A DNA stretch of 64,000 bases from Alcanivoracaceae bacterium. GTDB taxonomy: Bacteria > Pseudomonadota > Gammaproteobacteria > Pseudomonadales > Alcanivoracaceae. The notes under the pieces are model-generated. The model was not told the origin of the DNA and searched no databases. It saw only the letters and a list, made by a program, of their open reading frames with translations. The translations under genes and the position numbers were made by a program. The stretch is taken from NCBI GenBank assembly GCA_029213045.1, contig JARGPN010000007.1, forward strand, positions 62,001 through 126,000, in the 5' to 3' direction. Below, one piece after another: positions 1-64,000 of the stretch. Positions within the stretch are counted from its first letter, which is position 1; every line of letters starts with the position of its first letter.

Positions 1-1
1 T

Positions 2-766
2 GATGTATTTGTGATGGATGCGTTCGGCACGGCGCATCGCGCTCAGGCCTCTACGCATGGCGTTGCCAAGTTCGCGCCCATCGCGTGTGCTGGTCCTTTA
101 CTGGCATCAGAACTCGACGCGCTTGGCCGAGCATTTGAAGCACCCGAAAAACCCTTGGTGGCGATTGTCGGCGGCTCGAAAGTGTCTACTAAATTAGAAG
201 TACTTGAATCACTCGCCGATAAAGTTGACCAGCTCGTGGTTGGCGGTGGCATCGCCAACACCTTCCTCGCCGCGGCGGGCAAGCCAGTAGGCAAATCGCT
301 TTATGAACCAGACTTGCTCGACGCCGCGCGCCGCATCGCGGAGAAAGTGCACATTCCTTTACCCGTCGATGTAGTGGTCGCAAAAGAATTCGCCGCAAAC
401 GCGCAAGCAACAACTAAAAATGTTGATGACGTGGAAGCCGATGATTTGATTCTCGATGTTGGCCCGAAAACCGCACATATCTTCGCCGCATTAATGAAAG
501 AAGCCCGCACCATCGTTTGGAACGGACCGGTGGGCGTATTTGAATTCGATCAATTCGGCGAGGGCACTCGCGAGATGGCACACGCCATTGCCGACAGCGA
601 TGCCTTTTCTATTGCCGGCGGCGGCGACACCTTGGCCGCCGTTGATAAGTACAACATCACCGACAAAATTTCCTACATCTCTACCGGTGGCGGTGCATTC
701 TTGGAATTTGTCGAAGGCAAAATATTACCGGCCGTGGCCGTTTTAGAAGAACGCTCGCGCGATTGA
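2..766 (+). CDS. pgk: Phosphoglycerate kinase, C-terminal part (5' truncated by window edge)
   Basis: Glycolytic/gluconeogenic enzyme that transfers phosphate between 1,3-bisphosphoglycerate and ADP in the cytoplasm. The open frame runs in from the window edge (first full codon at base 2) and begins in the conserved DAFGTAHR segment, so the N-terminal domain is outside. Visible family signatures are the NGPVGVFE loop, GGGDTLAA and the C-terminal [10 protein letters not shown]. About 255 residues of a usual 390 are present. fba follows 108 bases downstream on the same strand, the common pgk-fba order. Identity is certain; only the start is missing. Confidence 0.97.
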
Positions 767-812
767 TTTGGACAATGTATGCGCGCTTGCAACGCATCGC
801 GCTAAACGACAT

Positions 813-840
813 GGCTATTTAGTTATAAAATGAAATAGCC
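813..840 (+). promoter_or_regulatory. Hairpin in the pgk-fba intergenic leader
   Basis: An 8-bp perfect stem (GGCTATTT at 813-820, AAATAGCC at 833-840) with a 12-base AT-rich loop. No U-run follows, so it is not a classical terminator; it could be an mRNA processing or stability element between pgk and fba. Function is inferred only. Confidence 0.35.
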
Positions 841-874
841 GAATAATTTTGGTCAACATAAAAGGGATAGAGTC

Positions 875-1939
875 ATGGCACTGATCAGCATGCGTCAAAT
901 GCTCGACCACGCCGCCGAATTCGGTTACGGCGTACCAGCGTTCAACGTGAACAACCTAGAACAGATGCGCGCCATCATGGAAGCGGCGGATCAGACAGAT
1001 TCTCCCGTGATTGTGCAAGCCTCTGCAGGCGCACGAAAATATGCCGGCGCGCCGTTCCTGCGTCATTTAATTCTCGCCGCAACGGAAGAATTTCCGCACA
1101 TTCCTGTAGTGATGCACCAAGACCACGGCACCAGCCCAGCGGTCTGCCAGCGCTCAATCCAGTTAGGCTTTTCGTCTGTGATGATGGACGGCTCCCTCGG
1201 TGAAGACGGCAAAACACCGATGGACTACGACTACAACGTCAAAGTAACACGCACCACCGTCGACATGGCGCACGCATGCGGCGTATCGGTGGAAGGCGAA
1301 CTCGGCTGCCTAGGCTCATTAGAGACCGGACAAGCAGGCGAAGAAGATGGCATCGGCGCAGAAGGCATTTTAGATCACAGCCAACTGCTCACCGATCCGG
1401 AAGAAGCGGCACAGTTTGTCAAAGAAACAAAAGTCGACGCGCTTGCTATTGCCATCGGCACCAGCCACGGCGCATACAAGTTTACGCGCCCGCCAACAGG
1501 CGACATTCTGGCAATCGATCAGATCAAAGCCATTCATGCGCGCATCCCTGACACCCACCTTGTGATGCACGGCTCTTCGTCTGTGCCACAAGAATGGTTA
1601 AAAGTGATTAATGAATTCGGCGGTGAAATTCCAGAAACCTACGGCGTGCCGGTCGAAGAGATTGTTGAAGGCATTAAACACGGCGTCCGCAAAGTAAACA
1701 TCGATACCGATTTGCGCCTTGCTAGCACCGGCGCCATTCGCCAGTTCTTGGCAAAAAACCCAAGCGAGTTCGATCCACGCAAATATCTCGCTGTCGCCAC
1801 CAAAGCGATGAAAGAAATTTGTTTGGCGCGCTATGAAGCCTTCGGCACTGCAGGCAACGCAAGCAAACTTAAAGCTTTATCGTTAGATGCAATGTTCGAA
1901 CGCTACAAAGCTGGCGAGTTAGATCCACGCGTTAAATAA
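875..1939 (+). CDS. fba: Fructose-bisphosphate aldolase, class II (CbbA/Fba type)
   Basis: Zinc-dependent aldolase that cleaves fructose-1,6-bisphosphate to DHAP and glyceraldehyde-3-phosphate, or runs in reverse in gluconeogenesis. The 354-residue length fits the class IIB (Calvin-cycle subtype) family. Visible motifs are the start [15 protein letters not shown], the metal-site segment [18 protein letters not shown], and [12 protein letters not shown] of the phosphate-binding region. A GGGA ribosome site lies 7-8 bases before the ATG. A strong terminator follows. Gene order pgk-fba supports the call. Confidence 0.97.
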
Positions 1940-1947
1940 CGTTCAGC

Positions 1948-1974
1948 AAAAAGTCGGTTTAGGCCGACTTTTTT
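1948..1974 (+). terminator. Rho-independent terminator after fba
   Basis: AAGTCGG / CCGACTT stem with a short TTTAGG loop, followed by a run of six T. It lies 9 bases past the fba stop. Confidence 0.85.
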
Positions 1975-2039
1975 GTAGCTGCTGAAAACCAGCATGTGTT
2001 CGTATAGTGTCGCAGGCAGTTCCACATTAAGGTTAACGG

Positions 2040-3098
2040 ATGAACCTTCTTACTCTCAGCTCAGTTGAACAATGCGATCAGTGGCGTGGCGACTGGGAGG
2101 CGCTATGGAACGCTTGCCCAAACGCCAATCCATTTTTTCACCCCGGTTTTCTTATACCTGCCTGGCGTCACCTGGGCGACAAGAACGTCCAGCTTTTTCT
2201 CTTCTTTGAAAATAATGCGCTTGTTGGGCTTGTACCCATGCAAACGCGTAATCGTTTCCGTGCGATTCCTGCCAAGTGGCAACGTGCCTATGGTTTTCTT
2301 CATTGCTTTAATGATGAACCTCTGGGGCGGCACGGCGCACTGGCGCAAATCTTTTTTTGCCTACAAACGCATTGGCGCGATACGCGCACCGCACACCTTT
2401 TTAGCTGGTTACGCCTACCTGCAAACGGTCCACTGCATCAACAGATTGGGCAGTCACATGCAGCGGACGAATTGCGCTCTGTACGCGCCTGTTTGGCGCC
2501 AAAGGCCGACGACTACACCCCGCTGGCAGAACGTCTCACTAAGAAAAAGCGCAAGGAATTCGCGCGCCTAAAACGTCGACTGGAAGACGAAGGTGAGGTC
2601 ACCTTTATTGAGACTCTTTGCGAAGAAAATGATCCGGGGTTAAACGATTTTCTGTCCCTAGAAGAAGCCAGCTGGAAAGGAGAGGCGGGCTCAGCGCTCT
2701 CTTCCAATGCAGCAGATCAACACTTTGCAAAAGATATGTTTGCCAATATGGCGCGCGCAAAAAAACTTCGGCTATATCGACTCATGCTGAATGGGAAATG
2801 CATTGCGGCACTCACCGCACTCCAAAGCGGCGACCACCTTTATCTATTTAAAATCAGCCACGATGAGCGCCTAAGTCGCTTCTCTCCGGGCGTGCTAATG
2901 ATGATTGAAGCCACAGAGCTTTGGCAAACTCAGTCTTGGGGGCTTATAGATTCATGCGCCAAGCAAGACCACCCGATGATCGATAAGATTTGGAACCAGC
3001 GCCGACAGTTCACGCGCGCCCATTGTAGCAATGGATCACTGTATGGAAATCTACTATTGGCATTCAGTAAGATCATTACTCAACGTCAGCACAACTAG
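2040..3098 (+). CDS. GNAT-type acetyltransferase, CelD/FemAB-like
   Basis: 352 residues without signal peptide. The pattern (N-terminal WEALW...NPFFHPGF, central lysine-rich helix around residues 165-180, C-terminal acyltransferase half with LRLYRLMLNGKCIAAL and the late SPGVLMMIEAT segment) is that of the CelD/BcsL-like acetyltransferases with a double GNAT (FemAB-like) fold. Members are linked to polysaccharide or lipid modification, but the substrate here is unknown. An AAGG sits upstream of the ATG. The next gene follows after 11 bases, so both are probably one transcript ending at the shared terminator near 3965. Confidence 0.75.
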   Translation: MNLLTLSSVEQCDQWRGDWEALWNACPNANPFFHPGFLIPAWRHLGDKNVQLFLFFENNALVGLVPMQTRNRFRAIPAKWQRAYGFLHCFNDEPLGRHGALAQIFFCLQTHWRDTRTAHLFSWLRLPANGPLHQQIGQSHAADELRSVRACLAPKADDYTPLAERLTKKKRKEFARLKRRLEDEGEVTFIETLCEENDPGLNDFLSLEEASWKGEAGSALSSNAADQHFAKDMFANMARAKKLRLYRLMLNGKCIAALTALQSGDHLYLFKISHDERLSRFSPGVLMMIEATELWQTQSWGLIDSCAKQDHPMIDKIWNQRRQFTRAHCSNGSLYGNLLLAFSKIITQRQHN

Positions 3099-3109
3099 GG
3101 AATCTCGCG

Positions 3110-3964
3110 ATGAGCACATGGATTAATACCGACAACCCACATTTTAGCGATCGTTATCCGTGGCGGCGATTCACTATTCAGCACACGCTGAACAATCATC
3201 CTTCATTGTCGCTGGAGCGCCTTGTTGAAGTTGCCCGCTCGCTGCCGCGTGAGCGTGTTGAATTCAATCTCGGCACCGTGGACATCGGCATGCGGCCTGA
3301 AAAGGTACCGATCAACGGCTTAACACCCGAAGAAACGGTACGCCGCATTGAAGAGAATAAATCCTGGATCGTGCTGAAATACGTCGAACAAATTCCTGAA
3401 TACAAACAGCTGCTAGATCAGTGCTTAGCAGATATTCGACAGTTTACGGATAAAAACCTAGACGGATTGCACGCCGAGCAAGCGTTTATTTTTATTTCCT
3501 CACCCGGCTCCGTGACGCCATACCACATTGATCAAGAGCATAATTTCTTGCTGCAAATTCGTGGCAACAAAACCATGCATGTGTGGGACCCTGATGATCG
3601 CGTTGCTATGCCCGAAGAAGCCGTCGAAGCAACAGTGTTCGGCGCAAACGCGCATCGCAACCTACCCTGGGATGATAATTTCCGGCAGCGCGGGGAAGCG
3701 GTTTCACTAACCCCAGGGGCCGGCGTATATGTACCCGTACATTCGCCTCACTGGGTAAAGAATGGTGATGCTGTGTCTATTTCTTTTAGCATCACCTTTC
3801 GCTCAGCATGGTCGCGCCGCTATGTTGGCATGTTCGCGCTCAACGCCAAGCTGCGAAGCCTTGGCTGGCGTCCAGCGCCGGTGGGGCAATCTGCTTTACG
3901 TGATAAAGTGAAGTACGGATTGTTTTTACTTATGTCATCACTGCTTAGAAAAAAAGCCGCCTGA
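3110..3964 (+). CDS. Cupin-like / JmjC-domain protein
   Basis: 284 residues. The central part holds a JmjC-type iron site: YHIDQEHN (HxD, around residue 140) followed by a distal His in VPVHSPHWVKNG (around residue 208), with the usual LLQIRGNKTMHVW strand between. Such proteins are Fe(II)/2-oxoglutarate oxygenases that hydroxylate proteins or small molecules; the substrate cannot be told. An AGGGA ribosome site lies 8 bases before the ATG. It is coupled to the upstream acetyltransferase gene (11-base gap). The basic C-terminus (LLRKKAA) runs into the terminator hairpin, which includes the stop codon. Confidence 0.8.
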   Translation: MSTWINTDNPHFSDRYPWRRFTIQHTLNNHPSLSLERLVEVARSLPRERVEFNLGTVDIGMRPEKVPINGLTPEETVRRIEENKSWIVLKYVEQIPEYKQLLDQCLADIRQFTDKNLDGLHAEQAFIFISSPGSVTPYHIDQEHNFLLQIRGNKTMHVWDPDDRVAMPEEAVEATVFGANAHRNLPWDDNFRQRGEAVSLTPGAGVYVPVHSPHWVKNGDAVSISFSITFRSAWSRRYVGMFALNAKLRSLGWRPAPVGQSALRDKVKYGLFLLMSSLLRKKAA

Positions 3965-3979
3965 TCAGGGCGGCTTTTT
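3951..3979. terminator. Bidirectional terminator between the JmjC gene and the TfpZ-like gene
   Basis: AAAAAGCCGCC / GGCGGCTTTTT inverted repeat with a TGATCAG loop. The stop codon of the JmjC gene lies in the loop. The A-run and T-run make it work for the convergent minus-strand gene as well. Confidence 0.85.
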
Positions 3980-4015
3980 GAATATACATTGCGTATTTCT
4001 CTCACCCTTACGGAC

Positions 4016-4756
4016 TTATTTTATCCACTCTACCCCGACCGGAATCTCCAACAACAATTCGCCGGTTTCGGCATCCAGTACGGCACTCCAATCACCTTGC
4101 CGTGCGTTTATTGGAAAGATGCGCTTCCCCAGCAACTCAGCGGGAACACCGCCCACCCCCTCTATGGCAGCGGACACGTCTTTATTCTCTTTCAGGTATT
4201 GCGCTGTAATCTCCACACCTGACTGCTGTATGACCTCCACGCCGTCCGCAATGGGGTGATAAAACTCAGGGTGCAGCGCGGCGTTATCTCCACTAAAAAC
4301 AGCGTCGAGATAAAATGACTTATCCGGCGAGTCCGCCCACACTAGCATCGGGCCAGCAATTGGTAGGGCATCCAACAATTCGCTGGGCGGCTCACTGGCA
4401 TCTTGGATATCCGGCCATGCCACTACTTCTAAAACTCCCCCGTCGAGCACCACAAATACTGGGCGCTGAGAGGCAAGCGCGTGCGCACCGTATAAAAACG
4501 CCGCCAACTGCAACACAACAATGACTGCAAGATCCGCCTTAAGACTCTTTTTTTCAGTGTTATACACAACCAGCGTCAGCAGGGGGCCAATCACCAAGTC
4601 AACGCTCACCAGCACCAAGACAGGGGCAAACGCGCCAGAAATTTGAAAATAAGGCGCGGGATACCAGATGAAGAAAATGACCGCCAACAAGGCTGCGATC
4701 ACGCAGCCACTCATCAGCAAGTGCAAAAATGCGGCACTAAAACGACTTTTAACCAT
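4016..4756 (-). CDS. TfpX/TfpZ-like type IV pilin accessory membrane protein
   Basis: 246 residues. Three or so membrane helices fill the first 100 residues, with the family pattern FIWYPAPYFQ, then VDLVIGPLLTLVVYNTEKKSLKADLAVI and LQLAAFLYGAHAL; a soluble C-terminal domain follows. TfpX/TfpZ proteins are assembly or stability partners of particular type IV pilins and normally sit beside a pilin gene. No pilin gene is present here, so this is an orphan copy. It is convergent with the JmjC gene and divergent from the hydrolase gene. Family call good, role uncertain. Confidence 0.75.
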   Translation of the reverse strand: MVKSRFSAAFLHLLMSGCVIAALLAVIFFIWYPAPYFQISGAFAPVLVLVSVDLVIGPLLTLVVYNTEKKSLKADLAVIVVLQLAAFLYGAHALASQRPVFVVLDGGVLEVVAWPDIQDASEPPSELLDALPIAGPMLVWADSPDKSFYLDAVFSGDNAALHPEFYHPIADGVEVIQQSGVEITAQYLKENKDVSAAIEGVGGVPAELLGKRIFPINARQGDWSAVLDAETGELLLEIPVGVEWIK

Positions 4757-5053
4757 GTTAACCTCCGCATGAAAATTAATTGCCGCACCTGAATAACAAT
4801 TGCACTAGGCGAATGCAAGCATTCGGACCGTGAATAAGCCGTTGTGTTGACTGAACGGCGTGGCCAGCCATTTTAGACAACCCGAGATCTTGGCTGCATA
4901 AGACATCACCACCTACCATGGTAATTATCACCAATACTCGCTAGTTTATTACCATTGTTCGCTAACGCAGGTCGGTTCGCCGTTCAGTTCGAGTACGCGC
5001 GCAGTTCACGCTGGTGGCGGCGAACTCTTTACAAAGCGAGTCTCGAGGATTTC
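4757..5053. other. Divergent intergenic region with a small palindrome
   Basis: About 300 bases between the TfpZ-like gene and the hydrolase gene. It holds a perfect 7-bp inverted repeat (CGAATGC AA GCATTCG, 4810-4825) and a TACCATGGTA palindrome near 4915. An in-frame TTG at 4955 could extend the hydrolase upstream, but it has no ribosome site. Nothing else was seen. Confidence 0.4.
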
Positions 5054-6007
5054 ATGCAACAGCCTTTCGACAGCGATGTCATTTTAAAAGCGTGGGCGCC
5101 TCTTAATTGGCAGGCCCCCCAGCAAATTTCCGGCGAAGCCTTGCGCTACGCGCAGCACTACGGCATTGATTTCGCCAGCCACGACAAACATCTTCTACAC
5201 GGGTTCGGGTACTTCGACGCCGCCGACCAAAAGATCGCTGTGCACGCGTGGCGCCCATCGAACCCCAAGGGCACAGTGCTTGTCTGTCACGGCTACTTTG
5301 ATCATGTCGGCCTGTATCGCCACATTATTCGCCACTTGCTGTTACGCAATTACGCAGTGCTCGCCTACGATCTTCCTGGGCACGGCCTATCGTCAGGCCC
5401 GCGAGCGGCCATTGATGACTTTGTTATTTACCGCGACGTACTCTCTCAATGTTTAGCGCATAAACAAAATCATTTTCCCAAACCGTGGCATGTCATCGCA
5501 CAAAGTACAGGCGGCGCCATTATCATTGACTATGCGCTACATGCTGCTTCTAACAATCAAATTTTTCCGTTTGAAAAAGTGATCCTGCTCGCGCCTCTGG
5601 TTCGCCCGGCAAAATGGCGCGCCGGCGCCTTGATGCACTCGTTGGTGAGTCCATTCCGCGATCACGTGAAGCGCGTGTTTACGGTGAACTCCGGTGACAC
5701 AGACTTTCTCCATTTTTTAGAGCACTTGGATCCGCTGCAATCTAAGTTACTTTCGGCACGCTGGGTGAGCGCGCTTAAAAAATGGATGCCAACCATTGAA
5801 ATGGCGCAACGTGTCTCGCTATCGCCCATCATTATTCAGGGTGATTTAGATGAAACCGTTGATTGGCGACACAATTTAAACGTCATTGAAGATAAGTTTA
5901 CTTCGCCCGAAGTGCACATTTTGAAAGGCGCTCGCCACCAATTGGCCAATGAAGCGGAACCCATTCGCCAACGCATTGCCGAAATCCTCGACAAGCATCT
6001 AGCCTAG
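5054..6007 (+). CDS. Alpha/beta hydrolase, monoacylglycerol-lipase / PldB-like (serine aminopeptidase S33 fold)
   Basis: 317 residues with a complete hydrolase layout: oxyanion segment VLVCHGYFDHVGLYRH, YDLPGHGLSSGPR, nucleophile elbow AQSTGG, acid in GDLDETVDW and catalytic His in KGARHQ. The elbow is AxSxG instead of the usual GxSxG. This group cleaves monoglycerides or lysophospholipids; the substrate is unknown. I chose the ATG at 5054 because a GAGGA lies just before it; an upstream TTG (4955) would add 33 residues rich in Arg and Trp with no ribosome site. No signal peptide, so probably cytoplasmic. Confidence 0.8.
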   Translation: MQQPFDSDVILKAWAPLNWQAPQQISGEALRYAQHYGIDFASHDKHLLHGFGYFDAADQKIAVHAWRPSNPKGTVLVCHGYFDHVGLYRHIIRHLLLRNYAVLAYDLPGHGLSSGPRAAIDDFVIYRDVLSQCLAHKQNHFPKPWHVIAQSTGGAIIIDYALHAASNNQIFPFEKVILLAPLVRPAKWRAGALMHSLVSPFRDHVKRVFTVNSGDTDFLHFLEHLDPLQSKLLSARWVSALKKWMPTIEMAQRVSLSPIIIQGDLDETVDWRHNLNVIEDKFTSPEVHILKGARHQLANEAEPIRQRIAEILDKHLA

Positions 6008-6256
6008 CGCCCATCAACTTAAGCGATGTGCGTAGGCGCCAAAAGATTACCGCATCCCAAAAAGACATCATCGGCACTGCAAACTGTGCCGCATAATTGC
6101 GAAGAAGTGTCCGCCATTCACCCTGATTGTTCACCTAAATACGGACGAATGCTGTATCGTAACTTTCGCGAGTGTGTCACCACGCACCAGCAATTTTCCG
6201 ATAATGTAAATTGCCACGCATTGATTCACGGAGCCACTTATACAAGGAGATCTCCA

Positions 6257-6637
6257 TTGAAAAAGATTCTCATCGCCAGCGCTATAGCATCGGCCTGTGT
6301 TACCACTTCTTTGTACGCAGCAAGCGAAGCAGAGATGAAAGCAAAAATGGCTGACACCAGCCAAGCTGTAAAAACCAGCGCAAAGGAAACGGCTGAAGAA
6401 GTTCGCAAAGCCACCGCTGACATTGCAGAAGACGTTAAAGACAATGCAGAAAATGTTGCGGACAAAACGGAAGATCTGATTGATGAAAACGCCGATGCAA
6501 TTCAAGACACCAGCGAAGATCGCGCTGAAGATGTTAAAGACACCGCGGAAGACGTAGCGGATAAAGCGGAAGATGCCGCAGAAGAAGCGAAAGAAGCCGT
6601 TGAAGGCGAAACGCCTTGGTGGAATTTCTGGAATTAA
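6257..6637 (+). CDS. Exported, highly charged repetitive helical protein (LEA/apolipoprotein-like)
   Basis: 126 residues starting with a TTG that has a strong AAGGAG 7 bases upstream; this start gives a clean signal peptide (MKKILIASAIASACVTTSLYA). The mature part is an almost continuous amphipathic helix built of repeats such as AEDVKDNAENVADKTEDL and AEDVKDTAEDVADKAEDA, then ends in an aromatic tail, PWWNFWN. The composition is Ala/Glu/Asp/Lys-rich and strongly acidic. It resembles LEA-like or YtxH-like stress proteins, but no specific function is known. A longer in-frame reading from 6026 has no ribosome site and lacks the signal peptide at its start, so it was rejected. Confidence 0.8.
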   Translation: MKKILIASAIASACVTTSLYAASEAEMKAKMADTSQAVKTSAKETAEEVRKATADIAEDVKDNAENVADKTEDLIDENADAIQDTSEDRAEDVKDTAEDVADKAEDAAEEAKEAVEGETPWWNFWN

Positions 6638-6699
6638 TTTCTCTTGGCTGCGATATGCATTGCGCAAAGGGAAATAGCCCGCGGAAAGATTAATAGCGA

Positions 6700-6737
6700 G
6701 CAATAAAAAAGGCCGGGGTTCCGGCCTTTTTTATTGC
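6700..6737. terminator. Perfect 17-bp bidirectional terminator
   Basis: GCAATAAAAAAGGCCGG (6700-6716), GGTT loop, and its exact complement (6721-6737). A-run and T-run flank the GC core, so it stops both the plus-strand charged-protein gene and the minus-strand envelope operon. Confidence 0.92.
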
Positions 6738-6759
6738 TTAATTTTCTATCAGTCTAGAT

Positions 6760-8037
6760 TTACCACTTGATTGGCGCATCTGAAGAACCCGGTGTTAACG
6801 GCCGCTCAATACCCACGGGAGCCTCTGACGGCTTCGCCTCAACGTGCAAGACCGCATTACCCGATAGCGATTTTAAATTACCTGTCACCAATTCTGCCAC
6901 GGCATAGCTTGGCGTGACGTCAGTGACACGCACCGTCGCCGCTATTGGCCCTTGCAACCGTATAGCCACACCACTGTCGGGATCATTAATTTCCGGCTGC
7001 GGTTCACGCGCCGACATTAAATCACCTTTTTCTAAACGCCCTTCACCTTGAGTGATATAGATTGCGTTACTCGACACTGCACTCAACACGCGCAGTGGGT
7101 ATAGCACATCCACCACCTCACCACTTAACTGGCGTGCGACATAGGGATACAGCACTTCACCAACGCGGTCTTTTTCACGGGCTGGCTCAATATCCGCTTC
7201 ACGCAGTCGTGCGCGGAAATTATTTTGTGACTGCTGATCGACCCAGGTGCCTGCGGTGATTATTTCGCGTGTCGCCGTATCAATTAACTGATAGTTGATG
7301 CGAATAAACGGCTCCATGCTATTGAGCTGCGCGCCATAAAACTTTTGCGTTTCGCGACCAAGCTGAAACTTCTCCACGTCGGCTGTCATGACCAAGTCGG
7401 CGCCTAACTGTTGGCCTAACTTCGCATGCTCGAACGGAGATAAGCCCGACGCAGCGATGTTTAATTCTGCCTGAGTCGCTTTCGGGTATTGTCTATCCAG
7501 AACACGGAAGCGGCCACCCTGTATAAAGCTTGTCACTAATTCTCGATGCATATGCTTGGCAAGCTTGCCACTCGACACCGTTTCACCGACATCGTAACTT
7601 GCTTCGTCGGTGCGCACAGGCGCAACAACTAATGTTGGCAGATTACTTTTATCCGGGCCAATAGAGGCGTTCTGCAACAAACGCGCTTCAATATTTGCCT
7701 GCCAAAGTTTGTCTTTTACTTCTTTGGTGGAAATAACCTTGTAGCCCACTACATTTGCCAAACTCGGCGCCTGGGCTTCCGGCTTGCTGGTCCAACTGCC
7801 GGAGACCATTTTTTCTGATTCGACCCACTGATAGGACTCAGTGCGAAAGTTCGGATCAAGCAGCACGGAAACGCCCAAGCTTTGTCGCGCGGCTTCCACT
7901 AACGCATTCGCCACAGCAGTTTCTGGCGTATCGCCGAAACCCGTCGCCTGCGCAGTGACTTCTTTTGTTTTAGCTACTGCCATCGACGCAGCGGCCATAA
8001 CAAATAACACCAAGACAAAATTGATTGCGCGTTTCAT
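6760..8037 (-). CDS. FlgT/CsgG-like exported envelope protein
   Basis: 425 residues. The start at 8037 follows a GGGAG ribosome site and gives a signal peptide (MKRAINFVLVLFVMAAASMAVA); an ATG 24 bases upstream does not. Residues about 23-120 look like the FlgT N-terminal domain (VTAQATGFGDTPETAVANALVEAARQ...GYKVISTKEV). Residues about 140-290 look like a CsgG/LpoB-type domain (LPTLVVAPV, LGADLVMTADVEKF, INYQLIDTATREII), and a beta-rich C-terminal part follows (about 315-400). It is the last gene of a four-gene envelope operon, 53 bases after lpoB. A role in outer-membrane assembly or cell-wall synthesis is inferred from its neighbours. Confidence 0.72.
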   Translation of the reverse strand: MKRAINFVLVLFVMAAASMAVAKTKEVTAQATGFGDTPETAVANALVEAARQSLGVSVLLDPNFRTESYQWVESEKMVSGSWTSKPEAQAPSLANVVGYKVISTKEVKDKLWQANIEARLLQNASIGPDKSNLPTLVVAPVRTDEASYDVGETVSSGKLAKHMHRELVTSFIQGGRFRVLDRQYPKATQAELNIAASGLSPFEHAKLGQQLGADLVMTADVEKFQLGRETQKFYGAQLNSMEPFIRINYQLIDTATREIITAGTWVDQQSQNNFRARLREADIEPAREKDRVGEVLYPYVARQLSGEVVDVLYPLRVLSAVSSNAIYITQGEGRLEKGDLMSAREPQPEINDPDSGVAIRLQGPIAATVRVTDVTPSYAVAELVTGNLKSLSGNAVLHVEAKPSEAPVGIERPLTPGSSDAPIKW

Positions 8038-8090
8038 GCTGTCTCCCTTTACCTCACGCACTGTGAGTCCTCAAAAACGTAACACCTACA

Positions 8091-8684
8091 TTAAAGACCA
8101 AAGAGGCTCTTGCTACGGGTTTTACGAATTTCTTTTTCGTTTGACCACTCAATAATGCCGGTTTGCAAATTCATTAGCTTTAGGGTGAATTTGTAGTAAA
8201 CATCAGTGGTGCTGCCACCACGCTTCACGATGCTGCTCATGTTGCCGTACAACATAAATTCAGCGCCGATCTGTTTGCCCATCGCCACAGCGGTGGTCGG
8301 GTCAACTAAGCCTGAATCATTTTGATAATCAAGTTGCTGGCGCACACGCTCAACCACCGTCATATCAACGAAGCGGAATTTTCCAGAGTTGAGCAACTTG
8401 CTTTGAATGGTGTCAGTAATGGATTCAGTATCAATGTGCTCAGTGGTTTTGTTTTTAATCTTATCAACAAACGCCACAGGACGACGGCTTGCGGTCATTT
8501 GAACGATTGGCGGGAACACCAACATATCGTCGACCATTTTAGCTGCGATCATTTGCAAATCCGTTGAACCGAAATCAGTAGAAACAGTTTCTCGCTCAGT
8601 CGCATCACCGTAATCAACTTTTGAAGCACAGCCAGTCAACGTCACCGCTGCCGCCAGCATAATCATGGATAATAAACGGGTCAT
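8091..8684 (-). CDS. lpoB: LpoB-type lipoprotein, activator of penicillin-binding protein
   Basis: 197 residues, lipoprotein signal ending in the lipobox LTGC (MTRLLSMIMLAAAVTLTGC). The rest matches LpoB: RPVAFVDKIKNKTTEHIDTE, SKLLNSGKFRFVD, GKQIGAEFMLYGNM, and a conserved end LMNLQTGIIEWSNEKEIRK. LpoB is an outer-membrane lipoprotein that reaches through the periplasm to activate PBP1b-type peptidoglycan synthases. AAGGAG precedes the ATG. It sits directly after ycfL, as in enterobacteria. Confidence 0.88.
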   Translation of the reverse strand: MTRLLSMIMLAAAVTLTGCASKVDYGDATERETVSTDFGSTDLQMIAAKMVDDMLVFPPIVQMTASRRPVAFVDKIKNKTTEHIDTESITDTIQSKLLNSGKFRFVDMTVVERVRQQLDYQNDSGLVDPTTAVAMGKQIGAEFMLYGNMSSIVKRGGSTTDVYYKFTLKLMNLQTGIIEWSNEKEIRKTRSKSLFGL

Positions 8685-8738
8685 TTTTCTAATCTCCTTA
8701 TTTAAATTCAGTTCAATCTTTCTAAGTGAAGGTGAATA

Positions 8739-9137
8739 TTATTCTTGGACCCAGATTTCGTATTTCGTTACTGACGGGTTCGGGGCAACGCCTTGGACAT
8801 TCGCTTGGCCGCGGCCTGGCAAGATCAGCTGGCGCCAAGATTGACTTTCTGGCGCAATTTCAAAGCCACTTGCGTCAAACCACTTGAACTTGTATTGGAA
8901 ATCCAACTGAAACTTCCACTGATTTTCCAGCGTGCTTTGCACTTGCAGCAAATCACCCACTTGGCGCTCTTTCATATCCACAACATTAACGCGACCTTTT
9001 AGCAGCGCGTTGTTGGACTGAATAACGGTTTGATATTGTCCGGTTTCATCTTGGTCGCGCTCGGCAACATTCGTGGCCGAACAGGCTGCCAGCGAAACCA
9101 CCAGCGCAGAAATAAAGAGCGTACGCAGCATCGTCAT
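8739..9137 (-). CDS. ycfL: YcfL-family lipoprotein (DUF1425)
   Basis: 132 residues with a lipoprotein signal (lipobox SLAAC around residues 15-19). The mature domain has the DUF1425 look: LLQVQSTLENQWKFQLDFQY, FKWFDASGFEI and WRQLILPGRGQANVQGVAP. The molecular function of YcfL is not known; it is regularly found next to lpoB. It starts 3 bases past the stop of the COG3014-type gene, so the two are translationally coupled. Confidence 0.85.
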   Translation of the reverse strand: MTMLRTLFISALVVSLAACSATNVAERDQDETGQYQTVIQSNNALLKGRVNVVDMKERQVGDLLQVQSTLENQWKFQLDFQYKFKWFDASGFEIAPESQSWRQLILPGRGQANVQGVAPNPSVTKYEIWVQE

Positions 9138-9139
9138 TA

Positions 9140-10501
9140 TTAACCCTCCTTGATGGGATAAACTTCTGTGCGTAAGAAACCACCGGCTTCAATGACTCGC
9201 ACTATGGTGACGCCGCCGGCACGGACAGGGACTTCAACACTAGCATTGCCCCCTTGGGCCGACAACTTGATGACCTGCATCCCGGCCGGGAGTTCCATTC
9301 GTGTCGCCATGCCGTACGCAGGCAGGCTTAACCAGCTGCGTAAATCGGCGCGCTCGGACACGAGATTGTAAATTTGCGTGGTCAGGGCACCGAATAAACC
9401 AAGATTATCATTGGCTTGTTTTTGCGCCGCATATTTCGTCGCGGCACGCAGTGTTTGTCGCACTAGCATGCCGGGGATTTTTTCCTTTAATGCTTTTGCC
9501 GCCGCACCGTTTACCCGAACAAATACTTCCGTGCTGGCGTTTTCGATTTCTCCCTGTGCATGAAGCGGCACAGGCGCAACGAGATCAGGGCCGTAGGTTG
9601 GAAAAGCGATAGAAAAGTATCCGTGAATGGTGGGAATGGGAATCATCACTTCTTGCTTTGGTGGCACCAAGCCTTGCTCGTGCAGAATCACAACAAGGCC
9701 TTTATCTGATTTAAAGCGACGATCTAATTTTTGTGAGACGCGAGTAATATCGGCTTTAAGAAATTCCACATTTGGCGCTAACGAAAGGGCTTTTTTATAA
9801 TCTACCAACGCATCATTGTATTCGCCGCGACCTTCCCAAAACGCCGCCGACAAATAATAGGTCCACGCGTTCGTGATCGAACTGGTCACGCCCGCCGCGG
9901 CTGAATTAACGCCCTGGAAATATCCGTCGAACTGACTGACATCAACATTGTTGTCTTTCGCGTCTTCTTCCGCTTTGGCAATTTCTTTTTCATGGGCCAG
10001 CTCGGCGACGCGTTGCTCCAACGCTGCGCGCCTTACTTCAACCGACGCACCTTCAACATCGTTTGCCGCGAGATAATTAAACGTTTGGAAGGCGTGCGCC
10101 ATGATGCGCTCGTAGGCATACCCTTGGTAGGGCAGGGCGTTGTCATTGGTCAGCAATGAGGCAGTGCCAGACACAGCGCCACTGGCGCGCAATTTGGCTT
10201 GAGCGTCTTCATCGGCATACCGCGTAAAGACCGATTCAAACGTTTCCAAGCTGGCCGTATTTTCACCGCCTAGTTGCTCTAAACGGGCTTTTTCTTGCAA
10301 ATAGAGCAGGCCATCTTGGCCAGTAATTTTGGCGTCCACTTTTGCCAAACCGACCAGTGGCTGATTGCTCTCGATGCCGGAGCGCCATGCGCTGGCTTGG
10401 CCAGGGTACGGTGAGAACAGCGAGCTGCTTGCACAGCCCTGCAGCAGCGCAATGGGCAGCACAACAGAAATAAAAAGTAGGTCTCGAATCCTTAGGCGCA
10501 T
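9140..10501 (-). CDS. Large outer-membrane-type lipoprotein, COG3014-like
   Basis: 453 residues with a lipoprotein signal (MRLRIRDLLFISVVLPIALLQGC). The region around residues 85-300 is helical and repeat-like (AYERIMAHAFQTFNYLAANDVEGASVE; GRGEYNDALVDYKKALSLAPN reads as a tetratricopeptide unit). A beta-rich C-terminal domain follows. This kind of protein is repeatedly found with YcfL and LpoB genes, and its function is unknown. It is the first gene of the operon; an AT-rich leader of about 95 bases and a hairpin separate it from serA upstream. Confidence 0.75.
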   Translation of the reverse strand: MRLRIRDLLFISVVLPIALLQGCASSSLFSPYPGQASAWRSGIESNQPLVGLAKVDAKITGQDGLLYLQEKARLEQLGGENTASLETFESVFTRYADEDAQAKLRASGAVSGTASLLTNDNALPYQGYAYERIMAHAFQTFNYLAANDVEGASVEVRRAALEQRVAELAHEKEIAKAEEDAKDNNVDVSQFDGYFQGVNSAAAGVTSSITNAWTYYLSAAFWEGRGEYNDALVDYKKALSLAPNVEFLKADITRVSQKLDRRFKSDKGLVVILHEQGLVPPKQEVMIPIPTIHGYFSIAFPTYGPDLVAPVPLHAQGEIENASTEVFVRVNGAAAKALKEKIPGMLVRQTLRAATKYAAQKQANDNLGLFGALTTQIYNLVSERADLRSWLSLPAYGMATRMELPAGMQVIKLSAQGGNASVEVPVRAGGVTIVRVIEAGGFLRTEVYPIKEG

Positions 10502-10597
10502 GGAATATCTTTTTTATTTTAGAGCGATCAAAGGTAGCTAGAAGGAGGGGGCTTGTCGAGCAACGGGGCGATGACTTTACAAATTCAGACGTAATAG

Positions 10598-10629
10598 GCG
10601 GGGCTTTGAGCGCACGCTCAAAGCCCCGC
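10598..10629. terminator. Strong hairpin downstream of serA
   Basis: 15-bp arms GCGGGGCTTTGAGCG and CGCTCAAAGCCCCGC with a minimal loop, 20 bases past the serA stop. On the serA strand the following bases (CTATTACG) are not a real U-run, so it is either a weak terminator or a transcript-stabilising end. Confidence 0.6.
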
Positions 10630-10648
10630 TTGTTATTACAGCAGTAGG

Positions 10649-11878
10649 CTAGAACAACACACGAGTGCGAATGGTGCCGTCGATATTACGCAGCTTCTCC
10701 AGCGCAAGCTGGCTGTACTCAGATTCAACATCAATCACGACATAGCCAATGCTCGCATTGGTTTGCAGGTATTGGGCGCAAATATTGATGTTGTTTTCAG
10801 AGAACACCGTGTTGATCTGACTCAACACGCCCGGCACATTCTTGTGGATGTGCAGCAAGCGGTGCAGTGATGGGTGCGCGGGCAAGGCGACTTCAGGGAA
10901 GTTCACCGCGCTCAACGTCGAGCCATTGTCGCTATAACGCGCCAATTTTTCGGCCACTTCGGCACCGATATTTTCCTGTGCTTCCTGGGTTGAGCCGCCA
11001 ACATGCGGGGTCAAGATCACGTTGTCGAACTCACGCAGCGGCGACATAAACTCATCATCGCTAGATTTAGGTTCTTCTGGGAAAACGTCAACGGCCGCGC
11101 CAAGCAAATGACCATCTTTCAACGCGCCGCAGAGTGCGTCGATATCGACCACCTTGCCACGTGCCGCGTTGATCAAATACGACTTCGGCTTCATCGCACG
11201 AATCTGCGCTTCTTTGATCATCCAGCGGGTATTTTCCGTATCTGGAACGTGCAAGCTGACCACGTCGCTCATGCCGAGCAGCTCATCCAAGCTTTGCACT
11301 TGGGTGGCATTGCCGAGCGGCAGCTTGGTGACGGTGTCGTAGAAGAACACTTTCATGCCCATGGATTCCGCCAGCACCGACACCTGAGCGCCAATATTGC
11401 CGTAACCGACGATACCGAGGTTTTTGCCACGCACTTCGTAGCTGTCTTTGGCATTTTTCAACCAGCCGCCACGGTGGCAAGACGCATTACGCTGCGGCAC
11501 GCCGCGCATCAGCATAATGGCTTCGGCAATCACCAACTCAGCCACAGAGCGCGTATTCGAATAGGGCGCATTAAACACGGGGATACCGCGCGTCAACGCC
11601 GCATCAAGGTCCACCTGGTTGGTGCCAATGCAGAAGCAACCGATGGCCATTAGCTTGTCAGCCGCGGCAATCACTTCTTCCGTGAGCTGGGTGCGCGAAC
11701 GGATGCCGACCATGTGCGCATCTTTGACCTTGTTGACCAGGTCATCGCCAGTAAGCGCGCCTTTCAGCAGCTCAATATTGCTGTAACCCTGCCGTTTTAG
11801 GTTATCCACCGCTGTTTCGTGAATGCCTTCGAGCAGTAAGATGCGAATCTTGTCTTTCTCAAGTGACGTATGCGCCAT
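10649..11878 (-). CDS. serA: D-3-phosphoglycerate dehydrogenase
   Basis: 409 residues, same length class as the enterobacterial enzyme (about 410). It oxidises 3-phosphoglycerate to phosphohydroxypyruvate with NAD, the first step of serine synthesis; enzymes of this class can also reduce 2-oxoglutarate to D-2-hydroxyglutarate. Seen: CFCIGTNQVDLDAA, nucleotide-binding GIVGYGNIGAQVSVLAE, INAARGKVVDIDAL, the catalytic His in LTPHVGGSTQEAQENI, and a C-terminal ACT domain (VPGVLSQINTVFSENNINI) for serine feedback. It is divergent from a D-2-hydroxyglutarate dehydrogenase-like gene. Confidence 0.96.
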   Translation of the reverse strand: MAHTSLEKDKIRILLLEGIHETAVDNLKRQGYSNIELLKGALTGDDLVNKVKDAHMVGIRSRTQLTEEVIAAADKLMAIGCFCIGTNQVDLDAALTRGIPVFNAPYSNTRSVAELVIAEAIMLMRGVPQRNASCHRGGWLKNAKDSYEVRGKNLGIVGYGNIGAQVSVLAESMGMKVFFYDTVTKLPLGNATQVQSLDELLGMSDVVSLHVPDTENTRWMIKEAQIRAMKPKSYLINAARGKVVDIDALCGALKDGHLLGAAVDVFPEEPKSSDDEFMSPLREFDNVILTPHVGGSTQEAQENIGAEVAEKLARYSDNGSTLSAVNFPEVALPAHPSLHRLLHIHKNVPGVLSQINTVFSENNINICAQYLQTNASIGYVVIDVESEYSQLALEKLRNIDGTIRTRVLF

Positions 11879-11910
11879 GGAATCTCGCCTGATAGCCTGA
11901 ATTCTAGGGC

Positions 11911-11952
11911 GCGTATGTTAGCATACGCATCCGCATTTCGAGCACCTCGAAA
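11911..11952. promoter_or_regulatory. Two adjacent palindromes in the serA / FAD-dehydrogenase divergent region
   Basis: GCGTATGTTAGCATACGC (11911-11928; perfect 7-bp arms) and TTTCGAGCACCTCGAAA (11936-11952; perfect 7-bp arms) lie 8 bases apart between the two divergent starts. This is the layout of operators for a shared regulator. No regulator gene is adjacent, so the binding protein is unknown. Confidence 0.5.
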
Positions 11953-12042
11953 CGCGCAATCCTTATAGGTTTTTCAGGTCAGGCCTAGCGACCGTATCGC
12001 TGAGTCCATCTGAACGCATGACTGGCCATTTCGGAGAGCTGC

Positions 12043-13437
12043 ATGAGCGACACCGCTGCCCTGTTTCAACCCCTTCTGGGGAACCGCTGCCTGACCGACG
12101 CTGAGAGCTGTCAGCGTTATGGCGTGGACTGGACCAAAGTGTGGGCTCCTGCCCCCAGCGCGGTGCTGCTGCCAGAAACCATCGAAGAAGTTCAGGCCAT
12201 TGTTCGCCTTGCCAATCAGCATCGCATTGCGTTAGTACCCTCCGGCGGGCGCACTGGCTTATCGGCAGGCGCCGTCGCCGCAGATGGCGAAGTTGTGGTG
12301 GCCTTTGATCGCATGAATAAAGTGCTGGCGTTCAGCGAATTTGATCGCGCTGTGACTGTGCAGCCGGGCGTCGTCACACAGCAACTGCAAGAATTTGCCG
12401 AAGAGAAAAATTTATTTTACCCGGTGGATTTCGCCTCCGCAGGCTCCAGCCAAATTGGCGGCAATATCGGCACCAATGCGGGCGGCATTAAAGTAATTCG
12501 CTACGGCATGACGCGAGATTGGATCACTGGTTTAAAAGTGGTCACCGGCAAAGGCGACTTGCTTGAGCTAAACAAAGGCTTAGTTAAAAACGCCACTGGC
12601 TATGATTTCCGTCATCTATTTATTGGCTCTGAAGGCACTCTTGGCTTTGTCGTAGAAGCCGACATCCAACTGGCGCGCCAGCCGCAAAACTTAACCGTGC
12701 TTGTATTGGGCGCACCGGGATTCAGCGAAGTGATGAACGTGTTGCACGCGTTTCAAAATAAGCTCGACCTTACCGCGTTTGAATTTTTCTCGGACAAAGC
12801 GATGGCTCACGTATTGGCGCATGGCGTGCCGAAGCCGTTTGAGACTGAGTCACAATATTATTGCTTGCTTGAATTCGAAGGCGTTTCCGAAGACGTAATG
12901 AACGATGCTATGGCATTGTTTGAACAGTGTGTGGAAAACGGCTGGGTGGAAGATGGCGTCATGAGCCAATCGATTCAGCAAGCTGAGCAGCTGTGGCAAT
13001 TACGTGAGCGTATTTCGGAAAGTATTTCCGTATACACACCTTATAAGAATGATATTTCGGTTACCGTGAGCAAGGTGCCGAAGTTCGTCGAGGAAGTCGA
13101 CGCTATTGTTCAAAACAATTACCCGGACTTTGAGATCGTTTGGTTTGGTCATATTGGCGACGGCAATATGCACTTAAATATTTTAAAGCCCGACGCGCTA
13201 GCGAAAGAAGAATTTTTCTCGCAGTGCAACAACGTATCGAAATGGGTTTTCGAGATTGTGCAAAAATACAACGGTTCCATTTCTGCCGAGCACGGCGTTG
13301 GTCGCACGAAAAAGCCATACCTGCATTACTCACGCTCTGCGGACGAAATCGCCTATATGCAGGCAGTAAAAGCCGTCTTTGATCCAAACAACATTATGAA
13401 CCCAGGCAAACTGATCGACATGGAGTCACATTCATGA
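12043..13437 (+). CDS. FAD-binding dehydrogenase, probable D-2-hydroxyglutarate dehydrogenase
   Basis: 464 residues of the FAD-linked oxidase (PCMH/VAO) family. Seen: FAD-binding loop PSGGRTGLSAGA, SSQIGGNIGTNAGG, GSEGTLGFV, and the C-terminal WFGHIGDGNMHLNI metal/substrate region with SAEHGVGRTKKPYL near the end. D-lactate and glycolate dehydrogenases share this fold. The divergent serA and the known SerA/D2HGDH coupling in pseudomonads favour D-2-hydroxyglutarate. GGAGAG precedes the ATG. The next gene overlaps by four bases (ATGA). Confidence 0.82.
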   Translation: MSDTAALFQPLLGNRCLTDAESCQRYGVDWTKVWAPAPSAVLLPETIEEVQAIVRLANQHRIALVPSGGRTGLSAGAVAADGEVVVAFDRMNKVLAFSEFDRAVTVQPGVVTQQLQEFAEEKNLFYPVDFASAGSSQIGGNIGTNAGGIKVIRYGMTRDWITGLKVVTGKGDLLELNKGLVKNATGYDFRHLFIGSEGTLGFVVEADIQLARQPQNLTVLVLGAPGFSEVMNVLHAFQNKLDLTAFEFFSDKAMAHVLAHGVPKPFETESQYYCLLEFEGVSEDVMNDAMALFEQCVENGWVEDGVMSQSIQQAEQLWQLRERISESISVYTPYKNDISVTVSKVPKFVEEVDAIVQNNYPDFEIVWFGHIGDGNMHLNILKPDALAKEEFFSQCNNVSKWVFEIVQKYNGSISAEHGVGRTKKPYLHYSRSADEIAYMQAVKAVFDPNNIMNPGKLIDMESHS

Positions 13438-14096
13438 GTTATCAGCACTGCTGGGTTGACGGCTCTGCGATTGATTTGCCGGTGGGCAAGGTGGTCTGCG
13501 TTGGGCGCAATTATGCGGCCCATGCTAAAGAGCTTGGCAACGAGGTGCCGGACGCGCCGATTCTATTTATTAAGCCGGCGTCATCCATTGTACCGATGAA
13601 CACGCCGCTCGCACTCCCGCAAGGGCAGGGCGAAGTACATCATGAAGTCGAAATTGCATTGCTGGTGAGTGAGCGCATGCGCAACGTCGACGCGAAAACT
13701 GCGCCATGGAAAATTGCCGGGTACGGCATTGGGCTGGACCTCACCCTGCGTGACTTGCAAAGCGAATTAAAAGCAAAAGGACATCCTTGGGAGCGCGCCA
13801 AAAGTTTTGATGGCGCCTGCCCTCTTTCCGGCTTTGTCGATGCGCGCGGCATTTCCGGTAAACAACCATTGAATATTTCATTGGCCGTAAACGGCGCTAT
13901 GCGTCAGCAGGGCAGCACCACCCAAATGCTGTTTCCTATTTTTGAACTGATCGCGCAAATGAGCGAGATTTTTACGCTTGAACCTGGCGATGTTGTATTA
14001 ACTGGTACACCCAGCGGCGTTGCCGCATTGCATAGCGGCGATGTATTTCACGCAAAACTTGGCAACGCACTGACCGTCGAGGGTAGCGTCGCATAA
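13434..14096 (+). CDS. Fumarylacetoacetate hydrolase-family protein (YcgM/fumarylpyruvate hydrolase-like)
   Basis: 220 residues, single FAH domain. Seen: KVVCVGRNYAAHAKELGNE, FIKPASSIV, metal-binding EVHHEVEIALLV, DLTLRDLQSELKAKGHPWERAKSFD, and GDVVLTGTPSGVAAL near the end. Family members hydrolyse acylpyruvates or decarboxylate oxaloacetate; the substrate is not evident. It is coupled by ATGA overlap to the FAD dehydrogenase, so both probably act in one metabolic clean-up step. A terminator follows. Confidence 0.88.
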   Translation: MSYQHCWVDGSAIDLPVGKVVCVGRNYAAHAKELGNEVPDAPILFIKPASSIVPMNTPLALPQGQGEVHHEVEIALLVSERMRNVDAKTAPWKIAGYGIGLDLTLRDLQSELKAKGHPWERAKSFDGACPLSGFVDARGISGKQPLNISLAVNGAMRQQGSTTQMLFPIFELIAQMSEIFTLEPGDVVLTGTPSGVAALHSGDVFHAKLGNALTVEGSVA

Positions 14097-14124
14097 AATA
14101 CTGCGCACATTATTAACCAGCCAT

Positions 14125-14153
14125 AAAAAAACCGGAGCAAGCTCCGGTTTTTT
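14125..14153. terminator. Bidirectional terminator between the FAH gene and rpoH
   Basis: AAAAAACCGGAGC, AA loop, GCTCCGGTTTTTT. It is symmetrical, with A and T runs, and sits between convergent stops. Confidence 0.9.
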
Positions 14154-14170
14154 ATTTCTTTTTACCGCTG

Positions 14171-15037
14171 TTACAGCACAATGGCGGAACGCAGTTTCTT
14201 CATGGCGTTGTTTTCTAACTGACGAATTCGTTCTGCTGAAACGCCGTATTCGTCGGCCAATTCTTGAAGCGTCACTTTATCGTCGTGCAACCAGCGGCGC
14301 TCAATAATAGAACGGCTACGCTCATCTAATGTCTGCATTGCCGAAAACATGCGCTGGTGGTGTTGTGACTGCCAATCTTCTTCCGCCAAAATTTCAGACG
14401 GGTCAGATTCCGTATCGCTCACCAAATACTGCGCAGGCGACGGCACAACACTGTCTTCATCTTCATTGGTCGGGCCATCGAATGACGCGTCAAACGCACC
14501 CAGACGTCCTTCCATTTCCAGCACGTCTTTTACTGCCACGCCAAGGTCATCAGCAACGCGCTGCGCCTCTTCCATGGTTAAACGGGCCAGACGTTTTTTC
14601 TGTCCGCGCAGATTAAAAAACAATTTGCGCTGGGCTTTGGTGGTCGCCACTTTGACGATGCGCCAGTTCTTTAGCACGAACTCGTGAATTTCTGCCTTGA
14701 TCCAATGCACCGCAAACGACACCAAGCGCACGCCAACATTCGGATCAAAACGGCGCACCGCTTTCATCAAGCCAACGTTACCTTCTTGGATTAAATCAGC
14801 GAGCGGCAAACCATAGCCGGAATAGCTACGCGCAATGTGCACCACAAAACGCAGATGAGAGAGAACCAATCCGCGCGCAGCGTCGAGGTCCTCGTCATAA
14901 AATAGTCGCTCAGCTAAGGCGCGCTCTTCCTCGGCGGTCAACAGATCAACGCTGTTGGCGGCACTGATATACGCATCCAGGCTGTCGCCCGGGACGGCTA
15001 AAGGAATAGCCCTTGCTGACTGAAGCTGGGTGGTCAT
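14171..15037 (-). CDS. rpoH: Heat-shock sigma factor RpoH (sigma-32)
   Basis: 288 residues. It directs RNA polymerase to heat-shock promoters. Region 2: [56 protein letters not shown]. The RpoH box is QRKLFFNLR. Region 4.2 ends with [24 protein letters not shown]. The start at 15037 fits the family N-terminus ([17 protein letters not shown]) and has a GAGAAGGG ribosome site; the frame is open further upstream but that part has no homology and runs through the CIRCE site. A perfect CIRCE element lies 33 bases before the start. The usual ftsYEX neighbours are absent. Confidence 0.96.
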
Positions 15038-15069
15038 GAAGCCCTTCTCCCCTGAAATTCCACTCGATA

Positions 15070-15096
15070 TTAGCACTCGAATTGTTAGAGTGCTAA
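15070..15096. promoter_or_regulatory. CIRCE operator (HrcA binding site) upstream of rpoH
   Basis: TTAGCACTC, nine bases (GAATTGTTA), GAGTGCTAA: a full match to the CIRCE consensus. It lies 33-59 bases before the rpoH ATG. Its arms resemble a -35 (TTAGCA) and overlap a -10-like TAATAT, 18 bases apart, on the rpoH strand, so a bound HrcA repressor would block polymerase. Sequence match is direct; control by HrcA is inferred. Confidence 0.92.
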
Positions 15097-15140
15097 TCCC
15101 AGTGAGGGTTCCGTAATCAAGAAGAAACCTGTGGCCCAGC

Positions 15141-15803
15141 CTAGGCTGCCGCGCGCTTGGCGATGGCGCGAAGCACAATGCGGCACTGGCTTTCACCGTA
15201 CTCTCGAATGTCCGCCGCGGCGGCTTCTTCGTTACGCCCCAACACATTGACCAGCAAGCGCTGGAAGATACCCAGCGACACGTCAAACTCGGTGGTTTCT
15301 TCCGTCAGGGCAATATAGGAGTAGCGCTGAAGCTGCGGCATGAGGTCGCGGATCGCCTCCGCAAGATAGTGATTTCGGGCAAAACGCAACGCTCTGGGCA
15401 GAAATTCGAACACCGCTTGGTGCGCGCCGCGAATATCACCGTCCGAGTGGAAGCGTTCGATAATCGGCAAAACTGTCACCAGATCATCTAACTCACCTTG
15501 CTGCCACGTCGCCGCAGCGCGCCCAGCCAGCTGCCCAAGCAGCAGGAACAAAAAATCATAGAGCTCTTTAACTTGATTCTCGGTGATGTCCGCCACGCGC
15601 GCGCCCCTGCGCGCAAATATCGTGATCAAATGACGCTTCTCCAAGATTCTAAAGGCTTCTCTGAGTGAGTTTGTACTCACTTCTAGTTCGGCCGCGAGAT
15701 CCGTCTCCGGCAAGCGCGCGTTCGGCGACAAAGCGCCACGAATAATGCGTTCGCCGAGATGATCGGCAATTTGTTCACTGAGATTCGCTGTTTTAATCGG
15801 CAT
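15141..15803 (-). CDS. GntR-family transcriptional regulator (FadR/FCD-like), divergent from alkB
   Basis: 220 residues from the ATG at 15803. The N-terminal winged helix matches Gnt[53 protein letters not shown]. The C-terminal helical domain (about residues 80-215) would bind the effector, probably a fatty-acid or alkane-derived molecule given the context. The frame is open for 35 more codons upstream, but that part covers the promoter palindrome and is not conserved-looking. A GntR gene divergent from alkB is also described for alkB2 of Alcanivorax borkumensis. rpoH follows on the same strand but has its own control region. Confidence 0.88.
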
Positions 15804-15889
15804 CGATCGAGGTATCCCACCCTGTAAAGACGCAAGCTGAAAGCGGACAAGTGAATAACAACCGCGCGTCGCTGGCAACAATACTAACA

Positions 15890-15931
15890 TACTTGAATTG
15901 TTTGACACATCAAGTATTGAGGAATATCCTT
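15890..15931. promoter_or_regulatory. alkB promoter with overlapping inverted-repeat operator
   Basis: Inverted repeat ATACTTGA (15890-15897) and TCAAGTAT (15911-15918), spaced 13 bases. A consensus -35 TTGACA (15903-15908) lies between the arms, and TATCCT (15926-15931) follows at a 17-base spacing as -10 toward alkB. On the other strand TTGATG and TATGTT form a plausible promoter for the GntR gene. A regulator bound here would control both genes. Sites are read from sequence; regulation is inferred. Confidence 0.65.
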
Positions 15932-16049
15932 TACATCAGACAGTGTCAGCGTTGATATTGGTTTCCAATCACAGCCAGCGCGCACTAGGCACGCAAACCA
16001 CAATCTGCCAAATCACACGGCAAATTGATCCGCAAAAAAGAGGTACGTC

Positions 16050-17198
16050 ATGGTTTCTAATATGAGTCCGGCGCTAATGCTAAAAATGAAGAAGTGGGGC
16101 TATCTACTTTTTTGGCTAGTGATGATTCCCATTCTGCCGTTTAGTGCGCTGGTTGGTCGCGAGTCTGGCACGCAAGATTACTGGGCATGGTTTATCTACT
16201 TTGTCGTGTTTGGGATCATCCCGATCCTCGATTACATCGTCGGCAAAGACCCGAGCAATCCAGATGAGCTCACCGAGGTGCCTGCGCTAAACGACGAAAA
16301 AAGCTACCGCGTGTTCACGTTACTAATGGTGCCTGTTTGGTTCGGCGTACTCGCGTGGAGCGGCTGGGTCTTTATGCATAACGATTATTCGTGGTTCGGA
16401 AAGCTGGGATGGATTGTTTCAATCGGCACCATTGGCGGCGTTATTGCCATCAACCTTGCCCACGAAATGATTCACAAGGATCCACGTCTAGAAAACTGGG
16501 CGGGCGGCCTCTTATTAGCGTCGGTCACGTACGCAGGCTTCAAAGTTGAACACGTTCGCGGCCACCACGTAACCGTTTCAACGCCGGAAGATGCTTCATC
16601 GTCTCGCTACAACCAAGGTTTGTATGCATTCCTGCCCCACGCGTTCGTGCACAACTTTATTAACGCCTGGCGTTTAGAAAAAGAATACTTAGCCCGCAAA
16701 GGCAAAAAGAACATCAGCATTCATAACGAACTGATTTGGTGGTACGGCATTTCATTCGGGCTGGCAGCACTGTTTGGCTTAGCGTTTGGCTGGCAGGGTG
16801 TATTGTTTTTCTTCGCACAAAGCTTTGTCGCGTCGGCAACACTGGAAGTGATTAACTACATTGAACATTATGGCTTACACCGTCGCGAACTAGACAACGG
16901 CAAGTACGAGCGCGTTACTCCAGCGCATAGCTGGAACTCAAACTACTTGCTGACCAACTTGGCACTGTTCCAATTGCAGCGTCACTCTGACCACCATGCA
17001 TACGCCAAGCGTCGCTACCAAGTACTGCGCCATTATGAAGAAAGCCCGCAGCTACCTGGCGGCTACGCATCCATGTATGTGCTGGCATTGTTCCCACCGC
17101 TGTGGAAGAAAGTCATGAACCCACGGGTAGAAGCTTACTACCAAGGTGAAATGGATCAGCTGTTCCGCACCGGCAAGCGCGTGAATAATATCGCTTAA
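16050..17198 (+). CDS. alkB: Alkane 1-monooxygenase AlkB
   Basis: 382 residues. Integral-membrane di-iron enzyme that hydroxylates n-alkanes to 1-alkanols with rubredoxin as electron donor. All histidine boxes are present: HEMIH (138-142), HVRGHH (168-173), and LQRHSDHHA (309-317), plus the AlkB signature NYIEHYGL (269-276). About six membrane helices are visible (for example residues 18-36, 46-62, 88-108, 120-138, 228-262). RBS is AAGAGG. No rubredoxin gene is next to it. A terminator follows. Distinguished from xylene monooxygenase by the NYIEHYGL signature. Confidence 0.97.
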   Translation: MVSNMSPALMLKMKKWGYLLFWLVMIPILPFSALVGRESGTQDYWAWFIYFVVFGIIPILDYIVGKDPSNPDELTEVPALNDEKSYRVFTLLMVPVWFGVLAWSGWVFMHNDYSWFGKLGWIVSIGTIGGVIAINLAHEMIHKDPRLENWAGGLLLASVTYAGFKVEHVRGHHVTVSTPEDASSSRYNQGLYAFLPHAFVHNFINAWRLEKEYLARKGKKNISIHNELIWWYGISFGLAALFGLAFGWQGVLFFFAQSFVASATLEVINYIEHYGLHRRELDNGKYERVTPAHSWNSNYLLTNLALFQLQRHSDHHAYAKRRYQVLRHYEESPQLPGGYASMYVLALFPPLWKKVMNPRVEAYYQGEMDQLFRTGKRVNNIA

Positions 17199-17207
17199 TC
17201 GCGGCAC

Positions 17208-17246
17208 AAAAAAACCCGCCTTACCTTACGGTTAGGCGGGTTTTTT
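17208..17246. terminator. Terminator between alkB and trkH
   Basis: AAAAAACCCGCCTTACC and GGTTAGGCGGGTTTTTT, one mismatch, TTAC loop. Works for alkB; the A-run also makes it usable for the convergent trkH transcript. Confidence 0.88.
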
Positions 17247-17291
17247 ATTGCGTGCGATAATGAACACCCCACCGCGCAATAGACATTTACG

Positions 17292-18737
17292 TTACTGCCG
17301 CCAAAACATCCGGGTAAACAACACCAGCACCGTAAAGACTTCTAGACGCCCTAATAACATCGCCGCACACATCAGCCACTTCCCAAACTCTGTCACTTCG
17401 GAAAACCCAGATGCCACGCCGGCAATACCAACGCCTAAATTATTAAGCGAGGCCGCTACGGTCGCGACAGCGGTAGATAAATCCATTCCCGTTGCCGTTA
17501 ACATCAGCGTCAGCATCATCGCTAACGTAATGTAAACACCAACAAAACCCCATACCGCCTGCAGAACGCTGTCGCTGACAGGGCGACGACCAAAACGTAA
17601 TGCGAAAATGCCGTGCGGATAAATTAATTGGCGCAACTCGCGCAAGCTGTGCTCAAACACTAGCGCTGCGCGCACCACTTTCATGCCACCCGCGGTTGAG
17701 CCGGCACAGCCACCAATAAAACTAATCAGCACCAATAAGTAAGCAAGATAGGAAGGCCACGACGCCGCATTAGTACTGGTTAAGCCCGTACCCGTACCAA
17801 ATGAAGCAACCTGAAAAAAAGCATGGCGCAAAACGTTAACAGGATCTGATTCGACGCTAAAGATCCAAAGGCCTACAGCAACAATCACGACATAGGTAAA
17901 CATCAGGCCAAAGTAAAAGCGAAATTCAGGATCAACTAACATCACCACCGGTGAACGGCGGCGCCACATTGCATAGATCAACGCAAAGTTCGCGCCCGAC
18001 AACACCATAAAGATAGCGCCAACAAAATCGATGGACGTTGAATTGAAATACGCCATGCTCGCATCGTGGGTGGAAAACCCGCCCGTCGAAACGGTGCTAA
18101 AGCTATGGCATATGGCATCAAACCAATTCATGCCAGCCCACCAATAGCTCACTGCGCACATAATGGTGACAACTAAATAGACGTACCACAGCGCTTTCGC
18201 TGTTTCGGCAATACGCGGCGTGAGTTTCGATTCTTTCATTGGCCCGGGTATTTCAGCTTTATAAAGCTGCATACCACCAATACCTAGCATGGGCAAAATA
18301 GCGATCGCCAAAACAATCACGCCCATGCCTCCGAGCCATTGCAGCTGCTGGCGATAAAACAGCAGTGATTTTGGCATGTCATCCAGACCGGACAACACCG
18401 TCGCGCCCGTGGTCGTTAAACCCGAAAATGACTCGAACGCGGCATCAGTAAACGATACATCGAGGGTTAATAAAATTGGCAGCGCACCGATTAAACTTAG
18501 CACCGTCCAGAAGAGGGTAACCACTAAAAAGCCGTCGCGGGTTTGTAACTCTGCGCGCGCTTTCATAAACGGCAGCCAGATAAGCATGCCTGCAACGAGC
18601 GAAATACCAAAAGAAATGAAGAACGCGGAGTAATTGCCGTCTTGGAACCACCAACTTACCAGCACCGGCGTAAGCATGGTGAAACTGAACACCATCATCA
18701 GCAAGCCGAGAATTCTGGCAATCATTGCAAAATGCAT
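17292..18737 (-). CDS. trkH: Trk potassium uptake system membrane protein TrkH
   Basis: 481 residues with many hydrophobic helices and four pore-loop repeats of the TrkH/KtrB type, seen as SGLTTTGATVL, STVSTGGFST, FGTGTGLTS and LNNLGVGIAG. It is the K+-conducting subunit gated by TrkA. The trkA gene is directly upstream on the same strand (11-base gap), so both subunits are made together. Identity is firm. Confidence 0.96.
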   Translation of the reverse strand: MHFAMIARILGLLMMVFSFTMLTPVLVSWWFQDGNYSAFFISFGISLVAGMLIWLPFMKARAELQTRDGFLVVTLFWTVLSLIGALPILLTLDVSFTDAAFESFSGLTTTGATVLSGLDDMPKSLLFYRQQLQWLGGMGVIVLAIAILPMLGIGGMQLYKAEIPGPMKESKLTPRIAETAKALWYVYLVVTIMCAVSYWWAGMNWFDAICHSFSTVSTGGFSTHDASMAYFNSTSIDFVGAIFMVLSGANFALIYAMWRRRSPVVMLVDPEFRFYFGLMFTYVVIVAVGLWIFSVESDPVNVLRHAFFQVASFGTGTGLTSTNAASWPSYLAYLLVLISFIGGCAGSTAGGMKVVRAALVFEHSLRELRQLIYPHGIFALRFGRRPVSDSVLQAVWGFVGVYITLAMMLTLMLTATGMDLSTAVATVAASLNNLGVGIAGVASGFSEVTEFGKWLMCAAMLLGRLEVFTVLVLFTRMFWRQ

Positions 18738-18748
18738 GGGCAGCCCAA

Positions 18749-20122
18749 TTAAAAGAAAGTGAAGCCGACTTGGAATAATTTTTCCACGTCACGAATTCTG
18801 CGTTTATCCATCACGAACAAAATCACATGGTCATCTTGTTCGATCACGGTGTCGTCATGCGCTATCAAAACTTTTTCGCCGCGCACTACCGCACCAATGG
18901 TGCAGCCTTCCGGCAAGTCGATTTCTTCTATCATGCGGCCTACGACTTTTGAACTTCGTGAATCGCCGTGCGCAATGGCTTCAATCGCCTCCGCCGCGCC
19001 GCGCCGCAATGAATACGCGGTGACAATATCGCCACGACGCACATGCGTCAGCAAACTACCAATGGTGGCCTGCTGCGGAGAAATAGCGATGTCGATGTCA
19101 TGGCCCTGTACCAGATCAACGTAGGCAGGGTTATTGATGAGAGTCATCACTTTGCGTGCGCCTAATCGCTTGGCAAGCAACGACGACATAATGTTCGCTT
19201 CGTCATCGTTCGTCAGCGCACAGAACACATCGGTATTTTCAATATTCGCTTTCATTAAGCGGTCACGGTCTGTGCCTGAACCTTGCAACACCACCGTGCG
19301 CTGCAATTGTTCGGATAGCCAACGACAGCGATCCATATCACGCTCAATCAGTTTTACGCTGTATCGGTTTTCAATACTTTTTGAAAGGCGGTAACCAATG
19401 TTGCCACCACCAGCGATCACTATCCGTTTATAGTTATGTTCGAGTCTTCGCAGCTCGCTCATGACGGCGCGAATATCATTACGTGCGGCGATAAAAAATA
19501 CTTCATCGTCCGCTTCAATGGTGGTGTTACCTTCTGGAAGGATTGCGCGGTCGCGCCTAAAAATTGCGGCAACACGAGTATCAACATTGGGCATATGTTT
19601 GCGCAGCTGACGCAATTCGTTGCCAACCAGCGGACCACCATGAAACGCACGCACCGCCACAAGCTGTACGCGTCCACCGGCAAAATTCACCACCTGCAAT
19701 GCGCCAGGGTGTTCGATAAGACGATGAATATATTCGGTGACGACTTGTTCCGGACTAATAATGACATCGATAGGAATTGCATCGTTGCCGAAGAGTTTTT
19801 CTTTTTGGGTGTAATTCGCTGCGCGAATACGAGCGATTTTTGTCGGCGTGCGGAACATGGAGTAGGCCACTTGGCAGGCCACCATGTTTGTTTCATCGCT
19901 GTTGGTAACCGCGATCAACATGTCCGCATCTTCTGCGCCGGCTTGGCGCAATACAGAAGGATAGGAACCACGGCCACTGATCGTGCGAATATCTAAACGA
20001 TCACTGAGTTCAACCAAACGATCGCCGTCGGTATCAATCACCGTTATATCGTTTTGCTCACCGGCGAGATTTTCCGCCAGCGTGCCGCCGACTTGGCCAG
20101 CCCCCAGAATAATAATTTTCAT
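18749..20122 (-). CDS. trkA: Trk system regulatory subunit TrkA
   Basis: 457 residues: two RCK units, each with a Rossmann NAD-binding site ([20 protein letters not shown] at the start, [18 protein letters not shown] at about residue 235) and a following TrkA-C domain. Cytoplasmic nucleotide-sensing ring that gates TrkH. It lies 18 bases after rsmB and 11 bases before trkH; def-fmt-rsmB-trkA-trkH is a conserved gammaproteobacterial order. Confidence 0.97.
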
Positions 20123-20140
20123 GCCGCCGGTCCTCGCCGT

Positions 20141-21439
20141 TTACCGCTTACGCAAACGTGCAAAATAAAACCCATCATGGCTGCCTGCCTGTGGCAACAA
20201 CTGGCACCCCACAGACGTTTCCACGGAGCGCGCTGACACCGGAGTATCTTCTCGGGCATCAGGTTGGCGCGCAAGAAAGGCGCTAACTTGCTCCGCATTT
20301 TCCTCCGGCAGGATTGAGCACGTGGCATACACCAATGTACCCCCAGTCTTAATTAGCGGCCATATTGCATCCAGCATGCGGGACTGTAAACCGCATAACG
20401 CAGCGATGTCGGCCTCGCGTCGGTGCCACTTTAAATCTGGCTGGCGACGAATAATGCCCGTGGCGGAGCAGGGCACATCCATCAGCACGCTATCAAACGG
20501 TTGCTCGTCCCACCATTGCGCGGGTAACGCCGCATCGCCTTCAAGCAAAGTAACCTGAGCGCCGAGGCGCTCGCAGTTTTCTTGTACTTGTTTTAAGCGG
20601 CGACCATCGACATCGAGTGCGGTGATGTCTGCGTTAGGAAACAACTCGCTGATCTGCCCGGTTTTTCCACCGGGTGCCGCACAGGCATCTAGCACGCGAC
20701 CTTGGGGTGGCACATCGAGCAGCACTGCCGGCAACTGAGCCGCTTCGTCTTGCACGGATAACCAACCCTGCGCAAACCCAGGCAAATCGGCCACGTTATG
20801 GGCGGGGAAAATTCGACGTCCGTATTCTGCAAAGTCACAGCGGGTTACTGTGAGGCTTGCGTCACGCAGCGACTGATCTACTTCGTCGGCATGGGCGGGC
20901 TGCAACCGCACCGTCAGCGGCGCCGTATCGCAAAGATGTTCAGCGATGTGCGCGGCGTCGCTGGGCCAAGACTGTTGTAAGCGCAACCACAACCAGTCGG
21001 GCAACGACCAGCTTTGCGCAGGATTCATCTTGCTGCGCACATCCATTTCATTCAGGGTGCTCGCTTTGCGCAGCACGGCATTGACCAAGCCCGCCGCCCA
21101 TGGCGCTTTTAGCGCGCGGCAGATATCCGGCCACGTATTCACCACTGCGTGAGCGGGGCGACGACTAAACCACAGTTCATGCAAGCCACAGAGCAATGCC
21201 AAGTGCACGGCGCGCGCCGATGCGCGCAGCGGCTTATTCATTTGCGAGGCAAGCCAAGTATCCAGCAGACGATAATGACGGCACACGCCATAGCCCAAAT
21301 CCATCATCAGTCCGCGCTCGGCGGGCGATAACTTGCCGCGCTCTTGGGTCATCACATCGCGCAAACTCCGGCCGTTGCCGTCGGCCGGCAAAACCTGAGA
21401 AAGCACTTTAATGGCAGCGAGCCGCGCTTTATCCGGCAT
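20141..21439 (-). CDS. rsmB: 16S rRNA (cytosine-967 C5) methyltransferase RsmB
   Basis: 432 residues. N-terminal NusB-like helical domain (about 1-140: LLMDLGYGVCRHYRLLD is close to GVCRHYRLLDTWL here) and a C-terminal SAM-dependent RNA methyltransferase: DACAAPGGKTGQISEL, catalytic Cys in MDVPCSATGIIRR and LVYATCSILPEEN. Start set at 21439, overlapping the end of fmt by 11 bases; a second ATG at 21454 would add five residues. Translational coupling with fmt is likely. Confidence 0.95.
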   Translation of the reverse strand: MPDKARLAAIKVLSQVLPADGNGRSLRDVMTQERGKLSPAERGLMMDLGYGVCRHYRLLDTWLASQMNKPLRASARAVHLALLCGLHELWFSRRPAHAVVNTWPDICRALKAPWAAGLVNAVLRKASTLNEMDVRSKMNPAQSWSLPDWLWLRLQQSWPSDAAHIAEHLCDTAPLTVRLQPAHADEVDQSLRDASLTVTRCDFAEYGRRIFPAHNVADLPGFAQGWLSVQDEAAQLPAVLLDVPPQGRVLDACAAPGGKTGQISELFPNADITALDVDGRRLKQVQENCERLGAQVTLLEGDAALPAQWWDEQPFDSVLMDVPCSATGIIRRQPDLKWHRREADIAALCGLQSRMLDAIWPLIKTGGTLVYATCSILPEENAEQVSAFLARQPDAREDTPVSARSVETSVGCQLLPQAGSHDGFYFARLRKR

Positions 21440-22409
21440 GCGTGTTCGCCACAAAAGAAAACGAGCTGCCTACCTGAAACGCGTCAGGGCGTCCGCGCAG
21501 CAAATCAGAAACAGCCATGGCTTTTTTTCCGGGCAGCTGAACGGTGAGCAATCGAAGGCTTCCTTCGCCGCAGGCTACTTCGATGCCGTGGGGATCAACG
21601 CTGATAATGTCGCCAGGGTGCCCTCGACCGTCGCTGGCCTCGGCATGCCAAATTTTGATCGGCTGCTCGTTGAGCATCGACCACGCCACCGGCCAAGGAT
21701 TAAATGCGCGCACTTTATTGGCTAACGCGCGGGCGGACAGTTGCCACGGCATTTCCGCTTCCTGCTTGCTGAGTTTGTGCGCATAGGTGATGCCTTCTTT
21801 GGGCTGCACGCGCGCCTTCGATTGCAACGCTGGAAGATCAGCCAGTGCCTCGAGCAACGCACTGGCACCGAGGGCGGCGAGACGATCATGTAAGCTACCG
21901 CCCGTCTCGTCGGCTGCAATCGGAATGCTTTTTTCGAGTAACACGGGGCCCGTATCCAGCCCGATTTCCATTTGCATAATGCCCACGCCACTGTGCGTGT
22001 CGCCCGCTTCGATGGCGCGCTGAATCGGCGCGGCACCCCGCCAACGAGGCAGTAGCGAGCCGTGAATATTGATGCAGCCAAAGCGCGGCAACGACAGGAT
22101 GTTTTGCGGAATCAACAAACCGTAGGCGACAACAATCATCACGTCCGCGTCGAACTGCTTTAACTGCTCAACAGTGGCGTCGTCTTTTAAATGCAGCGGC
22201 TGCAAAACAGGAATGCCATGGGCCTCAGCCGCCACCTTAACCGGCGACGCCGTCAGCTTTTTGCCGCGGCCTGCCGGTTTGTCCGGCTGCGTCAACACCG
22301 CCTTGACTACGTGCGGTGTATCCAGCAACGCGACCAACGACGTCGCCGCAAACTCGGGCGTGCCAGCAAAAATAATGTTCAATGACGTAGATGAAGATGA
22401 CGCAGACAA
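21429..22409 (-). CDS. fmt: Methionyl-tRNA formyltransferase
   Basis: 326 residues. Transfers a formyl group to initiator Met-tRNA. Seen: IIFAGTPEFAATSL, GRGKKLTASPVK, catalytic region INIHGSLLPRWRGAAPIQRAI with Asn-His, and DTGPVLLEK. The C-terminal OB-like domain is complete. No ATG is available at the expected start: TTG at 22409 (AGGA about 11 bases upstream) or TTG nine codons later must serve, so initiation may be weak or unusual. Follows def. Confidence 0.95.
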   Translation of the reverse strand: MSASSSSTSLNIIFAGTPEFAATSLVALLDTPHVVKAVLTQPDKPAGRGKKLTASPVKVAAEAHGIPVLQPLHLKDDATVEQLKQFDADVMIVVAYGLLIPQNILSLPRFGCINIHGSLLPRWRGAAPIQRAIEAGDTHSGVGIMQMEIGLDTGPVLLEKSIPIAADETGGSLHDRLAALGASALLEALADLPALQSKARVQPKEGITYAHKLSKQEAEMPWQLSARALANKVRAFNPWPVAWSMLNEQPIKIWHAEASDGRGHPGDIISVDPHGIEVACGEGSLRLLTVQLPGKKAMAVSDLLRGRPDAFQVGSSFSFVANTHAG

Positions 22410-22500
22410 AGGCTTTTATTTCCTAATGCGGGAAGAGAATCAGGCGCCATTATGCGCAATCGCGCCCAGCCACGCACGAGGTACCGCGTAAATTCGGCCA

Positions 22501-23007
22501 CTAGGCGCGTTGGCGTTGCACTTTTTCCAGCTTCTTGCGGATGCGCTCGCGCTTCAGACGCGAGACATAATCGACAAACAGTTTGCCGTCGAGATGGTCT
22601 ATTTCGTGCTGAATACACACCGCCAGCAAGCCATCGGCTTCTAATTCGAAGGCCTCGCCATTGCGATCTAAGGCGTTGATCCGCACGCGGTCAGGGCGCT
22701 CTACGGTTTCATAGAAGCCCGGCACCGATAAACAGCCTTCGTCATAGGTCTTAGTCTCGTCGGTGAGTGGCGTGATCTGTGGGTTGATAAACACCATCGG
22801 CTGGTCGCCTTCGTCGGAAATATCCATTACTAACAAGCGCTTATGGACATTTACCTGTGTTGCCGCGAGACCGATACCCGGCGCGTCGTACATGGTTTCA
22901 AACATGTTATCGATCAGCTCACGCATGGCGTCATCCACCTGCTCCACAGGGCTCGCGATGGTACGCAAGCGCGGATCGGGGAATTCCAGTATTTCCAAAA
23001 GAGCCAT
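22501..23007 (-). CDS. def: Peptide deformylase
   Basis: 168 residues. Removes the formyl group from nascent proteins. The three motifs are intact: [16 protein letters not shown] (metal Cys) and QHEIDHLDG (two metal His and catalytic Glu). First gene of the def-fmt-rsmB-trkA-trkH run; divergent from the LysM protein gene, as usual in this group of bacteria. Confidence 0.97.
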
Positions 23008-23046
23008 GACGTAGTTCCCGAAGTTGTAGTAGCACTCGAAATAGTG

Positions 23047-23076
23047 TTGCTAAGGCTATGATCACATTGCTAATAT
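23047..23076 (+). promoter_or_regulatory. Possible promoter for the LysM protein gene
   Basis: TTGCTA (23047-23052) and TAATAT (23071-23076) with 18 bases between them, about 75 bases ahead of the start. Reasonable sigma-70 match, position in the divergent def/LysM gap; not proven. Confidence 0.45.
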
Positions 23077-23150
23077 CGATCCCAAACCGTGCTTTGGCGG
23101 GTGGCCTTGTACGGGTTCGGAACGCCAATAATGATAAAAGGAATCCGGTA

Positions 23151-24242
23151 ATGATGAAAACGCTCTTGCGGGCCATGATCACCAGCGCAATGGTGAGCTA
23201 CGCCGGCCTGGCCGCCGCTTCGGTCGACCTTAAGTCCGACCATCCGGATGTTTACTATGTGAAACAAGGGGATACGCTGTGGGACATCTCCAGCACATTC
23301 CTCGACAGCCCGTGGCAATGGCCCGAATTGTGGCATGTTAATCAGGAAATCGACAATCCACACCTGATTTACCCAGGCGATGTGATTCACTTAGTGTACG
23401 TCGATGGCCAACCGCGCCTACAGCTAGAACGCAAAGGCAGCGAAGACACTGGCGCCAGCGCCAAGATGATGTCAGACGGCTCCATTGTGAAGCTCAAGCC
23501 GGAAATACGCGTGTCATCACTCGACAGCGCCATTCCTGCTATTCCGCTCGACTCAGTCCAAACTTTCCTTAAAGACGCTCTGGTATTAACACCAGAAGAA
23601 ATCAAATCTGCGCCTTATATTGTTGGCGGTGAAGACGGACGCGTCGTGTACGGCAAAAATGACCGTGTCTACGTACGTGACCCCTACACAGAATGGGCAA
23701 GCCTTAGCCAAAACTATGGCTTCCACCGCGTCGGCGAAAAATACGTAGACCCAGAGACGCAAGAAATCCTCGGCTATGAAGCGTTGCAGGTTGGCCTCGG
23801 CCGCGTGACCAATCAGCAAAAAGATATTGCAACGATGCGCATCTTGAAATCGACTGAGGAGCTGAAGCCAGAAGATCGCGCCTTCACAACGCCTGAGCGC
23901 GCCGTGCAATCCGTTTTCTATCCTTCCGCGCCAACCACTGAAATTGACGCCCGAGTCATTCACTTTTTTGGCAGACTATCCGGTGTCGCGCGTAACGATG
24001 TTGTCGTGATCAACAAAGGCACACGCGAAGGACTTGTAGACGGGAACGTTCTAGAAGTGCGTCAAGCGGGCGAAAAAGTAAAAGACCGCATCAGCGGGCA
24101 ATTAATTACTCTGCCTTCTGAAACCATCGGCACAGTTGTGATTTTCAGAACCTACGAAAAAGTCTCGTACGCGTTAGTGGTTCGCTCAACAGCACCCATC
24201 AGCAAAAATGATATTGTGACCAACCCGGTGGGTAGTCTGTAA
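23151..24242 (+). CDS. Exported LysM-domain protein
   Basis: 363 residues. ATG at 23151 after AAGGA; signal peptide MMKTLLRAMITSAMVSYAGLAAAS. LysM domain at about 35-83: YYVKQGDTLWDISSTFLDSP...NPHLIYPGDVIHL, a peptidoglycan-binding fold. The remaining 280 residues have no domain I can name; proteins of this length and make-up are regularly found between def and dprA in gammaproteobacteria. A role at the cell wall is inferred from the LysM fold. Confidence 0.9.
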   Translation: MMKTLLRAMITSAMVSYAGLAAASVDLKSDHPDVYYVKQGDTLWDISSTFLDSPWQWPELWHVNQEIDNPHLIYPGDVIHLVYVDGQPRLQLERKGSEDTGASAKMMSDGSIVKLKPEIRVSSLDSAIPAIPLDSVQTFLKDALVLTPEEIKSAPYIVGGEDGRVVYGKNDRVYVRDPYTEWASLSQNYGFHRVGEKYVDPETQEILGYEALQVGLGRVTNQQKDIATMRILKSTEELKPEDRAFTTPERAVQSVFYPSAPTTEIDARVIHFFGRLSGVARNDVVVINKGTREGLVDGNVLEVRQAGEKVKDRISGQLITLPSETIGTVVIFRTYEKVSYALVVRSTAPISKNDIVTNPVGSL

Positions 24243-24262
24243 GTCATTCTCCATAGTTTTAG

Positions 24263-24298
24263 AAAAAAGCCCGGTGTACTCTCACCGGGCTTTTTTTT
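24263..24298 (+). terminator. Rho-independent terminator after the LysM gene
   Basis: AAAAAAGCCCGGTG, TACTCT loop, CACCGGGC then eight T. Confidence 0.92.
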
Positions 24299-24344
24299 GC
24301 CTAGAATTCACCGAATTTTCTATCACGCCAAGGAGGGCAGGTAG

Positions 24345-25436
24345 ATGCACGACGACGTATTGTTACGCTGCGCAAGCATTGCCTGCGGCCAACATTCTGC
24401 ATTGCTCGGTCGCTGGCTGCTCGCCGCCGGCACGCCTTCGCGATTAACCCAACACGACGCGTGCACTTGCGCCCGCGTGCCCACTGAAAAGCGCGACACC
24501 TTTGTTCAACTTTTAAAAACCGCTGGCAGTACGCCGCATCACTTGGGCGACTGGCAAATGATTTCCATATTGGATGCGCGCTATCCCGCCCTATTAAAAA
24601 ATATTTCAGACCCGCCCGGCGTGTTGTACGTACGCGGCAATGTCGATGCGTTATCCATGCCACAGATCGCCATCGTTGGATCGCGTAGCGCGTCCACCGA
24701 TGGCCTCGACAATGCGTTTCGTTTTGCCCGCTTACTCGCTAGCGCAGGCTTTGCCGTCACGAGCGGATTAGCCCTCGGCATTGATAGCCAAGCGCATAAA
24801 GGCGCGCTCGCGCAGCCCAACAATAACGTCGGCATTACCGTTGCCGTACTCGGTCACGGGCCGGACACACTTTACCCAAAACGCAACTCCCCGCTAGCCG
24901 ACGACATCGTGCAACAAGGCGGTGCGCTCGTGACAGAATTTCCATTCGGCCAAGGGCCACGACGCGAAAGTTTTCCCGCACGCAATCGCATCATCAGCGG
25001 CATGTCGTTAGGCATTGTTGTGATTGAAGCGGCAATACGGAGCGGCTCACTCATTACCGCGCGGCTGGCCGCGCAACAAGGGCGAGAAGTGTTTGCCGTG
25101 CCCGGCTCCATTCATAACCCGCTCGCAAAAGGCTGCCATCAACTGCTGCGTGACGGCGCCAATTGGCTAGAATCCATCGACGACATTCTTGCGACCTTTA
25201 GCAGCATGCAGCACACCGCCAGTAGCATTGACGCATCAACAGCGGATTCGCTGTTCACAGCGAAACAGGTCCATCATCCATTGCTAAAACATTTTATCAG
25301 CGGCATTAATACCGTCGATCAACTTGTGCTGCGCTCCGGCGAATCCGCCGCCAGCCTCAGCCAAACGTTGTTCGAACTAGAGCTGAACGGCGCCATTGAA
25401 CGCTTGCCCGGCGGCTATTCTCGCCGACACCTCTAG
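24345..25436 (+). CDS. dprA: DNA-processing protein DprA (Smf)
   Basis: 363 residues. Loads RecA on incoming single-stranded DNA in natural transformation. Rossmann-type core with IAIVGSRSASTDG, VTSGLALGIDSQAHKGAL, FPARNRIISGMSLGIVVIEA and GREVFAVPGSIHNPLAKGCHQL; a short winged-helix-like C-terminus ends the protein. AAGGAGG precedes the ATG. It does not prove competence, since dprA is found in many bacteria. Confidence 0.96.
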   Translation: MHDDVLLRCASIACGQHSALLGRWLLAAGTPSRLTQHDACTCARVPTEKRDTFVQLLKTAGSTPHHLGDWQMISILDARYPALLKNISDPPGVLYVRGNVDALSMPQIAIVGSRSASTDGLDNAFRFARLLASAGFAVTSGLALGIDSQAHKGALAQPNNNVGITVAVLGHGPDTLYPKRNSPLADDIVQQGGALVTEFPFGQGPRRESFPARNRIISGMSLGIVVIEAAIRSGSLITARLAAQQGREVFAVPGSIHNPLAKGCHQLLRDGANWLESIDDILATFSSMQHTASSIDASTADSLFTAKQVHHPLLKHFISGINTVDQLVLRSGESAASLSQTLFELELNGAIERLPGGYSRRHL

Positions 25437-25526
25437 CAACGAATTACGCGCGGCAGCACCACATCACTGGCTGGCCTTGCTACAATGCAGCCCTCTGTTG
25501 AGCAAATGTGTAGAAGGCGCGGCCGC

Positions 25527-27022
<1,496 letters not shown>

Positions 27023-27024
27023 CC

Positions 27025-27855
27025 ATGCGCGAAAGCAACCAACATTACGCTGTGTTTGGCAATCCCATTGCGCACTCACGCTCGCCGCAAATTCATCAAG
27101 CGTTTGCCGAACAAAAATCGCAAACCGTGGATTACCAACGCATTGAAGCGCCACTTGATGGCTTCGCTGAAACAGTCGAAAAATTCTTTAGCGACGGCGG
27201 GCGCGGCGCCAACGTAACCGTCCCCTTTAAAGAACAGGCCTTCGCACTGTGCGACGTATTAACTGAGCGCGCGCAGCACGCAAAAGCCGTGAACACACTT
27301 TGGAAAAAAGACGGCAAACTGCACGGCGACAATACCGACGGCGTGGGCCTAGTCACCGATATTCGTCAAAACTTTGGTTGGCAATTGGCCGACAAGCGCA
27401 TTCTTATTCTTGGTGCGGGCGGCGCAGTGCGCGGCGTGCTTGCCCCATTGATCGCACAAACACCGGCGGAAATCGTTATCGCGAATCGCACAATTAGTCG
27501 CGCCGAAAAGCTCGTCGAAGATTTTTCCGGCGCAGGCATTTCGCTTTTTGCCAATACCCTCGACAACATCCACGGTCAATTCGACGTGATCATCAATGCG
27601 ATTTCTGCGGGACTGCACGGCGACATGCCGCCACTGCCACATACCGTACTTGCGCAAGACTGTGCCTGCTATGACATGGTATACAGCGCCACCGGCAGCA
27701 CCCCGTTTATCGAATGGGCGCGTCAACATAACGCAGTCGCCGACGGCGACGGACTAGGCATGTTAGTGGAGCAAGCGGCTGAAGCATTTTCCATTTGGCA
27801 TGGCTGGCGGCCAGCAACACAAACAGTGATTCACGCAATGCGCAGCGGTGCATAG
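27025..27855 (+). CDS. aroE: Shikimate dehydrogenase
   Basis: 276 residues. NADPH-dependent reduction of 3-dehydroshikimate. Seen: [30 protein letters not shown] (catalytic Lys), [29 protein letters not shown] and the NRT of IVIANRT. Start placed at 27025, right after the hemF stop; an ATG at 27010 overlapping hemF is possible and adds five residues. Confidence 0.96.
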
Positions 27856-27890
27856 TTCATCGTAGTTCATCGACCTAGCCCGATGAACTA
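27853..27890. terminator. Hairpin between convergent aroE and gamma-CA genes
   Basis: TAGTTCATCG occurs twice in tandem (27853-27862, 27863-27872), and its complement CGATGAACTA follows at 27881-27890. The hairpin covers the aroE stop and the end of the minus-strand gene. No clear U-run on either side, so termination is uncertain. Confidence 0.45.
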
Positions 27891-28420
27891 TCTTGCGCCA
27901 AATACCGATCTTTCAGTCGCACATAATTGCCGGCGACATAAACCAAAAAGGCTTTTTCTTTTTCCGTTAATGGCCGCACTTTTTCAGCCGGTCGGCCACG
28001 ATACAAAAAGCCGCTTTCCAAATGTTTGCCCGGCGACACCAACGAGCCCCCAGCCAAAATCACATCATCATCAATGATGGCGCCGTCCATCACCATAGCC
28101 TGCATACCGATCATCACGCGGCTGCCAATCGTGCAGCCATGCAACATCGCCTGATGCGCAATGGTCACATCATCGCCAATCTGTAGCGAAAACCCACCTG
28201 GGTAAAACGTAGAATCGTGGGTGATATGCAGCACCGAATTATCTTGCACGCTAACCCGATCACCGATACGAATACTGTGCATATCGCCACGAATCACCGC
28301 GCACGGCCACACCGAACACTCATCGCCCAAGGTCACATCACCGATCACTTGCGCCGAGGGATCGATAAAATTTGCCTTTCCCAGCGATGGACTCTTGCCT
28401 TCGAACGAACGCGTCCCCAT
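27875..28420 (-). CDS. Gamma carbonic anhydrase-like protein (YrdA family)
   Basis: 181 residues of left-handed beta-helix hexapeptide repeats (for example IDPSAQVIGDVTLGDECSVWP, VMIGMQAMVMDGAIIDDDVIL). The three metal His are in HITHDS, TIAHQAMLHGC; Arg/Asp in IRGDMHSIRIGD. Close relatives bind zinc, but carbonic anhydrase activity is not shown for most. Convergent with aroE, its usual neighbour. Confidence 0.9.
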   Translation of the reverse strand: MGTRSFEGKSPSLGKANFIDPSAQVIGDVTLGDECSVWPCAVIRGDMHSIRIGDRVSVQDNSVLHITHDSTFYPGGFSLQIGDDVTIAHQAMLHGCTIGSRVMIGMQAMVMDGAIIDDDVILAGGSLVSPGKHLESGFLYRGRPAEKVRPLTEKEKAFLVYVAGNYVRLKDRYLAQDSSSG

Positions 28421-28531
28421 CTGTTAAACTCCAGCAATGTTTGCCTCAGTGTAAGCCGGTTGCCGCGTAATTTCAGTGCGCGCCACCGCCATCACCGGCA
28501 ATAAACGAATGCACCCTCAGAGAGAGCTTTC

Positions 28532-30565
28532 ATGTCACAGAATCCGCTGATCGATTACGCCGGCCTGCCACCTTTCGACGCCATCCAGCCTGAGCATGTA
28601 CGCCCAGCCGTCGAACAGCTGATTGCCGACGGGCGCGCCCGTATTGCCGCCGTGCTTAAGCAGCCAAGCTTCACGTGGGACAACCTCGTCGCCGCGCTCG
28701 ACAACGAAGACGAGCGCCTTGGCAAAGCCTTCGGCCCAATTGGCCACCTCAACGGCGTTGCTCAATCCGAAGCACTGCGCGAAGCCTATAACGCCTGCCT
28801 GCCCTTGCTCAGCGAATACGGCACCGAAGTCGGCCAGAACGCCGAGCTGTTTGCCGCCTACCAAGCACTGAGCGACAGCGACGAGTGGGCCACGCTAACG
28901 CCCGCACAACAAAAAGACTTAGACAACACGCTCCGCGATTTCCGTCTGTCTGGCGTCAACCTCGACGCCGACAAAAAGCAGCAATACATGGAAAACGCCA
29001 AGCGCTTATCAGAAATCACCTCCACGTTTTCTGACAACGTGCTCGACGCCACACAAAGCTGGAGCAAGCACGTCACCGACGAATCTGAACTCGACGGACT
29101 TCCCGACGTCGCCAAAGCCGGTGCCGCCGACAAGGCCGCCGAAAAAGACCTCAGCGGCTGGCTGCTCACGTTAGATTTTCCGTGCTACTACGCCGTACTG
29201 TGCCACTCCACCAACGTCGCCCTGCGCGAAGAAATGTACCGCGCCCACACCACCCGCGCCTCCGAGCTCGGGCCCGACGCGGGCAAGTTCGACAACACCG
29301 ACTTGATCAATGAAATTCTGACACTGCGCCAAGCCCAAGCGAAGCTGCTCGGCTTTAACAATTACGCGGAAAAATCCTTAGCCACCAAAATGGCGCGCAG
29401 CACCGATGAAGTGAACAGCTTCCTGCGCGACCTCGGCCGTCGCGCCAAACCGCAAGCACAAGAAGAGCTTAACGCCTTACGTAAATTTGCCGCCGAGCAG
29501 GGCGTTGAAAACCTAAACCCGTGGGATACCACATTTTGGAGCGAGCGATTACGCGAAGCGCGTTACAGCATTTCTGAAGAAGAGTTACGCCCGTGGTTCC
29601 CGGCAGAAAAAGTTATCAGCGGCATGTTTTCCATTGTCGAAAAACTTTTCGGCATTCGCATCCAAGCCCGTGACGGCGTTGCCACTTGGCACAAAGACGT
29701 ACGCTTTTATGATGTTGCCGACGCCAACGGCGGCGCGCTCGCCAGCTTTTACCTCGACATGTACGCGCGCACCGGCAAACGCGGCGGCGCATGGATGGAC
29801 GACTGCCTAGGCCGTGTCCGTCACAGCGACGGCACACTGCAAAAACCCGTTGCCTATCTCACCTGCAACTTCGCCCCCCCTGCGGGCGGCAAACCAGGGC
29901 TATTAACCCACGACGAAGTAGTGACCCTGTTTCACGAATTCGGCCACGGCCTGCACCACATGCTCACCGAACAAGAAGTCGACGGCATCTCCGGCATTAA
30001 CGGCGTAGCGTGGGACGCAGTGGAATTGCCCAGCCAATTTATGGAGAACTGGTGCTGGACAGAAGAAGGGCTGGCATTAATCTCCGAGCATTATGAAAAC
30101 GGCTCGCCGCTACCCAAAGATAAGCTAGATAAATTATTGGCCGCGCGCAATTTCCAAAGCGCGATGATGATGCAACGCCAACTCGAATTTTCATTATTCG
30201 ACATGCGCATCCATGCCGAATACGCACCCGGCGTCAGCGTACAAACCATTCTTAACGAAGTGCGCGACGAAGTGGCCGTGATTACACCACCAGACTTCAA
30301 CCGCTTTCAAAATAGTTTTGGGCATATTTTTGCCGGCGGCTACGCAGCGGGTTACTACAGCTACAAATGGGCCGAAGTCTTATCCGCCGATGCCTTCTCA
30401 CGCTTTGAAGAAGAGGGCGTATTTAACCCAGACACCGGTCGAGACTTCCGCAATAAAATTCTCGCCCAAGGCGGCAGCCGCGAACCCATGGAATTATTCG
30501 TCGACTTCCGCGGCCGCGAACCCAGCGTCGAACCACTGCTGCGCCACTGCGGTATTGCCGCATGA
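28532..30565 (+). CDS. prlC: Oligopeptidase A (PrlC), M3 metallopeptidase
   Basis: 677 residues. Cytoplasmic zinc endopeptidase that degrades signal peptides and other small peptides. The M3 active site is HEFGHGLHHML (about residue 470), followed by the downstream Glu region ENWCWTEEGL; also FASFYLDMYARTGKRGGAWMD. Full length (E. coli about 680). GAGAG ribosome site. Overlaps yheV by four bases (ATGA). Confidence 0.97.
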   Translation: MSQNPLIDYAGLPPFDAIQPEHVRPAVEQLIADGRARIAAVLKQPSFTWDNLVAALDNEDERLGKAFGPIGHLNGVAQSEALREAYNACLPLLSEYGTEVGQNAELFAAYQALSDSDEWATLTPAQQKDLDNTLRDFRLSGVNLDADKKQQYMENAKRLSEITSTFSDNVLDATQSWSKHVTDESELDGLPDVAKAGAADKAAEKDLSGWLLTLDFPCYYAVLCHSTNVALREEMYRAHTTRASELGPDAGKFDNTDLINEILTLRQAQAKLLGFNNYAEKSLATKMARSTDEVNSFLRDLGRRAKPQAQEELNALRKFAAEQGVENLNPWDTTFWSERLREARYSISEEELRPWFPAEKVISGMFSIVEKLFGIRIQARDGVATWHKDVRFYDVADANGGALASFYLDMYARTGKRGGAWMDDCLGRVRHSDGTLQKPVAYLTCNFAPPAGGKPGLLTHDEVVTLFHEFGHGLHHMLTEQEVDGISGINGVAWDAVELPSQFMENWCWTEEGLALISEHYENGSPLPKDKLDKLLAARNFQSAMMMQRQLEFSLFDMRIHAEYAPGVSVQTILNEVRDEVAVITPPDFNRFQNSFGHIFAGGYAAGYYSYKWAEVLSADAFSRFEEEGVFNPDTGRDFRNKILAQGGSREPMELFVDFRGREPSVEPLLRHCGIAA

Positions 30566-30798
30566 GCGCGCCAAGTCTAAAACGCCAATTTATTGCCGGG
30601 GCCACGTGCCCCGAATGCAACCTGCAAGACAAGATTCAACGCATCGATGACGGCGAAAAAGTATGGATGGAATGCGTCAGCTGCGGCATGGTGCGCAACC
30701 TAGATGAACAAAGTGTTCAGAAAACCGCAGAAATTCTTGATGAAATCGCACGACCAGTAACACTGCGATCACCGACTGACCCAAAGAAAGTTCATTAA
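30562..30798 (+). CDS. yheV: YheV-family zinc-ribbon protein
   Basis: 78 residues with two Cys pairs, ATCPECNLQDK and ECVSCGMVR, forming a zinc ribbon. Function unknown; the gene is regularly coupled to prlC, as here (ATGA overlap). Confidence 0.9.
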   Translation: MSAPSLKRQFIAGATCPECNLQDKIQRIDDGEKVWMECVSCGMVRNLDEQSVQKTAEILDEIARPVTLRSPTDPKKVH

Positions 30799-30805
30799 AG
30801 GAATT

Positions 30806-30821
30806 GGGCGGCACGCCGCCC
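30806..30821 (+). terminator. Short GC hairpin after yheV
   Basis: GGGCGGCACGCCGCCC, 6-bp GC stem with CACG loop, 7 bases past the stop. No U-run, so it may stabilise the transcript end instead of stopping polymerase. Confidence 0.45.
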
Positions 30822-30932
30822 ATCATTCATAGTAACGCCAACGCCTAAGCCACTTACTCTTATTAAGCGCTTCGCACACCCATCGCACCACTCAACATCA
30901 CACCACCCAACGATGACAAAGCACCGCTTCGC

Positions 30933-31154
30933 CTACCAAGCGTCATGCTTGTCCATCCACTTGATCGAAAACCAATACCAAAGCGGCGCAACAATCACTA
31001 CAAAGACACTGTATTCCCTAATCAGGACACCAACCGGGATCACTGCCAATGTCAAAATAATGGAGAAAATCAAAAAACCGAACGCCACCTTACGCGAGCC
31101 AATTCCCCAAAGACCCCAGTAAACCCATTCAGGCATCTCGTCGGTTTTTTTCAT
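30933..31154 (-). CDS. Small two-helix membrane protein, cassette gene
   Basis: 73 residues: a polar start (MKKTDEMPEWVYWGLWGIGSRK), two hydrophobic helices (about 24-46 and 50-65: FGFLIFSIILTLAVIPVGVLI; YSVFVVIVAPLWYWFSI), and a charged tail WMDKHDAW. AGGA lies ahead of the ATG. No known function. Its start follows directly on the R' box of the attC-like site at 31177, so it is read as the last recognisable cassette gene; a clear attC after its own stop was not found. Confidence 0.65.
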   Translation of the reverse strand: MKKTDEMPEWVYWGLWGIGSRKVAFGFLIFSIILTLAVIPVGVLIREYSVFVVIVAPLWYWFSIKWMDKHDAW

Positions 31155-31176
31155 TATGTGTTTCCTTGCTTGTTAT

Positions 31177-31251
31177 GAATAACGCTTTGCACAGTGGCAC
31201 AAGGTATAAGCGTCCGGCACCGCAGGTGCGAACTGCTACAACTTGTTATAC
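31177..31251 (-). repeat. attC-like recombination site 1
   Basis: Reading the minus strand: R'' GTATAAC (31245-31251), internal short stem GCACC/GGTGC, R' GTTATTC (31177-31183). R'' starts about 11 bases after the stop of the GFA gene, and the next cassette gene starts 23 bases beyond R'. Length 75 bp. Less symmetrical than the other two sites. Confidence 0.6.
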
Positions 31252-31261
31252 ATTTTGCCTG

Positions 31262-31657
31262 TTACTCGTGCGGGTGTTCATTAAACTGTTTAGCACTATC
31301 GCCAATTTTGAACCAACTCGGTTTCTCAGAAACAAACTCATGAAACTGATTTTCGATTTCAATTTCACTATCTATGCAATTTGCATTTATTGGAAAAGAA
31401 TCCATTTCCGAAAGAACCTCGCCAAGAGCGGAGCCACAAACCGAACAAAAACACCGATCATATTTGTATGGTGACACGGCCCTGTAGACCGTAATTTTAT
31501 CGCGGCCAGTAGTGATATGAAATTTATCAGATTTTACGAATGCCAAAGAACTAGCTCCGACTTTACGGCAGCGGCTGCAATGACACATGCCCATCATGTT
31601 AGGCTTTTCGGTCAATTCAAATTGAACCGTCCCACAACAACAGCTTCCTTTAATCAT
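31262..31657 (-). CDS. GFA/CENP-V family protein, cassette gene
   Basis: 131 residues of the glutathione-dependent formaldehyde-activating enzyme (GFA) family fold. Zinc-binding Cys clusters: GSCCCGTVQFEL at the start, MCHCSRCRKVG at about 24-33 and CFCSVCGS at about 69-76. Most family members have no tested activity, and formaldehyde metabolism should not be assumed. A common kind of integron cassette cargo. Sits between attC-like sites 1 and 2. Confidence 0.85.
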   Translation of the reverse strand: MIKGSCCCGTVQFELTEKPNMMGMCHCSRCRKVGASSLAFVKSDKFHITTGRDKITVYRAVSPYKYDRCFCSVCGSALGEVLSEMDSFPINANCIDSEIEIENQFHEFVSEKPSWFKIGDSAKQFNEHPHE

Positions 31658-31735
31658 GTCACACCTTTAGGTAAGAGATATTTCGCCTGCAAAAGAGTAA
31701 CATGTCAGCTGTACGCATGAACAGTATCTGACGAT

Positions 31736-31839
31736 GTATAACGCCGCCAGCACAGGCGACCGAAACGTAGTGTAGACCGTTCAGTGCAATGCGCCTTTTT
31801 GCATTGCACTGAAGTGCTTGGCCTTGCTAAGTGTTATAT
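31736..31839 (-). repeat. attC-like recombination site 2
   Basis: 104 bp. R'' ATATAAC (31833-31839, minus strand) lies in the last codons of the acetyltransferase gene, and its TAG follows in the site; R' GTTATAC (31736-31742). Between them GCCAGCAC pairs with GTGCTTGGC, and the core is a perfect 13-bp stem TTCAGTGCAATGC / GCATTGCACTGAA (31780-31792, 31801-31813). Strongest attC fold of the array. Confidence 0.8.
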
Positions 31840-32267
31840 GTATAAAAATGCCACGTACTTTTACCAGTACTTAATGAATCGTATAGTTTTTGAGCCTGCT
31901 CGTTATCTGGTGCCGTAACCCATTGTAAACGAGCCGCTCCATTTTCTGCCGCATAGCTTCGACAGTGCTCGATAAGCTGGCGGCCGATACCTTTACCACG
32001 ACAATTTGGCAAAGTGTATAGGTCATTGAGAACAGCCACTTTTGCTGTAATTGATGTCGCGAACGAAAAGTAAACTGTAGCGAACCCAACAACATTACCT
32101 TCCTCTCTACAGATGAACTGACAACCAGTAAGACTAGATTCACCAAACTGCGAAAAAAATTCTGTATTTCGATCATCGGAAATTTCCGAAACTTTATAGA
32201 ACTCTTGGTACGCTCGAATTAACGGCAATACTTCGGCTAAGTTATTTTTTGATACTGCTTCAATCAT
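31827..32267 (-). CDS. GNAT acetyltransferase, cassette gene
   Basis: 146 residues. Typical GNAT domain: VVGFATVYFSFATSI, VAVLNDLYTLPNCRGKGIGRQLIEHC (motif A, acetyl-CoA binding, RGKGIG), and LQWVTAPDNEQAQKLYDSL. Substrate unknown; relatives act on small amines, antibiotics or proteins. The ATG at 32267 was chosen; a GTG at 32291 lies within the attC R' box. The stop lies inside attC-like site 2, as is common for cassette genes. Confidence 0.85.
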   Translation of the reverse strand: MIEAVSKNNLAEVLPLIRAYQEFYKVSEISDDRNTEFFSQFGESSLTGCQFICREEGNVVGFATVYFSFATSITAKVAVLNDLYTLPNCRGKGIGRQLIEHCRSYAAENGAARLQWVTAPDNEQAQKLYDSLSTGKSTWHFYTYNT

Positions 32268-32289
32268 ATGAACTTTGAATCCTTGTGAC

Positions 32290-32373
32290 ACTTAACGCTT
32301 GCAGCATGCGCGCCTTTGGAGTGGAGCCGAAGGCGCAATGTAAAAGGCGTCGCCGTGCCTGCGATTGTTATGC
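32290..32373 (-). repeat. attC-like recombination site 3
   Basis: 84 bp. R'' GCATAAC (32367-32373) contains the TAA stop of the PIN gene; R' GTTAAGT (32290-32296) is a perfect GTTRRRY. Outer stem CTTGCAG / CTGCGA, inner stem GCGCCTT / AAGGCGC. Confidence 0.8.
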
Positions 32374-32850
32374 TGTGACGCCATTTAAATCCCAAGCTCC
32401 CGTTCTTACATGATTAAAATTTATGGCGTTCCCGAACAGCCTGCTAACCTCCAAATATAAATCAAGATCAGCTGTCAGAAGATTAGTAACCCGTTTAGAT
32501 TTTTTGGCGATTCCGGCATCAGTTACACCCAGCGTCTGGACACAGGGGACAGAAAATATTGCTTTGCTATCCATATTCGATTCTTTGGAGCTTGAGACGA
32601 GTTCAGATAGGACCGTCAAAAGGTTCTCAGCCTCCGGCCTATTCGTTTGCCTTACAAGATTGGACGTTTCTGCCACAGACTGACTAGTTATCCAAAGTTC
32701 CTGGTAATTATCAAGAACGCTCTTGAGGGCAGCGAAGTCTTCGGGAGTATAGTCTCTTGTTCTTTTGTGCCTTCCAATGATGGAAGGATCGAGTAACCCG
32801 ACAACAAAGACCACCAAAAGGTTTGTATCCAATAGCAAGCTCTTAGCCAT
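32368..32850 (-). CDS. PIN-domain-like protein, cassette gene
   Basis: 160 residues. Acidic residues sit where a PIN ribonuclease needs them: D8 (LLLDTNLLV), E61 (SQSVAETSNLV), D111 (GVTDAGI) and D128/D130 (LLTADLDLYLEVSR). This suggests a metal-dependent RNase; activity is not proven. It starts one base after the stop of the 88-residue partner gene, so both are translated together. The pair resembles a toxin/partner arrangement, but the partner is not a known antitoxin. Its stop codon is part of attC-like site 3. Confidence 0.7.
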   Translation of the reverse strand: MAKSLLLDTNLLVVFVVGLLDPSIIGRHKRTRDYTPEDFAALKSVLDNYQELWITSQSVAETSNLVRQTNRPEAENLLTVLSELVSSSKESNMDSKAIFSVPCVQTLGVTDAGIAKKSKRVTNLLTADLDLYLEVSRLFGNAINFNHVRTGAWDLNGVTA

Positions 32851-32851
32851 C

Positions 32852-33118
32852 TTACTCTCGGATTTTCACAGACTTGATCTGGCCTGTTTCGAGTATTTTC
32901 ACAACTCTATACTGACGCTTTGGCTGCATAGGCTGTAATGCACTACCAATACCTGAGAGTTGGTGGTCCCACGGACGAGAGAAGCCCACGGTAATATTCC
33001 ATCCTTCGGGAATCTCTATGTATTCAACCTCTTCCAATCCGACGTTTGAGCTCCCATCAAGATCAAATAATTCAATCACATGCTCTATTGCCATTTTCAC
33101 GGCCTCTTTTACATCCAT
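32852..33118 (-). CDS. Small acidic protein of unknown function, partner of the PIN gene
   Basis: 88 residues, no signal or membrane helix. Starts with a helix (MDVKEAVKMAIEHVIELF), then a beta-rich part: GLEEVEYIEIPEGWNITVGFSRPWDHQL and a C-terminal YRVVKILETGQIKSVKIRE. A strong AGGGGG lies 6 bases before the ATG. First gene of the cassette with the PIN gene. Similar small GWxVTxGFSRPWD-type proteins occur as hypotheticals; I know of no function. An immunity or regulatory role toward the PIN protein is a guess from gene order. Confidence 0.7.
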   Translation of the reverse strand: MDVKEAVKMAIEHVIELFDLDGSSNVGLEEVEYIEIPEGWNITVGFSRPWDHQLSGIGSALQPMQPKRQYRVVKILETGQIKSVKIRE

Positions 33119-33149
33119 TTAAACCCCCTATTAATTTGCATAACAGTTA

Positions 33150-33301
33150 TTAGACAGCATGCTATGTTTCCAGAAAAAAGAAGCATGCTGTCTAACTCTG
33201 CTTCATTCTGGTTCGTTTTTCTAATTATTCAATAAAATCAACGCTTCGCGTGTAAGCAATTTCTTACAGCCCTGACAAACATAGCAGGGGGTGCTGTCTA
33301 A
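33150..33301. mobile_element. MITE-like element with 20-bp terminal inverted repeats
   Basis: Left end TTAGACAGCATGCTATGTTT (33150-33169); the right end is its complement with GGGGG inserted (AAACATAGCA GGGGG TGCTGTCTAA, ending 33301). Both sides are flanked by TTA (33147-33149 and 33302-33304), as expected from a 3-bp target duplication. A third arm (AGCATGCTGTCTAA, 33182-33195) makes a perfect 14-bp hairpin with the left end. No coding capacity. The family is not identified. Confidence 0.6.
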
Positions 33302-33390
33302 TTATTTATACTGTACAGAATTCGCCGGTCTCAGTTTCTGCGAAGTAGAATGATATTTTTATACTTTTGCTTCTTTAAACATTCCCTTCG

Positions 33391-35463
33391 TTATACATCC
33401 GCGTAGTCGTCGCCTTCTCGTAGCCAGCGTTTTACTAACGGCTGCACGTGGTTTGGGTATTTTTTTAAGATAACTTCTGCGGTGTCGCGGGCGGGTTCTA
33501 GCCAGGCTTCGTCGCGCATGAGGTCGGCGATTCTGAAGGCCATGTCGCCGGTTTGTCGTGTGCCGAGCCATTCGCCGGGGCCGCGTAGTTTTAGGTCTTC
33601 TTCGGCGATGCGGAAGCCGTCGTTGGTGTCGCGCATGATGTGTAGGCGACGCTGGGCAGTTTCGGAAAGTCGGCCGGAATACATTAGCACGCAGTAACTT
33701 TTTTCTGCGCCGCGTCCGACGCGGCCGCGTAGCTGGTGCAGTTGAGATAGGCCGAGGCGTTCTGCGTTTTCGATCACCATGAGGGTGGCGTTGGGCACGT
33801 CTACGCCTACTTCAATAACGGTGGTGGCCACCAATACGTGCGCTTCGTTGTTGGCGAAGCGGGCCATGTGTTCGGCTTTTTGTTTCGGTTTCATGCGGCC
33901 GTGCACGAGTTCGATGGTTAATTCAGGCAGGGCAATTTGCAGGGCTTGCACGGTGTCTTCGGCGGCTTGCGCTTGCAGTGCTTCGGATTCTTCGATGAGG
34001 GTGCATACCCAATAGGCTTGTGTGCCTTGCAAGCACGCGTTGCGAATTCTTTCAACGATTTGCGGGCGTCGTGCTTCGCCGATGACGACGGTGTCGATGG
34101 CTTGTCGGCCTGGCGGCATTTCATCAATGACGGAGGTGTCGAGGTCGCCGTAGACGCTCATGGCTAAGGTGCGCGGAATGGGTGTGGCGGTGAGCACAAG
34201 TTGATGCGGCACTTCTTCGCCGCGCCGGCCTTTTTCTCTGAGCGCTAAACGTTGATGCACGCCAAAGCGATGTTGTTCGTCAATGATGACGAGGCCAAGT
34301 TGATTAAATTCAACGGCGTCTTGAAAAAGCGCGTGGGTGCCAACAACTACTTGCGCGGTGCCGTCGGCCATGTCGCTGTAGGCTTCGCGTCGTGCTTTTT
34401 GGCCGAGCGAGCCAACCAACCAGGTGACGCGAATGTTCAGTGGCGTTAACCAATGCAGAAAGTTTCGCAAATGTTGTTCGGCGAGAATTTCGGTGGGGGC
34501 CATTAGTGCAACTTGGTAGCCATTAGCGATGGCGTTTAAGGCGGCGCACGCTGCCACTAAGGTTTTTCCGGAACCGACATCGCCTTGCACTAGACGCAAC
34601 ATGGGCGAGGGCTGGCACAGGTCGCCGTCGATGTCTTGAATGACGCGTTGTTGTGCGCCGGTTAATGAGAACGGCAGGGCGCTGAGTAATTTTTTTCTTA
34701 GGCCGTCGGGTTTCATCACCGGTGCGGACTGCGCTTTTTGTCCGGCGCGTTTGCTTAGCATGCCAAGTTGATGGGCAACCATTTCTTCGATCACTAATCG
34801 GCGTACGGCGGGGTGCTCGCCGGCCAGCAGCATATCGACGGGATCATCGGGAAGCGGGGTGTGTAATTTTTGCAACGCGGTTTGCAGCGTTGGCAGCGAT
34901 GATTGCTGCAACACATCGGACGGTAATAAGTCGCGCGGGGGCTGTTGCTTTAGCAGGGTTAACGCTTGCGCCATAAGGTTGCGCATTAGCCGCTGCTGTA
35001 CGCCTTCGGTGGCGTGATAGATCGGCGAGAGGGATTTTTCTAACGGCGCTAGTGTGCCGCGGGCGACTTCATATTCTGGATGATAAAACTCTAGGCCACT
35101 GCCGCCGGCACGCACTTCGCCGTAGACGCGCACGCGTGCACCGCGTTCTAAATTATTTTTTTGTGCGGCGGAGAAATGATAAAAGCGCAGGGAGACAACG
35201 CCGGTGCCATCGCCAATGCGACAAAGCAAACTGCGCCGCCGACCGAACACCACGTCGGCGGCCAGCACTTCGCCTTCAACGACGACAAGTTGTTCGGGGC
35301 GCAATGCGCCGATGGGCACGATGCGGGTGCGATCTTCATAGCGAAAGGGAAGATGAAACAGCAGGTCTTCGACGGTATGAATGCCGAGACGAACAAGGCG
35401 CTCGGCCACCCGTGGCCCAGCGCCTTTCAATGCGGTGACCGGAGTCTCCGCGAGGGACTTCAA
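33391..35463 (-). CDS. recG: ATP-dependent DNA helicase RecG
   Basis: 690 residues. Branch-migration helicase that remodels stalled replication forks. N-terminal wedge (OB) domain about 50-150, helicase motifs GDVGSGKTLVA (Walker A), DEQHRFG (motif II), TATPIPRTLA, and the C-terminal QLRGRVGRG. Complete length. The start overlaps the oxyR stop by four bases; oxyR-recG is a known pseudomonad order. Its TAA stop is contained in GTATAAC, which looks like an integron R box. Confidence 0.97.
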   Translation of the reverse strand: MKSLAETPVTALKGAGPRVAERLVRLGIHTVEDLLFHLPFRYEDRTRIVPIGALRPEQLVVVEGEVLAADVVFGRRRSLLCRIGDGTGVVSLRFYHFSAAQKNNLERGARVRVYGEVRAGGSGLEFYHPEYEVARGTLAPLEKSLSPIYHATEGVQQRLMRNLMAQALTLLKQQPPRDLLPSDVLQQSSLPTLQTALQKLHTPLPDDPVDMLLAGEHPAVRRLVIEEMVAHQLGMLSKRAGQKAQSAPVMKPDGLRKKLLSALPFSLTGAQQRVIQDIDGDLCQPSPMLRLVQGDVGSGKTLVAACAALNAIANGYQVALMAPTEILAEQHLRNFLHWLTPLNIRVTWLVGSLGQKARREAYSDMADGTAQVVVGTHALFQDAVEFNQLGLVIIDEQHRFGVHQRLALREKGRRGEEVPHQLVLTATPIPRTLAMSVYGDLDTSVIDEMPPGRQAIDTVVIGEARRPQIVERIRNACLQGTQAYWVCTLIEESEALQAQAAEDTVQALQIALPELTIELVHGRMKPKQKAEHMARFANNEAHVLVATTVIEVGVDVPNATLMVIENAERLGLSQLHQLRGRVGRGAEKSYCVLMYSGRLSETAQRRLHIMRDTNDGFRIAEEDLKLRGPGEWLGTRQTGDMAFRIADLMRDEAWLEPARDTAEVILKKYPNHVQPLVKRWLREGDDYADV

Positions 35464-36362
35464 TGGAGAAATCCTTCCTTCGGCACCGCTTGGCGCACCA
35501 CTTCAATGGCCTTCGGCCGCGGAAAGCTGTCGCGCCACACCAAGGCAATGGTGCGCATGGGCGACGGCTTCACGAACGGGCGCGTGGTGAACACGCCTTC
35601 GCCGTAGCCGGTATGACGCAATGCCGAGTCGGGCAAAATCGTCACGCCCAACCCAGAGGCCACCATGTGGCGCAAGGTTTCTAATGAGCCGCCTTCGATT
35701 TGCACCAGGCTTTTTGATTTTTGTGCATCCAGTGCCGGGCAGAGCTCTAACACTTGGTCGCGGAAGCAATGGCCTTCGCCTAATAGCAACAAGGTTTCAT
35801 CGAGCAGCATGTCGGGCTTGATGGCACTGAGCTTGCTCCATGAATGTTCGGCAGGCAGCAACACGGAAAACGATTCGTCGTACATTTTTGCGCGCACTAG
35901 TCCGCCGCCGGAAAAAGGTAGGGCGACGATAATCGCATCGAGTTCGCCGCGCTCGAGTTTGCCGCGCAGAACATGAGTGTAGTTTTCTTCGATGTAGAGC
36001 GGCATGTCGGCCGCCGCTTTGCGGATGCGCGGCACAATGACAGGAAACAAATACGGTGCCACAGTAAAGATGGCGCCAATACGCAGCGGCGAGCTAAGTT
36101 GGTCGCGCTGTTGGTTCGCCATTTGCTCTAGGGTGTCTGCCTGTTCCAACACGCGCTGTGCTTGCGCAATAATAGGCTCTGCATCGGTGGTGACACGCAC
36201 TTCACGCGGACGACGCTCAAACAAGGTCATGCCGAGGTGGTCTTCGAGCTTTTTAATGGCGGCACTTAGCGTAGGCTGACTGACACTGCATTCGTCAGCG
36301 GCGCGGCCAAAGTGTTTTTCTCGGGCCAGCGCCACGAGATAGCGAAGTTCTGTTAGAGTCAT
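35460..36362 (-). CDS. oxyR: Hydrogen peroxide-inducible regulator OxyR
   Basis: 300 residues, LysR family. N-terminal helix-turn-helix (HFGRAADECSVSQPTLSAAIKKLED). The redox cysteines are at exactly the E. coli positions: C199 in GEGHCFRDQ and C208 in LELCPA. Peroxide forms a disulfide between them and switches on catalase, peroxiredoxin and related genes. Overlaps recG (ATGA-type), so both share a transcript. Confidence 0.95.
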   Translation of the reverse strand: MTLTELRYLVALAREKHFGRAADECSVSQPTLSAAIKKLEDHLGMTLFERRPREVRVTTDAEPIIAQAQRVLEQADTLEQMANQQRDQLSSPLRIGAIFTVAPYLFPVIVPRIRKAAADMPLYIEENYTHVLRGKLERGELDAIIVALPFSGGGLVRAKMYDESFSVLLPAEHSWSKLSAIKPDMLLDETLLLLGEGHCFRDQVLELCPALDAQKSKSLVQIEGGSLETLRHMVASGLGVTILPDSALRHTGYGEGVFTTRPFVKPSPMRTIALVWRDSFPRPKAIEVVRQAVPKEGFLH

Positions 36363-36415
36363 AACGATGCAAGCCTTAAACTATCGGCCCAGTGTACCAA
36401 CACCGGGACGAAAAA

Positions 36416-36433
36416 CACCACTTTAAGGTGGTG
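36416..36433. promoter_or_regulatory. Inverted repeat between oxyR and the epimerase gene
   Basis: CACCACTTTAAGGTGGTG, 6-bp perfect arms, just before the AAGGAG of the epimerase gene in the divergent gap. Could be an operator or an RNA hairpin near the ribosome site. Confidence 0.35.
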
Positions 36434-36450
36434 ATTCCAAGGAGATTTTT

Positions 36451-37296
36451 TTGGCGCACATCTTAATTGCAGGGCTTGGAGATTTAGGTCAAAGCCTGGC
36501 GCAACGTTGGCTCGATGGCGAACACACAGTAAGCGCCATTCGAAGAAGTAATCAGGCACCTGCGGGCGTCGATCTTTATAGCCAAGATTTAACCGACGGC
36601 GCTGTGTTGCTGCCGCCGGACCAAGTGGATTTGCTTTATATTATTTTGACGCCGAGTGATCGCAGCGTTGAGGGATACCAGCGCGCATTTTTGCATGCGC
36701 CAAAACGGTTGCTTGATGCACTCGCGGCACAGCAACCGTTACCACCGATTGTGTTTGTGTCGAGCACAGCGGTATACGGCGAGCACAGCGGCGAGGTTGA
36801 CGAAAAAACGCCACCGAAACCGAATAAATTTAATGGGCGTATTTTGTTAGCGGCGGAAGAAGAAATTTCCACTCGCTCGCTGACAACGGTGGTGCGTTTT
36901 TCAGGGATTTATGGCGCGGGGCGCAAGCGCCTGTTGCAGCAAGTGAGCGACATTGAAAGCGGTGGTGCTGGGCCGGACCCCACATGGACCAATCGCATTC
37001 ACCGCGAAGACTGTGTTGATCTGCTGCATCTTCTTGGTCAGCGTTGGGTCGATCAGGAAATGGTGCCGCCGGTGGTGATTGGCACTGATACCGCGCCGTC
37101 GGTAAACACGGCGGTATTAAATTGGATTGCTGGTCAGCAGGGCATTGCGTTGAATTTAAGTGTGCCTGATATCGTGCCGGGCAAACGTATTCGCAGCCGC
37201 TTTTTAGCGGAGCAAAAAATTACGTTGCGGTATCCTGATTTTAAAAGTGGGTATGCGGAGATGTTGGCGGCTGAAACTAGCGGCGAGAAAATTTGA
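36451..37296 (+). CDS. NAD(P)-dependent epimerase/dehydratase-like protein (YeeZ family)
   Basis: 281 residues, extended SDR. Begins with TTG, with AAGGAG 6 bases upstream. Nucleotide-binding start HILIAGLGDLGQSLAQRW; VFVSSTAVYGEHSGEVDE carries the Ser/Tyr region; RFSGIYGAGRKRLLQQV and TNRIHREDCVDLLHLL follow. YeeZ-type proteins have no firm substrate. Followed by the REP-like repeat region. Confidence 0.88.
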   Translation: MAHILIAGLGDLGQSLAQRWLDGEHTVSAIRRSNQAPAGVDLYSQDLTDGAVLLPPDQVDLLYIILTPSDRSVEGYQRAFLHAPKRLLDALAAQQPLPPIVFVSSTAVYGEHSGEVDEKTPPKPNKFNGRILLAAEEEISTRSLTTVVRFSGIYGAGRKRLLQQVSDIESGGAGPDPTWTNRIHREDCVDLLHLLGQRWVDQEMVPPVVIGTDTAPSVNTAVLNWIAGQQGIALNLSVPDIVPGKRIRSRFLAEQKITLRYPDFKSGYAEMLAAETSGEKI

Positions 37297-37308
37297 AGTG
37301 GTGCGTGC

Positions 37309-37695
37309 TTGATTTTGTTTGGGGTTTTGCAGGCATGTAGTGCTTGGTTAGGTCGTATCGCTTGCAGGCAAGCTCCCACATAAAGATGGGGGATGAGTGT
37401 GATTCGCGGCTTTGAGTGGACGGCGTACATTTGCTTTCAGCGGTTTTGGTTTTTTGTGTTGGGGCTTTGCAGAGGTGTAGTGCTTGGCTAGGTCGTATCG
37501 CTTGCGGGCAAGCTCCCACATAAAGATGGGGATGAGTGTGGTTCGCGGTTTTGAGTGAGCGACGTGCGTTTGCTTTCATCGTTTTTGATTTTTTGTGTTG
37601 GGGCTTTGCGGCGGTGTAGTGCTTGGTTAGGTCGTATCGCTTGCGGGCAAGCCCCCACATAAAGATGGGGATGTGTGCGATGCTTGGTGAATGGA
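37309..37695. repeat. Three about 140-bp direct repeats, each with a REP-like hairpin
   Basis: The block GGTCGTATCGCTTGC starts at 37351, 37491 and 37630 (spacing 140 and 139). Around it the copies share TTTTGTGTTGGGGCTTTGC...GTAGTGCTTGG before and CCCACATAAAGATGGGG after. On the minus strand each has TGTGGGAGCTTGC, then (C/T)C(C/T)GCAAGCGATA: a GTGG head plus palindrome, the layout of REP sequences of pseudomonads (at 37352-37380, 37492-37520, 37631-37659). The third copy is cut off after about 65 bases. No gene in the block; two weak overlapping open frames are products of the repeat. Confidence 0.8.
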
Positions 37696-37701
37696 GTGCA
37701 C

Positions 37702-37733
37702 AAAAAAGGCGAGCTAGATGGCTCGCTTTTTTT
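37702..37733. terminator. Bidirectional terminator after ridA / the repeat block
   Basis: AAAAAAGGCGAGC, TAGATG loop, GCTCGCTTTTTTT. Serves the ridA transcript (minus) and any plus-strand transcript from the epimerase gene. Confidence 0.85.
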
Positions 37734-37753
37734 ATTTGGTAATTCGGCGTGTG

Positions 37754-38140
37754 TTATCCGACGTCTAGGATGCCGTCCATTTCTACCGCGGCGCCTTTTG
37801 GCAGGGCCGCTACGCCAATCGCGGCACGCGCGGGATATGGCTCGACAAAATGGCGCGCCATCACTTCATTAACCAACGCAAAGTGCGATAAGTCGGTAAG
37901 AAAAATATTCAGCTTGGCGATATTTTGTAATGATCCGCCAGCGGCTTGGCATACCGCGCTGAGGTTTTTAAATACCTGTTCGATTTGCGCTTCCATGCTG
38001 TCCGTGACTAATTCCATGGTCTCGGGATCTAACGGGATCTGTCCGCTTAAATAAACGGTGCCTCCAATTTTAACGGCCTGCGAGTAAGTGCCGATTGCTT
38101 TCGGGGCTTGGTCTGTTGAAATAATTGAACGGTTTGCCAT
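37754..38140 (-). CDS. ridA: RidA family reactive imine/enamine deaminase
   Basis: 128 residues, YjgF/YER057c/UK114 fold. Hydrolyses reactive 2-aminoacrylate and similar imines. Seen: [39 protein letters not shown], and the active-site Arg in [22 protein letters not shown]. Follows spoT by 12 bases. Confidence 0.95.
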
Positions 38141-38152
38141 GGTAATTTCCTG

Positions 38153-40258
38153 TTATAAACGCTGCATTCGCACGACGTTTGTTAAGCTGCGAAGACGACG
38201 CATAATTTTCGCCAAATGCACTCGATCTCGCACTGAGACGGTGACATTAATGACGGTTAAGGTGGCGTCTTTTTCGGCCATGTTAATGGTTTCAATATTG
38301 GAGCCAAATTCCGATAAATTGGTAGCCAAGGTGGCGAGCACGCCTTTCTTGTTCATCAACTCTAAGCGTAATGCTGCGCTGAATTCTTGACTAACTTTGC
38401 CGTCCCAGCCGAGGGCAATACATTTCTCTGGGCTATTTTTTAGCTCCATCAGCATGTTTTTGCAATTGTCGCGATGCACCACAATGCCACGGCCGGCACT
38501 AAGGTGGCCAACAACATGGTCACCCGGCAGCGGGTAGCAACATTTCGCGTAGGTTACCAATAAGCCTTCGGTGCCATGAATGGCGATGGGTTTGCGCGAT
38601 TCAGAATCTTGGCGTTCGTCGCGGTCGCCAATTAATTTGCGTGCCACCAATGGTGCTAAGCGATTGCCTAAACCAATGTCTTCGAGTAAATCATCGAGTG
38701 ACAAGTAGCCGTTTGCGCCCAATTCAGCCACCACTCGGTCTAGCGGCAATTCATTAATATTCACTGAATATCCGCTTAACGCTTTTTCTAATAATCGCTC
38801 GCCCAACGCAACGGATTCTTCGCGGCGCTGTGTTTTTAGGAAATGGCGAATGTTGGTGCGTGCTTTGCCGGTAACGACAAAGTTTAACCACGCGGGGCTG
38901 GGCGCACCGTTTGGCGCGGTGATGACGCGCACGGTTTGACCGTTTTCTAAGGTGGTGGAGAGCGGCACAAGTTTTCCGTCGATGCGCGCCGCCACACAAC
39001 CGTTGCCCACTTTGGTGTGCACGGCGTAGGCAAAATCGACGGCAGTGGCGCCCACAGGTAATTCTTTGATTTCACCTTTCGGGGTAAAGATGTACACCTC
39101 ATCTGGGAATAAATCGACTTTGACGTTTTCGATGAACTCCATGGAGTTGCCGGCTTTTTGCTGCATTTCCAGCAAACGCCCCATCCACGCTTGGGCGCGG
39201 GTATGCGTTGGGCTGCCTGGATCGCTATCGGCTTTATAAAGCCAATGCGCGGCGATGCCGTTGTTTGCCATGGCATCCATTTCTTCCGTGCGAATTTGAA
39301 TTTCTAATGGAATGCCTGAGCGCGCTTTTAAAGTGGTGTGCAACGATTGATAACCGTTAGCTTTAGGAATCGCGACGTAATCTTTGAAGCGGCCGGGGAT
39401 CGGCGTGAAATAGTTGTGCGTAGCACCGAGTACGCGATAACAAGTATCGACACGATCCACCACAATACGAAAACCGTACACATCCATAATGTCGGAGAAG
39501 CTTTTATGCTGCTCTTTCATTTTTTGGTAAATGCTATAAAGGTGTTTTTCGCGGCCAATAACTCGCGCTTCGATGCCTTCTTGCTCTAAACAATGTTCAA
39601 TGCTCGCCTTCAACGTGGTGAGCATTTCTTTGCGATGGCCGCGCGCATTTTTTACTGCTTGCGCAATGCGTCTGGCGCGCATGGGATACATGGCATTAAA
39701 GCCGAGGTCTTCGTATTCGACACGCATGTTGTACATGCCGAGTCGATTGGCAATGGGCGCGTAAATTTCTAATGTTTCTAACGCAATGCGTTTGCGTTTT
39801 TCCGGCGGCATTACATGCAACGTGCGCATGTTGTGCAAACGATCAGCCAGCTTCACCAAAATCACGCGAATGTCGCGCGTCATGGCGAGCATCATTTTGC
39901 GCAGGTTTTCTGCTTGCTGCTCTGCTTTGGATTCAAATTTAATTTGTGCAATTTTCGATACGCCATCGACCAGCTCAGCCACTTCTTCGCTGAACAACTC
40001 GGCGAGACGATCTTTACCCACACCACAATCTTCCAACACATCGTGCAGCAGGGCGGCCATTAAACTTTCATGGTCCATGTGCATGTCGGTGAGAATATTG
40101 GCGACGGCTAATGGGTGGGTAATGTACGGATCGCCGGTGCGACGGTATTGGCCTTCGTGGGATTTTTCTGCGAAGTCGTAGGCACGCACGACTTCGGCGA
40201 TCTTGTCATCATCTAAATAGCTTTGTAATCGCTTAACGAGATTATGAATCGTTGCCAC
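38153..40258 (-). CDS. spoT: Bifunctional (p)ppGpp synthetase/hydrolase SpoT
   Basis: 701 residues, the full RelA/SpoT layout: HD hydrolase with HDVLEDCG and KLADRLHNMRTL, synthetase domain with GFRIVVDRVDTCYR, FTPIPGRFKDYVAIPKANGYQSLH, TGS domain (about 385-450: VYIFTPKGEIKELPVGATAVDFAYAVHT), and C-terminal ACT (about 625-695). The intact HD site and position between rpoZ and ridA point to SpoT. The 287-base gap to rpoZ contains a hairpin. Confidence 0.96.
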   Translation of the reverse strand: MATIHNLVKRLQSYLDDDKIAEVVRAYDFAEKSHEGQYRRTGDPYITHPLAVANILTDMHMDHESLMAALLHDVLEDCGVGKDRLAELFSEEVAELVDGVSKIAQIKFESKAEQQAENLRKMMLAMTRDIRVILVKLADRLHNMRTLHVMPPEKRKRIALETLEIYAPIANRLGMYNMRVEYEDLGFNAMYPMRARRIAQAVKNARGHRKEMLTTLKASIEHCLEQEGIEARVIGREKHLYSIYQKMKEQHKSFSDIMDVYGFRIVVDRVDTCYRVLGATHNYFTPIPGRFKDYVAIPKANGYQSLHTTLKARSGIPLEIQIRTEEMDAMANNGIAAHWLYKADSDPGSPTHTRAQAWMGRLLEMQQKAGNSMEFIENVKVDLFPDEVYIFTPKGEIKELPVGATAVDFAYAVHTKVGNGCVAARIDGKLVPLSTTLENGQTVRVITAPNGAPSPAWLNFVVTGKARTNIRHFLKTQRREESVALGERLLEKALSGYSVNINELPLDRVVAELGANGYLSLDDLLEDIGLGNRLAPLVARKLIGDRDERQDSESRKPIAIHGTEGLLVTYAKCCYPLPGDHVVGHLSAGRGIVVHRDNCKNMLMELKNSPEKCIALGWDGKVSQEFSAALRLELMNKKGVLATLATNLSEFGSNIETINMAEKDATLTVINVTVSVRDRVHLAKIMRRLRSLTNVVRMQRL

Positions 40259-40545
40259 AGGCGCGCCTCACTGATAACGAGGGCAGGTTGCGCCCGTTCG
40301 TATAATGAGAGTTTTTGGGCGAGCGCCAGCTGTCCCCTTGGGAAGCTGAAAAGAAGACGCCACGAGCCGTGCGGATCGTGTTATGTCAGCGAATTGGATA
40401 CTCAGAGAGCCCTCACTACCAGACGCGCGTGAATTTGCTATGCGAGCTAATAGATTAGGAGGCGGGGGAGGGTTTGTCTATGGCGCTTTCTCAAGAAAGC
40501 GCCATGACTTATTGAAAACGAAGGATTTTTACACTCCTAAGAGTG
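40259..40545. other. rpoZ-spoT intergenic region with a 12-bp hairpin
   Basis: No gene. It holds a perfect ATGGCGCTTTCT, CA, AGAAAGCGCCAT hairpin (40480-40505), 41 bases past the rpoZ stop, without a U-run, and a small CACTCCTAAGAGTG repeat next to the rpoZ stop. May partly uncouple spoT from rpoZ transcription. Confidence 0.5.
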
Positions 40546-40809
40546 TTAAGCGCCGAACGATTCAGTTAACAACGCTAATTCATCAATCGCTTCGCGACGT
40601 GCTTCGGCTTCCGCGTCCACTGAATCAGCGGTGACGTGGCCAGCGGCGATTTCACGCAGTGCAACAACGGTAGGCTTGTCGTTTTCCCAAGCAACGCGTG
40701 GCTCTTTGCCACCAGTCTGGAGCTGACGCGCACGGCGGCTGGAAACCAGCACCAATTCAAAACGGTTTTCTAAGTTTTCCAGACAATCTTCAACTGTTAC
40801 ACGTGCCAT
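40546..40809 (-). CDS. rpoZ: RNA polymerase omega subunit
   Basis: 87 residues: [30 protein letters not shown] and [15 protein letters not shown] are the conserved parts. Helps RNA polymerase assembly and is part of a ppGpp site. Between gmk and spoT, the standard order. Confidence 0.97.
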
Positions 40810-40839
40810 GGTTCACCTCAATTGCAATAGCCGAGCATT

Positions 40840-42371
<1,532 letters not shown>

Positions 42372-42564
42372 GCAGCAACCTTAATGTGGGGCGAAAACGG
42401 GCATTCTAACAGCTTGCCGCAAAAGTGCTGCATTCAACGCACGTCGGGTGTCTCAATCGCCGCCTGCCGCAGGGGCGCGGAAGAATTGGCGCGGATAAAG
42501 TCAGCACCATTGGCCGTCATGGTCTACAATGTGCGCCCGCTGAAACCACCTAAGAGGACTCGGT

Positions 42565-43281
42565 ATGCGACCTTCAGGCCGTCAGCCTGCGCAATTGCGC
42601 GACATTCGAATTACCCGTGATTACACCTGCCATGCAGAAGGCAGTGTATTAGTTGAATTTGGCAACACCAAAGTGCTGTGTACCGCTACCGTTGAAGACG
42701 GCGTGCCGCGCTTTTTGAAAGGCCAAGGCAAAGGCTGGATTACCGCTGAATACGGCATGTTGCCGCGCAGCACGAACACCCGAAATGGTCGCGAAGCGAG
42801 CCGTGGTAAGCAGGGTGGTCGGACGCTGGAAATTCAGCGTTTGATTGGCCGCTCATTGCGCGCCGCCGTGGACATGAAGAAGCTCGGCGAAAACACCATC
42901 ACGCTCGATTGCGATGTGATTCAAGCCGATGGCGGCACTCGCACGGCGTCTATCACCGGCGCGTGTGTGGCGTTAGTGGATGCGCTGTCTTGGTTGCTGG
43001 AAAAGAAAAAAATCAAACAGGACCCATTGGTCGGTTTAATCGCCTCTGTGTCCGTAGGCCTCTATAAAGGCGAGCCGGTATTGGATTTGGATTACGCTGA
43101 AGATTCTAATGCGGATACCGATATGAACGTGGTGATGACCCAAGCCGGTGGCTTTGTGGAAATCCAAGGCACCGCCGAAGCCGAACCGTTTACGCTAGCG
43201 CAGCAGCAAGCCATGCTGGAGTTGGCCGACGCGGGCATCAAAGAATTGATTGAGCTGCAAAAGAAAGCACTGGGTTGGTAG
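42565..43281 (+). CDS. rph: Ribonuclease PH
   Basis: 238 residues, phosphorolytic 3'-exonuclease for tRNA ends. Seen: [55 protein letters not shown], and [15 protein letters not shown]. Full length. Followed 9 bases later by pyrE, as in many proteobacteria. Confidence 0.97.
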
Positions 43282-43290
43282 GAGCACCGC

Positions 43291-43935
43291 GTGGATCAGT
43301 ACAAAAAAGAATTTATTGAGTTTGCCCTGGCCCGCGGCGCGCTGAAGTTCGGTGAGTTCACGCTGAAGTCTGGCCGCAAAAGCCCGTACTTTTTTAACGC
43401 TGGCACCTTCAGCAGTGGTGCGTCTTTGGCGGCCCTCGGCCGCTATTACGCCGACGCGATTGTTGCCGGTGGCGTCGAGATCGATATGCTGTTCGGCCCA
43501 GCGTACAAAGGCATTCCGCTTGTTGCGGCGGTGTCGGTGGCGCTGGCAGAACACCATAACCGCGATTTACCGTGGGCGTTTAACCGCAAGGAAGCCAAGG
43601 ACCACGGTGAAGGCGGCTGGCTGGTCGGCTCGCCGCTGCAGGGACGAGCCCTGGTGATTGATGACGTGATTACCGCTGGCACCGCCATTCGCGAAGTGGC
43701 AGCACTGTTCGAGCAGACCGACGCGAAAATGGCCGCGGTGATGGTGGCGCTCGACCGCCAAGAAAAGGGCAGCGGAGAGCTCTCTGCCATTCAAGAAGTT
43801 GAACGAAGTCTCGCTATTCCAGTCCAATCTATTGTCGGCATGGCCGATATCATCCAGTATCTGGAAGGTTCGCAGGGACACAGCGACACCTTGGCAAGCA
43901 TGAAGCGCTACCGTGAAGAATTCGGTGTTAACTAA
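43291..43935 (+). CDS. pyrE: Orotate phosphoribosyltransferase
   Basis: 214 residues, starts with GTG (GGAG 7 bases ahead). Makes OMP from orotate and PRPP. Seen: [39 protein letters not shown], and the PRPP loop [15 protein letters not shown]. Its stop overlaps the next start by one base (TAATG). Confidence 0.97.
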
Positions 43936-44540
43936 TGCATAGACTGGCTATATGTTTACTGACCGCGGCGATTGCGCTGCCGTCGTTCGCCGCCCCGGCG
44001 ACGAAATCTGGTGACATTCCCAATGGCTCTCTGTATCGGTATACCACCGAGAAAGGGCGCTTGGTAATCACCAGCACCTTGCCGCAAGAAGCCATTTATT
44101 TGGGCTATGACGTGATTGATGGCCAGGGCCGCATCATTACCACGGTGGAGAAGGCGCTGCCGGAATCTGAGCGGGCGAAACAGCGCGAGCTTATCAGCAT
44201 CAAGCAAAAAGACGATGAATTACGCAAGTTATATCCCACCGCGGACGATGCCATCCGTGCACGGGACAGAAAAATCTCGTCGATCCAACTGAGTATCGAT
44301 TACTCCCGCAATACCATGGCGCAACTGAACAGCAAACTAGGCGACGAAGTTGCAGCGGCGGCAAACTATGAAAAATCGGGTCGCCCAATTCCAGAAAATA
44401 TGCAGGCCACCATCGACCAGCTCTCTCGGCAAATTCGCGAACAAGAAGAACAAATCGCACACTACGAAGCAGATATTGAAGCGGTTAATGATGAGTTCCA
44501 GCCGTTTATTGATAGGCTGCGCAAGCTGAATAAGAATTAG
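43935..44540 (+). CDS. Exported protein with DUF4124-like N-terminus and coiled coil
   Basis: 201 residues. Signal peptide [20 protein letters not shown]. Residues about 30-75 (GSLYRYTTEKGRLVITSTLPQEAIYLGYDVI) resemble DUF4124. The rest is helical and coiled-coil-like (ERAKQRELISIKQKDDELRKLY; EQEEQIAHYEADIEAVNDEF). Unknown periplasmic role. Coupled by TAATG to pyrE. Confidence 0.8.
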   Translation: MHRLAICLLTAAIALPSFAAPATKSGDIPNGSLYRYTTEKGRLVITSTLPQEAIYLGYDVIDGQGRIITTVEKALPESERAKQRELISIKQKDDELRKLYPTADDAIRARDRKISSIQLSIDYSRNTMAQLNSKLGDEVAAAANYEKSGRPIPENMQATIDQLSRQIREQEEQIAHYEADIEAVNDEFQPFIDRLRKLNKN

Positions 44541-44635
44541 ATTTTTCTTTTTGGTAACGACTTACCAAAGACATGAACGCATTTCACCACGGGCTGTTGG
44601 CGTTAGCCAAAGCCCGCGACTGTATGCGCCGAAGA

Positions 44636-45223
44636 CTAACGGAACACCGCGCCCGACAACGCCTGCCATTGCTCAGGCCAACCCGCACTCGGCAAGCTCT
44701 TAAACCCAGAACGAACAAACTGCGAGATACGCCCTTCAACCACCGCCAATAATAAGTTGGCTGTTGCCGTTGCTGACGCCTGCGTGCGCAAGCCCGATTT
44801 AAACTCAGCATCGCGAAGCACTTGTTTGATCTGACTTTCAATGCGATCAAAGAACTGCTGGATGCGCTGACGCAGCCTGTCGTTTTCGCCGGTGAGCGCG
44901 TCACCAGTGAGCAAACGGGTGATGCCAGGGTTGCGCTCTGTAAACGCCAGCAACAGCGTTAAAATTTGCTCAACCTGCGCCATCGGATCTTCGCTTTCTT
45001 GGGTAATACGATTTACTCGCGTGAAGATGCTGTCTTCGATAAATCCGATGAGCCCCTCAAACATTTTCGCCTTGCTAGGAAAATGACGATACAGCGCCGC
45101 TTCCGACACACCGACTTCCCGCGCCAAACCAGCGGTAGTAACACGACCGCCCGGCTCAGCTTCCAGCATGTGCGCCAAAGACTGCAGAATTTGTTCTTTT
45201 CGAGACACTTTTTGTTCTGTCAT
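44636..45223 (-). CDS. slmA: Nucleoid occlusion factor SlmA (TetR family)
   Basis: 195 residues. DNA-bound SlmA blocks FtsZ ring assembly over the nucleoid. N-terminal HTH GGRVTTAGLAREVGVSEAALYRHFPSKAKMFEGLI is close to the SlmA pattern, and the C-terminal half fits the family (LLLAVVEGRISQFVRSGFK). Last gene of the coaBC-dut-algC-argB-slmA run; the same neighbours are known in gammaproteobacteria. Confidence 0.94.
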   Translation of the reverse strand: MTEQKVSRKEQILQSLAHMLEAEPGGRVTTAGLAREVGVSEAALYRHFPSKAKMFEGLIGFIEDSIFTRVNRITQESEDPMAQVEQILTLLLAFTERNPGITRLLTGDALTGENDRLRQRIQQFFDRIESQIKQVLRDAEFKSGLRTQASATATANLLLAVVEGRISQFVRSGFKSLPSAGWPEQWQALSGAVFR

Positions 45224-45237
45224 TATCTGTCTGCCCG

Positions 45238-48592
<3,355 letters not shown>

Positions 48593-48610
48593 TTCATCCC
48601 CCGAGAAATG

Positions 48611-49063
48611 TTATTGCCGACCGCTGTGGCCAAAGCCGCCAGCGCCGCGTTCGGTTTGTGCAAAGTCATCGACTTGCTTAAGCGCCACTTGCAACACGGG
48701 CACCACCATCAGTTGTGCAATACGATCACCCGGCTCGATGGTGAATGTGCTCTGGCCACGGTTCCAGCACGACACCATTAACTCGCCTTGGTAATCAGAG
48801 TCGATCAGACCAACCAGATTGCCTAGCACGATGCCGTGCTTATGGCCCAACCCTGAGCGCGGCAGAATTAAACCTGCGTAGGCGGGGTCTTCGATATAAA
48901 TCGCTAATCCGGTTGGCAATAAAATGGTTTGCCCCGGCTCAATCACCGTGGTGCTTTTTACCATGGCACGCAAATCCAACCCGGCGGAGCCGTCGGTGGC
49001 ATAAGCGGGCAACGGAAATTCTCCGCCGACGCGTGAATCTAAAACCTTGTACTGCAACTGCAT
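48611..49063 (-). CDS. dut: dUTP pyrophosphatase (dUTPase)
   Basis: 150 residues. Hydrolyses dUTP to dUMP. All five trimeric dUTPase motifs are there: [42 protein letters not shown], and [10 protein letters not shown] at the end. 15 bases after coaBC. Confidence 0.97.
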
Positions 49064-49078
49064 GGTCGTCCTCGCATA

Positions 49079-50278
49079 TTATTGGCGGTATCGGATGGCG
49101 ATCAATTCAATTAATTGTTTTGCAATTTGTCGTTTAGAGGCAAGCGGCAACACCTTGTGTCCATTCGGCCAAATAACCGTTAGGGCGTTGTTGTCGCTGT
49201 TAAAGCCAACGTTCTGACCCGACACATCATTGGTGGCGATCATGTCTAAATTTTTATTGCTGAGCTTCGCAGTGGCATAGGCGATAACGTCTTGCGTTTC
49301 CGCCGCAAAACCCACCGTGAAAGGGCGCTTAGCGTGACCCGACACCGATGCAACGATGTCTGGGTTTTTCACCAAGGTGATGTGCACTTCTTCGGTCGAT
49401 TTTTTGATTTTGTGATCGGCGGTGACCACTGGGCGGTAATCCGCCACGGCGGCCGTGGCGATAAAAATATCGCAGCCGCTTTCAATCGTTTCCATGCACG
49501 CATCAAACATTTCTTGCGCGCGGGTTACGTCAACGCGGGTCACGCGTGCAGGCGTTGGCAAATTCACCGGGCCTGCAATCAAAGTCACTTTTGCGCCCGC
49601 TTCAGCGGCTAGCTCCGCCAGCGCAAAGCCCATTTTGCCGGAGCTTTTATTGGTGATGTAACGCACCGGATCAATCGCTTCACGGGTTGGCCCCGCATTA
49701 ATGACAACGTGCTTTCCGGTGAGCAACTGGTATTCAAACACTTCTGCTGCCGACTGCAGTATTTGCATCGGCTCCAGCATACGACCTTCGCCAACATCGC
49801 CGCAGGCCTGACTGCCGGCCGCTGGCCCAAAAACGTGTACGCCTTTTTCCTGCAGTATCAGCAGATTTTTCTGTGTACTGCTGTCCGCCCACATCTGTTG
49901 GTTCATGGCCGGAGCGATAGCAATAGGCGCGCCCGTGGCCAGACATAAGGTGGCTAGCAAATCGTTGCCGTGCCCGTGCGCGAGACGCGCCATAAAGTTT
50001 GCCGAGGCTGGCGCAACGAGCACCAGATCCGCCCAGCGGGCCAGCTCAATATGGCCCATGGCGGCTTCTGCACTGGGGTCGAGCATGTCGGTATGCACCG
50101 GGTGCCCGGACAACGCTTGCATGGTGAGCGGCGTAATAAATTCTTGCGCGCTGGCCGTCATGACGACACGTACATCGGCACCGGCGTCTTGCAGGCGTCT
50201 GACGAGGTCGGCGCTTTTATAAGCCGCAATTCCACCGGTAACGCCGAGTAGAATGCGCTTGTTGACCAATCGATCCAT
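49079..50278 (-). CDS. coaBC: Bifunctional phosphopantothenoylcysteine decarboxylase / phosphopantothenate-cysteine ligase
   Basis: 399 residues. Two steps of coenzyme A synthesis. N-terminal CoaC (flavoprotein): [41 protein letters not shown], and [13 protein letters not shown]-terminal CoaB from about residue 190: [27 protein letters not shown]. Divergent from radC. Confidence 0.97.
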
Positions 50279-50428
50279 ATCTGGGGACTTCTGGACGGCT
50301 AATAAGAATGCACTAGGGTATCACCGCGTCACGGGCTTGCGTAGTGATTGCTAACTCAAGTGATGGCGAATCCATCGATTTGCCACCGCGCACCCCTGAA
50401 ACGCCCACATCACGACAGGATGTCAGCT

Positions 50429-51103
50429 ATGGGAATCTGTGAATGGCCCGCCGCCGAACGGCCACGGGAGAAATTACTGACGCTTGGCGCATCACATTTA
50501 AGTGACGCAGAGCTTCTCGCCATATTTTTGCGGACAGGGCGGCCCGGCCAGAACGCCATAGAACTGGGCCGCGAGCTACTGGTAAAAAGTGGCGGCCTGC
50601 GCGCACTGATGGACACGCCAGTACCACGGCTGCGACAAATGCCTGGCCTCGGCAACGCACGGCTTTCACAGCTGCTTGCGGCACTGGAGCTAGGCCAACG
50701 GTACTTGGCGGAAGAATTGAATCGGGGCAGCGGACTGACCCGCCCTGACGATGCGGGCCGCTACCTGCTGTCGCGCTTGCGAGGCTACAAGCAGGAAGTG
50801 TTCGCCTGCCTCTTTCTGGATAACAAGCATCGCGTGCTCGCGTTTGAAGAAATGTTTCGCGGCACCATCGACGGCGCCGCCGTGTATCCACGAGAAGTGG
50901 TGCGCCGTGCATTGGAACACAACGCCGCAGCGCTAATTTTGGCGCACAACCATCCTTCCGGCGTCGCCGAACCCAGCGAGGCGGACAGGTCTATTACTCG
51001 GCGCTTAGTCGAGGCACTTGGCTTGGTCGACATCCGCGTACTCGACCATCTGGTGATCGGGGATGCGGACTGGGTGTCGCTGGCCGAGCGCGGCTGGATG
51101 TGA
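50429..51103 (+). CDS. radC: RadC family protein (JAB/MPN metalloprotease fold)
   Basis: 224 residues from the ATG at 50429, which has AGGA 8 bases ahead and matches the family start ([17 protein letters not shown]). N-terminal helix-hairpin-helix ([21 protein letters not shown]) and a C-terminal JAMM metal motif [18 protein letters not shown]. The DNA-repair role first given to RadC is doubtful; function is open. Upstream in-frame ATGs (50348, 50420) lack ribosome sites. Confidence 0.93.
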
Positions 51104-51195
51104 AAAAGTATTCGGCAAACAGCCCACGGTCAACGAAAGAATGCTGCTTTCAGAGCCATTCGATCGCTAATCGTCGCTTTAACGGCCATTCGCGC

Positions 51196-51224
51196 TTGTC
51201 TAAGCATTAACCATCTGGTATAAA
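51196..51224 (+). promoter_or_regulatory. Sigma-70 promoter of rpmB-rpmG
   Basis: TTGTCT (51196-51201), 17 bases, TATAAA (51219-51224). About 55 bases ahead of the rpmB start. A GC hairpin (CCGGGG / CCCCG) lies in the leader. Confidence 0.75.
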
Positions 51225-51279
51225 TCGCGTCCTTTTCCGGGGCCAGACTCCCCGAGCTAGAGAATTTCGGAGCAAGACA

Positions 51280-51516
51280 ATGTCCAAGGTTTGCCAGGTA
51301 ACCGGTAAGCGCCCTGTAACGGGCAACAATGTTTCTCACTCGAACATTAAGACTAAGCGTCGGTTCGAGCCAAACCTGCACTACCATCGTTTTTGGGTAG
51401 CGACAGAAAATCGCTTTGTTCGTTTGCGCGTGTCCTCTAAAGGAATGCGTATTATCGACAAGCTGGGTATCGATGCTGTGCTGGCCGATTTACGCGGCCG
51501 CGGCGTGAAGTGTTAA
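51280..51516 (+). CDS. rpmB: 50S ribosomal protein L28
   Basis: 78 residues: [21 protein letters not shown] and [14 protein letters not shown] are the L28 signature. GGAG ribosome site. rpmG follows after 11 bases. Confidence 0.98.
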
Positions 51517-51527
51517 GGAGATAAGTC

Positions 51528-51698
51528 ATGGCCAAAGGCGTCGTGCGTGAAAAAATTAAGCTAGTGTCTTCTGCAGGCACAGGCCATTTCTATACTACTA
51601 CTAAGAACAAGCGTAACCATCCTGATAAGATGGAAACGAAAAAGTACGATCCTGTTGTTCGTCAACACGTGATGTACAAAGAAGGCAAAATTAAGTAA
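51528..51698 (+). CDS. rpmG: 50S ribosomal protein L33
   Basis: 56 residues, short gene. [20 protein letters not shown], then [20 protein letters not shown] and [17 protein letters not shown]: the L33 pattern. It lacks the Cys pairs of zinc-binding L33, so it is the zinc-independent form. AAGGAG lies in the rpmB-rpmG gap. Confidence 0.98.
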
Positions 51699-51733
51699 GT
51701 CGATTTTGTTTTGCTCGCGCTTTAGCGAGGACC

Positions 51734-51766
51734 AATAAAAAACCCGGCCATGCCGGGTTTTTTATT
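51734..51766 (+). terminator. Perfect 15-bp terminator after rpmG
   Basis: AATAAAAAACCCGGC, CAT loop, GCCGGGTTTTTTATT; symmetrical, so it could also act on the convergent desaturase transcript. Confidence 0.92.
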
Positions 51767-51863
51767 GTCTGCGATTTACGCTTCTATCTTCTATTTCTAT
51801 ACCGTATCGAACGCGGCGAGAGCCGGAGTGCTATTCAGTTTATTACGGCTCTGTGTTGGCGCG

Positions 51864-53063
51864 TTAACGCGCCAACACAGGTACTGGCTGGACGGAGTAA
51901 GCCTTTAGCTGATCAGCAAACTCTTGCAAGGCACGAATACCAGACTGCTCTGCGTCGTGACACCACTGCACCAACGCGTCGACCATCTCTTGGGAGTTCT
52001 GACTGGTGCGTGACCAAATTTCTTGTAGGCGCAAACGGTGCTGATAAATCGCTTTCAGCGTTTCGTTGTTTTCAGTGAGTTGCTGCAAACGCTCGCGAGC
52101 ACGGTCACTGATTAAACTCTCTTCACGATGCAATAACGCATTGGCGCGACGGAAGAATGCGCGCGTGGCTTCTGAGGCACGCGCTTTCTCTTCAGCAAAT
52201 ACCGGGGTAATCACTTCCTTTTTATAACGCGCCATTACTTGAAAGCGGTTATGCATCAAGGCACGCACGGTATCTAGGTCAACGGTGTTTTTCTCAACGA
52301 ACACCGGCGTTGGCGCAACACGATTAACCTTTGCCAAACGCAACACTTCGAATAGACGAATCCACGCCCAGCCCATATCAAACTCAAACTTGCGCACGGA
52401 CAATTTCGCCGAAGACGGGTAGGTGTGGTGATTGTTATGCAGCTCTTCGCCGCCAATCAAAATGCCCCATGGGCTAATGTTGCGCGACGCGTCTTTGCAT
52501 TCAAAGTTACGGTATCCCCAGAAATGACCCACGCCGTTGACAATGCCGGCCGCAAAAATAGGGATCCACACCATTTGAACGGCCCATACGGTAATACCAA
52601 TAGGCCCGAACAACACAAAGTTAATCAGTAGCTGCAAATAGATGCCCACATCGCGCATATAAGGACGGCTGTAGACATTGCGCTCAATCCAATCGTCCGG
52701 TGTGCCCGCGCCAAAGCGATCGACGGTTTCTTTATTAAACGATTCCGCGCGATAAAGTTCTGCGCCTTCAGATAGGACTTTTTTCAAACCTAAAACTTGC
52801 GGGCTGTGCGGGTCATTTTCGGTTTCGCAAAACGCATGGTGCTTGCGATGAATCGCCGTCCACTCTTTGGTGTTCATGGAGGTGGTAAGCCACAACCAGA
52901 AGCGGAAAAAATGTCCCAGTGCCGGATGCACGTCTAGCGCGCGATGCGCCGAATGACGATGCAAATAAACGGTCACGCTCACAATTGTTATATGTGTGAC
53001 GATAAGCGTGTAAATCACAAGTTGTAGCGGGGTGGGCGAAAATACGCCTTCAAGAAGAAACAT
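51864..53063 (-). CDS. Membrane acyl desaturase, DesB-like delta-9 fatty-acyl-CoA desaturase
   Basis: 399 residues from ATG 53063 (GGA about 8 bases ahead). Three His boxes: HRHSAH, HRKHH (AIHRKHHAFCETENDPHSPQV) and HNNHHTYP. Two long hydrophobic segments near the start and two around residues 150-190. Introduces a double bond in saturated acyl chains, so it adjusts membrane fluidity or processes exogenous fatty acids. The C-terminal 130 residues are helical and charged, as in the DesB relatives. The frame runs on upstream to 53207, across the end of the hydantoinase gene, but that part is not conserved-looking. Confidence 0.9.
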   Translation of the reverse strand: MFLLEGVFSPTPLQLVIYTLIVTHITIVSVTVYLHRHSAHRALDVHPALGHFFRFWLWLTTSMNTKEWTAIHRKHHAFCETENDPHSPQVLGLKKVLSEGAELYRAESFNKETVDRFGAGTPDDWIERNVYSRPYMRDVGIYLQLLINFVLFGPIGITVWAVQMVWIPIFAAGIVNGVGHFWGYRNFECKDASRNISPWGILIGGEELHNNHHTYPSSAKLSVRKFEFDMGWAWIRLFEVLRLAKVNRVAPTPVFVEKNTVDLDTVRALMHNRFQVMARYKKEVITPVFAEEKARASEATRAFFRRANALLHREESLISDRARERLQQLTENNETLKAIYQHRLRLQEIWSRTSQNSQEMVDALVQWCHDAEQSGIRALQEFADQLKAYSVQPVPVLAR

Positions 53064-53130
53064 AAAGCTGTTCCAAATAGAAACAAGAATGCTCCATTGT
53101 ACGGAGCTTAGGGCCGCAGGATAAGTCCGA

Positions 53131-55110
53131 TCAGTGACAATCTTGCTTGATTGCCAAAAACAGGTGACCGGCGGCATGCACCTGCAATTGCCAACCAGAT
53201 TTAACAAAGGTGGTGGCGACCGGCTCTATTATCAAGGCAGGCCCATCAATTTTCTGGTCGCGCCCCAATTCATCGCGCTGGTAAACCGGCACTGGGCTGG
53301 CTTCGTGTATCACCGGTACCCGCGCGCACAGCTCAGCGATATTGGCGTCGAGCTTTGGCCAACTCAGGGTGTGTGCCGGGGCGAACGTACGCACCCGCAC
53401 GTTGATTGCACTCACGGGTAAATCCAAGGCATGGCCATACACCTGAGCGTGGTCTTGATGGAATTGCGCCTCGGCGCGCGCCATATCGCTCAGCCATGGC
53501 ACAGGCAGCGTGAAGGACTGCCCCCGATAGCACAGATCGAGCGTGATCGTGTGCTGCACTTGATCCGCTGCTACGCCTTCGACCTGTAACGCTTCGCCAC
53601 CCTGAAGCCGCAAACCGTCGGCCAGCGCATTGATGTGCGCGACGTCGGCACCCTCCGGCAAGGCCGTGAGCAACTCACGCTGACGCGGCGCTTGCAGCAT
53701 GCCCTGTGCCGACAACACACCACTGTTTAGCGGCACGATGGCGCGGCGCATGCCCAAGGTTTCTGCGAGGTCGCACACGTGCAACCCGCCAGCGCCGCCA
53801 AAACAGAGCAGGGCGAAGTCTGCGGGATCATGTCCTTTTTGAATGGAGATAACGCGCAAGGCTTGCGCCATATGTTCGTTGGCGAGCGCCAACACGCCTT
53901 CCAGTGTCTCAGCGCTGGACATGCCCAACTCGGTAGCAAGGTTGGCGCAGGCGCGCTCGGCGGCCTCAACATTGAGTGACAAGCTGCCGCCCAACGCGAA
54001 ATTCGGCTGCAGTCGGCCCATTAACAAATTGGCGTCGGTCACTGTCAGTCCGGTACCGCCCTGACCATAACAAGCAGGGCCTGGCTGCGCGCCAGCGGAC
54101 TCCGGCCCGACGTGGAGCATGCCCGCATCATCGACCCGCGCAAGCGAGCCGCCGCCGGCACCGATGGTATGCATTTCCACCATGGGCACGGCCACCGGCC
54201 AAGGCCCAATACGACCTTCAAGCGTGAGTCGAATATCGCCGTCGATCAGCGCAACGTCCGTCGACGTGCCACCCATATCAAACGTCATCACTTTGGATTC
54301 GCCCAGCGCTAACGCCACCTGTCTGGCCGCATTGAGCCCACCTGCGGGGCCCGACAATAACAAGTTCACCGCCTGCTGAGCAGCCAGAGATGCTTCGATA
54401 GTCCCGCCATGCGACTGCATAACGCTTAGCGAGGACTTACCAACTGACCCATCAAGGCGATTCAAGTACTCCGCCACCTTTGGCCCAAGCCAGGCGTTTA
54501 GCCACGTGGCAACGCCGCGCTCGTACTCGCCAGCCAGCGGCAATAGGGCCGACGCACGACAAACAAATCGCCCGGGCGCCCGCAACGTTTCTTCGATACG
54601 AGACTCATCTTCAGCATTCAGGAAATCGAATAAAAGACTAATCGCGACGGCCGACGGCGATGCCGCGTCAACGTCTTCTTTTAGTCTTTGCAGTGCATCC
54701 TCTGGCAGAGTCTGCAGCACTTCGCCGTGGGCTGAGACCCGTGAATCAACCCCTAGAAATTGCGTTTGAGGCATCTGATTCGAGGCCGCCGAAGGGGTGA
54801 GGTTGTACAGCTCCGCGCGGGTCTGACGGCCGATGGTTAGGATGTCTTCCAAACCGCAATTGGTAATAAATAAGGTTCGCGCGCCTTTACCTTCCAGCGC
54901 GGCATTGGTCGCCACCGTTGTTCCGTGAACGATGGCCAACTCACCAATGGCCATGGCCTGACCCAAACCCAGCGCGTCTATGCCTTGAAGGATCGCTCGC
55001 TCTGGCGCCTCTGGTGTCGACAGCACCTTATGAATCCGCAACCCATCCTGTGACCACACTACGAAGTCAGTAAAGGTGCCGCCCGTATCCACGCCTAGCC
55101 AAACCGTCAT
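53131..55110 (-). CDS. Hydantoinase/oxoprolinase A-type protein (HyuA family)
   Basis: 659 residues. Actin-like ATPase fold: start WLGVDTGGTFTDFVVW (phosphate 1), VHGTTVATNAALEGKGAR, MTFDMGGTSTDVALIDG (phosphate 2) and GAGGGSLARVD. N-methylhydantoinase/oxoprolinase A subunits use ATP to open cyclic amides such as 5-oxoproline or hydantoins, usually with a B subunit. No hyuB is next to it, so the partner and substrate are unknown. Upstream of the desaturase (67-base gap) and divergent from mutM. Confidence 0.88.
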   Translation of the reverse strand: MTVWLGVDTGGTFTDFVVWSQDGLRIHKVLSTPEAPERAILQGIDALGLGQAMAIGELAIVHGTTVATNAALEGKGARTLFITNCGLEDILTIGRQTRAELYNLTPSAASNQMPQTQFLGVDSRVSAHGEVLQTLPEDALQRLKEDVDAASPSAVAISLLFDFLNAEDESRIEETLRAPGRFVCRASALLPLAGEYERGVATWLNAWLGPKVAEYLNRLDGSVGKSSLSVMQSHGGTIEASLAAQQAVNLLLSGPAGGLNAARQVALALGESKVMTFDMGGTSTDVALIDGDIRLTLEGRIGPWPVAVPMVEMHTIGAGGGSLARVDDAGMLHVGPESAGAQPGPACYGQGGTGLTVTDANLLMGRLQPNFALGGSLSLNVEAAERACANLATELGMSSAETLEGVLALANEHMAQALRVISIQKGHDPADFALLCFGGAGGLHVCDLAETLGMRRAIVPLNSGVLSAQGMLQAPRQRELLTALPEGADVAHINALADGLRLQGGEALQVEGVAADQVQHTITLDLCYRGQSFTLPVPWLSDMARAEAQFHQDHAQVYGHALDLPVSAINVRVRTFAPAHTLSWPKLDANIAELCARVPVIHEASPVPVYQRDELGRDQKIDGPALIIEPVATTFVKSGWQLQVHAAGHLFLAIKQDCH

Positions 55111-55284
55111 TGTCTATTCTCCGTTTTCGGCACGCGCGTTTATTCCCAGTGATTCTGGCGGCAGCCTATTTCACGCTAAAATGAGGCGCAAGCCATAACA
55201 CTGCGATATAACAGATGCGCCGCCCACCAACACGGCACCGCATTGATGACACTCTCACTGCCCATGCGCAAGATGTAGACCCCT

Positions 55285-56094
55285 ATGCCAGAACTTCCCG
55301 AAGTCGAAACAACCTGTCGTGGCATTGCGCCCTATTTGAAAGATCACACCATCAAAAAGCTGATCGTGCGCCAACGCCAGTTGCGCTGGCCGATTCCTGA
55401 TGAAGCGATGCAGCTAAAAAATGCCAAAGTGATAGACGTGCGTCGACGCGCGAAGTTTGTGTTGATCGACACGCATCGCGGCCAGCTGCTGTTGCACTTA
55501 GGCATGTCCGGCAGTCTTCGGGTGCTGCCCAAAGATACGGTGGTTGGCAAACATGACCATGTCGACATACTGCTCGATAGCGATCTGGTGCTGCGCTATA
55601 ACGATCCGCGCCGTTTCGGCGCCGTACTATTCAGCGCCAGTGGAGACGAACATCCCATGCTTGGCCACCTTGGCCCCGAGCCGTTAAGCGATGCGTTTAA
55701 TGGCGAGGTGCTGTTCGCGCGCTCGCGGCGACGCAGCCAATCGGTGAAGACCTTCATCATGGATAACCGCACAGTGGTCGGCGTCGGTAATATCTATGCG
55801 CAGGAAAGTTTATTTATGGCTGGGATTCACCCGTCCCGCGCCGCCGGCAAGATTAGCGCCCAGCGCTACCAAGCTCTCGCCGAGGCGATCAAAACGGTGC
55901 TGGCCAAAGCGATTCAAGCTGGCGGCACCACCTTGCGCGACTTTACCCGCGCCGACGGACAGCCAGGCTACTTTGCTCAATCGCTCAACGTATACGGAAG
56001 ACAGGGGGAGGCGTGCCTGAAATGCGGCAGCACCCTCAAAGGCGCCCGCCACGCACAACGCAGCACAGCCTATTGCCCCCAGTGTCAGCGATAA
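55285..56094 (+). CDS. mutM: Formamidopyrimidine-DNA glycosylase
   Basis: 269 residues. Removes 8-oxoguanine and FaPy lesions. N-terminal catalytic PELPEVETTCRG (Pro2, Glu3), DPRRFGAV, helix-two-turn-helix GVGNIYAQESLFMAGIHPSRAAG and C-terminal zinc finger (CLKCG...YCPQCQR). Full length. Confidence 0.97.
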   Translation: MPELPEVETTCRGIAPYLKDHTIKKLIVRQRQLRWPIPDEAMQLKNAKVIDVRRRAKFVLIDTHRGQLLLHLGMSGSLRVLPKDTVVGKHDHVDILLDSDLVLRYNDPRRFGAVLFSASGDEHPMLGHLGPEPLSDAFNGEVLFARSRRRSQSVKTFIMDNRTVVGVGNIYAQESLFMAGIHPSRAAGKISAQRYQALAEAIKTVLAKAIQAGGTTLRDFTRADGQPGYFAQSLNVYGRQGEACLKCGSTLKGARHAQRSTAYCPQCQR

Positions 56095-56224
56095 GGCGAC
56101 TTGCGGAGGTTGCCGAAGGCATATCAAAGGTGTAGATTGTGAAGCAATTGTCGGAATATTAGGCACTTAGCCGCCACAATGGCAGCGATACATTAACTAT
56201 AACAAGCAATTAGAGGGACACACG

Positions 56225-56596
56225 ATGTTGCGAGCAAAGCGCCCCATGCTGGCCTCCATCCTCGCCGCCACGATGATCTTTGTCAGCTCGTTTTCGATGC
56301 GTGCTCACGCAGAAAAAGCTGATCCAGATCGCCCCGGGGAAATCGCCATGATTACGGACACGTTAATCGGCAGACCGACTTTAATTGGCGCAACCATTAT
56401 CGGTGCCGCCATCTGGATTGTGACACTGCCGTTTAGCGTACTAGGTGGCAACACTGGCGAAGCGGGCAAAGTGCTTGTTTTAGCGCCAGGCGAAAGCGCA
56501 TTTTTACGTTGCTTGGGCTGCACGCCAGCGCAAAATGAACGTACTGCTTACGAACGTCGCACCAAGAAAGCGAACAAAAACGCGAGCAACGATTAA
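56225..56596 (+). CDS. Small exported or membrane protein of unknown function
   Basis: 123 residues. Hydrophobic start with possible signal peptide (MLRAKRPMLASILAATMIFVSSFSMRAHA), then a second hydrophobic helix (about 57-76: LIGATIIGAAIWIVTLPFSVL) and LAPGESAFLRCLGCTPAQNERTAYERR at the end. A GGGAC lies just ahead of the ATG. No family I can name; it recalls small proteins annotated as multidrug-transporter-like by weak similarity. Followed by a strong terminator. Confidence 0.75.
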   Translation: MLRAKRPMLASILAATMIFVSSFSMRAHAEKADPDRPGEIAMITDTLIGRPTLIGATIIGAAIWIVTLPFSVLGGNTGEAGKVLVLAPGESAFLRCLGCTPAQNERTAYERRTKKANKNASND

Positions 56597-56620
56597 TTCT
56601 TTTTTCGTTACGCGCTTTAG

Positions 56621-56662
56621 CAAAAAATAAAAGGCCCCGAATGCGGGGCCTTTTATTTTTTG
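56621..56662. terminator. Perfect 19-bp bidirectional terminator
   Basis: CAAAAAATAAAAGGCCCCG, AATG loop, and its exact complement. Sits between the small-protein gene (plus) and ggt (minus). Confidence 0.92.
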
Positions 56663-56723
56663 CCGTTCCTGTAGAGTAATTTCTTTCTAGCAGATCGTGT
56701 ATCTCTGCGCGATCAAACTGTCT

Positions 56724-58445
56724 TTATTTTCCCTTCGCCGGTGTTGGCTCAGCGACTCGCACCAGTGACATACCAATGCCGCGCGGATCAGACGCCGCTT
56801 CGACGCTGCCCGTTTTGGTGTTCCACATTATCGCCTGCATGTTGCCGTAAGGGCGACCGGTAGATGTCACTTTGTGCCCACGCAGCATCAACATTTTTGC
56901 GTCCTTCGATCCCACAAACGTTGGCTCAGCTTGCACTTCGTCGGGCAAATACTGGTGATGAAAACGCGGACGTGACACCCACTCTTTTGGCGACTTGCCA
57001 TCCAATGCTTCCAGCACACCCAGCATCACCATGCTAATAATTCGGCTGCCGCCCGGCGTACCTAAAATGGCGACATTGCCATCCCATTCCACAAATGTCG
57101 GCGTCATCGACGACAACGGACGCTTGCCCGGCGCAATGGCATTGGCCTCGCTACCGACCAACCCGTAAACATTTCCAGTGCCCGGTTTCGCAGAAAAGTC
57201 ATCCATTTCATTATTTAACAAAACGCCGGTCCCTTTCGCGACATAACCGGAACCAAACGCTGTATTAATACTGAGCGTCGCCGCAACACGATTGCCTTGC
57301 GTATCTAATACCGACAAGTGCGTAGTGTTGTCGCCCTGATTAACGTTGCTGATTTTTCCAAGCACTTGGCTTGGCGTGGCCTGCGTTTCAGAAATGCTCT
57401 CGCCCACTTGAATGCCGTACTCATAGCTGAGCAAACCTTCCACAGGCATAGTGACAAAATCCGGGTCGCCCAAATAACGAGCACGATCAAAATACGCACG
57501 ACGCCATGCCTCTACGGTGACATGGGGCATCAGCGCCGGATCAAAATCACCTTCTTGATATTCGTCCATAATCGTTAGTGCTTCGAGCATGACGATACCG
57601 CCGGACGATGGCGGCGAGGCAGAAATTATTTTTGCGCCACGGAACGTTCCAACAATCGGGTCGCGCTCTTTTACTTGGTAATTTTTTAAATCATCAAGCG
57701 ACCAAATGCCGCCATCGGCCTGTACCGTCTCAACTAATTTCTTTGCGAAGTCGCCCTCATAAAAACCGGCACGTCCCTTCTCCGCCAGCAACTTTAATGT
57801 CGCCGCCAAATCTTTTTGCACGAGCAAATGACCAACCGCGGGAATGTCGCCTTGATATAAAAACATCTGGCGAGCACCCGGATAACGATTCAACCGTGCG
57901 CGCGCATACGTCGCCATTTTTCGATAATGGTCGTCGACTTCAAAACCGAACTCCGCATAACGAATCGCCGGCGCCAGCGAAACCGACAGAGGCAAACGGC
58001 CATAGCGCTCTGCCATATGGACAAATGCAGCCGGCTGACCTGGAATGGCCGCCGCCGTTGGCCCTGACGTTGCCCACTCACGCATGACGTTACCGGCGCT
58101 GTCCAAATACATATCACGGGTTGCCGCGCCCGGCGCCGTTTCGCGCGCATCGACCATAACGTTGGTGCCGGACTTACCTTCGTGCAGCAACCAGAATCCG
58201 CCGCCGCCCATGCCTGCGGAGTACGGCTCCACCACCGACAACACGCCCGCCACAGCCACGGCGGCGTCAAAGGCGTTGCCGCCTTGATCAAGAATCTCAA
58301 ATCCTGCTTCGGTGGCGAGAGGGTGGGCCGATGCAATGGCGTTTTGCGGCGGCTTTGCCGCGTGGGCAAGCATCGGCGTAGCGATGAGAAAGGAAGCAAT
58401 GAGCAGCGTTTTAGGCGCGTAGTTCAGTGATCGAAGGAATGACAT
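56724..58445 (-). CDS. ggt: Gamma-glutamyltransferase
   Basis: 573 residues, exported (signal peptide MSFLRSLNYAPKTLLIASFLIATPMLAHA). Autocatalytic N-terminal nucleophile hydrolase acting on glutathione in the periplasm. The processing site/nucleophile is the Thr of DNTTHLSVLD; oxyanion SSMTPTF and GTPGGSRII follow; the N-terminal part has ASAHPLATEAGFEILDQGGNAFDAAVA. Start chosen for the signal peptide and the GGGG ahead of it; earlier ATGs (58466, 58496) lack these. Confidence 0.95.
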   Translation of the reverse strand: MSFLRSLNYAPKTLLIASFLIATPMLAHAAKPPQNAIASAHPLATEAGFEILDQGGNAFDAAVAVAGVLSVVEPYSAGMGGGGFWLLHEGKSGTNVMVDARETAPGAATRDMYLDSAGNVMREWATSGPTAAAIPGQPAAFVHMAERYGRLPLSVSLAPAIRYAEFGFEVDDHYRKMATYARARLNRYPGARQMFLYQGDIPAVGHLLVQKDLAATLKLLAEKGRAGFYEGDFAKKLVETVQADGGIWSLDDLKNYQVKERDPIVGTFRGAKIISASPPSSGGIVMLEALTIMDEYQEGDFDPALMPHVTVEAWRRAYFDRARYLGDPDFVTMPVEGLLSYEYGIQVGESISETQATPSQVLGKISNVNQGDNTTHLSVLDTQGNRVAATLSINTAFGSGYVAKGTGVLLNNEMDDFSAKPGTGNVYGLVGSEANAIAPGKRPLSSMTPTFVEWDGNVAILGTPGGSRIISMVMLGVLEALDGKSPKEWVSRPRFHHQYLPDEVQAEPTFVGSKDAKMLMLRGHKVTSTGRPYGNMQAIMWNTKTGSVEAASDPRGIGMSLVRVAEPTPAKGK

Positions 58446-58653
58446 AGTAACCCCAGCGGTAGTCATCAAAGCGCCCGCGTTCGACACAGGCGCCACCTGT
58501 CTAGCAGGCGATTTTTAGAGTTATGGAATTTCGTTTTGGCCGGGCTCACCCCGCGCCAGCAATGCTTACATAGATACCGATGATGCGGCGGATTATCCCA
58601 AGCGTCTAGCGGGCAAAAGCTATCAGGCGGGATATCGTGATAACTGCGTAGCG

Positions 58654-59157
<504 letters not shown>

Positions 59158-59280
59158 CTAATGTCTTTGGGAAGGCAAGGATACCGGATTGCCATGACAT
59201 TCCAAACCCCAGCGGTATTCGAAGAGTGCGCGAAGCAGGGCGACTGCGCTCCCGCCGCTGCTGCGACGGGAAGCGACTCG

Positions 59281-60897
59281 TTATGCCGTAGTGAGCGCCT
59301 GCGCTAACTCGGTGGCATTTTTCATGGTCATACCGTAAATGGTGAGCTGAGGGTTGACCCCTAAGCTAGTGGGGAAGAGTGAGCCATCAAAAATATACAG
59401 ATTGTCCAAATACTTAAACTTGCCATTGCTGTCGGCAACGCACTGCGTTTCGTCATCACCCAATGCACAGCCGCCCATCACATGCGCACTGCCCATGCCA
59501 ACATAACCCGCCTGATAGGTGTATTGCTCAATCTGCTCTTTTGCTGCGGCCCAGCTATCAACAAATGTTGCCTGCCCATGACCAGCGCGAACACGTTTGG
59601 CGCCCGCCGCAAAATGCATTTCCATCATGCTTTGATGGCTGCGCTTCGCGCCGTCGAGTAAGAATTCAGTGATCGGATAATCTAACAGCGGCGCACCCTG
59701 TTCCGTCAGCTCCACCGTGCCGCCAACACTTTGTTCATGGAAGCCGTCACGCAGCAATGCGATTGCAGAACTCAAATGCGGTAGCCGCGACAAATCCGCC
59801 ACCATTTGCTCGCCAAATCCGCCAGCTAACGACGAAATTAATCCCGGATGCATCGGCGCAACTTCTAACTTATAACCCATCGCACCCGCCGCGCCATCTC
59901 GCCAAACAAACTCATCGGAATAAGTAGATTGCGGCGCGCCGTAGTAACCGGCAATCGGATCTTCGTAATCACCAAACGCAAACGTTGTGGTGTGCAAAAA
60001 TGTCCGCTTGCCAATTCGCTGATGCGGATCAGCGACTTTAGAGCGCATTAATAGCGCTGGCGTGTTAATGCCGCCGCCAGCTGCGATGACTGTTTTCGCG
60101 TTAACCCGCACGGTTACACCGGTAGGTAATTTAGCGTCGTTCAACGCGCGACAAATAACTGAGGAAACTCGTTTACCGTCTTGCTCTAATTCCCACGCTT
60201 CCGCGCTGTGAATGAGCGTCGCACCGGCATTCATTGCCGCTGGCAAGGTAGTGACCAACATTGATTGCTTCGCGTTGGTGGGGCAGCCCATTCCGCAATA
60301 GCCTAAGTTCCAACAGCCATCGACGTTACGCGGAATAATAGACCAGCTCCAACCCAGTTTTTCGCAGCCTTTTTTCAGCACTTCGTTATTCGCGTTAGGA
60401 GGCATTACCCATTTGCTAATTTTTAGGCGCTGCTCCATTTTTTCAAACCAAGGATTCATTTCATCCCTGGTCATACCCTGCACGCCAAATTGGTTTTTCC
60501 ATACATCGAGTGTTTGCTCTGGCGTACGAAAACTCGACGTCCAGTTCACAACCGTTGTGCCGCCCACCGCACGACCTTGCAATATGGTAATGCCGCCATC
60601 TTTGGTCATGCGCGCCGCCGCTTCTTGGTACAGGTCGCGGTACGCTTCGTCTTCGTGCATGTTAAAGGCGTCGGAGCTTTTTAACTTTCCTGCCTCAATG
60701 ATGACAACGTTCAATCCTGCAGCGGTTAAAATCTCTGCGCTCACGCCGCCGCCCGCGCCGGTGCCAATAATGACAACATCGGCTTCAACCGTTTGGTCTG
60801 ACGACAATGTCGACGCATCAATGACGGACCAGCCGTTGGCGACGCCTTCTTTCCACGGATCTTTAATAGCGCTAATTTTTAGATTGGATAAATCCAT
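59281..60897 (-). CDS. GMC-family oxidoreductase (FAD alcohol dehydrogenase type)
   Basis: 538 residues. FAD-binding start ADVVIIGTGAGGGVSAEILTAAGLNVVIIEAGK (about 40-70), RAVGGTTVVNWTSSFRTPE, GCPTNAKQSMLVTTLP, and the C-terminal catalytic region GSAHVMGGCALGDDETQCVAD...DGSLFPTSLGVNPQLTI. This is the long-chain/polyol alcohol dehydrogenase type. No signal peptide. It overlaps the Tat-lipoprotein gene by one base (TAATG) and shares the operon with the aldehyde dehydrogenase, so oxidation of an alcohol through aldehyde to acid is likely. Confidence 0.88.
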   Translation of the reverse strand: MDLSNLKISAIKDPWKEGVANGWSVIDASTLSSDQTVEADVVIIGTGAGGGVSAEILTAAGLNVVIIEAGKLKSSDAFNMHEDEAYRDLYQEAAARMTKDGGITILQGRAVGGTTVVNWTSSFRTPEQTLDVWKNQFGVQGMTRDEMNPWFEKMEQRLKISKWVMPPNANNEVLKKGCEKLGWSWSIIPRNVDGCWNLGYCGMGCPTNAKQSMLVTTLPAAMNAGATLIHSAEAWELEQDGKRVSSVICRALNDAKLPTGVTVRVNAKTVIAAGGGINTPALLMRSKVADPHQRIGKRTFLHTTTFAFGDYEDPIAGYYGAPQSTYSDEFVWRDGAAGAMGYKLEVAPMHPGLISSLAGGFGEQMVADLSRLPHLSSAIALLRDGFHEQSVGGTVELTEQGAPLLDYPITEFLLDGAKRSHQSMMEMHFAAGAKRVRAGHGQATFVDSWAAAKEQIEQYTYQAGYVGMGSAHVMGGCALGDDETQCVADSNGKFKYLDNLYIFDGSLFPTSLGVNPQLTIYGMTMKNATELAQALTTA

Positions 60898-61430
60898 TAG
60901 CTCACAACCTTTTGCGGCGGCCCCGGGTATCCGGTGACGAGACTATTTTTTGTATCGGCAAACCAACTCAGCAGTATTGGCTGGGTTAATCCGCGGAATG
61001 CGATCCGCGCAAAACCGCTGTCTTTGGTCGACCAAGCCTGCAGGGCAGCAACTTTATCCGTTTCGGATAACTCCGCTGGCGCACTCCAAAATCCACTGAG
61101 CCACCAGCGGGCAGCGCCAAGTTGCAGTAAATCGTAGAGCTGAAACAGACCTCCGCGCACGACATCACTGGACGCAAACAGCAATTCATCGAGCAACTGC
61201 AAACTGCGCTCGATATCGTCGGCATTTTTTACCGACGAACCAAGGATGGTCGGCACCAGCGGTCGCAGTAACTCAACGTCGCCTTGGCGCAAACTACGAA
61301 AATCCGTTGCCGGAACAGAAGGGGATGAACAACCCGTTAAACCGGCGAGCATAGAGCCGCCGGCTAACATAAGAGTGGCCGATGTGCCGACGCGCAAAAA
61401 GTCGCGTCGGCTTAGCGCTGCGTTAGTCAT
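60897..61430 (-). CDS. Tat-exported lipoprotein, small-subunit-like partner of the GMC oxidoreductase
   Basis: 177 residues. Twin-arginine motif SRRDFLRVG at residues about 7-15 followed by a lipobox LTGC (about 31-34). The mature part is helical (LRPLVPTILGSSVKNADDIE, LFQLYDLLQLGAARWWLSGFW) and looks like gluconate-2-dehydrogenase/fructose-dehydrogenase small subunits. In those enzymes the small subunit carries the FAD subunit out through Tat. Two-base gap from the aldehyde dehydrogenase gene, one-base overlap with the GMC gene. Confidence 0.82.
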   Translation of the reverse strand: MTNAALSRRDFLRVGTSATLMLAGGSMLAGLTGCSSPSVPATDFRSLRQGDVELLRPLVPTILGSSVKNADDIERSLQLLDELLFASSDVVRGGLFQLYDLLQLGAARWWLSGFWSAPAELSETDKVAALQAWSTKDSGFARIAFRGLTQPILLSWFADTKNSLVTGYPGPPQKVVS

Positions 61431-61432
61431 TG

Positions 61433-62875
61433 TTATTTCAGCATTAGCTTATAAAGGAAGTTATGAATACCACGGCCGAACGGTGGCAGGGAAGACTTTG
61501 TAAAATTAATTCTTCCTTTGCGCAAAACACTTTTTGGATTTGAGAACGTTAGGAAACCTTCCTTGCCATGGTAACGGCCCATGCCTGAAGGCCCCACGCC
61601 GCCAAAGCCCATGTCATCCACACCCACATGACTGATGGTATCGTTGAGTGACACACCGCCAGAATGGGTGTTGTTAATCACGTGACGGCTGTTGGCGTCG
61701 TTATAATCAAAATAATACAGCGCCAATGGACGAGGACGTTCATTCACGTATTGCAAAGCATCATCCAAGGCTTTGAAGGGCACCACAGGCATCAGCGGCC
61801 CAAAAATTTCTTCCTGGGCGATCAACATGTCGTCGCTGATATTCATTACGAGTGTCAAAGGAATTTTTCTGGAAGTGGATAAGTCTTCGTTGGCTGGGTT
61901 AATCTCAACGATGCGCGCACCTTTTTCGCGGGCATCCGCCAAGACCTTTTGCAAACGCGCGTACTGACGATCATTCACCACCGAAGTGTAGTCGGGATTA
62001 TTTAAAATGGTCGGGTACATTTCTGACACTTGCGCACGCAATGCGTCGATCAATTCTTCTACACGCTGCTCGGGGCACAAAATATAGTCGGTCGCCACAC
62101 AGGTTTGTCCGGCGTTAAAGCATTTGCCAAAGGCGATACGTGACGCCGCATCGGGCATCGGAAATTTTTCGCTAATAATCGTCGGGCTTTTTCCGCCGAG
62201 CTCCAACGTAACCGGCGTTAGGTTATTTGCCGCCGCGCGCATGACATGACGACCAACATTGGTCGAACCGGTAAATAAAAGGTGATCGAACGCTAAGCTA
62301 GAAAAGGCCGCGGCCACATCGGCTTCGCCATTGATGACAGCAACTTCGTCTTCATTAAAATATTTCGCCAGCATAGTTTGCAACAACGAGCCAATGTGCG
62401 GCGTAAATTCACTCATCTTAATCATGACGCGGTTACCCGCAGCCAACGCCGCCAGCAAAGGCCCCATGGCCAAATACAGTGGGTAGTTCCATGGCGCGAT
62501 AATGCCCACAACACCCAAAGGCTGCTGGCTTACCCACGCACGCGCTGGCCATTGCATTGCACCGATGGAGCGCGCTTCTGGCTTCATCCATGTGCGCACA
62601 TGCTTGCTGTTGTACTTTACGCCTTCAAGGCTGGTGATGATCTCCATCATCTTGGTTTCATCTGCCGAGCGGCTGCCGAAATCTTTGTTGATGGCGTCGC
62701 AAATTTCATCAACATGGCTAAGCAGCATGTCTTTTACTTTGGCCATTTGGCTTAAACGACATTCCGCAGCAGGGTACGGCTGCCGCGCAAACGCCTCGCG
62801 CTGCAAACGGAATAACGTCTCCATGCGTTCAATTTCACTGCTTTCGCTATGCAGCGTTTTCACTTCGGCAACCAT
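61433..62875 (-). CDS. Aldehyde dehydrogenase (coniferyl/long-chain aldehyde type)
   Basis: 480 residues from the ATG at 62875 (GGGAGAG ahead). Seen: PWNYPLYLAMGPLLAALAAGNRVMIKMSE, FTGSTNVGRHVMRAA, catalytic Glu in LELGGKSP, catalytic Cys in GKCFNAGQTCVA and QEEIFGPLMPVV. The C-terminus has short hydrophobic basic tail (FGRGIHNFLYKLMLK), as in membrane-associated fatty aldehyde dehydrogenases. First gene of the operon with the Tat lipoprotein and GMC genes; divergent from the TetR gene. Confidence 0.92.
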   Translation of the reverse strand: MVAEVKTLHSESSEIERMETLFRLQREAFARQPYPAAECRLSQMAKVKDMLLSHVDEICDAINKDFGSRSADETKMMEIITSLEGVKYNSKHVRTWMKPEARSIGAMQWPARAWVSQQPLGVVGIIAPWNYPLYLAMGPLLAALAAGNRVMIKMSEFTPHIGSLLQTMLAKYFNEDEVAVINGEADVAAAFSSLAFDHLLFTGSTNVGRHVMRAAANNLTPVTLELGGKSPTIISEKFPMPDAASRIAFGKCFNAGQTCVATDYILCPEQRVEELIDALRAQVSEMYPTILNNPDYTSVVNDRQYARLQKVLADAREKGARIVEINPANEDLSTSRKIPLTLVMNISDDMLIAQEEIFGPLMPVVPFKALDDALQYVNERPRPLALYYFDYNDANSRHVINNTHSGGVSLNDTISHVGVDDMGFGGVGPSGMGRYHGKEGFLTFSNPKSVLRKGRINFTKSSLPPFGRGIHNFLYKLMLK

Positions 62876-62984
62876 GACACTCTCCCAACTATTTTTAATA
62901 TTGCGCCGCGTCAAAAACCCGGCGCACAAATGCAGTACGATGTGTGCTGGGACGATTCACCAGAAAACACCTTGAGAATGATTT

Positions 62985-63002
62985 TTAGAGTAATTACTCT
63001 AA
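62985..63002. promoter_or_regulatory. 18-bp perfect palindrome, likely TetR operator
   Basis: TTAGAGTAATTACTCTAA in the gap between the aldehyde dehydrogenase and TetR genes, 43 bases ahead of the TetR start. Size and symmetry suit a TetR dimer. Binding is inferred. Confidence 0.6.
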
Positions 63003-63044
63003 GTGTCAATGCAGCACCCGACAAAAGGCGGCCTCTGACTCAAA

Positions 63045-63743
63045 ATGACCAGCACACGAGAGCGTATTCTCGCCACCAGCCTTGAGCTGTTTAACCGCGA
63101 AGGCGAGCGCAACGTCAGTACCAATCACATTGCGGAGGCCTTGGGCATCTCCCCTGGCAACCTGTATTACCACTTCCGCAATAAGTCGGAGATCGTGAAG
63201 CAACTGTTTCTGCGCTACCAAACAACGGTGGAAGCGTTCTTGCAGGTGCCCAACGACAGACCTCTGACCTGGCAAGACAAAGTCGGCTATTTCGAAGCCA
63301 TTCTGCAAAGCATTTGGGGCGCGCGCTTCCTGCATCGCGATCTCGGCCATCTGCTCAATCAAGATGAAGAGCTACAAGACCAATATCGAGAATTTGTAGC
63401 TATTAGCATCGAACGTGGGCTTAAAGTGTACGAAGGGCTGCGATCTTCTGGGCTGCTGGAAGCCAGTGACGAGGACATGAAAGCGCTACTGGTGAACACC
63501 TGGGTAATGGCCGCGTCGTGGGCCATGTTCGTGCAAAGCTTGGTGCCGAACGAAAAACGTAGTGACGAGTTAGACCGCACACTGTTGCGTCAGGGCATCT
63601 ACCAAATCGTTTGTCTTGAAGGGCCTTATTTGCGTGGCGAGGCGCGGGAACACCTAGAAGCGATGAAAGCCCGCTATGGCAGCTCGGAGGGCACCATTGG
63701 ATTACTTTTTGGGGAGTTGGCGCTGACGACCGTCACTACCTAG
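63045..63743 (+). CDS. TetR-family transcriptional regulator
   Basis: 232 residues. HTH at about 20-55: GERNVSTNHIAEALGISPGNLYYHFRNKSEIVKQLF. The large C-terminal domain (about 60-220) would bind the effector, probably an alcohol, aldehyde or acyl compound. Divergent from the aldehyde dehydrogenase/Tat/GMC operon with a palindrome between, so it is probably the local repressor. Confidence 0.9.
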   Translation: MTSTRERILATSLELFNREGERNVSTNHIAEALGISPGNLYYHFRNKSEIVKQLFLRYQTTVEAFLQVPNDRPLTWQDKVGYFEAILQSIWGARFLHRDLGHLLNQDEELQDQYREFVAISIERGLKVYEGLRSSGLLEASDEDMKALLVNTWVMAASWAMFVQSLVPNEKRSDELDRTLLRQGIYQIVCLEGPYLRGEAREHLEAMKARYGSSEGTIGLLFGELALTTVTT

Positions 63744-63753
63744 GCGGCGGCCG

Positions 63754-64000
63754 CTAAAGCCACGCGGCTAAAAACTCAGGAATGCGGCGCTCTAACCAAT
63801 AGCGCGGTCGCCATGGCAAACCTTGCACAAACCCAACATGACCCCCGGTACGCACCTCAAGCGTTACGGCTTCGCTTAGTTCGTCTGGCCGCGGCACGGT
63901 GCTCGGCGGCATAAATGGATCGTCGCTTGCCTGAATCATCAAGGTTGGTGTGTTGATGCGTTTTAATTTGGGTTTTGCGCTACAGGTAGCGTAATACTCG
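63754..64000 (-). CDS. Alpha/beta hydrolase, YheT-like (C-terminal part, cut by window edge)
   Basis: About 81 residues of the 3' end; the frame is open to the edge. KLKRINTPTLMIQASDDPFMPPSTVP carries the acid of the hydrolase triad, and EVRTGGHVGFVQGLPWRPRYWLERRIPEFLAAWL has the catalytic His (GGHVGF), the YheT pattern. The rest lies outside the window. Convergent with the TetR gene (10-base gap). Confidence 0.85.
   Translation of the reverse strand, partial: EYYATCSAKPKLKRINTPTLMIQASDDPFMPPSTVPRPDELSEAVTLEVRTGGHVGFVQGLPWRPRYWLERRIPEFLAAWL

Follow-up and report, generated by a model that had tools for sequence, protein, structure and literature searches.

An HrcA-type CIRCE operator interlocked with a predicted σE-like promoter of rpoH in an Alcanivoracaceae bacterium and related Gammaproteobacteria

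The repressor HrcA and the heat-shock sigma factor σ32 are commonly described as running in parallel in the heat-shock response. In a 64,000-nucleotide stretch of an Alcanivoracaceae genome (hereafter the window), however, the gene for σ32 itself, rpoH, is preceded by a sequence that looks exactly like the operator of HrcA. An important question is therefore whether this sequence could place the repressor above the sigma factor, and whether it is a peculiarity of one genome or a common feature of rpoH promoters in the wider group to which this bacterium belongs.

The operator, rpoH and hrcA

The CIRCE operator (HrcA box) occupies positions 15070–15096 on the reverse strand and reads, in the orientation of rpoH, TTAGCACTC-TAACAATTC-GAGTGCTAA; a motif scan finds it without a single mismatch, just as an earlier note on this DNA had claimed. 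The pattern TTAGCACTC-N9-GAGTGCTAA matches nowhere else in the 64 kb scanned at up to three mismatches, with 0.02 matches expected by chance and a match in 2 of 100 shuffled versions. A gap of 32 bp separates CIRCE from the ATG of rpoH (14171–15037, reverse strand, 288 amino acids). That the gene behind the operator is rpoH, also proposed in the note, is confirmed by profile scores of 402.6 bits against TIGR02392 (cut-off 323.1) and 420.5 bits against NF005143 (cut-off 241). It is the sole gene above the TIGR02392 cut-off in the entire genome (3.17 Mb in 16 contigs, 99.9% complete), and its product has its nearest named matches in Alcanivorax, at 73–74% identity. HrcA binding to this CIRCE is a prediction from the motif and its place.

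Scanning the whole genome at up to three mismatches reveals two real sites, i.e. the perfect one at rpoH and one with a single mismatch 90 bp ahead of groES. Since the reversed control pattern matches as often at this threshold (two forward and two reverse matches, but none at up to two mismatches), the weight rests on the number of mismatches and on the place of the sites rather than on their count. The earlier note had proposed looking for hrcA and for CIRCE at groES or dnaK in the same genome. A single hrcA is indeed present (302 bits against TIGR00331, cut-off 197.2, covering positions 1–337 of 338) and is followed by grpE and then dnaK; the groES site exists, but the hrcA-grpE-dnaK operon of this genome has no CIRCE at up to three mismatches, including the region ahead of hrcA.

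Conservation of the site and other CIRCE loci

Conservation was followed in an order-level sample of 145 genomes searched for rpoH, hrcA and CIRCE; rpoH upstream DNA was analysed in 142 of these, as G022 and G062 (both with hrcA) and G120 (without) were dropped because their rpoH match was partial or distant. The hrcA gene is present in 43 of the 145 genomes, and CIRCE at up to two mismatches occurs anywhere in 49, against seven for the reversed control. In the 400 bases that precede the matched portion of rpoH, CIRCE at up to three mismatches was found in 40 of 41 genomes with hrcA (this genome included) versus 7 of 101 without; among the 40 sites, 26 have no mismatch, seven have one, five have two and two have three. 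Before rpoH the reversed motif gave no match in 142 genomes, and the region from -700 to -400 gave none in 140. Fisher's test for the co-occurrence of hrcA and site yields 7e-27 with kinship ignored, a value that overstates certainty because related genomes are not independent; contrasts within families and the spread over 18 families that have both hrcA and the site are the safer basis. Thus, in families f24 and f47 the hrcA-bearing member has the site and the hrcA-less members do not. Among hrcA-less members of family f18, G092 has no site, and in G059 perfect arms lie 10 bases apart, a change that the ungapped N9 scan misses, as it does the site of G075 (no hrcA; two mismatches, 8-base spacer).

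Closer to home, all four other genomes of the same family carry CIRCE before rpoH, so that the retention in relatives that the note had suggested checking holds both in the family and, at 40 of 41, in the hrcA-bearing genomes of the order. Two findings had been named beforehand as speaking against the idea, i.e. a genome without hrcA and a site that is not conserved; both were tested and neither refutes it. The exceptions in the order are G105, the single hrcA-bearing genome without CIRCE before rpoH, and seven hrcA-less genomes with it: G141 and G091 without mismatch, G087 and G016 with one, G002 with two, and G090 and G082 with three. Of these seven, G091, G002 and G082 are less than 90% complete, which makes the absence of hrcA uncertain there, whereas the other four are not below this mark. 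Since other members of families f13 and f17, to which G141, G087, G091 and G016 belong, have hrcA, the gene may have been either overlooked in these four or lost recently.

At the class level, hrcA was detected in 201 of 274 genomes at E up to 1e-3, with 195 above the cut-off. In 68 genomes outside the order, picked by rpoH score order and not at random from 246 over the cut-off, CIRCE at up to three mismatches precedes rpoH in 51 of 56 genomes with hrcA versus 4 of 12 without. In one of the five hrcA-bearing genomes lacking a site at this threshold, G256, inspection by eye reveals the arms 8 bases apart; of the four hrcA-less genomes with a site, G242 and G320 are less than 75% complete, and G345 and G218 are nearly complete. 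Among 80 named rpoH loci, CIRCE was found before rpoH in 15, with titles that include Alcanivorax (two), Halioglobus (two), Haliea, Halieaceae, Ketobacter, Methylomonas, Thiohalomonas, Pleionea, Kangiellaceae and others.

Away from rpoH, 35 of the 39 order-level CIRCE loci among the matches listed (this genome included) lie at groES, the other four being unassigned, and rpoH and groESL are thus the two standing CIRCE targets in the order. None of the order-level CIRCE sites among the matches listed is located just upstream of hrcA in a comparison of coordinates that leaves out G008, G012, G017, G054, G087, G115 and G141. In the class-level genomes G209 (C77:14923–14964) and G388 (C40:29068–29109), CIRCE-like sites do lie about 60–70 bp upstream of hrcA, so that in some lineages at this level HrcA apparently regulates its own gene. 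In G028, whose rpoH site has three mismatches, a perfect CIRCE (L247, about 501–527) lies about 55 bp ahead of an open reading frame with weak AAA-ATPase matches (best 30 bits) that is neither groES nor rpoH and is a possible third HrcA target. A feedback of σ32 onto hrcA was considered and is not supported, as the promoter score before hrcA in this genome is reached by 63% of shuffles; in a scan of 12 genomes, only in G004 did none of 200 shuffles reach the score. Repeated TACAGTAT-like stretches occur upstream of hrcA at three loci (L267, L269 and L270, i.e. in 3 of the 12 genomes), which to us resemble LexA boxes.

Promoter elements and the fate of the operator without hrcA

Promoters of the σE/AlgU type read GGAACTT-N15/16-TC..A, with about 16 bases between the elements and TCTGA as a typical -10, and the extended -10 of σ70 promoters reads TGnTAaaaT. 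The P3 promoter of rpoH in E. coli is σE dependent. Alignment of motifs in the window places a σE-like -35, GGAACCC, at 15106–15112 (reverse strand), nine bases upstream of CIRCE, and a σE-like -10, TCTAA, at 15085–15089 (reverse strand), 16 bases from the -35 and formed by the two final bases of the left CIRCE arm and the first three of the spacer. On the other side, the right arm, read along rpoH, runs on as GAGTGCTAATAT into TGCTAATAT, a σ70-like extended -10 at 15067–15075 (reverse strand) that overlaps this arm. Both -10 elements therefore share bases with the operator. We take GGAACCC-N16-TCTAA to fit the σE/AlgU consensus with an imperfect -35, less perfect than the GGAACTT of many relatives, and TGCTAATAT to fit the extended -10. 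The TAATAT over the right arm that the earlier note had described as -10-like is present along rpoH, and its overlap with CIRCE is kept in relatives; what the note had missed are the σE-like promoter, the decayed sites of hrcA-less genomes and a published prediction in Geobacter, to which we return below.

These promoter letters distinguish rpoH sites from groES sites. In the order sample, which was chosen independently of these letters, GAAC lies 8–10 bases upstream of CIRCE in 37 of 40 rpoH sites (8–9 bases in 36, 10 in one) versus none of 35 groES sites, the third spacer base is an A in 37 of the 40 rpoH sites but in 4 of the 35 at groES, and a T stands three bases past the right arm in 39 and 7 of them, respectively; TAA opens the spacer in 24 of the 40 rpoH sites. 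TTGAC within 30 bases upstream shows the opposite distribution (25 of 35 groES sites versus 1 of 40 rpoH sites). Class-level rpoH sites have GAAC at the set distance in 39 of 51, the spacer A in 42 and the right-flank T in 47. The fused pattern GAACTT-N9-CIRCE, allowing up to three mismatches, was found in 136 of 274 class-level genomes, with no reversed-control match among the matches listed; because it tolerates a poor GAACTT, the 136 genomes include groES sites, and of 30 such loci inspected, 26 are at rpoH, three at groES and one is unassigned. At the phylum level and at up to two mismatches, it occurs in 12 of 299 genomes, this one included; GAAC is intact in neither of the two matches outside the class (G459 and G477).

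Judging from this pattern, both promoters of rpoH may well be in use. If, instead, HrcA represses rpoH but only the σ70 promoter matters, GGAACTT..TC..A would be a weak or inactive σE promoter. The T of the extended -10 is indeed the most constant flank at both the order and the class level, the -35 here is GGAACCC, and GAAC does not stand at the set distance in 12 of the 51 sites at the class level. However, the -35, its spacing and the letters of the -10 are conserved together in the order, the σE-like -35 is absent from the groES sites, and rpoE is present in the genome (315.6 bits). Moreover, PMC13104619 describes promoter P3 of rpoH in Pseudomonas aeruginosa as AlgU dependent, a comparison made at the level of description. 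Taken together, we regard a role for the σ70 promoter alone as unlikely.

If the arms are kept for HrcA, they should fare differently where hrcA is missing. Promoters were located by 15 promoter positions, some of them common to CIRCE, and 12 HrcA-only positions were then scored. At a promoter score of at least 12, genomes with hrcA keep on average 11.5 of the 12 positions (n = 24 of 41 genomes) and those without keep 6.8 (n = 20 of 101, including G091, G016 and G002 with nearly whole sites), while in a shuffled control 3 of 505 reach this score, with a mean of 3.3. The other 81 of the 101 hrcA-less genomes fall below a score of 12 and say little either way. Some hrcA-less genomes thus retain GGAACTT..TC..A..TGnTA..T while the HrcA-only positions decay, and partly eroded arms in some hrcA-less relatives agree with an operator that was ancestral in them. 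In the hrcA-less genomes G082, G046, G001 (f2), G128, G100, G034 (f35) and G038 (f39), for example, the GGAACT promoter is intact and the CIRCE arms around it are half decayed.

The σ32 of E. coli is under translational control. By analogy, the palindrome could be kept mainly because it serves as promoter sequence or forms a hairpin in the mRNA, with HrcA weak or ineffective at rpoH and σ32 set post-transcriptionally. This would agree with promoter elements overlapping both arms, with the arms or parts of them being kept in some hrcA-less genomes, with the chaperone control of E. coli σ32 covered in accessible passages of PMC6032397, and with CIRCE sites elsewhere that had no effect when tested, such as that of a groESL operon of Rhizobium leguminosarum, which, as told in PMC3989490, responded neither to CIRCE deletion nor to an hrcA knockout. 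Against it stands, however, the difference in HrcA-only positions between genomes with and without hrcA. Furthermore, usual promoter spacing predicts transcription starts near 15077–15080 for σE and near 15058–15062 for σ70, i.e. inside CIRCE or beyond it, and a transcript with the complete hairpin would thus require read-through from further upstream. The rpoH leader fold is no more stable than that of shuffled sequences (z = 1.56), which weighs neither for nor against an RNA thermometer. We therefore consider this explanation rather improbable.

The surroundings of rpoH differ from those in a named relative. A co-directional gene for a GntR/FCD-family regulator (15141–15803, reverse strand), probably outside the system, lies upstream of rpoH, and divergent from it is a gene for a membrane protein of the fatty-acid-desaturase family (16050–17198, forward strand), a mere neighbour and presumably an AlkB-like alkane hydroxylase. 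In Alcanivorax jadensis, the only species compared in this respect, rpoH follows ftsX, which here is about 55 kb away, with the GntR/FCD gene upstream instead; CIRCE and promoter stay with rpoH in both, i.e. CIRCE, promoter and rpoH travel as a unit. Although CIRCE sits between the GntR gene and rpoH, a chance match is ruled out by the shuffles, by the reversed-motif and -700 to -400 controls and by the conservation of the site in relatives, and an operator of the neighbours by the fact that the GntR and AlkB-like proteins give no tblastn hit (E up to 1e-10) at any of the 80 named rpoH loci (up to 3 kb on each side, some shorter), 15 of which, two from Alcanivorax among them, have CIRCE nevertheless, so that the probability of either is practically negligible.

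A predicted HrcA gate on rpoH and its relation to known systems

Overall, we consider it likely that the rpoH promoter contains a working HrcA operator, at which active HrcA would block transcription by both σE and σ70 polymerase until GroE is titrated. In an unstressed cell, HrcA supported by GroE would sit on CIRCE and keep RNA polymerase off rpoH, with σE polymerase being blocked at the -10 in the left arm and spacer and σ70 polymerase at the extended -10 over the right arm. Once GroE is taken up by unfolded proteins, HrcA would loosen, rpoH and groESL would be released together, and the σ32 produced would turn on the wider heat-shock regulon. Thus, transcription of rpoH would require both an available sigma factor and an HrcA that is off, and stress of the envelope and folding stress in the cytoplasm would meet at a single promoter. 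HrcA binding, repression, the use of two promoters and the control of HrcA by GroE are all inferred here from sequence; GroE does stimulate DNA binding by HrcA in Bacillus subtilis and Helicobacter pylori, as described in passages of PMC6032397.

Several observations were counted against this gate, i.e. the imperfect -35, G105, the 5 of 56 class-level genomes with hrcA but without the site, the 12 of 51 sites without GAAC, and the hrcA-less genomes with a site. The same applies to a time course of nitrogen starvation in Xylella: according to PMC3224663, hrcA is up four-fold at 2 h, and the two-fold rise of rpoH comes at 8 and 12 h. The non-responding operon of PMC3989490 has slightly lowered our confidence in the operator as well as in the evolutionary reading that follows.

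On balance, and with more reserve than for the operator itself, we favour an ancestral gammaproteobacterial circuit in which HrcA gated a σE/σ70 promoter of rpoH, with rpoH and groESL as the core regulon. The σ32-only scheme of Escherichia and Pseudomonas would then be a remnant after loss of hrcA, with decayed arms still visible in some lineages. If the operator works, the activator would have a repressor immediately above it in much of the Gammaproteobacteria, GroE sensing would reach rpoH transcription, and the half-palindromes that flank rpoH promoters in some genomes without hrcA would be explained. How model species without hrcA came to other controls of σ32 would thereby become a testable history.

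Permina and Gelfand (2003) reportedly compared CIRCE and σ32 in the heat-shock regulons of beta-, gamma- and epsilon-proteobacteria, and it is quite possible that rpoH has been listed before among the HrcA targets of this class, for instance in that survey. In the literature outside that survey and RegPrecise, our search found no report of a class-wide or σE-fused CIRCE–rpoH arrangement, and CIRCE before rpoH appeared only in PMC545781, with none in the accessible parts of PMC10696704, PMC1978210, PMC3557214, PMC3135505, PMC5904260 and PMC9959188.

That precedent is Geobacter sulfurreducens, where, according to Table 8 of PMC545781, a perfect CIRCE was predicted in 2004 at -51 of rpoH. As here, CIRCE is found at both rpoH and groESL, and as here the evidence is a computational prediction. 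However, it concerns one delta-proteobacterial genome, Table 8 gives no rpoH site for G. metallireducens, the pages available describe no σE promoter at rpoH, and the hrcA-grpE-dnaK-dnaJ operon of G. sulfurreducens carries a CIRCE, in contrast to the operon here. With P. aeruginosa, the locus shares a σE-type promoter (P3) and σ70 promoters (P1 and P4) before rpoH; in the accessible text of PMC13104619 no HrcA operator is described there, whereas here the operator lies inside the promoter. Finally, operator and repressor family are the same as in the HrcA/CIRCE systems of B. subtilis, H. pylori and others, which act on groESL and dnaK operons in the passages available of PMC6032397, and groESL is a predicted co-target here as well. 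In contrast to those systems, HrcA is predicted here to act on the gene for the heat-shock sigma factor itself, with the operator interlocked with a σE-like promoter.
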